The translations under genes were made by a program, and so were the position numbers. Under the pieces are notes generated by a model that worked only from the letters and a program-made list of their open reading frames with translations, did not search any database and had not been told where the DNA came from. A stretch of DNA of 38,528 bases, taken from Alphaproteobacteria bacterium (GTDB lineage Bacteria > Pseudomonadota > Alphaproteobacteria > Bin65). Location of the stretch: assembly GCA_021776685.1 (NCBI GenBank), contig JAJFFJ010000032.1, positions 1 to 38,528 on the forward strand, given 5' to 3'. This document shows positions 1-38,528 of the stretch, one piece after another; position 1 is the stretch's first letter, and each line of letters starts with the position of its first letter.

Positions 1-1
1 C

Positions 2-2275
2 GAACAATTTCTCGCCGGCATGCTGGGGGTCGCCCTCGCGCTGGTGTTCCTGCACTACCCCGCCCGGCGGAAGACCGCGCGGGACAGGGTGCCGGCCTAT
101 GACCTGGTATTGGCGCTACTGGGGTTCGGCGCCGGTGCCTATGTGGCCGCAATTTTCCCTGATTTGAGCGAGCGGGCCGATTCGGATCCCCTCGACGGCT
201 TTATCGTTTCTGTCATCCTCGTGACCCTCTGTATTGAGGGTCTGCGCCGCACCGTGGGTTACTCGCTGGTCGTCATAGTCGGGATCTGTGTCATTTATGC
301 GCTGATCGGCCATCTGGTGCCCGGCGCTCTCGAAACCCGCGAGATCGAGCTACAGTCCTTCGTCACCTACCTTGCGCTCGACACCAGCGCGCTGTTGGGC
401 TTGGCCATGGTCGTCGGCACGACAGTCGTCATCACCTTCGTCTTTTTCGGTCAGCTGTTGATGCGGTCCGGCGGGTCCCAATTCTTCAGCGATATTTCGC
501 TTGTCCTGATGGGCCGGTACCGCGGCGGTTCGGCCAAGATATCGATCATCGCGTCCAGCCTGTTCGGCTCGGTCTCCGGCGTTGCCGTCTCTAACATTGT
601 GGCGACCGGCGTTGTCACTATCCCGATGATGAAGCGTTCCGGGTTCTCTCCGCGTTTTGCCGGCGCGGTGGAGGCGGTTGCTTCAACTGGCGGGCAATTG
701 ATGCCCCCGGTGATGGGCGCGGTCGCATTCCTGATGGCGGATTTCCTCGAGAGGCCCTACCAGGATATCGTGGTTGCCGCCCTGGTGCCGTCTCTCCTCT
801 ATTATGTGGGGCTGTTCATCCAGGCGGATCTTGAGGCGGCTAAAAAGGGTATCTTGCGGGTGCCTGCCGAGGAGATCCCGCGGACTCGGGCCGTCCTGGC
901 CACCGGATGGGTTTTTCTGATGCCCTTCGTGGCGCTGATTTGGGCGCTTTTCACGCTGAATTGGGAGCCGGAGACCGCGGCGATGCTGGCGGCAGGGACT
1001 GTGCTGCTGATCGCGTTCTTTCTTATTTTGGTGGGTCAGCGTCAAAGCCGCTTACGAACAGAATTTCCCCGCAGCACGGCCATATTGCCGGTGGCGTTGG
1101 CGCTGCTGGTGCCGGCGTTGGGCATAATCTGGGGACTGTACGGACTGGACGCGCTCACCAAGCTGATGGCGACGATCCTGACCGGCGGCGCAATGCTTAG
1201 CTGCTTTTTCGCCGGCGGGCTGGCTCTCATGGCAGCAGATGCTAGGGGAAGCAGCACCACCGCGTTCGGCGCGTTGCTGATTTTTGCGCAATATCTCTCA
1301 CGCGCGCTGGTTTTGGGCGCACTGCCCGTTGCGGCGCCGATGGTGGTACTGATTTGGGGCGCCTGGGGCGCGGCCTATATCTCTCAAAGTCTCGCCATTT
1401 TCCTCACGCTGGTGGCAGGCGGCATGGCGGTGATCCAGGGGTCTTTGCGCCTGCAGACCAATACCGGCAGCGTGTCCGGTCCAACCCGGGCGACCGCGGC
1501 GACGACGCTCAGCGGCATCTGGGGGATTGCCAATCTGATCCGGATATCCCTGGTGCGGACCGGTCTGTCCTCACTCGACATTCTGATGATCGTCGCCGGC
1601 GCCGGTTTCATCATCGGCACATTGCACATCACCGGACTGGGTTTCGCCCTGACGATAATGCTGGTGGAATTTGGCGGCGGCAATCTACTGGCGCTCCTGC
1701 TCATTGCGGCAGTGCTGTGCATTATCCTCGGCATGGGCATGCCCACGGCCGGTGTCTACATCCTCCTGGCTGTGCTGATTGCGCCGTCGCTGGTGAAGGT
1801 GGGGGTCGACCCGTTGGCGGCCCACATGTTCATCCTCTATCTCGGCATGATGTCACTGATCACGCCACCCGTGGCCGTGGCCGCATTCTTTGCCGCCAAC
1901 ATCGCCCGGGCGCCGCCGATGCAGACGGGCTGGACATCCGTCCGGTTTGGCTGGACCGCCTTTGTGGTGCCCTTCCTGTTTGTCTTCTCACCCAGCCTGC
2001 TGCTTCAGGGTGAACCGATCGACCTGGTAATCGATGTCACCAGCGCGGTGCTGGGCGTGTGGATGCTGTCGGCCGCGATGATCGGATATTTTTTCCGGCC
2101 CATGGGGGCGCCTGTGCGGATGATTCTCGCTGTCGCCGGCACGGCTATGTTGTTGCCCCGGGGAATCGATCCCGTGATCATATGGGCAAACGTGGCGGGA
2201 CTGGGCGTTGCGATCGCAGCGATCGCCTTTGAATTCTCAAACCGGGCTTCGCGACCGTCGCTACATCGCGGTTGA
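2..2275 (+). CDS. TRAP transporter fused permease (DctQ-DctM type), 5' end outside window
   Basis: This is an integral membrane permease of the TRAP family in which the small and large permease domains are fused. TRAP systems import organic acids or other small solutes using an ion gradient and a separate periplasmic binding protein. The frame is open to the first base of the window, so the N-terminus is missing; the first in-frame ATG at 20 is probably internal. The visible 750 or so residues are almost entirely hydrophobic helices. They include segments typical of the DctM half, such as SVSGVAVSNIVATG, a GGQLMPPVMGA loop, and near the C-terminus GMGMPTAGVYILLA followed by MMSLITPPVAVAAFFAANIA. 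Its stop overlaps the 3' end of the convergent FNR gene by 15 bases. No binding protein for it lies in the window. The substrate cannot be read from the sequence. Confidence 0.9.
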   Translation, partial: EQFLAGMLGVALALVFLHYPARRKTARDRVPAYDLVLALLGFGAGAYVAAIFPDLSERADSDPLDGFIVSVILVTLCIEGLRRTVGYSLVVIVGICVIYALIGHLVPGALETREIELQSFVTYLALDTSALLGLAMVVGTTVVITFVFFGQLLMRSGGSQFFSDISLVLMGRYRGGSAKISIIASSLFGSVSGVAVSNIVATGVVTIPMMKRSGFSPRFAGAVEAVASTGGQLMPPVMGAVAFLMADFLERPYQDIVVAALVPSLLYYVGLFIQADLEAAKKGILRVPAEEIPRTRAVLATGWVFLMPFVALIWALFTLNWEPETAAMLAAGTVLLIAFFLILVGQRQSRLRTEFPRSTAILPVALALLVPALGIIWGLYGLDALTKLMATILTGGAMLSCFFAGGLALMAADARGSSTTAFGALLIFAQYLSRALVLGALPVAAPMVVLIWGAWGAAYISQSLAIFLTLVAGGMAVIQGSLRLQTNTGSVSGPTRATAATTLSGIWGIANLIRISLVRTGLSSLDILMIVAGAGFIIGTLHITGLGFALTIMLVEFGGGNLLALLLIAAVLCIILGMGMPTAGVYILLAVLIAPSLVKVGVDPLAAHMFILYLGMMSLITPPVAVAAFFAANIARAPPMQTGWTSVRFGWTAFVVPFLFVFSPSLLLQGEPIDLVIDVTSAVLGVWMLSAAMIGYFFRPMGAPVRMILAVAGTAMLLPRGIDPVIIWANVAGLGVAIAAIAFEFSNRASRPSLHRG

Positions 2276-3037
2276 CGGCTGCCAGCTTTCCTCAACGCCC
2301 GCCAGTTCCGCGAGGGCGTCAATGTCGTCGAGTTGTACTGCATCCGGACGGGTGAAAGAGACGAGACCGGACTTTTTGAACTGTGTGAAGGTCCGGCTCA
2401 CGGTTTCGATGGTCAGCCCGAGATAGTCGCCAATATCCGACCGCATCATCGGCAAATCGAGGCGACGCCAGTCGGTCTCCTTGAGCGCCGCACGCTTGGA
2501 CAGCAGCCACAGGAACGACGCAAGCTTTTCGGCGGCAGTTTTGCGGCCCAGCAGCAGCATCTGGTCCTGTGCTGAGGCGAGCTCGCTGGAACTTATGCTG
2601 AGCAAACGCCGTTCCATTTCCGGGAATTCGTCCAGCAGTGCTTCGAGGCGCTCGCGTGGAAAACGGCAAAGGGTGGCTGTTGATACGGCCTCTGCCCCAT
2701 AGGCATAGCGTTGCCGGAATGCGAGGCCGAGGAAATCCGCCCGAAACAGGAAGCCGGTAATCTGACGCCGCCCGTCAGGGAGCATTTTGTAAAGTTTGAT
2801 GCATCCGTCCAGGACGATGTAGTGGGCGTCCGCGGGGTCGCCCTCAATGAACAGGGTTGCGCCAGCATTTACGGTCTTTTGCACGACAATCGCGTTCAGC
2901 CGGCTGATTTCGTCCGGCTTGAGGGCGCCACAGACACTGAGGTCCCGTATGGCGCAGGCGGCGCATGGGTTGTTCACCGGGCCCGGTCTGGCGACCGGAT
3001 CGACGAGCGGTGTGATCTTGGGTGTAGGCGTACTCAT
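2261..3037 (-). CDS. fnr: FNR-type oxygen-sensing transcriptional regulator (Crp/Fnr family)
   Basis: This 258-aa regulator has the full set of oxygen-sensing FNR features. An N-terminal cysteine cluster at C25, C28 and C36 and a central C124 match the four ligands of the oxygen-labile [4Fe-4S] cluster of E. coli FNR. A cyclic-nucleotide-like beta-roll follows (GDPADAHYIVLDGCIKLYK). The C-terminal helix-turn-helix contains ETVSRTF, whose E-xx-SR recognition residues read TTGAT half sites. Perfect or near-perfect FNR boxes occur four times in this window (about 3100, 5162, 13005, 14177), so this protein is the obvious local candidate to bind them. The nearest box lies 60 bases upstream of its own start, which would allow autoregulation. 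The name follows the class; the local name could be fnrL or fixK-like. The coding frame overlaps the end of the convergent TRAP permease gene. Confidence 0.93.
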   Translation of the reverse strand: MSTPTPKITPLVDPVARPGPVNNPCAACAIRDLSVCGALKPDEISRLNAIVVQKTVNAGATLFIEGDPADAHYIVLDGCIKLYKMLPDGRRQITGFLFRADFLGLAFRQRYAYGAEAVSTATLCRFPRERLEALLDEFPEMERRLLSISSSELASAQDQMLLLGRKTAAEKLASFLWLLSKRAALKETDWRRLDLPMMRSDIGDYLGLTIETVSRTFTQFKKSGLVSFTRPDAVQLDDIDALAELAGVEESWQPSTAM

Positions 3038-3099
3038 GAAATGGACCCGCGCAGGAGTTGGGTCACCCTAGCACGGTTGGCTGAGCAATTCACGCAACG

Positions 3100-3113
3100 T
3101 TGATGCAGATCAA
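3100..3113. promoter_or_regulatory. FNR box upstream of GNAT-like/usp operon and fnr
   Basis: TTGATGCAGATCAA is a perfect match to the TTGAT-N4-ATCAA FNR consensus. Read rightward, a TAGGGT hexamer at 3137-3142 lies where a -10 would be if the box were centred near -41.5 (class II activation). That puts transcription start at about 3149, ahead of the ATG at 3172. Leftward it lies 63 bases from the fnr start and could mediate autoregulation. Confidence 0.85.
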
Positions 3114-3171
3114 TGTGTCGCAAGGGGGCCGGCTCCTAGGGTTGGGCCGGATACCCGAAACCGGAAGTTTG

Positions 3172-3702
3172 ATGGTGACACGGTTCAAGGCCTGTGACCT
3201 TGGCGAAGCTGATCTCCCGCGAATTCAGCCATTGCTGAATTTGGCCTGGAACGCGGAAGAAGTTTTGCCATGGCTGGCGCCGCAAGGCGGCGGGGCAGGG
3301 CGGGCGAATGCAGAGTCTGAACTGGCCGGCGGGGCCGTGTATGTGGAGAGGCCCGACGGCTATATCGCCGGCTTGCTGTGTTATCGGGTCATCGCTCATC
3401 CGGAGACCCATCGGATATTTGACTGCCCGGTGGTCATCCTGCCGGAAATGGTTCGAACAGGCCGGGTTTTAACGATCCTGGTCGACGAGGCGGAGCAGCG
3501 CGCACGAACCCTGCGCTGCAGCCGGCTAAAAATGGCTTTGACGTTTCTGGACGAGCCGGTGCCAAGCCAGGCCAATCCGCTGACACAGATCATTGAGGAC
3601 AGCGGCCTGGCCTATCACAGCATCCTGTATGCGAAAGACATCACCGAGGCGACGCCGCAGCCATCCGGAGTTATCTCGTTCAGCAACCAGCGGAGAAAAT
3701 GA
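3172..3702 (+). CDS. Hypothetical protein, GNAT-acetyltransferase-like fold, FNR-linked
   Basis: I do not recognise a named family for this 176-aa protein. It has a strand-helix pattern reminiscent of GNAT acetyltransferases: a central hydrophobic strand (YIAGLLCYRVI), a following strand and turn (VVILPEMVRTGRVL), a helix rich in Glu/Arg (EAEQRARTLRCSR) and a late segment (SGLAYHSILYAKDI) like a GNAT C-terminal strand. That assignment is inference. The start at ATG 3172 is chosen because the longer frame begins inside the FNR box, where transcription cannot yet have started, and because GGAAG lies just upstream. It overlaps the following universal stress protein gene by ATGA, so the two are almost certainly co-translated. 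The FNR box upstream predicts induction at low oxygen. Confidence 0.7.
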   Translation: MVTRFKACDLGEADLPRIQPLLNLAWNAEEVLPWLAPQGGGAGRANAESELAGGAVYVERPDGYIAGLLCYRVIAHPETHRIFDCPVVILPEMVRTGRVLTILVDEAEQRARTLRCSRLKMALTFLDEPVPSQANPLTQIIEDSGLAYHSILYAKDITEATPQPSGVISFSNQRRK

Positions 3703-4517
3703 CAATGGCAATCCGAAGCATCGCGGTTCAGGTCGACACAGATTCCGCTTGCAGCGCCCGGCTGAGTTATGCGGCGGCGATTGCTGACGCCTCTGGCGCA
3801 AGCTTGAGTGGGGTCTTTGCAAAGGGGGGGCTGGGTGGATATGGCGCCTATGATTTTGTCTCCGATGTCAGCCTGATGGAACTGCGCGAGCAGGCCATGA
3901 ACCAAGCCAGCGTCGACGCCACGAAGATCTTCCATGAGACCCTTGGCGATAAGGCAGATATCAAAGTCGTCGAAGGTCCCTGGCCTCCCGCACTGGTGGC
4001 CCAGGCACATGTGAGTGATCTGCTGGTTGTGGCGCAGCCCAACCCGGACGACGAGCGGGCGACCGCACCAGGCGGGGTTGCCGGCGATGCCGTAATGGCC
4101 GCCGGCATTCCGGTCGTGTTCGTGCCCTATATCGGCGCGACGGCGTCGATGCCAAAGACCATTATTGTTGGCTGGAAGGACAGCCGGGAGGCGACGCGGG
4201 CCGTACGTGATGCTCTGCCATTCATGAGCCAGGCCAAAGTACATGTGGTCACGGCCAGCCGGGATGATGGCCCGGATGTGGGCGGCCAGCAGGTCGTCGA
4301 CTATCTGACTGCCCACAATATCGACGCCGCCCACATGCCCAGCCCGACCGAGGATGTGGGGGTTGGTGATGTCTTGCTGTCGCGCGCCGCGGACATTGGC
4401 GCAGATATGATTGTCATCGGCGGATACAGTCACAACCGCTGGCGTGAGACGATTCTGGGTGGTGTCACGCGTGACCTGCTCCGGCAAATGACTGTCCCTG
4501 TGCTCATGTCGCACTAG
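3699..4517 (+). CDS. Tandem universal stress protein (UspA family)
   Basis: The 272-aa product contains two Usp modules, the usual length for a tandem Usp. The N-terminal module begins RSIAVQVDTDSACSARLSYAAAIAD. The C-terminal module starts near residue 150 (KTIIVGWKDSREATRAV) and ends with the ATP-binding type glycine motif GGYSHNRWRETILGG followed by T and the terminal PVLMSH. Soluble cytoplasmic Usp proteins support survival under stress; several in proteobacteria are induced by FNR or Anr under oxygen limitation (family knowledge). The ATG at 3699 overlaps the stop of the preceding gene; an in-frame ATG at 3705 is an alternative start. The pair sits behind a perfect FNR box, consistent with anaerobic or microaerobic expression. 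The stop codon lies inside a 14-base tandem repeat. Confidence 0.92.
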   Translation: MTMAIRSIAVQVDTDSACSARLSYAAAIADASGASLSGVFAKGGLGGYGAYDFVSDVSLMELREQAMNQASVDATKIFHETLGDKADIKVVEGPWPPALVAQAHVSDLLVVAQPNPDDERATAPGGVAGDAVMAAGIPVVFVPYIGATASMPKTIIVGWKDSREATRAVRDALPFMSQAKVHVVTASRDDGPDVGGQQVVDYLTAHNIDAAHMPSPTEDVGVGDVLLSRAADIGADMIVIGGYSHNRWRETILGGVTRDLLRQMTVPVLMSH

Positions 4518-4554
4518 TCATATCGCACTAGTCATGTCGCACTAGTCTTGTCGG
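4505..4554. repeat. 14-bp tandem direct repeat across the usp stop codon
   Basis: Three head-to-tail copies of CATGTCGCACTAGT (the second with A for G at position 4) run from 4505 to 4546, followed by a decayed partial unit to 4554. The first copy encodes the terminal Met-Ser-His and the TAG stop of the stress protein, and the other copies are non-coding. It looks like recent slippage duplication of the gene end. Confidence 0.85.
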
Positions 4555-4740
4555 ATTGGCAGCGAAAGCCCACGCCTGAAATCCGCACCTGAAACCTGGT
4601 AAGGGCGAAACATGTCTTTATTCCAGGTATGAGACCCAAAACAGGCAGCGCCTTGCGTGGGGCAGGCACGCGACTGAATTTGCCTTTTCCCGTTCGCAGG
4701 TCCGGTGCGCCGGTCAGGCGGTCGTCACATGTTTGTGGAG

Positions 4741-5112
4741 TCAGGCAAGCACGTAGGGCCGGATGGAGACGACGCGAAAGGGCCGGGTCACGCCATCATG
4801 CTCGGTGATGGAGATATACTCACCATCGGTGATCTGGTGCTGCAGGAATTTGAAGATGGGTTCATCATCTTCCTCGCCCGGAGCATATGAAAATGCCCAG
4901 CGTCCACCCTGGGTGCGCTCCAGGTGGCCCCGCTCATCGTCTTCTCCCTGCCAAAACCGATGGACCGTGCAATCGTCTTTGTGTGCCTTCCAGGCTTTCA
5001 GGTCGAATTCACCATCGTCATTCAGCGGCGCGACGAAGTCGTACCCGTGCTGTGAACTTCCATCGGGGTAGTCCGGTGTACGCGCGAGGTGGAGGACAAT
5101 CTTTTTCAGCAT
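4741..5112 (-). CDS. Conserved hypothetical protein, FNR-linked, next to cco maturation genes
   Basis: This 123-aa soluble protein has no motif I can tie to a function. It starts MLKKIVLHLARTPDYPDGSS, is rich in acidic residues and aromatic residues, and includes the segments HGYDFVAPL, CTVHRFWQGEDDERGHL and GGRWAFSYAPGEEDDEP. I have the impression that similar proteins occur beside cbb3 oxidase genes in alphaproteobacteria, but cannot confirm this here. The start is well supported: AAGGAG lies seven bases before the ATG. It follows ccoS on the same strand, and its own FNR box (5162-5175) with a TAGCAT hexamer at 5135-5140 gives a promoter of its own. It therefore behaves as part of the low-oxygen respiration group. 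No metal-binding site or signal peptide is visible. Confidence 0.8.
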   Translation of the reverse strand: MLKKIVLHLARTPDYPDGSSQHGYDFVAPLNDDGEFDLKAWKAHKDDCTVHRFWQGEDDERGHLERTQGGRWAFSYAPGEEDDEPIFKFLQHQITDGEYISITEHDGVTRPFRVVSIRPYVLA

Positions 5113-5161
5113 GATGAGGCTCCTTCTGCCTCACATGCTAGCGGCCTCACGGTTCGTATCA

Positions 5162-5175
5162 TTGACCTGCATCAA
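5162..5175 (-). promoter_or_regulatory. FNR box upstream of the 123-aa gene
   Basis: TTGACCTGCATCAA matches the FNR consensus in both half sites with one allowed change. It overlaps the ccoS stop codon. Read leftward, a TAGCAT -10-like hexamer (complement of 5135-5140) places the start point near 5128 with the box centred at about -40.5, the class II position. Confidence 0.75.
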
Positions 5176-5330
5176 CGTGGCCCGTCTGGCGGATCATCGT
5201 CGTAGAGGATCCGCTCGGCTGCGCCATCGAGGTCGTCAAACTGGCCGCTGCGCAAGGCCCAGAGAAAAGCACCAAGGCCAACGGCGCCGAGGCCAAGAGC
5301 GACAGGGATGAGATAGACCAGCACGTCCAT
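5172..5330 (-). CDS. ccoS: cbb3 oxidase maturation protein CcoS
   Basis: A 52-aa single-helix membrane protein. The translated sequence begins MDVLVYLIPVALGLGAVGLG and continues AFLWALRSGQFDDLDGAAER and ILYDDDPP. The FxWALRSGQFDDLDG segment is the CcoS/FixS signature. CcoS is needed to insert cofactors (heme b and copper) into CcoN during cbb3 oxidase assembly. The ATG lies three bases after the ccoI stop codon, with a GGGAAAGG ribosome site inside the end of ccoI, so it is translationally coupled as the last gene of the ccoNOQPGHIS run. Its stop codon lies within the FNR box of the next gene. Confidence 0.92.
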   Translation of the reverse strand: MDVLVYLIPVALGLGAVGLGAFLWALRSGQFDDLDGAAERILYDDDPPDGPR

Positions 5331-5333
5331 CGT

Positions 5334-7532
5334 TCAGCCTTTCCCGCCGAGCCGCATGGCGTTAATGACCACCGCGAGCGAAGACGCTGACATGCAGATC
5401 GCGGCCACCAGCGGTGTCACGAAGCCCGCCACCGCGAGCGGGATCGTGACCAGATTATAGGCCAGCGACAGCGCCATATTCTGGCGGATCAGCCGTCCAG
5501 CCCGTCGTGCCATGACGATGACATTCAGAACAGGCGCCAGTCTGGCGCCCTGGAAAACAGCGTCGGCAGCGGTCTGGCTGATATCCGCCGCGGTTGTCGG
5601 CGACAAGGATGCGTGGGCGGCGGCGAGCGCTGGCGCATCATTTAGACCATCGCCGACCATCAGGGGCTCATGCCCGGCGCCAGCAAGGTCTTCCAGCCAG
5701 GTGCACTTATCTGCCGGGGTGAGTTCCGCGCGCCAGTTGTCGATCCCGGTCGCGGCCGCTGCGGCTTCGACCGCCGGTCGCCGGTCGCCGGACAACAGCA
5801 TCACCGCGTAGCCTTGTTGCTTCAGACGGGAGACGATATCCGCCGCATCTGCACGCAGGGCATCACCGAATCTGAAGGTGATGGCGGGCCGTGCGGGGAT
5901 CTTCATCACCAACCGCATTGCCTCGTCGGTGTCAGAATCTTCCGCCGCAGTTTCTTTCGTGGCCCAGCCGGGCCGGCCCAGCCGGATTTCTCCCCGCGCT
6001 GTGATGCAGGTCAGCCCGAAACCGGGGACTTCCTGGACACCCGCCCCGGGCTCGCCGGTCCCAAGTCGGGCCAGGGCGCGGGCCAGGGGATGCCGGCTGG
6101 ATGCCGCGATGCCGGCGGCCAGGTCAAAATCTGCGGGATCGATTTCTTCACCGTTCAACAACTCGGGTGCGCCAATAGTCAGCGTGCCGGTCTTGTCGAA
6201 TACAATGGTGTCGATTTGGGTGAGCCGCTCGAGGAGATCGCCGCTCTTTACCAGGATGCCCTGTTTCATCAGCTTGCCGGTAGCGACCACCTGAACTGCC
6301 GGCACAGCCAGACCCATGGCGCAGGGGCAGGTGATGATGAGGACCGCGATGGCGTACAGCAGCGCCTCAGCCGCGGGCGCGCCGGCAATTCCCCACCAGC
6401 CCAGAAAAGTGGCTGCGGCCATTCCATGGACCACGGGCGCATAGAGCCGCGCGACCCGGTCCGCGAGGGTGACGAAGTGGCCCCGCCTCGATTCGGCGGC
6501 CGCCATCAGCCGGCCGACTTCCGCCAGGACGGTGTCTTGCGCCACAGCGGTGGCACGCACGTGTATTGGCCCTGAAATATTTACGGTGCCTGCGAAAACG
6601 GGGTCGCCTTGGGACACGGCCTCCGGCGCTGATTCGCCGGTCAACAGACTCCGGTCCACATCGGAGGCGCCTTCAATCACGTCACCATCGACGGCGATAC
6701 GCTCGCCGGCCGCAACCAGTACCACTGCGCCAGCTTTTAGGGAGTCGGGACGGACAACCGTTGCTTTGCCATCGACCAGGACTGTTACGGTATGGCTCTG
6801 CAGGGCCAGATAGCGTGTGGCGGCGGAGCGGGCGCGGCCCCGTGCGCGCCGGTCGAGGAACCGCCCCAGCAGCAGAAAGAAGAGCAGAGTCACCGAGGAG
6901 TCGAACCATACATGGTCGCCGCCCCGGACGGTTTCCCAAACTGAAACCCCGGCCGCCAACAGCACCGCCAGGGAAATCGGCACATCCATGTTCAGCCGGC
7001 CGCCTCGCAGCGCCGTGAGAGCGGTGCGGAAGAAGGGTCGACCCGCATAGGCGATCGCAGGCAGCGCGATCAGTGCTGAGAACCAATGCAGCAAATCACG
7101 GGTGGCGGGCGCCATTTCGCCGTCATGGCCGGCCCAAAGGGACACGGAAAGCAGCATGACATTGGCGGCAGCAAATCCGGAGACTGCCAGGCTGATCAGA
7201 AGGTCTCGTTCCTGACGCTTGCCCTGGTCGCTGTCTTGGGTGTTGGCTGCCGGGCTCAGACTAAATCCCAGATCCCGGACTGTGGCAGCAAAGTCGTTGA
7301 CCTGTTCGTCCGGGCCGGTCCATTCCAGATGCAGTTGCCGGGCCGTCAGATTTGCCCGCGCCTGGTGCACCTGCTGCCGTCCTTGCAGAGCGCGCTCGAT
7401 TTTCGACACACATCCACCGCAATGCATCCCGTCCACGAGAAGGTCGATGGCTGCAAGGCCGTCTTTCCGCCGGACATAGGATGTGAAATCTCGTGCGTCT
7501 CCCAGGTCATCGGGGTGCAGGGCGCCATCCAT
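5334..7532 (-). CDS. ccoI: Cu+-exporting P1B-type ATPase CcoI/FixI for cbb3 oxidase assembly
   Basis: This 732-aa membrane pump moves copper across the inner membrane to supply the CuB site of the cbb3 oxidase. An N-terminal heavy-metal domain carries GMHCGGC (CxxC at residues 38-41). The transmembrane region carries the CPC ion-binding motif (402-404). The cytoplasmic domains show TGES (298-301), the phosphorylated DKTGT (446-450), an HP dipeptide in SSRHPLARA and GDGLNDAPAL near 630. I place the start at ATG 7532, which overlaps the ccoH stop as TGATG. A further in-frame ATG at 7604 would add 24 residues but overlap ccoH by 73 bases, and those residues are out-of-frame ccoH sequence. ccoH precedes it and ccoS follows directly. 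Confidence 0.95.
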   Translation of the reverse strand: MDGALHPDDLGDARDFTSYVRRKDGLAAIDLLVDGMHCGGCVSKIERALQGRQQVHQARANLTARQLHLEWTGPDEQVNDFAATVRDLGFSLSPAANTQDSDQGKRQERDLLISLAVSGFAAANVMLLSVSLWAGHDGEMAPATRDLLHWFSALIALPAIAYAGRPFFRTALTALRGGRLNMDVPISLAVLLAAGVSVWETVRGGDHVWFDSSVTLLFFLLLGRFLDRRARGRARSAATRYLALQSHTVTVLVDGKATVVRPDSLKAGAVVLVAAGERIAVDGDVIEGASDVDRSLLTGESAPEAVSQGDPVFAGTVNISGPIHVRATAVAQDTVLAEVGRLMAAAESRRGHFVTLADRVARLYAPVVHGMAAATFLGWWGIAGAPAAEALLYAIAVLIITCPCAMGLAVPAVQVVATGKLMKQGILVKSGDLLERLTQIDTIVFDKTGTLTIGAPELLNGEEIDPADFDLAAGIAASSRHPLARALARLGTGEPGAGVQEVPGFGLTCITARGEIRLGRPGWATKETAAEDSDTDEAMRLVMKIPARPAITFRFGDALRADAADIVSRLKQQGYAVMLLSGDRRPAVEAAAAATGIDNWRAELTPADKCTWLEDLAGAGHEPLMVGDGLNDAPALAAAHASLSPTTAADISQTAADAVFQGARLAPVLNVIVMARRAGRLIRQNMALSLAYNLVTIPLAVAGFVTPLVAAICMSASSLAVVINAMRLGGKG

Positions 7533-8029
7533 CAGCGCACCCGAAATCGCCGAATGGCAGTCAGGTTGTGGCTCTGGGTGACAATGCGAAACCGTGCTTC
7601 CCACAAACCGGGATGGGGAAAGGTGACGACAGCCTCATAGGCGCCGCCACCCTGATGGGCCAGGGTTGAGGTGAAATCCGACCCCTCAGCCACCGGGCGG
7701 ACCAGCAGTACCTGTACCTTGGCCCAGGTAACGGTCGTTTTAGCAGCATCACGCAATTCCAGCCGCAACCGCGCGCGATTTCCGCCCAGCGGTGTTTGGG
7801 CCAGTCCAATCTGCCAGCCAAGCTTGTCCTGATTCCGGATGGCTTCCTGGGTACGATTGTGGATCAGCCCACGCCTGTAGGGATCATTGGCAGAAAGGCC
7901 GGTCCAGCTGTCGAAGGCGAACAGCGCCATGGTCAGGTTGACCAAAATGATGACCCCGAACATGCCGACGAAGGCCCATGGTATCCAAAGGCTCCGGCGG
8001 CCCTCGCTGCTTTCGCGCGCCGGGGTCAT
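7532..8029 (-). CDS. ccoH: cbb3 oxidase assembly protein CcoH/FixH
   Basis: The 165-aa protein has one N-terminal membrane helix (WIPWAFVGMFGVIILVNLTM, about residues 15-37) followed by a periplasmic domain with the FixH pattern: NRTQEAIRNQDKLGWQIGL, then beta-rich sequence ending in LTAIRRFRV. FixH/CcoH is a small membrane protein that works with the copper pump CcoI in cbb3 oxidase assembly. Its ATG overlaps the ccoG stop by ATGA (8026-8029) and its stop overlaps the ccoI start, so ccoG, ccoH and ccoI form a tightly coupled unit. Confidence 0.93.
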   Translation of the reverse strand: MTPARESSEGRRSLWIPWAFVGMFGVIILVNLTMALFAFDSWTGLSANDPYRRGLIHNRTQEAIRNQDKLGWQIGLAQTPLGGNRARLRLELRDAAKTTVTWAKVQVLLVRPVAEGSDFTSTLAHQGGGAYEAVVTFPHPGLWEARFRIVTQSHNLTAIRRFRVR

Positions 8030-9576
8030 TTGCGGCCATCCTGCGGGGCTGGAGCCGGACCTGTGAAATTGATCTGACGCTCCGTCGCCTCGCCTGTGGC
8101 CTGTTCAACCAGACGGAACGTAACTTTTGTGTCTGCTGCCTTGAGCGCGGCCGCCGGCGCCTGCACGAAAACCTGATAAGCGGTCACATCGTCCGGTTTG
8201 GCTGTCAGAACCAGGCGCGCGGCAGGCCCGCCGGCAGCTCCGGCGCTACTCAGCCGCGCCTTGTCGATGCCGTGAACGGTCAGCACGAATTTTCGCGCCC
8301 GACGCGCCTTGTTGAGAATTTTGATCTCATAGCCGTTGCGGATGCTGCCGTCCGACAGACGAACGAACTTGGTCCGGTCATGCAGCACGTTAATGCCCTG
8401 GCTGGACCTTGTGAGCAGGGAGAACAGCATGATGCCCCCGACAACAGCCATCAGCAGCACGTAGAGCAGCGTGCGGGGACGGAACAAACGATAGCGGAGC
8501 TCCCCACCGCGGCTGCGTTCTGCCACCCTGCGTTCGGTATCGTATGAAATCAGATTCGGCGGGCTGCCAACCTTGGCCATTACGTCGTTACAGGCGTCGA
8601 TGCACAGTCCACAGCCGATGCATTCAAGCTGAATACCGTCACGGATATCGATGCCGGTTGGGCATACCGCAACGCATTGTTTACAGTCGACGCAGTCGCC
8701 CACCACCGCGTCGGAGCCCTTGCGGTGCACGCCTCGGGGTTCGCCCCGCCAGTCTTCGTAGGTCACCACCATGGTGTCCTCGTCCAACATGGCGGACTGG
8801 AACCGCGGCCAGGGGCACATAAAGGTGCACACCTGTTCCCGCATCAGCCCGGCGAAGGAATAGGTCGTGACCGTAAAAAGGCCCACAAAGAAATAGAGTG
8901 AGCTCGAGGCGTCGCCGGTAAAGAACTTTGCGGCAAGGGTGGGGGCATCTTCGAAATAGAGGATCCAGGCGCCGCCGGTGAGTAGGGCGATCAGCAGCCA
9001 GACCGCGTGCTTGGCGGCCTTGCGCGCAAACTTGGCGACCGACCATGGTTGCTTGTCCCGGCGAATGCGGGCGCTGCGGTCGCCCTCGATGCGGCGTTCC
9101 ACCCACATGAACAGATCGGTCCATACCGTCTGCGGGCAGGCGTAGCCGCACCAGACGCGCCCGAACAAGCTGGTCACCAGGAACAGGCCGATGGCCGCCA
9201 GGATCAGAACGCCGGTGAGATAGTAGACTTCCTGGGCCCATATCTCGATGAAGAAGAAGTAGGCGCGCTCGTGATCCATATCGACGAGCACTGCCTGATC
9301 CGGCGCGTTGGGTCCGCGGTCCCACCGGAGCCAGGGCAGCAGATAGTAGACGCCGAGCAGGGTGAACAACGCGGTCCATTTGAGCCGGCGGAAGGTGCCC
9401 CAGACCCGCTTGGGATAGACCTGCACCCGTTTGGCGAAAAAGGGATCGGTCTTCTGCTCACGGACCGACTGAACGTCTGCGAGCTCAATGCCGTGTGCCG
9501 CCAGATGGGTTTCATGCTGCGGCGCACTGGGGTGTGGGACAGGAGGTGGTGCGCCGCTTGGGTGGTCCGCCGCCAT
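8026..9576 (-). CDS. ccoG: cbb3 oxidase accessory protein CcoG/FixG (membrane Fe-S protein)
   Basis: The 516-aa product is the polytopic Fe-S protein CcoG, implicated in reducing copper for cbb3 oxidase assembly. Hydrophobic segments occur near residues 68-82, 117-137, 190-208 and 226-246, and another near 360-385. The cytoplasmic loop has two [4Fe-4S] ferredoxin motifs, C295-x2-C298-x2-C301-x3-C305-P and C319-x2-C322-x2-C325-x3-C329. Extra conserved cysteine pairs lie at VWCGYACPQT (about 143-147) and QVCTFMCPWPRFQ (about 250-254). The C-terminal part is a periplasmic beta domain with EIKILNKARRARKF. It follows ccoP with a TAATG overlap, the usual order in alphaproteobacteria. Length and motif order are normal for the family. 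Confidence 0.95.
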   Translation of the reverse strand: MAADHPSGAPPPVPHPSAPQHETHLAAHGIELADVQSVREQKTDPFFAKRVQVYPKRVWGTFRRLKWTALFTLLGVYYLLPWLRWDRGPNAPDQAVLVDMDHERAYFFFIEIWAQEVYYLTGVLILAAIGLFLVTSLFGRVWCGYACPQTVWTDLFMWVERRIEGDRSARIRRDKQPWSVAKFARKAAKHAVWLLIALLTGGAWILYFEDAPTLAAKFFTGDASSSLYFFVGLFTVTTYSFAGLMREQVCTFMCPWPRFQSAMLDEDTMVVTYEDWRGEPRGVHRKGSDAVVGDCVDCKQCVAVCPTGIDIRDGIQLECIGCGLCIDACNDVMAKVGSPPNLISYDTERRVAERSRGGELRYRLFRPRTLLYVLLMAVVGGIMLFSLLTRSSQGINVLHDRTKFVRLSDGSIRNGYEIKILNKARRARKFVLTVHGIDKARLSSAGAAGGPAARLVLTAKPDDVTAYQVFVQAPAAALKAADTKVTFRLVEQATGEATERQINFTGPAPAPQDGRK

Positions 9577-10445
9577 TACTTGCCGCCGCCAAGGGCGTGC
9601 ACATAGACCGATAGCATCTTGAGAGTTTCGTCCTTCAGCCGGTCAACCCAGGCCGGCATAACACCCATTTTGGGGCGAACGATCTGGGCGATAATCTCGG
9701 CCTTTGTGCCGCCATAGAGCCAGATCTGGTCGTTCAGTGCCGGTGCGCCCTGTTTCTGGTCGCCACCGCCCGACTTGCCGTGGCAGCTGGCGCACTGACG
9801 CCCATAGAGCGCGGCGCCGCGAGTGACTGCGGCAGCGTCCTTCGACCGCTTGGTCAGGGAGAGAACATACTCGGCAACATCAGCGGTCTGCGGCTCCGTC
9901 ATTTTCTGGCCGGTTCCAAAGGGCAGCATGGCGGACGTGCGGGTCTTATCGTGGCCGCTTCGGATGCCGTATTTCAGGGTCGCATAGATGTCGGCCGGCT
10001 TGCCGCCCCATAGCCAGACATCGTCCGCCAGGGAGGGGTAGGCGTGGCGCCCGGTACCGCCAAGATTGTGGCAGGCCGCACAATTGTCGCCAAAGGCGAC
10101 GAGTCCACCCCGGACGGCGAAGGTGCGCAGTTGCGGGTCTTTCAGGATCTCGGCAGGGGACTTGGCGTTGATCTGCACAAGGTATTGGCCCTGCGCCTTG
10201 CGGAGCTGCGCCATGGACACATCCAGCGCTTCCCGTGAGCTGTAGCCGAGGACGCCTTTGGTATAGCTCCCGCCGAGGGGGATCGCCGGATAGAGCACCA
10301 CATAGACCGCCGCAAACACGATCGAGAGGTAGAAGATCCACATCAGCCAGCTGGGCGGGGGCGTATCCAGTTCGCGGATGCCATCCCATTCGTGTCCGGT
10401 GGTTTCCGTTCCGGTGACGCTGTCTTTTTCGCGCTCGGTGGTCAT
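9576..10445 (-). CDS. ccoP: cbb3-type cytochrome c oxidase diheme subunit III (CcoP/FixP)
   Basis: The 289-aa subunit has a cytoplasmic N-terminus, one membrane helix (about residues 33-52) and two periplasmic cytochrome c domains. The heme attachment sites are C122-A-A-C-H126 and C218-A-S-C-H222. Likely axial methionines are in the segments TSAMLPFG and KMGVMPAW. CcoP takes electrons from soluble or membrane cytochrome c and hands them to CcoO and then CcoN. The ATG overlaps the ccoQ stop (ATGA) and the stop overlaps the ccoG start. The length is normal for CcoP. Confidence 0.96.
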   Translation of the reverse strand: MTTEREKDSVTGTETTGHEWDGIRELDTPPPSWLMWIFYLSIVFAAVYVVLYPAIPLGGSYTKGVLGYSSREALDVSMAQLRKAQGQYLVQINAKSPAEILKDPQLRTFAVRGGLVAFGDNCAACHNLGGTGRHAYPSLADDVWLWGGKPADIYATLKYGIRSGHDKTRTSAMLPFGTGQKMTEPQTADVAEYVLSLTKRSKDAAAVTRGAALYGRQCASCHGKSGGGDQKQGAPALNDQIWLYGGTKAEIIAQIVRPKMGVMPAWVDRLKDETLKMLSVYVHALGGGK

Positions 10446-10639
10446 GACGGCTCTCGTGTTCTGGCTGCCGGGTCCTGCGTCCCGGCGTCAGGGCCGGGCG
10501 CATCATCCAGGGGGATTTGCGCCGCGTGGCGGAACCTCGCGCGGTTGCGCGGCAAGAGCACCCAGACGACGATGCCAACGAACAGCAACGCCATCCACAG
10601 GACCCAAAGGGATTTCAGGAAAGAGTAAAATTCCGCCAC
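10442..10639 (-). CDS. ccoQ: cbb3-type cytochrome c oxidase subunit CcoQ/FixQ
   Basis: A 65-aa protein with one membrane helix (about residues 11-28, LWVLWMALLFVGIVVWVLLP) followed by a positively charged, then acidic tail. Size, topology and location between ccoO and ccoP identify it as CcoQ, the small subunit that stabilises the assembled cbb3 complex. The LP-x-N-R-A-R-F segment after the helix is typical. It ends in an ATGA overlap with ccoP. Confidence 0.93.
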   Translation of the reverse strand: MAEFYSFLKSLWVLWMALLFVGIVVWVLLPRNRARFRHAAQIPLDDAPGPDAGTQDPAARTREPS

Positions 10640-10649
10640 CGGCCGCGAC

Positions 10650-11402
10650 CTATTGTTGGAGATCTTTAGTCTTGTATTTGCGGAAATCGACCATCCGCCC
10701 GAGGATCTGCATGTAGGCGATGACCGCGTCCATTTCGGTCAATACCGCCGGGTTGCCGTCGAAGTCGGCAACCACCGCTTTTGGATAACGCTTGAGCAGG
10801 CCATCATGGTCGTGCTCGCCCTCCGGGTCTGCCTGGGCGCGGAGGTCCCCGCGGGCGGCTGCCACCTGCGCTTTGGTGTAGGGGACACCTACCGCCTGAT
10901 TGGCCCGCAGGTGCGCCTGGATCAGCTTGAGCTTCAGGGGGCGCATCAGATGCCGGTACGACGGCATCACCGAACCGGGTTCGACGCTTTGCGGATTGAT
11001 CATGTGTTGCACATGCCAGGCGTTGGAATATTTGCCGCCAACCCGTGCCAGGTCAGGACCGGTGCGCTTCGAGCCCCATTGAAACGGGTGGTCGAACATG
11101 CTTTCCGCCGCCAGGCTGTAGGGGCCATACCGCAGGACCTCGTCCCGGAAGGGGCGGATCATCTGACTGTGGCAGGTGTAGCAGCCTTCGCGCAGATAGA
11201 TATTGCGCCCCGCAAGCTCCAGCGGGCTGTAAGGCCTCACCCCGTCGACCTTCTCAATGGTGGTCTTGATGGTGAAGAGCGGCACAATCTCGACCAGGCC
11301 ACCGATCGAGATGGTGATCGCGATCAGCACCGCCATCAGGGTCACATTGCGCTCGATCTTGCCGTGGTTGCGGACAATGATATTTCCACGTTTTCCAGCC
11401 AT
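10650..11402 (-). CDS. ccoO: cbb3-type cytochrome c oxidase monoheme subunit II (CcoO/FixO)
   Basis: The 250-aa product starts MAGKRGNIIVRNHGKIERNV, has one N-terminal membrane helix (about 20-45) and one c-type heme site, C74-Y-T-C-H78, in the strongly conserved REGCYTCHSQMIRPFRDEV context. A further conserved block is HPFQWGSKRTGPDLARVGGKYS. The likely heme-ligand Met lies in SVMPSYRHLM. The frame stays open upstream to 11597, but the extra 65 residues are low-complexity and antiparallel to the ccoN end, so ATG 11402 is the start. It lies 10 bases after ccoN. CcoO passes electrons from CcoP to the CcoN binuclear centre. Confidence 0.96.
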   Translation of the reverse strand: MAGKRGNIIVRNHGKIERNVTLMAVLIAITISIGGLVEIVPLFTIKTTIEKVDGVRPYSPLELAGRNIYLREGCYTCHSQMIRPFRDEVLRYGPYSLAAESMFDHPFQWGSKRTGPDLARVGGKYSNAWHVQHMINPQSVEPGSVMPSYRHLMRPLKLKLIQAHLRANQAVGVPYTKAQVAAARGDLRAQADPEGEHDHDGLLKRYPKAVVADFDGNPAVLTEMDAVIAYMQILGRMVDFRKYKTKDLQQ

Positions 11403-11412
11403 GGCAGCCTCC

Positions 11413-12927
11413 CTAACCCGCCGCCGGCGCCGGGCTGGCGCTCTGGTCGTTCTGTGTGGTTTCGCCCTGTTTGATTTCGCCGGCGGGTTCGCCGCTGCGG
11501 ATGGTCTTCCAGATATTGAAGACCATGAGCAGCGCACCCAACAGGAAGAGGATGCCGCCAAGGGCGCGGATGACGTAGTAGGGGTGCATGGCCTCAACCG
11601 TCTCGACGAAGCGGTATTTGAGGAAGCCTAGCTCGTCGTAGGACCGCCACATCAGGCCCTGCATGATGCCACTGATCCACATCGCCGTGATGTAGAGGAC
11701 GATGCCCAGGGTCGCGATCCAGAAGTGGTAGGAGACGAGCTTGTTGGAATAGAGATCGCGGCGGCCCCACAGCTTCGGCACCATGAAGTAGATCGCGCCA
11801 AAGCTGACGAACGCGACCCAGCCGAGCGCGCCGGAATGCACGTGGCCGATGGTCCAGTCGGTGTAGTGGCTGAGCGCGTTGACCTGTTTGATCGACATGA
11901 CCGGCCCTTCGAAGGTGCTCATGCCATAGAAACCGACGGCCGCCACAAGGAAGCGCAGCACGGGATCAGTGCGCAGCTTGTCCCACGCGCCGGACAGGGT
12001 CATCAGGCCGTTGATCATGCCGCCCCAACTGGGCATCCAGAGCATCACGGAGAAGACCATGCCCAGGATCTGCGCCCAGTCAGGCAGGGCGGTGTAATGC
12101 AAGTGGTGAGGTCCGGCCCAGATGTAGAGGAAGATCAGCGCCCAGAAATGGATGATCGACAGGCGGTAGGAGTAGATCGGCCGCTCGGCGCGTTTCGGAA
12201 TGAAATAGTACATGATGCCGAGGAAGCCGGCGGTCAGGAAGAAGCCCACCGCATTGTGCCCGTACCACCACTGGATCAGCGCATCCTGCACCCCTGAGAA
12301 AAGCGAATAGCTCTTGCCCGAAGTCCAGGAGATCGGCACCGCCAGATTGTTGATGATGTGCAAGACGGCGATGGTCAGGATGAAGGCGAGATAGAACCAG
12401 TTCGCCACATAGATGTGGGGTTCCCGCCGCCGGTAGATCGTGCCGACGTAAAGGACCAGGTAGATCACCCAGATAAACGTCAGCCAGAGATCGATGTACC
12501 ACTCGGGCTCTGCATATTCGCGGCTCTGGCTGCCGCCTAACAGATAGCTGGTCCCAGCCAAGACGATGAAAATCTGGTAGCCCCAGAACAGGAACAGGGC
12601 GAGGTCGTGGCCGCCAAAGAGGCGGGCGCGGCAGGTCCGCTGAACCACATAGAACGATGTGCCGATCAGGACATTGCCGCCAAAGGCGAATACGGCTGCC
12701 GAGGTGTGCAGTGGGCGCAGGCGGCCGAAAGTCGTCCACTCGTTCAGGTTCAGCGCCGGGTAGGCAAGCTGAAGGGCGATCACCACACCGACGAGGAATG
12801 CCGCGATGCCCCAAAACATTGCGGCCAGGGTGAACAGCCGGACGACAGCTTCGTTGTAGCCGACAGCGGCATTCTGGTCGGCATTTGCCAGGGCAGCGTC
12901 CCCGGAACCTGCAGCGACTGTTGACAT
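11413..12927 (-). CDS. ccoN: cbb3-type cytochrome c oxidase catalytic subunit I (CcoN/FixN)
   Basis: The 504-aa multi-helix protein is the proton-pumping catalytic subunit that reduces oxygen at the heme b3-CuB centre with high affinity. Conserved histidine-bearing helices are visible: [52 protein letters not shown] and [14 protein letters not shown]. It is the first gene of the minus-strand run ccoN-O-Q-P-G-H-I-S. GGGGAAA precedes the ATG at 12927. An FNR box at 13005-13018 with a TAAGAC hexamer on the coding strand (complement of 12977-12982) gives a class II promoter, the classical arrangement for oxygen-limited induction of cbb3 oxidases. Confidence 0.97.
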
Positions 12928-13004
12928 TCAATTTCCCCAAAAGGCCACGCGCACCGCCAAAGAGGCAGTCAAGCCGGTCTTACCCGCCTGTTGGGGCGGG
13001 GCCC

Positions 13005-13018
13005 TTGATCTGGGTCAA
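13005..13018. promoter_or_regulatory. FNR box between ccoN and the DUF2189 gene (apparently bidirectional)
   Basis: TTGATCTGGGTCAA lies 78 bases upstream of ccoN. Both directions show a -10-like hexamer at class II spacing: TAAGAC leftward (complement of 12977-12982, start near 12970) and TATCTT rightward (13041-13046, start near 13053). The FNR assignment is strong; the two start points are inferred. Confidence 0.85.
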
Positions 13019-13101
13019 ATGAATCACCGCGTGATGCGAATATCTTGTCGCGCAATTCGCCGGACATTGTCAGGCGGCGCAATTAGCAGGTGGCCACATC
13101 C

Positions 13102-13959
13102 ATGAACGACGCAGCAGAGGTTCCGGTCTGGAGAGGGAATTCGCCCAGGATCAAGCGTGTCGGCGTGGACCGGCCGTGGCTCTGGTTGGCGAAAGGGTTC
13201 AATGACCTGCGCCGCTCGGCACATATCAGTCTGACATGGGGCTTTCTGTTCGCCCTGGTCGGCCTTGGGCTTGTTTGGCTGATCCACGCCTATCGTTGGT
13301 ACAATTTCCTCTTCCCGCTCCTTGCCGGCTTCATGCTCCTGGCGCCCATCCTTGTGGTCGGCCTTTATAAGATCAGCCAGGATTTGGAAGCGGGCGAGAA
13401 AGTCTCCGGCCGGACGCCGTTCACCGCCTGGTCGCAAAACGCCGGTCAGGTGGGCCTGATGGGGTTCATTCTTGCGTTGTTCTTCCTGGCATGGATCCGC
13501 TTTGCCACCTTGCTGTTCGCCGTATTTTTTGGCGGTCAGGTGCCCGCAACGATCGGTAAGTCTGCATCGCCGGACCTGCGTGGCTTTGTCGAGCAATACA
13601 TCCTGTCCGGCGACAATATCGCTTTCCTGATCGTGGGCACCGGCATCGGCGCCGTCTTTGCCTTTGTGGTTTTTGCGATTGCGGTCATCTCGGTACCAAT
13701 GCTCATGGACCGGCAAACCAATGTATTTGCGGCGGTTGCGACCAGCTTCCGGAGCGTGCAGGTCAACTTTTGGCCGATGCTGTTATGGGCGGTTCTGATT
13801 GCGCTGTTCACCGCGGTCGGCATGGCGACCGCCATGATTGGCCTTACGGTGACGCTGCCCCTTGTCGCGCACGCCACTTGGCACGCCTACCGGGACATCG
13901 TGGTGATGCCGGAGGCAACCGGCGAGTCCCCTATCGAATCCCCCGCGCAGGAGGCCTGA
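13102..13959 (+). CDS. DUF2189 integral membrane protein
   Basis: This 285-aa polytopic membrane protein matches the DUF2189 family in my recollection: a soluble N-terminus, then about six hydrophobic helices. It includes WLAKGFNDLRRSAHISLTWG, an early DUF2189 hallmark, and KISQDLEAGEKV after the second helix. Function is unknown. It is divergent from ccoN and shares its FNR box. The start is taken at ATG 13102, which has AGGTGG seven bases upstream; a GTG at 13090 would add four residues. The 59-aa gene follows immediately (TGAATG). The shared promoter region suggests a role in low-oxygen membrane physiology or oxidase assembly, but that is only inference from position. Confidence 0.85.
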   Translation: MNDAAEVPVWRGNSPRIKRVGVDRPWLWLAKGFNDLRRSAHISLTWGFLFALVGLGLVWLIHAYRWYNFLFPLLAGFMLLAPILVVGLYKISQDLEAGEKVSGRTPFTAWSQNAGQVGLMGFILALFFLAWIRFATLLFAVFFGGQVPATIGKSASPDLRGFVEQYILSGDNIAFLIVGTGIGAVFAFVVFAIAVISVPMLMDRQTNVFAAVATSFRSVQVNFWPMLLWAVLIALFTAVGMATAMIGLTVTLPLVAHATWHAYRDIVVMPEATGESPIESPAQEA

Positions 13960-14139
13960 ATGGTCAACCGTTTTCCCGCCGTCTTAGTGTTGGTTTTCTC
14001 CGCAATTGTCGCCCTGATCGGCCTCTTCATGGCGGCGCGGGCCGAGGACAGCCTGTTCGCCTTCCACGGCTGGGTGCTGGTGGTCTTTGGAGTGCTCATG
14101 TGTTTCGGAATTGGCGCCCGCCTGGGAGAAGACGAATAA
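13960..14139 (+). CDS. Small two-helix membrane protein (59 aa), unknown function
   Basis: A short frame directly after the DUF2189 gene (its stop and this ATG form TGAATG) encodes MVNRFPAVLVLVFSAIVALI then GLFMAARAEDSLFAFHGWVL and VVFGVLMCFGIGARLGEDE. Two hydrophobic stretches (about residues 5-25 and 35-52) predict two membrane helices with a short charged linker. The GAGG ribosome site lies in the end of the preceding gene. The coupling and the membrane pattern support a real gene. Function is unknown; position suggests co-expression with the DUF2189 protein from the FNR-box promoter. Confidence 0.7.
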   Translation: MVNRFPAVLVLVFSAIVALIGLFMAARAEDSLFAFHGWVLVVFGVLMCFGIGARLGEDE

Positions 14140-14176
14140 TGAAATATAATGCATTTTTTAACTTTCTCCATGCCGA

Positions 14177-14190
14177 TTGACCTAGATCAA
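14177..14190 (+). promoter_or_regulatory. FNR box in the boxB promoter
   Basis: TTGACCTAGATCAA fits the FNR consensus with one change. A TATTTT hexamer at 14212-14217 lies at the right distance for class II activation, with a start point near 14224 and a 50-base leader before boxB. Confidence 0.8.
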
Positions 14191-14191
14191 A

Positions 14192-14205
14192 TGCATTTTA
14201 ATGCA
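14192..14205 (+). promoter_or_regulatory. TGCA-N6-TGCA element, candidate BoxR/BzdR-type operator
   Basis: TGCATTTTAATGCA begins two bases after the FNR box and would occupy about -33 to -20 of the inferred boxB promoter, between the activator site and the -10. As I recall it, BoxR and BzdR, the benzoyl-CoA-responsive repressors of box and bzd operons, recognise TGCA repeats with this spacing. A third TGCA occurs at 14150-14153. The regulator gene itself is not in the window. Confidence 0.55.
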
Positions 14206-14273
14206 CTTAGATATTTTGGCCCACAACCCGGCGGAAATAGCTTCGCCGAATAATCAGATGCCGGGAGGGCAAT

Positions 14274-15716
14274 ATGTCGATCAACTACACCGATAAAATT
14301 CCGAACAATGTGGAATTGGGCGATGACCGCAAGCTGCAGCGCGCCCTTGAGCACTGGCAGCCCCGCTATCTGGACTGGTGGCAGGAAATGGGCCCCGAGG
14401 GCTTCCAGACCGACGATATCTACCTGCGCACTGCCGTCAGCGTCGACCCCAAGGGCTGGGCGCAGTTCGGTCATGTGAAAATGCCCGACTATCGCTGGGG
14501 TATTTTCCTGACGCCGCAGGAAGAGGGCCGCATGGTCAACTTCGGCGACCATAAGGGCCAGCCGGCCTGGAACGAAGTGCCGGGCGAATACCGCTCGACC
14601 CTCCGCCGCATCATCACCGTCCAGGGCGATACGGAGCCCGCCTCCGTCGAACAGCAACGCTTCCTGGGCGCGACCTGCCCGTCGCTCTACGACATGCGCA
14701 ACCTGTTCCAGGTGAATGTGGAAGAAGGCCGGCACCTGTGGGCGATGGTTTATCTGCTGCACAAATATTTCGGCCGCGACGGCCGCGAAGAAGGTGACGC
14801 CCTGCTGGAGCGCCGTTCAGGCGACGAGAACCACCCACGCATCCTGGGCGCCTTCAACGAACGCACCCCGGACTGGCTGTCCTTCTTCTTCTTCACCTTC
14901 ATTACCGACCGTGACGGCAAGTACCAGCTGGCCGCGCTGGCCGAGTCCGGATTTGATCCGCTCGCCCGCACCTGCAAGTTCATGCTGACGGAAGAAGCGC
15001 ACCACCTGTTTGTCGGTGAGACCGGCATCGCCCGGGTGCTGCAACGGACGGCGGAAGTGGCGAAAAAGATCGGCACTGAAGATCCGGATGCGCTGCGCAA
15101 AGAGGGCGTGATCGATTTCCAGACGATCCAGAAATATCTCAACTTCCACTATTCGGTGACCCTGGATCTCTACGGATCAGAGATTTCAACCAATGCGGCG
15201 AATTTCTACACCATGGGTCTGAAGGGCCGGTTTGAAGAAACCAAGATTGATGACGATCACCAGTTGAAAGACGACACCTATCCGGTGCCGATGCAGACCA
15301 ATGGCTCCATCGGGATCGAGGACGTCGCGGCTGTAACCGCCATGAACGAGCGCTTGCGCGATGACTATGAGGTGGATGTGCTGAAAGGCGTCGGTCGCTG
15401 GAACAAAATGCTGGAGAAGACGGGCGTCGAGGCGCGGATGGTGCTGGCCCACAAATGCTTCAACCGGCGCGTCGGTCGCTTCGACATGGGGCAGCCCGAT
15501 GTTCCTCACGTGGCGCCCGACGGTCGGATCATCTCCGAAGCGGAATGGACCAAGCGCCACACCGAATGGCTGCCGAGCGACGGCGACCATGCCTACGTAG
15601 CTTCCCTGATGGGGCAGGTTAAGGAGCCCGGCAAGATTGCCAACTGGATTGCGCCACCACGGGTGGGCATCGACGGCAAGCCGCCGCTCGATTTCGAATA
15701 CGTGCGCTTTAACTAG
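14274..15716 (+). CDS. boxB: Benzoyl-CoA 2,3-epoxidase oxygenase subunit BoxB
   Basis: The 480-aa product is the diiron oxygenase BoxB, which with reductase BoxA converts benzoyl-CoA, O2 and NADPH to 2,3-epoxybenzoyl-CoA, the first committed step of the aerobic box pathway. The start MSINYTDKIPNNVELGDDR is typical of the family. Residues E121, E151, H154 (VEEGRHLW), D212, E241 and H244 (TEEAHHLF) fit the diiron ligand set I recall for Azoarcus BoxB shifted by one. GGGAGGG precedes the ATG. An FNR box and a TGCA-N6-TGCA element lie in the promoter. boxA follows after a structured 160-base spacer. The lyase boxC, benzoate-CoA ligase and boxR are absent from the window. Confidence 0.96.
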   Translation: MSINYTDKIPNNVELGDDRKLQRALEHWQPRYLDWWQEMGPEGFQTDDIYLRTAVSVDPKGWAQFGHVKMPDYRWGIFLTPQEEGRMVNFGDHKGQPAWNEVPGEYRSTLRRIITVQGDTEPASVEQQRFLGATCPSLYDMRNLFQVNVEEGRHLWAMVYLLHKYFGRDGREEGDALLERRSGDENHPRILGAFNERTPDWLSFFFFTFITDRDGKYQLAALAESGFDPLARTCKFMLTEEAHHLFVGETGIARVLQRTAEVAKKIGTEDPDALRKEGVIDFQTIQKYLNFHYSVTLDLYGSEISTNAANFYTMGLKGRFEETKIDDDHQLKDDTYPVPMQTNGSIGIEDVAAVTAMNERLRDDYEVDVLKGVGRWNKMLEKTGVEARMVLAHKCFNRRVGRFDMGQPDVPHVAPDGRIISEAEWTKRHTEWLPSDGDHAYVASLMGQVKEPGKIANWIAPPRVGIDGKPPLDFEYVRFN

Positions 15717-15725
15717 CGTGCGTCA

Positions 15726-15779
15726 GGCGGGGCGGTGTCCATTCTCACTCCCTCAACACCGCTCCGCCCAAATTTTTTT
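15726..15779 (+). terminator. Hairpin 1 after boxB with T-tract (terminator or attenuator)
   Basis: GGCGGGGCGGTGT (15726-15738) pairs with ACACCGCTCCGCC (15756-15768), 13 pairs with one G-U. TTTTTTT follows at 15773-15779, so this has the form of an intrinsic terminator inside the boxB-boxA spacer. The 17-base loop ends in CTCACTCCCTCA. Confidence 0.75.
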
Positions 15780-15783
15780 GAAC

Positions 15784-15849
15784 ACGCGCGAAGGGTTCTA
15801 CGCGCGTTGGCGGGGCGGCGCCTAACCTCACTCCCTCACGCCGCCCCGC
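15784..15849 (+). repeat. Two further hairpins before boxA; second repeats hairpin 1
   Basis: ACGCGCG (15784-15790) pairs with CGCGCGT (15801-15807). Then GCGGGGCGGCG (15810-15820) pairs perfectly with CGCCGCCCCGC (15839-15849). The loop of the latter again ends in CTCACTCCCTCA (15827-15838), identical to the loop of hairpin 1, and the stems are near copies, so it is an imperfect duplication. It has no following T-tract. Confidence 0.75.
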
Positions 15850-15878
15850 TAAAGTACAAACAACCCTAGGAGCCGGTC

Positions 15879-17111
15879 ATGGATGGAAGTGTAACGTCTG
15901 ACGTTCTTCGTCAGCACCTGATCGACCCGGAAATCTGCATCCGCTGCAACACGTGCGAGGAGATGTGTCCGGAAGATGCGATCACCCATGACGACCTCAA
16001 CTATGTGATCGATTTCGACAAATGCACCATGAAGGGCGATTGCCTGCCGCCCTGTCCAACCGGCGCGATCGACAGCTTTCGCAAAGCTACGCGGCCCTGG
16101 ACAATCGAGGAGCAGTTCGGCTGGGACAGCCTGCCGCCGGATGCAGAACCGGTGGTCGAGAGCAAGGGCCCATTGCCGGAAGACGTGGTTGCGATCACCG
16201 AAAACGCGACCTCTGGAGCTGGTGGTCAAACGTTGCCGCCTTGGTCCGCGGCACATCCCTATATAAATCTTTACACGCCGGAACAGCCGGCGGTGGCCAC
16301 CGTGATGGGCAACATGCGCCTGACCGATGAGTCGGCGTCGACCGGCATTCATCACCTGGTTCTGGATTTCGGCAACAACGCCTTCCCTTATCTGGAAGGC
16401 CAGTCCATCGGCGTGCTGCCGCCGGGCGAAGACGAGAATGGTCGACCCCATCATGTTCGGCTGTATTCGATCTCCAGTCCGCGCGAAGGCGAGCGCCCCG
16501 GTTACAACAATTGCGCGATCACCGTTAAACGCATCACCGAGGACAATGACGGCAATCCGGTAGAGGGCGTCGCTTCGACCTTTCTGTGTGGTCTTGAAAA
16601 AGGCGATGAGGTCAACGTCACCGGTCCGTTCGGCACGGCCTTCCTGATGCCCAATCATGCCGGCGCAAACCTGCTGATGATCTGCACCGGCACAGGCGCA
16701 GCACCGATGCGCGCCATGACCGAAAGGCGGCGGCGCAAGTGGGCGCGGGGCGCCCGGGAAGCAGGCGGCTCCATGACGCTCTTTTTCGGTGCGCGCACGG
16801 CAGGCGAACTGCCCTATTTCGGGCCACTCAAAAAGCTGCCGCAGGAATTCATGGATGTGCAGATGGCCTTCAGCCGCGAACCGGGCGCCGAGAAGGAGTA
16901 TGTGCAGGACCGCATACGCGCCCAGGGCAAACAATTGGCTGGCCTGCTGCGGGACGAGAATACCTTTATGTATATCTGCGGCCACCGGCGCATGGAGGAT
17001 GGTGTCGAGGCCTCTCTGACCGACATCTGCGCCTATCACGACATGGACTGGCCGCAGATCCGCGACCGCATGCGTCTGGCCGGTCGCTACCATGTGGAAA
17101 CTTACTATTGA
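15879..17111 (+). CDS. boxA: Benzoyl-CoA 2,3-epoxidase reductase subunit BoxA
   Basis: The 410-aa reductase passes electrons from NADPH via FAD and Fe-S centres to BoxB. The N-terminus has a complete ferredoxin motif (C20, C23, C26, C30) and a second motif in which the second cysteine position is lysine (C49, K52, C55, C59). A linker follows, then a ferredoxin-NADP reductase module from about residue 130: a flavin-binding segment (HHVRLYSISSPREGE) and an NADP-binding segment (NLLMICTGTGAAPMRAM), ending HVETYY as FNR-type reductases do. AGGAG precedes the ATG. It is downstream of boxB across three hairpins, and one resembles a terminator, so its expression is probably lower than that of boxB. 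Confidence 0.95.
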   Translation: MDGSVTSDVLRQHLIDPEICIRCNTCEEMCPEDAITHDDLNYVIDFDKCTMKGDCLPPCPTGAIDSFRKATRPWTIEEQFGWDSLPPDAEPVVESKGPLPEDVVAITENATSGAGGQTLPPWSAAHPYINLYTPEQPAVATVMGNMRLTDESASTGIHHLVLDFGNNAFPYLEGQSIGVLPPGEDENGRPHHVRLYSISSPREGERPGYNNCAITVKRITEDNDGNPVEGVASTFLCGLEKGDEVNVTGPFGTAFLMPNHAGANLLMICTGTGAAPMRAMTERRRRKWARGAREAGGSMTLFFGARTAGELPYFGPLKKLPQEFMDVQMAFSREPGAEKEYVQDRIRAQGKQLAGLLRDENTFMYICGHRRMEDGVEASLTDICAYHDMDWPQIRDRMRLAGRYHVETYY

Positions 17112-17408
17112 TGGCTCTCCAACGGGCGATCTGAGCTCGCCGCTGGCGGGCTGTTGAGCAGGAATTCGCATCAGCGACCGGATAGATAGACCCGAAGATT
17201 CCTGGGTTTCTGGCTACGATTAGACGCTGATTGGCCATGGGTTCTGTGCCATCCGAGCAAAAGACGCCGTTGCTCCTTGGGGATATCCAAGGCCTCTTCG
17301 CGTGAACACCTACTGACAGATTCAAACGGACGAAGCACGTTGGCCCACGGGGCTGGTTTTCTGCTAGACTGGCGGCAGATCAGTGATCGCGTTGGAGAGG
17401 AGACAACG
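17112..17408. other. 297-base intergenic region between boxA and the VOC gene
   Basis: I find no convincing gene here. A weak promoter-like pair, TTGGCC at 17340-17345 and TAGACT at 17365-17370 with 19 bases between, could serve the downstream VOC gene. No clear terminator for boxA is visible. Confidence 0.4.
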
Positions 17409-17948
17409 ATGAGCGATGCGCAAGTCCAGGCCCAGGCCGAAGCCCCGGAAATGCCGAAAATGGAGAAATCCGCCGATCCGGTGCTGAAGCTGAACTTCCT
17501 GTCCCATGGCACGCTGGAGAGCCGTGACCTGGAAGCCGCGCGGGAATTCTATACGGATTTCCTGGGGCTTGAGGTGGTGCGCACCAGTCCGATTTCACTG
17601 CTAATTCGCTTGGGCGGGCCGAACACCATCGCCGTGGTACAGCAGAACAACAAGGCCGAGATGGCTCTGCTAAATCACAATGGCATCGATGTCGAAACCG
17701 AGGCCGAAGTAGATGCGGCCTATGAGAAGGTCATGGAGCACGCCGAGAAATACGGCATGACCAAGATTACAAAGCCCAAGGTGCAGCATGGCACCTACAG
17801 CTTCTATTTCTGGGACAGGGATCAGAATGCCTGGGAAATCCTGACCAATCCCCAGGGCGGCTATTCCTGGCTGTTCACCCGGGGTGACCAGGAGGGCAAG
17901 GGCCACATGGACCGGGAATTCGACCGCCCGGACGAAACCCGGCAATAA
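17409..17948 (+). CDS. VOC superfamily (glyoxalase/dioxygenase fold) protein
   Basis: The 179-aa product has a charged, Ala/Pro-rich N-terminal extension (about residues 1-25) followed by a VOC module. It begins LNFLSHGTLESRDLEAAREF, with the usual first metal-ligand His, continues YTDFLGLEVVRT, and ends with FYFWDRDQNAWEIL, where the Glu is the usual last ligand. VOC enzymes include extradiol dioxygenases, glyoxalase I and isomerases; the exact reaction cannot be told. The ATG at 17409 is preceded by GGAGAGGAG; the frame is open further upstream but without a ribosome site. Its place after boxBA suggests, without proof, a role in aromatic catabolism. Confidence 0.85.
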   Translation: MSDAQVQAQAEAPEMPKMEKSADPVLKLNFLSHGTLESRDLEAAREFYTDFLGLEVVRTSPISLLIRLGGPNTIAVVQQNNKAEMALLNHNGIDVETEAEVDAAYEKVMEHAEKYGMTKITKPKVQHGTYSFYFWDRDQNAWEILTNPQGGYSWLFTRGDQEGKGHMDREFDRPDETRQ

Positions 17949-17969
17949 TCCTCCAAATAAATACCTGTA

Positions 17970-19013
17970 TCAGGCGGTGTTGGGCGGTGTGACGCGCAAC
18001 TCGCTGGCGATTGTTCCCAGCCTTTCCCAGAGATCGGCGGGGACCGGAATGCCAGTTTCCTTACGCCGTTCGGATTCCCGGTCGCCGCGCTCTCCCGGCA
18101 TGAGGATCTCATCAACCCCTTTGGCGCGCGGTAATTTAGCGAGAGCTTGGGACAGCGCGTCAACTTCCGCTGCAAACTGATCTGCTGACCCAAAGGCCTC
18201 AGGGTCCACGGCAATCGCCGCCGCGTTCTGCACATTGTTGGTGGTGCCGCTCTGAGCTAGTTCCGGCGCCGCCAATGGAAATCCACCCAACAGGCTGGTC
18301 AGACACTCGATCATGAAGGCGAGCCCACTTCCCTTGGGGCCGGCCAGGGGCAACGGCACCTGTGCTGCGTGCGGATCGGTGGTGATCTCGCCGTTGCTGT
18401 CCAGCGCCACACCTTCCGGCAGGGTCTCGCCATGTACCCGCGCTTGGGCAAGCTTGCCCCACGCAATTGCCGCGCTGGACATATCCAGGACAACCGGCGC
18501 AGCGCCCGCGCGAGGCACACCGATGGCCAGCGGGCTGGTGCCGAGTGCCGGTACGCGTGCGCCGTGATAGGCCATCAGGGGCATTGAGGCGCAGGTGGCC
18601 AGGCCGATCATGCCGGCTTCGGCTGCCTGACGGACATAGTAGCCCATCGCTCCGGTATGCGTCGTCTTCGACACCACCACCCAGCCAATCGCATGTTCCC
18701 GTGCCAGATCGACGGCCTGGGACATCGCCTCGCGCATCATGAAGAGACCGGGCGCGCGGTCAGCATCGATGAGACGTGAGGCGCCTTTCTCGCGCATGAC
18801 CTTGGGCTCCGACGCCGGATTGCGCAGCCCCCGCTGCATCCAGGCCAGATACATCGGCGCGCGAAAGACGCCGTGGGAGGCCAGTCCGCGCAGGTCCGCC
18901 CAGATCAGGACATCCGCTTCTGCGGCCGCCTCATTGGCGCGGAAGCCTGCCTTGACGAAGAGTTCATAAATGAAATCGCGAAGCTGTTGGTGATCAACCA
19001 GCACGTCGGCCAT
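17970..19013 (-). CDS. Malate/L-lactate dehydrogenase (Ldh2) family oxidoreductase
   Basis: The 347-aa protein belongs to the NAD(P)-dependent Ldh2 family (malate, L-lactate, ureidoglycolate, sulfolactate and related dehydrogenases), a fold distinct from classical LDH. Typical blocks are LRGLASHGVFR near residue 45, VVSKTTHTGAMGYYVRQA with the conserved His, LGTSPLAIGVPR, LDMSSAAIAWGK and PKGSGLAFMIECLTSLLGG. The start is ATG 19013; the frame is open upstream but the extra residues do not resemble the family. The substrate cannot be inferred. It is divergent from the alpha/beta hydrolase, with a 78-base shared intergenic region. Confidence 0.9.
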   Translation of the reverse strand: MADVLVDHQQLRDFIYELFVKAGFRANEAAAEADVLIWADLRGLASHGVFRAPMYLAWMQRGLRNPASEPKVMREKGASRLIDADRAPGLFMMREAMSQAVDLAREHAIGWVVVSKTTHTGAMGYYVRQAAEAGMIGLATCASMPLMAYHGARVPALGTSPLAIGVPRAGAAPVVLDMSSAAIAWGKLAQARVHGETLPEGVALDSNGEITTDPHAAQVPLPLAGPKGSGLAFMIECLTSLLGGFPLAAPELAQSGTTNNVQNAAAIAVDPEAFGSADQFAAEVDALSQALAKLPRAKGVDEILMPGERGDRESERRKETGIPVPADLWERLGTIASELRVTPPNTA

Positions 19014-19096
19014 GGGGCGCTTTCCTCGTGGAGAATTAATCGCTAAATGAACCCCTCGCTCCGGCGAGTGCAACAGGAAGAACAGGAGGAATGCGC

Positions 19097-19990
19097 GTGG
19101 CGCAGAAAAAAGTTTCATTCGACTCAGACGGCCTGACGCTACAGGGCATCCTTCACACACCACGCGGCATGAAAACGGGCGAACGGCGCCCGGCCATGCT
19201 GGTGCTGCATGGGTTTGGCACCAGCAAGGATGGCGCCACACCACTCCGGACCGCGGCGATCCTCGAGAAGCTCGGCTACATCGTGTTGCGCTTTGACATG
19301 CGCGGATGTGGCGAGAGCGACGGCGAGCGCGCCTGGATCCTGTGCCAGGATCAGGTCCGCGATACCTCCAACGCGCTAACATGGCTCGCAAAGCAGGCCG
19401 GCGTGGATGGCAAGCGCATCGGCGCCTTCGGCCACAGCTTTGGTGCGGCGGTGGCCGTTTACACAGGCGGTGTCGACAAACGGTTGGCAGCGGTGATTGG
19501 CTGCGGCGCGTGGGGTGACGGCGTCGCCAAGTTCCGCGAGCAGCATCCGACGCCGGCCAAATGGAAGAAATTCATCAATCGTCTCGAGGAAGGCCGTCGT
19601 CACCGTCGGCGCACAGGCAAGTCCCTGATGATTCCGCGATTCGAGATTGTGCCGATTCCGATGGCACAGAGGAAGAATTTGGCTGGCGACTGGATCAAAC
19701 GGTTCCCTGCGGAGACCGCCATGAGCATGATGGACTTCCGCGCCAACGACGTGGTGGCCAACATCTCGCCGCGGCCGCTGCTGATACTTCACCCGTCGGA
19801 CGATACGACAACGCCGACAAGTCAGGCGGTAGGCTTGTTCCAGAACGCCAAACAGCCGGTCGACATGTATCTGGTCTCAGGTGTCGATCACTTCATGTTC
19901 AACGATGACCATGGCATCGTCGCGGACATCATGGGCGACTGGCTGACCCGCTATCTGCCGGTGAAAAAGAAGGCCGGGCGCAAGAAATAG
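19097..19990 (+). CDS. Alpha/beta hydrolase
   Basis: This is an alpha/beta hydrolase of about 297 aa with all the landmarks: VLHGFGTSKDG (oxyanion region), the nucleophile elbow GHSFGA, the acid in HPSDDTTTP and the catalytic His in GVDHFMF. Between core and acid there is a basic helical lid (EEGRRHRRRTGK). GTG 19097 is preferred as start because AGGAGG sits at good spacing; the ATG at 19091 lies almost on top of that ribosome site. The substrate is unknown; such enzymes often hydrolyse esters or C-C bonds in catabolic pathways. The next gene on the strand is a binding protein 40 bases downstream. Confidence 0.88.
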   Translation: MAQKKVSFDSDGLTLQGILHTPRGMKTGERRPAMLVLHGFGTSKDGATPLRTAAILEKLGYIVLRFDMRGCGESDGERAWILCQDQVRDTSNALTWLAKQAGVDGKRIGAFGHSFGAAVAVYTGGVDKRLAAVIGCGAWGDGVAKFREQHPTPAKWKKFINRLEEGRRHRRRTGKSLMIPRFEIVPIPMAQRKNLAGDWIKRFPAETAMSMMDFRANDVVANISPRPLLILHPSDDTTTPTSQAVGLFQNAKQPVDMYLVSGVDHFMFNDDHGIVADIMGDWLTRYLPVKKKAGRKK

Positions 19991-20030
19991 AACGGGCGGC
20001 CTGCCAAGGCGTTTGAGAGGGAATACACAT

Positions 20031-20957
20031 ATGTCGAACCGGCAACTGGATGTCATCGTCTTTCCCGGTGGGTTGAACCTGCCCATCTGGGCAGCGGACA
20101 CACAGGGATTCTTCGCTGACGAAGGGCTGGACATCGAACTCCATCTCACTACCAGTTCCAAACAGCAGTTGGCCGGCATGATTCATGGCGACTACCACAT
20201 CGGTATGACCGGCATCGACAATGTGGTCGCCTATATGGAAGGGCAGGGCGAGGCAGAGATCCATGCCGAGCCTGATCTGTTCGCTTTCATGGGCGGCGAC
20301 GACGCCTTCCTCAGCTTGGTTACAGTGCCGGAAGTGAAGAGCTTTGACGACCTGCGCGGGCGTACCCTTTCGGTGGATGCCATGACCACGGGCTTCGCCT
20401 TCGTGCTGCGCAAGATGGTGGAGCAGGCGGGGCTCGGCGAGGAGGATGTCACCTACCAGGGTGTTGGCGGTGTGATGGAGCGGTGGCAGGCGCTGCAGGC
20501 GGGCGAACAGGCCGGAACCCTGCTGCTGACACCTTTTGACATCATCGGCCAGAAGATGGGCCTGAACGTGCTCGCTCGCGGGCGGGACACGGTGCCGGCC
20601 TATCAAGGCCTCGTCGGCGCCGCGAGCCGCAAATGGGCAGCGGAGAACGGTGACGCGTTGGTCGGTTATATCCGCGCCTATCGCCGGTCGCTCGGCTGGC
20701 TTTACGATCCAGCAAACCGCCCCGCGGCAGAAGCATTGCTGGTGGAGCGGGTGCCCAATATGTCGCCGGAGATTGCTGCGGCAACGTGCGAGGTGTTCTG
20801 CGATCCGGCGACCGGCATCGACCGGGACGCGGCGATTGACTGGGCCGGTATCGATGAGGTGTTGAAGCTGCGCAGTGAATACGGCGTGCCGCAGAAGACA
20901 TTGGTTGATTCCGCCAAATATGTAGATCTGACCTGGTACGACCAGTCCGCGCCGTAG
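20031..20957 (+). CDS. NMT1/SsuA-like substrate-binding protein without signal peptide
   Basis: The 308-aa product resembles the periplasmic binding proteins of the NMT1/THI5 and nitrate/sulfonate group. It has FPGGLNLPIWAADTQGFFAD near the N-terminus, then LTTSSKQQLAGMIHGDYHIG, a central VKSFDDLRGRTLSVDAMTTG and a helical C-terminal lobe. The ATG at 20031 has GAGAGGGA upstream and gives MSNRQLDVIVFPGG, with no signal peptide or lipobox, so the protein appears to stay in the cytoplasm. A TTG further upstream adds only six polar residues. It may therefore be an enzyme or sensor relative rather than a transporter component. It is co-oriented with the upstream hydrolase. No ABC permease or ATPase gene is adjacent. 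Confidence 0.8.
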   Translation: MSNRQLDVIVFPGGLNLPIWAADTQGFFADEGLDIELHLTTSSKQQLAGMIHGDYHIGMTGIDNVVAYMEGQGEAEIHAEPDLFAFMGGDDAFLSLVTVPEVKSFDDLRGRTLSVDAMTTGFAFVLRKMVEQAGLGEEDVTYQGVGGVMERWQALQAGEQAGTLLLTPFDIIGQKMGLNVLARGRDTVPAYQGLVGAASRKWAAENGDALVGYIRAYRRSLGWLYDPANRPAAEALLVERVPNMSPEIAAATCEVFCDPATGIDRDAAIDWAGIDEVLKLRSEYGVPQKTLVDSAKYVDLTWYDQSAP

Positions 20958-20992
20958 GCATCCCGCGCGGTGGGAAAAGAGTTCCGACCGAG

Positions 20993-21014
20993 TCGCCATT
21001 GGGGGGCGAATTTT
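20993..21014 (+). terminator. Weak terminator-like hairpin
   Basis: TCGCC (20993-20997) pairs with GGCGA (21005-21009), followed by ATTTT. An outer GGGAAAA/TTTTCCC pair encloses the region. It lies after the binding-protein gene and before the convergent TRAP genes. Confidence 0.35.
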
Positions 21015-21092
21015 CCCTCATCCAATCACCACAGGCACTTTCGCCCAGACAGCATTGGTCAGGTCGGACTTCCGGCGTTGCCTAGCCGACGG

Positions 21093-22505
21093 TCATATCA
21101 GTGCGAGGGCGAACCACGGCACGGCAGCGATCAGCGCCAGCACTGCCAGCATCACCAGGGTGAAGGGCAGGGCGCCCGCGAATATGTCCTGCACCGTGAT
21201 ATCGCGCCGGTCGAGGTTGGCGTGGATGACGAAGCAGGCGATGCCCAAGGGGGGCGTCAGCAATCCCACCTCCACGCCAATCACGGTGATGACGCCGAAC
21301 CAGACTTTCACGTCCGACGGTATTGCGCCCGCATCGGCATAATATTCCGCGAGAATCTCGAGAGCGAACGGCACCGCGATCAGCAGGATCGACAGGGAAT
21401 CCAGAAAAGTACCCAGGATGACCAGCAAAATCAGGTAGGCGAGGATGAACACGGCGAAGCTGAGCTTCGCGTCCGTCGCCCATTCCGCCAGTTCCGCCGG
21501 CAGGTTGGTGGTGGTCAGCATGGCGGAATAAATCGTCGCCGCTACGATCAGGAACAGGATCGCCGCAGTCACCCGCCCTGTCTCCACCACCACATGCCGG
21601 AAATTCTGCCAGTTCAGCTCACGCCGCAGGAGGCCGATGATGATGGCCACCAGCGCGCCCATGGCGCCGGCCTCGTTGGGCGTAAAAAAGCCCATATAGA
21701 TGCCGCCGAGCACTGCGAAGATAAGCACGACTACCGGGATCCACTGTCTGCGCCAGACCCAGAAGAATTCGCCGCCAAATTGCAGGACCGACGACCAGAA
21801 GTTCATGTTCTTGCGGTACCAGACAGGCCAGGGGCTATCCTCTTCGACGACGGCCACCGGTTTCTCGGGCGGCTGATAGTCGATATACACCTTGTCCTTG
21901 CGCCATGTGCTCATGGCCAGGATCAGCCCCATAAAGGCCAGCGCCAACAGCACGCCCGGCAGGATACCGGCGATGAACAGATGGCCGATCGATGTGTCCG
22001 ACACCACGGCATAGATGATGAACAGCAGGCTCGGCGGGATCAGCATCCCCAGCACGGAACTGCCGGCGACCACGCCCACGGCGAAGCGCGGCGTATAGCC
22101 ATGCTTGATCATCTCCGGCACGGCGATGCGGGTGAATACGGATGCTGAGGCGATGGATGTGCCGGTGCAGGCGGCAAAGACCGCATTGGCGGTTACTGTT
22201 GCCATACCGAGGCCGCCGCGGATGCGGTTCAGCATCCAGCTGGCTAGATTGAACGTATCCCGGCCGATACCGGCGGCGGCCACCAGCAAACCCATGAAGA
22301 CGAACAGCGGAATCACGCCCAGCACGTCGTTGGAAATATTATCGTAGGCGGCGCGGGAGATCAGGGCGCCTGCCTTGTTGAAGCCGTCCACTGCCCAAAT
22401 GCCGACGGCCGAAAGCAGCATCAGTGAAATGGCGATATGCATGCCGGTCTGGATCAGCACGAGGCTGCCGACAATGCACAGCAGGCCAATGACAGCGTCG
22501 CTCAT
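21093..22505 (-). CDS. dctM: TRAP transporter large permease (DctM)
   Basis: The 470-aa protein is the 12-helix large TRAP permease. Family segments are visible: GVIPLFVFMGLLVAAAGIGR, VTANAVFAACTGTSIASASV, VVAGSSVLGMLIPPSLLFII, GFFTPNEAGAMGALVA, and near the end VEVGLLTPPLGIACFVI. A hydrophilic insert of about 60 residues (DKVYIDYQPPEKPVAVVEED onward) sits in the middle, making it somewhat longer than usual. The ATG overlaps the DctQ stop (ATGA), so the two are co-translated. No DctP binding protein accompanies the pair. The substrate is not predictable from the sequence. Confidence 0.93.
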   Translation of the reverse strand: MSDAVIGLLCIVGSLVLIQTGMHIAISLMLLSAVGIWAVDGFNKAGALISRAAYDNISNDVLGVIPLFVFMGLLVAAAGIGRDTFNLASWMLNRIRGGLGMATVTANAVFAACTGTSIASASVFTRIAVPEMIKHGYTPRFAVGVVAGSSVLGMLIPPSLLFIIYAVVSDTSIGHLFIAGILPGVLLALAFMGLILAMSTWRKDKVYIDYQPPEKPVAVVEEDSPWPVWYRKNMNFWSSVLQFGGEFFWVWRRQWIPVVVLIFAVLGGIYMGFFTPNEAGAMGALVAIIIGLLRRELNWQNFRHVVVETGRVTAAILFLIVAATIYSAMLTTTNLPAELAEWATDAKLSFAVFILAYLILLVILGTFLDSLSILLIAVPFALEILAEYYADAGAIPSDVKVWFGVITVIGVEVGLLTPPLGIACFVIHANLDRRDITVQDIFAGALPFTLVMLAVLALIAAVPWFALALI

Positions 22506-23122
22506 GTGGAAGTCGTATCGTGAAACAGGTCAGGCTGGACGCGGCCGGTGGCGGCAGCGTGGAAGTCACGGATCGCAAAGATGAGATATTGGATCGCCAT
22601 GATCCCGCTGCCCAGGATGACCAGCGCCATGACTGGCCATTCAGGCAGGGTGAATATGCCTTGCGTGCCTTTTTCGAAGTCCTCGGTATAGGCCTGCCAG
22701 GATTTGGGTGTGATCAGAATTGCGATCATGCCCATCATCCCTGCGCCCAGCAGATTGAACAGACCAAAAAAGCCGACGGCGATGCGCGGACACTTGCGCT
22801 GAACCACACCCATCAACACGTCAGAGGAGACGTGACGGCCTTCGCGCAACGTATTGGCTAATTGCAGGAAGACGATGCCCGGGATCGACAGTTGCACCAT
22901 TTCCTTGGTGGCGGGGATTGGATAGTTGAAGGCTTCGCGCCCAACCACATCTCCAACGACCAGGAACACCATCAGGACAATCCAGATGCTGCCGACGATA
23001 TTCATACCGCTGGTCAGGCGGCCAAACGTCATGCCCTCGAAATGGGAAATACTTGCCAATACACCTTCATCGCGGGGTGTTTCAGGCCTGGCAGTATCGC
23101 CTGTGGTTTCAACTTCGGTCAT
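22502..23122 (-). CDS. dctQ: TRAP transporter small permease (DctQ)
   Basis: The 206-aa protein has four hydrophobic helices, beginning near residue 40 (MNIVGSIWIVLMVFLVVGDV), and the DctQ pattern with VVGREAFNYPIPATKEMVQLS after the first helix. It is the small membrane partner of the following DctM. The N-terminal 35 residues are polar, longer than average. An AT-rich perfect inverted repeat lies about 75 bases upstream and may be an operator. Confidence 0.9.
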   Translation of the reverse strand: MTEVETTGDTARPETPRDEGVLASISHFEGMTFGRLTSGMNIVGSIWIVLMVFLVVGDVVGREAFNYPIPATKEMVQLSIPGIVFLQLANTLREGRHVSSDVLMGVVQRKCPRIAVGFFGLFNLLGAGMMGMIAILITPKSWQAYTEDFEKGTQGIFTLPEWPVMALVILGSGIMAIQYLIFAIRDFHAAATGRVQPDLFHDTTST

Positions 23123-23196
23123 TTCCAGATTTCGCGCCCTGTCTCCTGTCTTCCCGTTCGTGCGCGGGAATATCAGGTGGTGACCCTATCGGCATT

Positions 23197-23214
23197 TATT
23201 TGCAAACACAAATA
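23197..23214. promoter_or_regulatory. TATTTG-N6-CAAATA inverted repeat upstream of dctQM
   Basis: A perfect 6-bp inverted repeat with a 6-base spacer lies 75 bases ahead of dctQ in an AT-rich patch of an otherwise GC-rich region. It has the look of a dimeric repressor or activator site. The regulator is unknown. Confidence 0.45.
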
Positions 23215-23245
23215 GCTCTCTGTTGCCGGATGTGCTGACAATAAA

Positions 23246-23284
23246 GCAAACCGGCCACCCAAGTCCCCCTGGCTGGCCGGTTGC
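23246..23284 (-). terminator. Intrinsic terminator of the peroxiredoxin-like selenoprotein gene
   Basis: AACCGGCCA (23249-23257) pairs with TGGCCGGTT (23274-23282), extended by GC pairs across a one-base bulge. On the minus strand a T-rich run (TTTGCTTTATTG) follows, 24 bases after the gene. Confidence 0.75.
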
Positions 23285-23307
23285 TTCAGCTATCCTCAGA
23301 TCGCCAG

Positions 23308-23778
23308 CTACTTTTTGGATTCGTAGAAGTTGATGACCTTGACGATATCGGCGGCATCCATGCGGCCGATCGGGCCGTCTGAATAGCTCGCCGCCATCAC
23401 CTTGTTCTCAGCGTTCAGCAGGAACTCCGAGGGCTGGATGATGCCACGGCGGTCTTCCCACCACGAGCCGAGCGCATCCGCATCCGCGCGGGTAACGCTG
23501 TGGCCGAAGGGAAAACCTTTGCCGTCGGCGATCTCGCCGGCCTTCTCGGGGTCGTCAACGCTCGCCGCAACGATCGACGCGCCGAGGCTTTCAAGTTCAC
23601 TTCTGTGTTCTGCGTAGCCGTCCAACTGACGGCGGCAGTAGGGTCACCAGTGACCGCGATAAAACAGGATGACCTTGTAGTTCGTATCAAGGCCCCCTGG
23701 CAGGTCCAACGTTCCGCCGCCCACAAGATTGAGAGTGAGCGCCGGGAAGGTAGAACCACTTCCCAGTTTTTCAGCCAA
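23308..23778 (-). CDS. Peroxiredoxin-like (AhpC/TSA fold) selenoprotein, Sec45 read from in-frame TGA
   Basis: The gene encodes 156 aa if the TGA at 23644-23646 is read as selenocysteine. Upstream of it the frame gives GSTFPALTLNLVGGGTLDLP and YKVILFYRGHW. Downstream it continues, same frame, PYCRRQLDGYAEH to the stop at 23308. Cys-containing relatives have YRGHWCPYCRRQL at this point, so the TGA sits exactly on the peroxidatic residue and gives a U-x-x-C site (Sec45, Cys48). Such thioredoxin-fold proteins reduce peroxides or disulfides. The start is inferred as TTG 23778 with GGAG upstream; an ATG at 23889 would add 37 residues unlike the family. A SECIS-like hairpin follows the TGA, and the sel genes are within 8 kb. 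It is divergent from the first AhpD-like selenoprotein. Confidence 0.88.
23610..23638 (-). promoter_or_regulatory. SECIS-like hairpin of the peroxiredoxin-like gene
   Basis: Immediately after the TGA the mRNA can fold: CTGC pairs with GCAG, and GCCGTC with GACGGC, around an AGTTG loop. The loop starts 16 bases after the TGA and has G at its second position, in line with the bacterial SECIS model (loop 16-37 bases downstream, G in the first two loop positions). Confidence 0.6.
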
Positions 23779-23945
23779 GCTTCCGCTCCGGTTGATGTTG
23801 TGCGGCGAACGCCGCAATCGCTTTGACGTGCCATTGCTGTCAGGGAAAATCAAGAGATTGCCGGCATCTTGGCCTCTTATTGCCCCCAATCGGCCAAGCG
23901 ACTAGGGTGGTGTCATCTATCCTGAGTCATCATAGGAGGGCCCGA

Positions 23946-25073
23946 ATGGGGACCCTGGCATTTGATGCGGCGCCGGTACCGGTGCGGGACGACATCCAGG
24001 CGGCTCTGCCGCGGGTGTGGGCCCGAATTGGCCAGCCGGGCACGTGGTTGACCGCAGAGCAGCGCGTCGCCATCGCCGCAGAGGCGCGTCATGCCCGCAA
24101 TTGCAGCATGTGCGTGGAAATCAAGGAGGCCCTGTCTCCTTATAGCGTCACTGGCGATCATGACCATCTGGATGCGCTGCCCGCGGTCTGGACCGACATC
24201 ATCCACCGCATAATCGCTGATCCCGGCCGCCTGGCCCGGCATTGGTACGACCAACAGGTTCCTGCCGGCATCTCCGATCAGGAATATGTCGAGCTGGTAG
24301 GCGTGGTGGTCTGTACGGTTGGCATTGATACCTTCTGCCGCGGCATTGGCATCGACGCGCCGGATCTGCCATCTGCAGAGGCCGGCGACCCGCAGCCTGA
24401 GACCCCTGAGCATCTGAACCGGGAACTCGCCTGGGTGCCGACGCTGGATCCTCACCACGAGGGCCCGCTGCAGAAAGAATTCTATCCCGGCGGGCCGCCC
24501 AGTGCGGCGCATATCCGGCGGGCGCTCACATACGTGCCCGCCACCGCCCGCAATTTTTGGGATATGGCCAATACGCTCTACATGAATGGCATGCAGATGC
24601 GTGATTTCGACACCGAGTATCGCGCCATCAATCATGCGCAGATTGAACTGGTCGCGGGACGCGTCTCGTCTCTCAATCAGTGCGTCTATTGAACCACCAG
24701 CCATGCGGTTCTGCTCCGTGCGAGCGGCGAACATACTGGTGAAGAATATGACGTAAGCGCTGTGATGGGCGGCGATGTGGCCGGCAGCGGCATTCCCCAC
24801 GCCGAACTTTTGGTGGAGTTTGCCGAGGCCGCGGTGGGTACAGACGCCGCGCGCCTGACCGCGGCGCGCGATGCCGTGATCCAGGCGATGGGCGGCGAGG
24901 CGCTGTGTGATACGGCTGCTGTCGCGGCCTTGTTCAACGCCATCGACCGGGTCGCTGATTCCACCGGCATTCCGCTGGAAGAAGAAAAGGCGGAGCTGTC
25001 TTCCGGCATGCGCGATCAGCTGGGAATCAACCAGTTTGGCGTCATTCCGGATACGGCGGCGGCGGCCGAATAG
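23946..25073 (+). CDS. AhpD-like two-domain selenoprotein 1 (CxxU), Sec249 read from in-frame TGA
   Basis: The 375-aa product contains an in-frame TGA at 24690-24692. Before it the frame encodes 248 residues ending in NQCVY; after it the same frame continues TTSHAVLLRASGEHTGEEYD for another 126 residues. Read as Sec the site is C246-V-Y-U249-T-T-S-H253 with E234 upstream. The Glu/Cys/Cys/His spacing (12, 3, 4) is that of AhpD (E118, C130, C133, H137 in the mycobacterial enzyme), so this is an alkylhydroperoxidase-like redox site with Sec at the second Cys. The N-terminal half has a second redox motif, C53-S-M-C56. AGGAGG precedes the ATG. A SECIS-like hairpin follows the TGA, and a strong terminator follows the gene. 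The enzyme substrate is unknown. Confidence 0.9.
24713..24725 (+). promoter_or_regulatory. SECIS-like hairpin of AhpD-like selenoprotein 1
   Basis: GCTC-CGTGC-GAGC: a 4-bp stem with a 5-base loop whose second base is G. The loop starts 24 bases after the TGA. The paralog has the identical stem at the identical distance. The stem is short, so confidence is moderate. Confidence 0.5.
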
Positions 25074-25096
25074 CCGGCATACCTTATGTGATACAG

Positions 25097-25126
25097 GCCC
25101 CGGCTGCCTATGCAGCCGGGGCTTTT
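25097..25126 (+). terminator. Strong intrinsic terminator after AhpD-like selenoprotein 1
   Basis: GCCCCGGCTGC (25097-25107) and GCAGCCGGGGC (25112-25122) form a perfect 11-bp stem with a CTAT loop, followed by TTTT. It acts on the plus strand. The loop holds the stop codon of the convergent selD gene. Confidence 0.92.
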
Positions 25127-27345
25127 CCTTTGCCAAGGATGATGGCGGGCGAACCAGCAGATCGGGCAACCACACTGCCGATCACCGCAGCGTCGGCACA
25201 GCCCGCGGCCCGCAAGGCGTCGACGCAGGCTTCTGCTTTTTCAGCGGGCACGCCTGCCAGCAGACCACCAGCGGTCTGCGGATCGATCAGCGGCGCCAGA
25301 ACCGGTCTGTCCGCGCTTTCGGCCAGCAGTTTTTGGGCGCTGCGGCTGTTGCCCGGCTGAAGGCTGCTGGCAATGCCCTCTGCGAACAGCGAATCGACGC
25401 CCGCCAGCACGGGTACTGCCCCACAGTCCAGATCAACGGCAACCTTGCCTGCGTCCGCCATCTCGCCCAGATGACCCAGAAGGCCAAAGCCGGTCACATC
25501 GGTTGCCGCGGTTGCGCTGTGGCTGCGCAGAATATCTGCCGCCGCGCCATTGGACTGGAGCATGACATCAATGGCCTGGTCCACCAGGCCGCCAGGCGCC
25601 TGCTGGCGCATGTCTGCGGCAAGAATGACCCCGGCGCCGAGAGGCTTGGTCAGAATAATTGCGTCACCGGGATTGAGGCCGCCTTTGCGCAGCATCTGGT
25701 CCGCCTCTGCAAAGCCGTTGATGGTCAGGCCCAGCGTCAATTCCTGACCCTCTGCGGTATGGCCGCCAATCAGCGTTACCCCCGCTGCATCGAGGGTTTC
25801 CCGGGTGCCCCGCATGATCTGGTTCAGGTCGTCCGCCATCTTGGGATCGGTGGCCAACGGCAACGTGACGGCAGCGAGCGCAGAGTGGGGTGCTGCGCCC
25901 ATGGCGTAGATGTCGCCCAGGCAGTGATTCGCGGCAATCCGGCCGAACAGCCAGGGGTCGTCAATAAAGGCGCGAAACTGGTCCACGGTCTGCACCAGCA
26001 GCTTGCCGGCCGGTACCTGCAGCACAGCCGCATCATCCGGCGCATCGAGGCCGACGAGGATCGCCGGGTCTGGTCTCGCCGCGGGTAGCTGGTCCAGCAC
26101 ATCGTGCAGAACATCCGCCGGTACTTTTGCGCCGCACCCGCCGCAACGCATGGGATCAATGTCCGGGTGAACGCTTTCTTCCGCCGCCATTTCCGGCAGC
26201 TCCTGGTATTTCAGCATCCAGCGCCGGTCGATCCAGTCCTTGAACCGCCAGAGACGGTCGCCCTCCGCCGCGAAGGGTCCCCATGACAGCACCGCCCGCT
26301 TTCCGCCCATGGAGATCAGCGCCATGGTGTTTTTCTGGGGTTTGTAAGGACGAAGGGGCCGGCCGGTCCCGGCGCGGCGCAGGTTTTCCGCCAGCGCCGG
26401 GCCCTGCCTTACCGCATAGACCCCGCTTTTTGGCAGGGCGCGGGCGTCGAAGGCCGCGATATCACCCGCGGCGAAAACCCGGTCGTCTGTGACGCTCTGC
26501 AGGGTTGGACGGACACGCATGAATCCGCGGTCATCCAGGTCGACGCCCGTTTCGGTCAGCCAGGCCGCCGGCGCGCCCGGGGTAATCAGGATGGTCGCGT
26601 CCACGTCCAGCCGTGCGCCATCGGCAAAAATGAGATGGTCTTCCGCGCCGGTGGTGACCGCATTGCCGCCCCGGAAGTCAATGCCCAGCCGTATCAGTGC
26701 GCGGCGCATCCGACTCCGGGTGCCAGCGTTGTGGGTGGGCAGAGGGTCTGCAGTGTCGGACAACAGGGAGACCGTGAAGGAGTCGTGGGAGATGTTCCGG
26801 CTGGCCAACATCCGCCGGGTCCGGTGCGCGAGAGCGAGACAGGCCTCGGTTCCGCCCGCGCCCGCACCTATCACGGCCAGATGGAACCGGCCATTTGAAT
26901 CCCGAATGCGGGATTCGACGTCTTGCCACCGGTCGAGGAACCGATCTACCGGCTTGATGGAAATCGCATGCTCAGCGCCGTCGATGCTGTCCCGGCGGGG
27001 CGTGCTGCCGATATCCAGGCTCAGGTAATCAAACGGCACCGGCGGACGGCCTGCGCACCGGACCAGATTTTCCGGCAAATCGAAGCCTGTCGCCGCGGCA
27101 CGGATGAAGCGCGCGTCAGCAAAGCGGCAGAGCGGGCGCAGGTCGATATAGGCCTCGTCGAGACTGTAGTGGTCGGCGAGATAACCTGGCAGCATGCCGG
27201 AATAGGGTGTTCGCGAATCCGGCGAGATCAATGTCAGCCGCACGCCCGGTTCCGGTTGCATGCCGAATTTTTTCAGCACATGCACATGGGCGTGCCCGCC
27301 GCCCACCAGCACGATATCCGTATGGATGGGGCCTACGGACTTCAA
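25108..27345 (-). CDS. selD: Selenide, water dikinase fused to an N-terminal NADH-dehydrogenase-like oxidoreductase
   Basis: SelD makes selenophosphate from selenide and ATP, the selenium donor for Sec-tRNA. This 745-aa version has an N-terminal flavoprotein domain (VLVGGGHAHVHVL near residue 11, a second nucleotide motif VIGAGAGGTEACLAL near 158, VFAAGDIA near 290) and a C-terminal SelD domain. The SelD active site reads CGGCGAK, with C404 and K407 in the positions of E. coli Cys17 and Lys20, so this SelD uses Cys and not Sec. ATP-site blocks include GLDAPDDAAVL, QTVDQFRAF and ATDVTGFGLLGHL. The TTG at 27345 has GGGAGG eight bases upstream and gives the usual short lead before the first GGG motif; ATG 27369 is an alternative. 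The fusion is a known arrangement. It lies downstream of tRNA-Sec on the same strand. Confidence 0.95.
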   Translation of the reverse strand: MKSVGPIHTDIVLVGGGHAHVHVLKKFGMQPEPGVRLTLISPDSRTPYSGMLPGYLADHYSLDEAYIDLRPLCRFADARFIRAAATGFDLPENLVRCAGRPPVPFDYLSLDIGSTPRRDSIDGAEHAISIKPVDRFLDRWQDVESRIRDSNGRFHLAVIGAGAGGTEACLALAHRTRRMLASRNISHDSFTVSLLSDTADPLPTHNAGTRSRMRRALIRLGIDFRGGNAVTTGAEDHLIFADGARLDVDATILITPGAPAAWLTETGVDLDDRGFMRVRPTLQSVTDDRVFAAGDIAAFDARALPKSGVYAVRQGPALAENLRRAGTGRPLRPYKPQKNTMALISMGGKRAVLSWGPFAAEGDRLWRFKDWIDRRWMLKYQELPEMAAEESVHPDIDPMRCGGCGAKVPADVLHDVLDQLPAARPDPAILVGLDAPDDAAVLQVPAGKLLVQTVDQFRAFIDDPWLFGRIAANHCLGDIYAMGAAPHSALAAVTLPLATDPKMADDLNQIMRGTRETLDAAGVTLIGGHTAEGQELTLGLTINGFAEADQMLRKGGLNPGDAIILTKPLGAGVILAADMRQQAPGGLVDQAIDVMLQSNGAAADILRSHSATAATDVTGFGLLGHLGEMADAGKVAVDLDCGAVPVLAGVDSLFAEGIASSLQPGNSRSAQKLLAESADRPVLAPLIDPQTAGGLLAGVPAEKAEACVDALRAAGCADAAVIGSVVARSAGSPAIILGKGKAPAA

Positions 27346-27483
27346 ACCCCGAGCCTCCCAGGTATGCATCGCCCGTGGCCACAAGCCATTCCTGCTGCCG
27401 GTCGGGAAACCCAGCCCTCAAGCAGCAAAGCGGTAGGGCAAAAATACTCCCCCTCTGGTGGCAGAGCGGCAGCATTGGGGAGG

Positions 27484-27579
27484 TGGCGGAAGAGGGTGGG
27501 AGTCGAACCCACCAAACACGCCTGGCGCGTTCCAACAGGTTTGAAGCCCGCGCGGCCCACCGGGAGCCGATCCCCCTCC
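27484..27579 (-). tRNA. selC: tRNA-Sec (anticodon UCA)
   Basis: A 96-base tRNA gene on the minus strand. The 8-bp acceptor stem pairs GGAGGGGG with CCTCTTCC (two G-U pairs). The 6-bp D stem CGGCTC/GGGCCG, the anticodon loop CTTCAAA with anticodon TCA, a long variable arm and the T arm GTGGG-TTCGACT-CCCAC are all features of bacterial tRNA-Sec. Discriminator G and an encoded CCA finish it. It lies 13 bases after the selB stop and upstream of selD. Confidence 0.96.
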
Positions 27580-27592
27580 AAGGGTGTTGCTA

Positions 27593-29551
27593 TCATGCTA
27601 CCGGGCCATTCGTCGAAGAATTTGTGGCCTCGCCTGCGCCGCCGAATACGGCTGCGGCAGGCTTCAGAATTTCCCGTTCGTTGCCGACACGGCGGGTGAA
27701 GCCGACCTTGTCGAAAAATTCGAGAATTTCGATGCTGAGATTGCGGCCCATGCCGGACCAGTCGCGATAGGCAGCGACGGCGAAACGGCCTTCCGGCAGC
27801 TTGGCCGTCTCGCGCTCGGCCACATCTGCAAGTTCCAACAGGGTAGCAGTGGTCATATAGCGGTTGGCCGACACGCGCATGACCAGGCCCACCCTGGCGG
27901 CGTGTGACAGCAGGCGCGCCAGCTTGTTCTTGTCCTGGCCGAGCTCCTGCGCCAGTTCAAAAATGGTCGGCGGCTTGTCTTCGGCGTCATGCATGATGGT
28001 GCGCGCCTCCTGCCACAGCTTATCGTCCATGCCGGTAAGGCGCGCGGCATGACCGGGCCGGTGCAGCAGGGGGCCGGCGCGCTGGACCTCACCGCGTTGC
28101 ACCAGTTCCCCAACCGCCTGGTCAAACACGGGCTTCAGGGGGCGGGGGGACAGTGCCTGCATAAGCGCCGCCGCGTTGCTCCCGCCTGAGTCGGGCTTGG
28201 CTTTATGCCAGGCATCCAGGGCGTCGATGATGGCCGCACAGAGGGTGTCGAACCGCGCCTGGGTCAGACCATAGCTTTCACCGTCGGCCTGGCAGTGGAC
28301 ATCGACTTGAGCGAAGAGCGTCTCAGCCTCTTCCGAGGTCAGGTTCCAGATGCTTTCCAGGCGATGCAATGGAATGCCGCGCGGCGCAGCGTCCAAAGCT
28401 GCGACGAGAGCTGCAGTGCGGTCGGTCTGGGTCAAAGCGTGAAGCCATGCCAGCCGCTCCGGCCGGGCGCGGCCGCGAGCGGGAGAGAAGGGGTCGACAA
28501 CGCGGCCGCCCCCCACGGTCCGCCGGGCGGACTGGTCCCGCACGATCACCACGTCCCCCGAGCTGGCGGCGACGGGGGTATCCAGCACCAGTTGCACCAG
28601 GCCGGTATCACCGGGCTCGATTGCCTTGCCTTCGAGCAATGCAACTCGGCCGGTGACATCCGCCGTGCCCACATGGATATGGGCCGGCGTCCAATGTTTC
28701 AGGGACCGGGGTTCGTCGTCGAGCACGCGGATTTCGGCATCCAACCGGCGGCTGGTCACATGCGCCCGTGCACCGATGATCCAGTCGCCGCGGCGGATAT
28801 CGTCCTTGGCCGGTCCGGCCAGATTGATGGCGCAACGGTCGCCCTGGCGGGCGGTCTCTGCCGCCTGGTCCTGGACGCGTAGGCCGCGGATGCGGGCGCT
28901 TTCGCCAGATGGTGATACCAAGACGGTTTCGCCCGTGGTGATGGCGCCGGCGTGGACCATGCCTGTCACGACCAGTCCGGCGCCGGCCACGTTGAAAGCG
29001 CGGTCCACCGCCAGCCGGAAATTCCCGGCCGGTGGTTGCGCCTGCCGAGCCTCTGCCAGAGATTTCAGGTGAGCGACAATCTCGGCCACACCCTCGCCAG
29101 TGGTGGATGACACGGGGAATATTTCGGCGCCGGCCAGGCCCATACCGTCGAGTTCGAGCTCGATCTCTTCCATCACTTCCAGCAGCCGGTCCTCCGGGAC
29201 CAGATCGGCCTTGGTGAGGGCGACGAAGCCCCGATCGACGCCGACCAGGTTCAGGATGTCCCGATGTTCACGGGTCTGCGGCATGGGGCCATCGTCGGCG
29301 GCAACGATCAGCATGGCCGCTTCGATGGCGGTGACGCCCGCGAGCATATTGTGGATGAAGCGTTCGTGGCCAGGCACATCGACAAAACCGATCACCGTGC
29401 CGGGGCAAATCTTTGTGTCGTAGACGAAGCCCAGATCGATTGTCAGCCCGCGCTTTTTCTCCTCCGGCAGCCGGTCGGCGTCCACGCCGGTCAACGCCTT
29501 GATCAGCGAAGTCTTGCCATGGTCCACATGGCCGGCGGTGGCGATAATCAT
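27593..29551 (-). CDS. selB: Selenocysteine-specific elongation factor SelB
   Basis: SelB is the GTPase that carries Sec-tRNA to the ribosome at UGA codons with a SECIS. The 652-aa protein starts [20 protein letters not shown] (P-loop residues 7-14), then has [17 protein letters not shown] and ALTKADLV, the G motifs with the SelB-type variations. EF-Tu-like beta-barrel domains follow ([21 protein letters not shown]). The C-terminal 250 or so residues are the winged-helix repeats that bind SECIS RNA, ending with [20 protein letters not shown]. The ATG overlaps the selA stop (ATGA). Length is normal for the family. Confidence 0.97.
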
Positions 29552-30960
29552 GAGCGTTTCCTGCCCGGCAAGTTGAGCTCACCCAGTTGGCTGATAAAGC
29601 CGGCGGCATCTTCCAGGCAGCGGAGGTCCAGCCACAACGCGCCATCGGAAATCCGGCCGATCACCGGCACAGGCAAGGCACGGAATGCGGCTGCCAGCCG
29701 GTTGAGCCAGCCGCCTTTACCCGATGTGGGATGGATGACTACGGCCCGGCTTGGCAGCAGGTCCACGGGCAGGGCGCCGCTGCCGATCTGGCTGTTGCAG
29801 GCGGAAGTCTCAACCCGGGCCGCATCGCCGAAAACGTCAGCCAGTGCCGGTGCGACCTCGTCGGCCACAGCGTCGATTTCCTCCAGGGGGCGGGTCAGCA
29901 AACGCAGCACCGGCACTTCCTGCTGCAACCGCTCCGGCGCTTCGTAGAGGCGCAGGGTGGCGGAGAGGGCGGCGATCACCAGCTTGTCCAGACGCAGGGC
30001 GCGTTTCATGGGGTTTTTCTTGATCTTCGCCACCAGGTCGGCGCGACCTGCAATGATACCCGCCTGCGGTCCGCCCAACAGTTTGTCGCCGCTGAAGGTG
30101 ACAAGGTCCGCACCATCAGCAAGGGTTTCCTGCGCCGTGCGTTCGTGGGGCAGGCCCCACTGCGCCAGGTCCACCAGCATGCCGCTGCCGAGGTCGACCA
30201 CAAAGGGCAAGCCGTGGTTGTGGGACAGCGCGGCAAGTTCGGCCTCCGGCACAGCTTTGGTGAAGCCCTGGACTTCGTAGTTGCTGGTGTGAATTTTCAT
30301 CACAAGCGCCACACGGTCACTGACCGCTTCGGCGAAATCTTTGAGGTGGGTGCGGTTGGTCGTGCCCACTTCGTGCAGCTTGGCTCCGGCGCGGGCCATG
30401 ACGTCGGGGATCCGGAACGCGCCACCGATTTCCACCAGCTCCCCGCGGCTGACCAGCACTTCCTTGCGCCGGGCCAGGGTGTTCAGGACGAGCAGGACGG
30501 CGGCGGCGTTGTTGTTGACCACGGTCGCCGCCTCCGCGCCGGTCAAGCGACAGATCTGCGCTTCCACGTGGCTGTCCCGATCGCCGCGCCGGCCTGTGGC
30601 AAGGTCGAATTCCAGATTGGTCGGCTGTGCGGCGGCAGCGGCAACTTCCGCGATCACGCTCTCCGGCATGATGGCGCGGCCCAAGTTTGTATGAATGACC
30701 GTGCCGGTCAGATTAAACACTGGCCTGAGGGACGGCGAAAACCGCGCCGCCAGCAGCGCTTCGATCCGCTGACCCAGAATTGCCGGCTTCGCCAGGTCAT
30801 CCGCATTGGCGCCCTTGGCGATTTCATCGCGTGCGGTGGCCAGCATCGCGCGGGCGGCGTCTTTGGCGGCTGTCTCCCCATAGGCGGCGGTCAGCGCCTT
30901 GACCTGCGGCCAAGCCAACAGCCGGTCCAGCGCCGGCAGCTTTTTGAAGTCGGCGCTCAT
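29548..30960 (-). CDS. selA: L-seryl-tRNA(Sec) selenium transferase SelA
   Basis: SelA is the PLP enzyme that converts Ser-tRNA-Sec to Sec-tRNA-Sec with selenophosphate. The 470-aa protein has the family blocks [15 protein letters not shown] (about residues 82-96), [15 protein letters not shown] (149-163), a DLGSG segment at 256-260 and the PLP lysine K293 in [14 protein letters not shown]. Its N-terminal helical domain (1-75), [11 protein letters not shown] onward, is typical of tRNA-binding SelA. It is the first gene of selA-selB-tRNA-Sec-selD, 157 bases downstream of the second AhpD-like selenoprotein, with which it may share transcripts. Confidence 0.97.
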
Positions 30961-31012
30961 CGGATAGGACTTTCAGGTTCGCCGTGTCTGGAGCAGGCGC
31001 CAGCAGGCCGGT

Positions 31013-31027
31013 TGGCGTGCGACGCCA
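31013..31027 (-). promoter_or_regulatory. SECIS-like hairpin in the selA leader
   Basis: On the minus strand TGGCGT-CGC-ACGCCA forms a 6-bp stem with a 3-base loop having G in second position, about 53 bases before the selA ATG. In E. coli a SECIS-like element in the selAB leader binds SelB and represses the operon; this could be an equivalent. Function is inferred only. Confidence 0.3.
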
Positions 31028-31117
31028 GAAGGAGGTGGACAGGGGTCCATCTCTTATGGGGATTACCGATGAGTAGCGAGTTCTGGGAGTTGCAAGCCTC
31101 CGCGACGCAGCTTCCGC

Positions 31118-32227
31118 CTATTCGGCCGCCACGTTCAGAGCGTCCAGGCCAAGCTCGGCGCGCATGGCAACGGTAAGCTCCGCCTTCTTGTCTTCCAGCG
31201 GCAGGCCAGTGGCGTCTGCTGCGCGAGGATAGGCATTGAAGGCGGCAATGGTCGCTGCCGCATCCACCATGGCGTCCTCGCCGGCGGTCTCGGTGATCTC
31301 CGCGCGCAGTTCGGCCATGCGCGGCAGGTCGCGCACCATCATCGCCTCGCAGAAGGCGTTCATCAGCGCGCCGTCCGTCACCGTCGCGGCATCGACCGTT
31401 CCTTCGGTCACTTCCCGAAGATCGTAGTCCTGTCCGGTGTCCTGGCCGCTCATCCTGAGCCGGGCTGCATGGCTGACGGTTCAATAGTAGCATCCCAGCA
31501 ACATGGACGCGCGCGCCGCCAGAAACTCCATCTGCGCCCGATTGATGCCCCGTGTCAGTCCATCCAGCTCATGGAGGCGCGGATCCTCCATATAGAGCTG
31601 GTTCATCACCTCCCAAAAACGGCGCGTCTCCTGCGGACGGAGCGTCAGCGACCGGCGGATGTAGAAGTGCGAATCGTCGTCGTAGAAATCGGCGAAGTCG
31701 GCGGCGGCGTCTTCTGGTGCAATGGTCGACACCCAGCCAGGTCCCGGGCTGGCGTCAGCGCGCCGGTATCGGTCCGGAATTCCAGGTTTGGCCTCGGGCA
31801 GGTCCGGCGCGGTCATACCGATACCCAACGCGAAAGTATCAATCACCGTGGTGATGATGGTGACGCTGACAATCTCGATATATTCGTCTTCGGCCATGCC
31901 GCCGGCCAGATGGTCACGCAGCCAACTCTCGGTAAGGCGTCCAGTGTCCGTCACCACCCGATGGATCACATCCACCCAGGCTTCCGGGAGCTCGTCCAGA
32001 TGGTCATGCTCGCCCTCAACCGCATAGGGCGACAGGGCGTCTTTGCGGTCCCGGCAAATCGCGCAAGACCAGGCGTTTCGTGCCTCCCGGGCCACGGCCA
32101 GGCGCTTCTCGCCATCCAGCCAGTCGCCTTTCTGCCCGAGTTGCTCAAGCGCGACGCCCAGCGCCGGCACAAGTTCCGGTCTGATGGTTACGGGCGCATC
32201 TGCAAACGGGTTTGGCACGCGGGTCAT
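31118..32227 (-). CDS. AhpD-like two-domain selenoprotein 2 (CxxU), Sec249 read from in-frame TGA
   Basis: This is a 369-aa paralog of the selenoprotein at 23946-25073. The in-frame TGA at 31481-31483 falls at codon 249, the same position as in the paralog. The site reads C246-Y-Y-U249-T-V-S-H253 with E234 12 residues before C246, matching the AhpD catalytic set. Before the TGA the two proteins share blocks such as KDALSPYAVEGEHDHLDELP versus KEALSPYSVTGDHDHLDALP. After it they share SHA, a Gly-rich charged turn, an acidic helix and a similar Ala/Glu C-terminus (AAE). The N-terminal half carries C55-A-I-C58. A SECIS-like hairpin follows the TGA. It lies directly upstream of selA on the same strand. 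No signal peptide is seen; it is probably cytoplasmic. Confidence 0.9.
31445..31465 (-). promoter_or_regulatory. SECIS-like hairpin of AhpD-like selenoprotein 2
   Basis: GCTC-AGGAT-GAGC (31448-31460) with an outer GCC/GGC helix across a two-base bulge. The loop has G at its second position and starts 24 bases after the TGA, exactly as in the paralog. Confidence 0.55.
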
Positions 32228-32282
32228 CCCAAATTGATCATGCGGGCAGGGTACAAAGTGGTGGCGGGCGGTTCAAGCGCCG

Positions 32283-33104
32283 TTACCGCTTTATGGGTTT
32301 GAAGAGAAGCTCGCCATTTACCTTGTAGGCGGCGATGCGGCGGCGGCCGTCCGATGATAACAGCCAGGCGATCAGCGCCCGCGCTTTCGTCACCCGTATA
32401 TGGGGGTGCCGCTTGGGATTGACGACGATGGCGGCGTAGATGTTGTTCAGCGCCGGGTCGCCGGCCACCAGAATGGCGAGGCTGCGCCGGTTCCGAAAGG
32501 ACAGCCAGGTGCCTCTGTCGGTCAGGGTGTGGGCGCGGAGTTCTGCCGCCATGTTGAGGGTGCGCCCCATGCCCGCGCCGGCTTTGCGATACCAGCTGGA
32601 TTTAATTTTCCAGGGCGTCAAGCCTGCCCGTTGCCAGAGCGACACCTCCCGTCCATGGGTGCCGCTGCGGTCACCGCGGGACAGGAAGAGCGCTTTTCGC
32701 GCGGCGAGCCGACGCAAGGCAGGCGTAATCAGGCGCCCTTTGATGCCCGCCGGGTCGCCCGACGGGCCGATCAGCACAAAGTCGTTATACATGATCTCCG
32801 TGCGCCCGATGCCGTGACCGCCCTTCACGAACCGGTCTTCCGCAGGGCGGTGATGGACCAGCACCATGTCCACGTCACCATTGCGACCAAGTCGAATCGC
32901 CTGACCCGTGCCGACCGCGATCACATGCACCTTGATGCCGGACTGCTTTGTGAAGACCGGCAGGATCGCCGCCAACAAGCCGGAATTGTCGAGGGATGTG
33001 GTGGAGGCGATGCGCAGGGTATCCGCGCGGGCGGCATCCGCCATGAGGCAAACGGAAAACAGTGCCAGCGCAATTCCGCGGACGTGGCGGCTGGTTTGAA
33101 GCAT
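32283..33104 (-). CDS. tupA: Tungstate-type ABC transporter substrate-binding protein (TupA-like)
   Basis: The 273-aa exported protein starts MLQTSRHVRG and has a signal peptide (LALFSVCLMADAARA, cut before DTLRIAS). It carries the TupA hallmarks STTSLDNSGLL, VGTGQAIRLGRNGDVDMVLV, HHRPAEDRFV, YNDFVLIGPS and FLSRGDRSGTHGRE. TupA binds tungstate with very high affinity in the periplasm; molybdate or vanadate cannot be excluded. The start at 33104 is chosen for the signal peptide; the upstream open frame is the antiparallel shadow of tupB. It lies five bases after the tupB stop. No ATPase gene (tupC) follows; the next gene is the AhpD-like selenoprotein. Confidence 0.9.
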   Translation of the reverse strand: MLQTSRHVRGIALALFSVCLMADAARADTLRIASTTSLDNSGLLAAILPVFTKQSGIKVHVIAVGTGQAIRLGRNGDVDMVLVHHRPAEDRFVKGGHGIGRTEIMYNDFVLIGPSGDPAGIKGRLITPALRRLAARKALFLSRGDRSGTHGREVSLWQRAGLTPWKIKSSWYRKAGAGMGRTLNMAAELRAHTLTDRGTWLSFRNRRSLAILVAGDPALNNIYAAIVVNPKRHPHIRVTKARALIAWLLSSDGRRRIAAYKVNGELLFKPIKR

Positions 33105-33109
33105 AGGTC

Positions 33110-33826
33110 CTAGATCAGTCTGATTTGCTGCCGGTCGCGCCCGAATTCTCGCACCGAATAGATTGCGCCGTTCAGCACCAGGGCGATCAACAGCAGCACA
33201 ATGCCGAGGCCGATCGCCAGCGCCAGATTGCCCTTGGAGGTTTCCAACGCAATGGTCGTGGTCATGACCCGGGTATGTTCGGCAATGTTGCCGCCGACGA
33301 TGATCACAGCACCGACCTCGGCGATGGCGCGGCCAAAGCCGGCGGCGGCGGCGGTGGCCAGGGCGCCCCGGGTTTCCCAAAGAAGCGTGCCCATGGCCTG
33401 ACGCCGCCCGGCGCCGAGCGCGCGGAGCTGCTCGCCCGTATCCGTCCAGGCGCTTTCAATAATCTGGCGGGTGAGCGCTGTGACAATGGGGAAAATCAGA
33501 ATGGTCTGGGCGATCACCATGGCGGTTGGCGTGAACAGCAGTTCCAGGTCGCCCAGCGGCCCGGCGCGGGACAGTGCCAGATAGACCACCAGGCCCACCA
33601 CCACTGGCGGCAGCCCCATCATGGTGTTGACCAGCACGATCAGTATCCGCCGGCCAGGAAAGCGCCCGATCGCCAGGGCGGCGCCTGCAGGCAGGCCCAT
33701 GAGGCAGGCAATGGCCAGGGCGATGAGGCTGACCTGCAGCGACAGCAAGACGATACGCCAAAGCTGGGGATCGAAACTGAACAGCAGACTGAGCGCGGCG
33801 CCAAAGCCGCTGTCGGTCGAAGACAT
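33110..33826 (-). CDS. tupB: Tungstate-type ABC transporter permease (TupB-like)
   Basis: The 238-aa inner-membrane permease has about six helices and the binding-protein-dependent transport signature: TDTGEQLRALGAGRRQAMGT is the EAA-loop region that contacts the ATPase. Other TupB-like segments are TMMGLPPVVVGLVVYLALSR and GFGRAIAEVGAVIIVGGNI. It sits immediately upstream of tupA. The ATPase partner is not encoded here and must come from elsewhere in the genome, if the system works. Confidence 0.9.
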   Translation of the reverse strand: MSSTDSGFGAALSLLFSFDPQLWRIVLLSLQVSLIALAIACLMGLPAGAALAIGRFPGRRILIVLVNTMMGLPPVVVGLVVYLALSRAGPLGDLELLFTPTAMVIAQTILIFPIVTALTRQIIESAWTDTGEQLRALGAGRRQAMGTLLWETRGALATAAAAGFGRAIAEVGAVIIVGGNIAEHTRVMTTTIALETSKGNLALAIGLGIVLLLIALVLNGAIYSVREFGRDRQQIRLI

Positions 33827-33853
33827 GACTGTTCTCCTTCCCCTGGCGCCGGT

Positions 33854-35170
33854 CTAGCCCGGCGCGTATTTTGGCCGGCCCAGTCCGCCCGTGCGGACGA
33901 TCAACATGGCGACCAAGGCCAGATTGAACAGATTGAAGCCGACGCCCACAAGGAAGGGCAGGGTATATGCGCCGGTGAGATCATACAGATATCCGCCCAT
34001 CCAGCTGCCCAGACCCATGGCGGATGCACCGAACAGGAAGACCATACCTGTGCGCCGCCCAACCTGGCGCAAGGGGATGTGTTCCCGCACAATCACAGTG
34101 TAGACCGGAAAGATGCCGCCGTAGCCGACGCCGAACAGGATCGCCATCAGGTAGATTGACCAGAGCTCATCGACGGTCACCAACAGCCCCAGCGTGACCG
34201 TCTGCATGGTTGAGAAGACCAGCAACGCGGTCAGCCCGCCATATCTGTCCGCAAGAAAGCCGACCATGAAGATGCGGCTGAGGAATGCCGCCACCAAAAT
34301 CAGCGACAGAGCCTGCGCCCCCTGGGCGATCGAGAAATTCAGGTCCGTCACGAGGGCGACCATGTGAGCGAGGGGCAGGGCCATGGCGACGCAACAACCG
34401 GTGATTGCTGCGCATAATAGCCACTGCATCATCGCGGGCGCAGGTGGCATGAGCGCCGCCTTTGCTGTCGCCGAGGTCGATGTGCTGCCGACGGTTGCGG
34501 CGGCGGTGGCAGGGGACGCGGTCATTGCCGGTGGCCGCAGCCGCACCAGCCAGACCGCGGGCAACATCGCGCACGCTGCAAAGACACCGTAATAGAAAAA
34601 CATCTCCCGCCAGCCATGCTCCGCCAGCACGTAGCCGAAGATCGGTGGCCAGACGATGCCGGCGAGACTCTGGCCGCTGGCGACGATGCCGACCGCTAGG
34701 CCGCGGCGCCGAACAAAAAAGCGCGCAATGTTGGCCATCCCAGGTACGACCATGCACCCCTGGCCCGCCAGACCAAACATGATGCCGTAGGAAAGATAGA
34801 GCTGATATTTCGGGTCGATGACGCCGGAAAGGTTGGAGGTGGGTTCGATGCTGCTGACGAACATGGCGCCGGTGCTGACCATGATTGCGCCCACCAGCGC
34901 CGGAATGGCGAAACCAAATCGATCCAGCAAATAGCCCATGATCAGTCCGCCTAAGCCCGAGCCAATGAACTGCACGGAATAGGCGAAAGACGGCACGGCC
35001 CGGGGCCAGGCGAACTCCGCCGCCAGCGGCTTAAGCGCTACAACTACCAGATACATGCCCCCCGCACTGACCGCCAAAAGCCAGACCGAGGCTATGATGA
35101 GGGTCAGCCGCTTGCGGTCGATGGGTCGCTCGGCGCGCGCCTCGGTGTTTTTGGGTGCAACTGGTTCCAA
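33854..35170 (-). CDS. MFS transporter (OxlT/monocarboxylate-like)
   Basis: The 438-aa protein has 12 predicted helices and the MFS loop motif GYLLDRFGFAIPAL between helices 2 and 3, repeated in the second half as GFLADRYGGLTALL. The pattern, with PRAVPSFAYSVQFIGSGLGG and MFGLAGQGCMVVPGMANIARFFVRRRG, resembles oxalate/formate antiporter-like and monocarboxylate carriers. The start is a TTG at 35170; no in-frame ATG lies before the first helix. It sits between hpaI and tupB, so an organic acid from the hpa-type pathway is a reasonable but unproven substrate. Confidence 0.88.
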   Translation of the reverse strand: MEPVAPKNTEARAERPIDRKRLTLIIASVWLLAVSAGGMYLVVVALKPLAAEFAWPRAVPSFAYSVQFIGSGLGGLIMGYLLDRFGFAIPALVGAIMVSTGAMFVSSIEPTSNLSGVIDPKYQLYLSYGIMFGLAGQGCMVVPGMANIARFFVRRRGLAVGIVASGQSLAGIVWPPIFGYVLAEHGWREMFFYYGVFAACAMLPAVWLVRLRPPAMTASPATAAATVGSTSTSATAKAALMPPAPAMMQWLLCAAITGCCVAMALPLAHMVALVTDLNFSIAQGAQALSLILVAAFLSRIFMVGFLADRYGGLTALLVFSTMQTVTLGLLVTVDELWSIYLMAILFGVGYGGIFPVYTVIVREHIPLRQVGRRTGMVFLFGASAMGLGSWMGGYLYDLTGAYTLPFLVGVGFNLFNLALVAMLIVRTGGLGRPKYAPG

Positions 35171-35196
35171 CCGCGTATTTCCGGTGCCGTTCAGCG

Positions 35197-35961
35197 CTAA
35201 CTTTTGAACCGGGCGGCCAGCGCGTCGGCGCCGCGGGCCACGAGCAGCAGGTCGATTCCGACCGCCACGAACGTGAAGCCCCAGTCGATATAACGCCGCG
35301 CCTCTTCTTCGTTCGGCGTCAAGACGCCCGCGGGCTTGCCTGCGGCCTTGATGGTTTCCACCGCTTGCTTGATGGCGGTCTGGACGTCTTCGTGCCCGGG
35401 ATTGCCGATATGACCGAGGGAGGCGGAGAGGTCAGATGGGCCGATGAAGACACCGTCCACGCCGTCCACCGCAGTAATTTTGTCCAGTTCCGCCAAGGCC
35501 TCGCCGGTTTCCACCTGTACCAGCAGGCAAAGCTCTTGCTCCGCGGTCTTGAGATAGTCTTTCACGCGGCCATAGCGGCTGGCCCGGCCGCTGCCGGTGA
35601 CGCCGCGGATGCCTGCGGGCGGGTAGCGGATCGCCTGCACCGCCGCGGCCGCCTCTTCTGCATTCTGCACATACGGCACCAGCAACGTCTGCGCGCCGAC
35701 GTCGAGCATGCGCTTGAACAGTACCGGGTCGTTCCAGGCGGGTCGCACCACCGGTGAAACCGTGCCGCCGCGCAAGGCCTGAAGCTGGTGCATCAGGCCG
35801 GGCAGTTCCGTCGGCGAATGTTCTGTGTCCAGGAGGATCCAGTCGAACGCGCTGTCGCTGACCGCGTCCACGGCGATAGGACTTGAGAGCATGCTCCACA
35901 GGCCGATTTGCAACTCGCCGGCGGCGATCGCGTGCTTGAAGTCGTTACGGGGCAGGTCCAC
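35197..35961 (-). CDS. hpaI: HpcH/HpaI family aldolase (4-hydroxy-2-oxoheptanedioate aldolase type)
   Basis: The 254-aa protein is a class II metal-dependent aldolase that cleaves 4-hydroxy-2-oxo acids to pyruvate (or its analogue) and an aldehyde. Family blocks: GLWSMLSSPIAVDAVSDSAF, DWILLDTEHSPTEL, SPVVRPAWNDPVLFKRMLD, GAQTLLVPYVQNAEEA, the metal Glu in LLVQVETGEAL and GVFIGPSDLSASLGHIGNPG. The start is GTG at 35961. It follows hpaH after eight bases, and the two enzymes act in succession in homoprotocatechuate meta-cleavage. Other HpaI-family members act on other hydroxy-oxo acids, so the exact substrate is uncertain. Confidence 0.9.
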   Translation of the reverse strand: MDLPRNDFKHAIAAGELQIGLWSMLSSPIAVDAVSDSAFDWILLDTEHSPTELPGLMHQLQALRGGTVSPVVRPAWNDPVLFKRMLDVGAQTLLVPYVQNAEEAAAAVQAIRYPPAGIRGVTGSGRASRYGRVKDYLKTAEQELCLLVQVETGEALAELDKITAVDGVDGVFIGPSDLSASLGHIGNPGHEDVQTAIKQAVETIKAAGKPAGVLTPNEEEARRYIDWGFTFVAVGIDLLLVARGADALAARFKS

Positions 35962-35969
35962 GGCGCGCC

Positions 35970-36752
35970 CTACACGAATTGGATGGCGATGCCGCCCAAC
36001 TCGCCGAAGTCACCGAACAGGGTGTCGCCGGGGTCGGCCCAGACGGGGCGGGTGAAGCTGCCGGACAGAATGATGTGGCCAGGCTCAAGCACCGTGCCGA
36101 ACTCGCCCACCTTGTTGGCCAGCCAGGCAACGCCAAGGGCGGGATGGCCGAGCACACCGGCGGCCACACCGGTCTCTTCAATCTCGGAGTTGCGGTACAT
36201 GAGGCCGCCGATCCAGCGCAGGTCCATATCCATCGGGCCAACCGGGCAACCGCCCATGACGATGCCGGCAGCCGCGCCGTTGTCCGCGACGGTGTCGTAG
36301 ATCTTGCGCGGGTTCTGCACACGGGCATCGATGATCTCGATGGACGGCACCACATATTCCGTGGCGCGCAGCACATCGGTCAGGCCAATGCCGGGGCCCT
36401 TGAGCGGCTCGCCCAGCACAAAAGCCAGCTCAACCTCGACCCGGGGGATGCAGTAGTTGGCGTGGGGGATCTTGGCGCCGTCGGCGATCAACATATTGTC
36501 GAGCAGATGACCATAGTCCGGCTCCTCGATCTGGGAGCTGCGCTGCATCGCCTTTGACGTCAGTCCTACCTTGTGGCCGATGACCCGGGCGCCTGCATCC
36601 ACCTTGCGCTGGGTGACGATGGACTGGATGGCGTAGGAATCCTCGATTTCGATATCCGGCCAGGTGGTCGAGAGCTGAACCACCGGATCGCGGTTCTTCT
36701 CGGCTTCCAGCAGCATGTCGGCGGCTTTTTCGCGGTCGGCGTCGGACAGCAT
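35970..36752 (-). CDS. hpaH: 2-oxo-hept-4-ene-1,7-dioate hydratase (HpaH) type enzyme
   Basis: The 260-aa protein belongs to the fumarylacetoacetase-like hydratase/decarboxylase family. Blocks seen are [57 protein letters not shown] with the metal-binding ExE, and [18 protein letters not shown] at the C-terminus. HpaH hydrates 2-oxo-hept-4-ene-1,7-dioate to the substrate of HpaI, and hpaI follows directly. MhpD/DmpE-type hydratases are close relatives and cannot be fully excluded. AAGGAG lies before the ATG. An 18-bp perfect palindrome sits 45 bases upstream. Confidence 0.9.
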
Positions 36753-36796
36753 GGTCCCGCTCCTTCTTGATCGTGTGTGCGTTCTTTAGTGGATGG

Positions 36797-36814
36797 CACA
36801 GGCCGCGGCCTGTG
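36797..36814. promoter_or_regulatory. 18-bp perfect palindrome upstream of hpaH
   Basis: CACAGGCCGCGGCCTGTG is perfectly self-complementary and lies 45 bases before hpaH in the 143-base gap to the amidase gene. No T-tract follows on either side, so an operator is more likely than a terminator. Confidence 0.45.
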
Positions 36815-36895
36815 TCACCCCGGCGGCTTGCAAAGAGGGCATGCCGGGAGCAAATGCCCACGCCGCCTGCCTTGCGGTGGGCTGCGATCACCCTC

Positions 36896-38290
36896 CTACG
36901 ACGGAAGTGCCGGGTGCCGGGTGTGCCAGTCGGTCATTTGTTGCCAGGCATGACCAATGCGGAGCGCCCTGGCCTCATCATAAGGACGGCAGGCGATCTG
37001 GAGCGAAGTTGGCAGGCCCGATGCCGTCTGGCCATTCGGTACAGAAACGGCGCACTGGCCGAGCGTGTTGACTGGCCGTGTAAAGCCGCCCGGCGTGTCT
37101 TTCTGGTCGGCATCTTCCACCCGGGGCGCTGCCGTCCGGGCGGTTGGCGCCAGCCACCCATCGACCCCGGCGAAGGCGGGCTCAAATTCGCGTATGACCG
37201 CTTCACGTTCGCGCAGGATATCCTGAAAATCCTTCACGGACATGGTGCGCCCGCCTGTCAGCCGCGGGCGGACGTCCTCGTCCAGCGGTGCGCCCGGATC
37301 ATCAACCAGCGCCGCGTTGCAGGCATAGCCCTCGCCATCCATGACGCGGGCAGCCAGGACGACGAGTTTTCTGAGAGGGTGAGGGAAATCAAGGTGCACG
37401 ATCTCCGCGCCAGCGTCCGCAAGCTGTGCCACGGACGCATCATATGCGGCTGCCACCTCCGGATCGATCCCATCACGCTCACCATCCGGGAGAATACCCA
37501 GGCGCAAGCTCTTTACACCGAGGCCCAGTTCCGGTGACGGGTCCGGCGCGTGCCTGCCCATGGTCAATGGGTCGTTCGGGTCGGGTCCTTGCAGGGCGTT
37601 GTAGAGCAGCACGGCGTCCTGGATGTCGCGCACGATTGGCCCCGGGGTGTCCAAGGTCTGACTGAGCGGGAGAATTCCCCAGGTGCTGATCCGACCGACG
37701 CTCACCTTGAGCCCGGTAATGCCGCACCAGCCCGCCGGCAGTCGCACGGAGCCGCCCGTGTCCGTGCCGATAGCAGACGGCGCCAGCCCCGCACCCACCG
37801 CCACGCCGGAGCCGGCGCTGGAGCCGCCGGGACAACGGTGCGCGTCCAGATCCCACGGGTTCCAGGGCGTACCCATGCGCGTGTTGGTGCCCCAGCCGCC
37901 GCTGGCGAATTCCACCGTATGGGTCTTGCCCAGAACGATCATGCCTGAATTCAGCAGCCGGGTCGCGACGGTGGCTGTGACGGGGGATATCCGATCCACC
38001 AGCGCCATCGATCCACCGGTGGTCACGCGCCCCTCCATATCGATGATGTCCTTGAGGGCGATGGGCAGGCCATGCAAGGGGCCGATGCGCTTGCCCGCGG
38101 CGATGGCCATGTCCGCGGCGCGGGCAGCCTCCCGCGCGTCGTCTGCATAGAGATCGATGAAGGCATGCAGCTTGCCGTCTTGGCGGTCGATGCGGCCCAG
38201 GAACGTGTCCACGATCTCTGCCGATGACAGATGGCCCGCATCGATTTCTGCTGATAGCTCGTGCAGGCTTTTGAACCACAGGTCGGTCAT
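36896..38290 (-). CDS. Amidase signature family hydrolase
   Basis: The 464-aa protein has the Ser-cisSer-Lys triad of the amidase signature family: K80 in GLPIALKDIID, cis-Ser S157 in PGGSSAGSGVAV and nucleophile S181 in GTDTGGSVRLPAGWCG. The C-terminal half is variable, as usual. Members hydrolyse amides or act as GatA; the absence of gatB/gatC nearby and the context argue for a catabolic amidase of unknown substrate. It lies between the acyl-CoA dehydrogenase (11 bases upstream) and hpaH on the same strand. Confidence 0.92.
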   Translation of the reverse strand: MTDLWFKSLHELSAEIDAGHLSSAEIVDTFLGRIDRQDGKLHAFIDLYADDAREAARAADMAIAAGKRIGPLHGLPIALKDIIDMEGRVTTGGSMALVDRISPVTATVATRLLNSGMIVLGKTHTVEFASGGWGTNTRMGTPWNPWDLDAHRCPGGSSAGSGVAVGAGLAPSAIGTDTGGSVRLPAGWCGITGLKVSVGRISTWGILPLSQTLDTPGPIVRDIQDAVLLYNALQGPDPNDPLTMGRHAPDPSPELGLGVKSLRLGILPDGERDGIDPEVAAAYDASVAQLADAGAEIVHLDFPHPLRKLVVLAARVMDGEGYACNAALVDDPGAPLDEDVRPRLTGGRTMSVKDFQDILREREAVIREFEPAFAGVDGWLAPTARTAAPRVEDADQKDTPGGFTRPVNTLGQCAVSVPNGQTASGLPTSLQIACRPYDEARALRIGHAWQQMTDWHTRHPALPS

Positions 38291-38300
38291 TTGGCGCGCC

Positions 38301-38528
38301 TTATGAGGGTTTCTTCAGACGGTCGCGGAACAGGTCGCGGCCAATAATCAACTTCATCACCTCGACCGCGCCGCCCGCGATGCGTACGACCCGGGCGTCC
38401 GCATAGGCGCGGGTGATGGGATACTCCCACATATATCCCGCGCCACCGAAGAATTGCAGGCATTGGTCGACCACCCAGCCTTGCAGTTCCGCCAGTTTCA
38501 GTTTGGCCATGGCGGCTTCCACGGGTCC
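38301..38528 (-). CDS. Acyl-CoA dehydrogenase, C-terminal fragment cut by window edge
   Basis: The frame runs off the right end of the window; only the last 75 or so residues are visible. They read AAMAKLKLAELQGWVVDQC, LQFFGGAGYMWEYPITRAYA and DARVVRIAGGAVEVMKLIIG, the C-terminal helical domain of acyl-CoA dehydrogenases with the GGxGY and RDARVxxIxGG(T/A) blocks near the FAD. The flavoenzyme would oxidise an acyl-CoA to the enoyl-CoA. Chain length or substrate cannot be told from this part. It precedes the amidase gene by 11 bases. Confidence 0.92.
   Translation of the reverse strand, partial: GPVEAAMAKLKLAELQGWVVDQCLQFFGGAGYMWEYPITRAYADARVVRIAGGAVEVMKLIIGRDLFRDRLKKPS

Follow-up and report, generated by a model that had tools for sequence, protein, structure and literature searches.

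A selenocysteine-containing, AhpD-related protein family with a Sestrin-like predicted fold is linked to a UxxC redoxin and to the selenocysteine machinery genes

The AhpD/AhpC system of Mycobacterium tuberculosis comprises a single-unit AhpD chain carrying a CxxC and an AhpC with the classical peroxiredoxin (Prx) site, and cumene hydroperoxide is reduced by that AhpD as well as by human Sestrin2 (PMC4674687). In Sestrin2 (5dj4, 5t0n, 5cuf) two AhpD-like halves are fused, the active Cys lying in the N half with Leu in place of the second Cys; fused AhpD dimers are also known from Comamonas, Corynebacterium and E. coli (YciW), those of the first two having two cysteines in the C half and none in the N half, with no selenocysteine (Sec) reported in the bacterial dimers (PMC11429811). 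Among selenoproteins, a Prx-like/AhpD-like pair has been described in which, as here, a Sec redoxin stands next to an AhpD-like selenoprotein; it was found in a single read pair with no sel genes reported, and its AhpD-like 2 was assigned to pfam02627. A fusion of NDH to SelD is likewise known (PMC2398784), and one AhpD-related family is already catalogued as NCBIfam NF041238, alkylhydroperoxidase-related (seleno)protein, the Sargasso Sea 'hypothetical protein 1' of 2005 (PMC1088965, PMC13188914). The papers searched on NF041238 yielded no description of its fold, of a partner, of linkage to sel or of the second CxxC, and the Sestrin-like predicted fold, the pairing and co-occurrence with a redoxin and the covariation of an N-terminal CxxC with histidines presented below are new for the family.

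The window analysed, a stretch of 38,528 nucleotides from an alphaproteobacterial contig (JAJFFJ010000032.1), contains two members of this family, AhpD-A and AhpD-B. An earlier sequence-only reading had located both, together with a redoxin, each with one in-frame UGA, around selD, tRNA-Sec, selB and selA, and these features were all confirmed (Table 1). The same reading had called the island self-contained, which it is not, since the genome holds another UGA-containing redoxin besides five copies of the AhpD family, with at least seven selenoprotein genes in total. The selD of the locus is the known NDH-SelD fusion, with a CxxC in its SelD site (CGGC). AhpD-A starts with an ATG preceded by GGAGG, and the TTG start of the redoxin lines up with the ATG starts of its relatives. 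AhpD-A and AhpD-B, 42% identical to each other, are old paralogues with orthologues in other genera. Terminator-like hairpins occur in the region at chance level, no plasmid match pointing to a mobile origin was obtained, and a Sec formate dehydrogenase as main client of the machinery was rejected, the sole FdhA above cut-off having no UGA.

Table 1. Positions of the selenoprotein and Sec machinery features within the window.
Feature	Position	Strand	Remarks
Redoxin selenoprotein (UxxC, AhpC/Prx fold, 156 aa)	23308-23778	-	Sec45 in WUPYC, TTG start
Redoxin SECIS-like hairpin, GU in apical loop (candidate)	23610-23638	-	best local hairpin, -14.7 kcal/mol
Redoxin UGA (Sec45) codon	23644-23646	-	
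AhpD-A, NF041238 selenoprotein, 375 aa, fused AhpD-like halves, Sec249	23946-25073	+	
AhpD-A C53xxC56, N-terminal	24102-24113	+	96/98 conserved in family alignment
AhpD-A UGA (Sec249), in CVYU; motif C246xxU249	24690-24692	+	
AhpD-A SECIS-like hairpin, +21 to +37 from UGA	24711-24727	+	silent-site conservation, 99 members
Terminator-like hairpin between convergent AhpD-A and selD	25095-25124	none	13-bp stem
selD fused to N-terminal NDH-like (Pyr_redox_2) domain, 758 aa	25108-27384	-	TIGR00476 301 bits, TIGR03169 421 bits
selC (tRNA-Sec), anticodon UCA	27484-27579	-	ARAGORN; Rfam 68.5 bits (cut-off 47)
selB	27593-29551	-	TIGR00475 403.8 bits
selA	29548-30960	-	TIGR00474 583.9 bits
AhpD-B, NF041238 selenoprotein, 369 aa, C55xxC58 and C246xxU249	31118-32227	-	412.1 bits
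AhpD-B SECIS-like hairpin position, AGG loop variant	31446-31462	-	
AhpD-B UGA (Sec249), in CYYU	31481-31483	-	

The UGAs of AhpD-A, AhpD-B and the redoxin are true Sec codons, because every AhpD-family copy examined keeps the UGA together with a SECIS-like hairpin fixed at silent sites. UGA occupies the Sec249 codon in all 98 non-redundant family loci scored automatically and in one more inspected by eye, and the same codon in 38/38 copies from a sample of 289 genomes of the class; the redoxin UGA is also present in close relatives from ten genomes. In the hairpin that follows the UGA, Leu257 is written CTC in 97/99 members (23% elsewhere in genes), Arg258 CGT in 76/93 (11%) and Ser260 AGY in 97/97 (41%). 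Folding energies of the RNA after the UGA did not differ from those of recodings of the same protein (mean z -0.07), so the hairpin is revealed by the codon-level test and not by folding energy. The in-frame UGA, the downstream SECIS-like hairpin and selA, selB, selC and selD, which together characterize bacterial selenoprotein genes, are all found in this genome. Cys forms of the AhpD family were absent from the loci translated and from the 289-genome sample; a few Cys homologues of 'hypothetical protein 1' were reported in 2005 (PMC1088965). This genome was the sole carrier of the family in a sample of 398 genomes of the phylum, a sample that therefore has no further bearing on Cys forms.

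Both proteins clearly belong to NF041238 (AhpD_rel_CFYUT), scoring 470.5 (AhpD-A) and 412.1 bits (AhpD-B) against a curated cut-off of 175 and carrying its C-x-Y-U-T motif as CVYUT and CYYUT, respectively. The structure that best fits the predicted model of AhpD-A (pLDDT 90.9, pTM 0.92) is human Sestrin2 (Z 17.0 over 239 residues, rmsd 3.4 A), followed by single AhpDs with Z up to 12.5 and by unrelated chains at 4.4 or less, and AhpD-A and AhpD-B are on this structural prediction fused AhpD dimers with a Sestrin-like domain layout. The two halves also align as homologues (hhalign P 5e-4), C53 falling on C246 and C56 on U249. The one unit per chain of single-domain AhpDs is thus replaced by two, seen in the hhalign result, in the model and in the Sestrin2 match that spans both; single-domain profiles stayed below their cut-offs (Pfam CMD 22.9 and 22.4 bits, cut-off 23; TIGR00777 ahpD 12.0 and 14.2 bits, cut-off 191.95), and the Sestrin profile Pfam PA26 did not match the AhpD-like proteins at E up to 1. 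Identity to Sestrin2 is about 9%, and the active site of the window proteins lies in the C half instead of the N half. There the likeness is to the cysteine pair of the Comamonas and Corynebacterium dimers, from which AhpD-A and AhpD-B differ by Sec and by an N-half CxxC with conserved His. No paper linking Sestrin with selenoproteins was found in the collection searched, and none of the viral structural relatives considered was convincing.

The C half presents an AhpD-type site composed of E234, C246, Y248, U249 and H253, with Sec standing where AhpD has its second Cys. These residues match, at identical spacing, E74, C86, Y88, C89 and H93 of the AhpD-family enzyme YP_296737.1 (PMC4674687), and an alignment of 98 members shows no variation at E234, C246, Y248, H253 or the C/U249 column.

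For the N-terminal CxxC, the sequence-only reading had proposed that electrons pass within one polypeptide from this dithiol to the CxxU, and the homology of the halves, which pairs C53 with C246 and C56 with U249, and the high conservation of both motifs speak for such a relay. Nevertheless, none of the AhpD proton-relay residues E(-12), Y(+2) and H(+7) is present at the N site, each half of a fused AhpD dimer has its own site, and four of 110 members retain the CxxU with no N-terminal CxxC; a relay within one chain is therefore not supported and appears improbable. What the CxxC follows instead is a pair of histidines: C53xxC56, H72 and H87 are all present in 106/110 members and all missing in the other four, with zero mixtures. 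Given the missing relay residues and this tie to two His, the CxxC is, on sequence grounds, a separate conserved site that may be metal-binding or structural rather than part of an electron relay. A Cys2His2 site for zinc or iron, structural or regulatory, leaving the C half alone redox-active, is a tentative reading that we rate at somewhat worse than even odds. It is favoured by the all-or-none pattern and by the conservation of D92 and R95 in the CxxC members shown (both changed in L054 and L058, L196 keeping D92), and is tempered by the four exceptions probably stemming from a single loss event in one clade. As it concerns only the N half, it is compatible with a Sec-based AhpD/AhpC-like pair.

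The putative second member of such a pair, the redoxin, scored 56.9 bits with PF00578 (cut-off 26, on a longer reading frame), and its model (pLDDT 94) is nearest in fold to AhpC/Prx; Foldseek placed AhpC at the head of the list with many Prx tied, and M. tuberculosis AhpC was matched. The earlier description of this protein as peroxiredoxin-like thus applies to the fold but not to the catalytic site: the peroxidatic motif PxxxT/SxxC is replaced by FYRGHWUPYC, with Arg for Pro and with Sec at the position of the catalytic Thr, and Cys48 aligns with the cysteine of Bcp.

Of the earlier interpretation, co-occurrence and linkage were borne out by a survey of gene neighbourhoods. AhpD-family and Sec-redoxin genes are neighbours in nine loci, of which seven lie at genes of the Sec machinery, and in four arrangements: divergent (the window, L065, L152), AhpD before redoxin (L104, L126), redoxin before AhpD (L202, L203, L212) and convergent (L128). 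In L126 tRNA-Sec, AhpD and redoxin come in succession, separated by no more than about 30 bp, and the combination recurs across several bacterial families; the bracketing of the Sec machinery by two AhpD copies, on the other hand, was seen in this genome only. In the 289-genome sample selB accompanied the AhpD family in 19/19 genomes and the Sec-redoxin in 21/21, and within the 41 selB genomes a Sec-redoxin, counted with a profile of Sec redoxin forms, occurred in 17/19 with AhpD vs. 4/22 without (Fisher p=6e-6 by genome, 0.03 by family). A narrower count with the window redoxin alone, which misses distant redoxins, gave p=9e-5 in the same sample. No Sec-redoxin was found in two AhpD-family genomes of the sample, and in a related genus of the same family it lies on a different contig from every AhpD copy. 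The redoxins of L202, L203 and L212 share only 24-27% identity with that of the window, hence no single orthologous gene can be called 'the partner'. Genes for SDR, acyl-CoA ligase, enoyl-CoA hydratase and acyl-CoA dehydrogenase recur as neighbours of the other AhpD copies, though not clearly more often than in 20 control regions taken from those genomes.

This linkage could reflect packaging only, the selenoprotein genes staying by and spreading with a machinery without which they are useless, and AhpD and redoxin having separate jobs. Every Sec client needs selA, selB, selC and selD, most AhpD paralogues are distant from sel and lack a conserved partner, and the redoxin stands beside sel without AhpD in L204 and L205. 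We nonetheless consider it unlikely: the two genes adjoin without sel genes in the stretch examined in L128 and L152, do so in four different arrangements, and co-occur beyond their common requirement for SelB. Less likely still is a role in selenium supply or protection, with the sel-linked AhpD and redoxin reducing selenite or selenodisulfides for SelD or guarding selenide: 11/12 members of the AhpD-A clade adjoin sel genes and SelD bears an NDH-like redox domain, but distant paralogues share that active site without any link to sel, and many selB genomes have neither AhpD nor redoxin.

The combination is probably a real antioxidant or thiol-redox system, and our preferred prediction, with a probability of about one half, is a Sec-based AhpD/AhpC-like pair in which the fused AhpD dimer and the UxxC redoxin reduce peroxide or disulfide. 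Starting from the established Sec coding, predicted fold, active-site residues and genomic linkage with redoxin and Sec machinery, we infer the chemistry, the contact between the two proteins and the direction of electron flow. The C-half site would cycle between Cys-SH/Sec-SeH and a Cys246-Sec249 selenenylsulfide; one partner would reduce organic hydroperoxides or oxidised thiols and the other regenerate it, the AhpD-like protein and the adjacent AhpC-fold selenoprotein forming a selenium version of AhpC/AhpD. AhpD-fold proteins also include non-peroxidases, such as CMD and the debrominase Bmp8, and this, together with the redoxin's lack of the Prx PxxxTxxC site, weakens the explanation. A reductive dehalogenase-like activity, with halogenated metabolites as substrates and the CxxU used as are the Bmp8 cysteines, is nevertheless very improbable: the AhpD-like fold of Bmp8 (Z 11.9) and at least one apparently sponge-derived carrier are in its favour, yet Bmp8 does not stand out in score from the other single AhpDs and dehalogenation genes were not found in the gene context. 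As for the pathway, the earlier statement that none is described for this gene set stands, although the family, the Prx-like/AhpD-like pair and the NDH-SelD fusion had been reported before (PMC1088965, PMC2398784, PMC13188914).

With the Sec-based pair as the preferred reading, a selenoprotein family of unexplained role gains a fold prediction together with an active site and a probable partner. More speculatively, the pair may be a complete selenium counterpart of AhpC/AhpD, in which a Sestrin-fold selenoenzyme, serving as the reductant or the peroxidase, would form with its AhpC-fold selenoprotein partner a compact antioxidant cassette inherited with the Sec machinery in uncultured bacteria. 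A bacterial enzyme of predicted Sestrin shape with a Cys/Sec motif in both halves is useful for understanding how AhpD dimers became Sestrins, and a family with no Cys copy among the members examined lends itself naturally to the question of why selenium has been kept.

The window is contig 84 of 158 in a genome of 4.5 Mb, and that genome's same-family and nearest named relatives are uncultured Rhodospirillaceae/Alphaproteobacteria assemblies. The coordinates, motifs and Sec machinery described in the sequence-only reading were all borne out on re-examination. The redoxin and AhpD-A are divergent with a 167-base gap; the convergent AhpD-A and selD meet at a terminator-like hairpin. Tungstate ABC transporter genes lie directly upstream of AhpD-B; despite these, the formate dehydrogenase of this genome is without Sec. 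The 38-kb window also holds two separate DctM genes, the second with an Ldh_2 dehydrogenase nearby.

Features discussed (window positions unless a locus is named; redoxin to AhpD-B in gene order across 23308-32227)
Feature	Position	Strand
TRAP transporter DctM	20-2275	
TRAP transporter DctM, second	21093-23122	
UxxC redoxin	23308-23778	-
AhpD-A	23946-25073	+
NDH-selD fusion		-
tRNA-Sec		-
selB		-
selA		-
AhpD-B	31118-32227	-
Tungstate ABC transporter (tupA-like, tupB-like)	32286-33826	-
Second UGA redoxin of the genome	G000:C76:16240-16752	
Double-UGA redoxin	L126:2087-2557	+
Tandem AhpD-family genes	L119:10001-12201	

The in-frame UGA codons of the window are Sec codons. Across the AhpD family, UGA occupied the same codon in 31/31 copies from ten relatives, in all 38 copies from 19 of the 289 class-sample genomes, and in 98 non-redundant loci scored plus one (L149) read by eye, the three sets overlapping. 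A hairpin 21-37 bases 3' of this UGA conserved its silent positions among proteins of 45% median pairwise identity: Leu257 was CTC in 97/99 members, Ser260 AGY in 97/97 and Arg258 CGT in 76/93, where CGC would be commonest (silent-site Fisher p = 1e-29 to 1e-57, shared ancestry ignored). MFE alone did not reveal the family's post-UGA hairpin. In the class sample, redoxin matches with UGA all fell in selB genomes (21/21); those without UGA occurred in genomes with and without selB.

Profile search placed AhpD-A and AhpD-B in NF041238, a family first sighted in PMC1088965; a 2026 review has the entry "AhpD-related protein (hypothetical protein 1, Sargasso Sea metagenome)", with CxxU (PMC13188914). 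In the C half, the conserved residues E234, C246, Y248, U249 and H253 are spaced like E74, C86, Y88, C89 and H93 of YP_296737.1 (PMC4674687). Of the structures compared with the predicted model (pLDDT 90.9, pTM 0.92), human Sestrin2 gave the closest superposition, which spanned both halves (Z 17.0, rmsd 3.4, 239 residues); single AhpDs reached Z <=12.5, mainly over the C half, and unrelated chains Z <=4.4. Half-versus-half profile comparison paired C53 with C246 and C56 with U249 (P 5e-4; HHalign probability low, 30%). The PA26 profile did not match these proteins, which are thus not Sestrins by sequence. Sestrin-resembling fused AhpD dimers are known in bacteria, two without N-half cysteines (PMC11429811), so the predicted fold makes AhpD-A and AhpD-B a new, Sec-containing form of an architecture already known.

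The N-terminal CxxC could serve as an electron relay; from the sequences, however, a metal site appears at least as likely, because CxxC, H72 and H87 are coupled, occurring together in 106/110 aligned members, and counterparts of the AhpD Glu, Tyr and His are absent there. Four members (L054, L058, L196, L197) lack CxxC, H72 and H87 and retain the Sec site; like Sestrin they have one active half, but on the opposite side. A caveat to the metal-site reading is that all four may stem from one loss event.

The peroxiredoxin fold proposed for the 156-aa redoxin was recovered (AhpC/Prx model, pLDDT 94; first match M. tuberculosis AhpC, among many tied Prx), but the catalytic site was not, Sec replacing the catalytic Thr and the next Cys aligning with the Bcp cysteine. 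It fell below every cut-off in the NCBIfam search and resembles the "Prx-like, UxxC" class (PMC1088965). In the L126 redoxin (GHUUPFC) the Sec UGA directly follows another in-frame UGA, which stands at the codon of the conserved Trp; this is either a double-Sec protein or an error.

AhpD adjoins a Sec-redoxin in nine loci and four arrangements, at Sec-machinery genes in seven (window, L065, L104, L126, L202, L203, L212); the contig of L065 is that of L093 in the genome-contig scan. The fetched stretches of L128 and L152 held no such genes. For the window, L065, L104, L126, L128 and L152, the chance of pairing within 2 kb is ~7e-10 under a simple uniform model ignoring kinship. In the AhpD-A clade, 11/12 members lie beside sel genes, the twelfth (L072) having none in its fetched 11.7 kb. 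Among the 41 class-sample genomes with selB, AhpD and Sec-redoxin co-occurred: a Sec-redoxin accompanied AhpD in 17/19 and occurred in 4/22 without it (p 6e-6; by family 9/11 vs 3/11, p 0.03), with a profile that included AhpD-adjacent redoxins from three sampled genomes and so favours finding redoxins there. An earlier single-sequence count gave 12/19 vs 1/22 (p 9e-5; by family p 0.06).

Three further AhpD copies and another UGA redoxin, distant from the window's copy, lie elsewhere in the genome, and the island is thus not self-contained. Bracketing by paired AhpDs holds in the window and was seen only there, AhpD-B orthologues of the related genus lying away from sel. The remaining AhpD copies had no conserved partner above background. 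At L119 two AhpD-family selenoprotein genes stand in direct tandem, ~40 bp apart, the second followed, after a stop codon, by a metallo-beta-lactamase-like reading frame. In a group of loci among L102, L105-L112 and L161, the AhpD-family gene sits within a recurring cell-wall block (SLT_2 lytic transglycosylase, RlpA/SPOR) and adjoins a divergent PEBP-family gene.

NF041238 itself, redoxins of the UxxC class, a single neighbour pair and NDH-SelD had been described before; new relative to the literature searched are the combination of a Sestrin architecture with Sec, the recurrence of a sel-linked AhpD/redoxin pair in several families, the evidence from silent sites for a SECIS in NF041238 and the N site with coupled CxxC and His. 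We favour, at a probability of about one half, a Sec-based AhpD/AhpC-like reduction module, established in its Sec coding, predicted fold, residues and linkage, for which we infer the chemistry, substrates and direction of electron flow.
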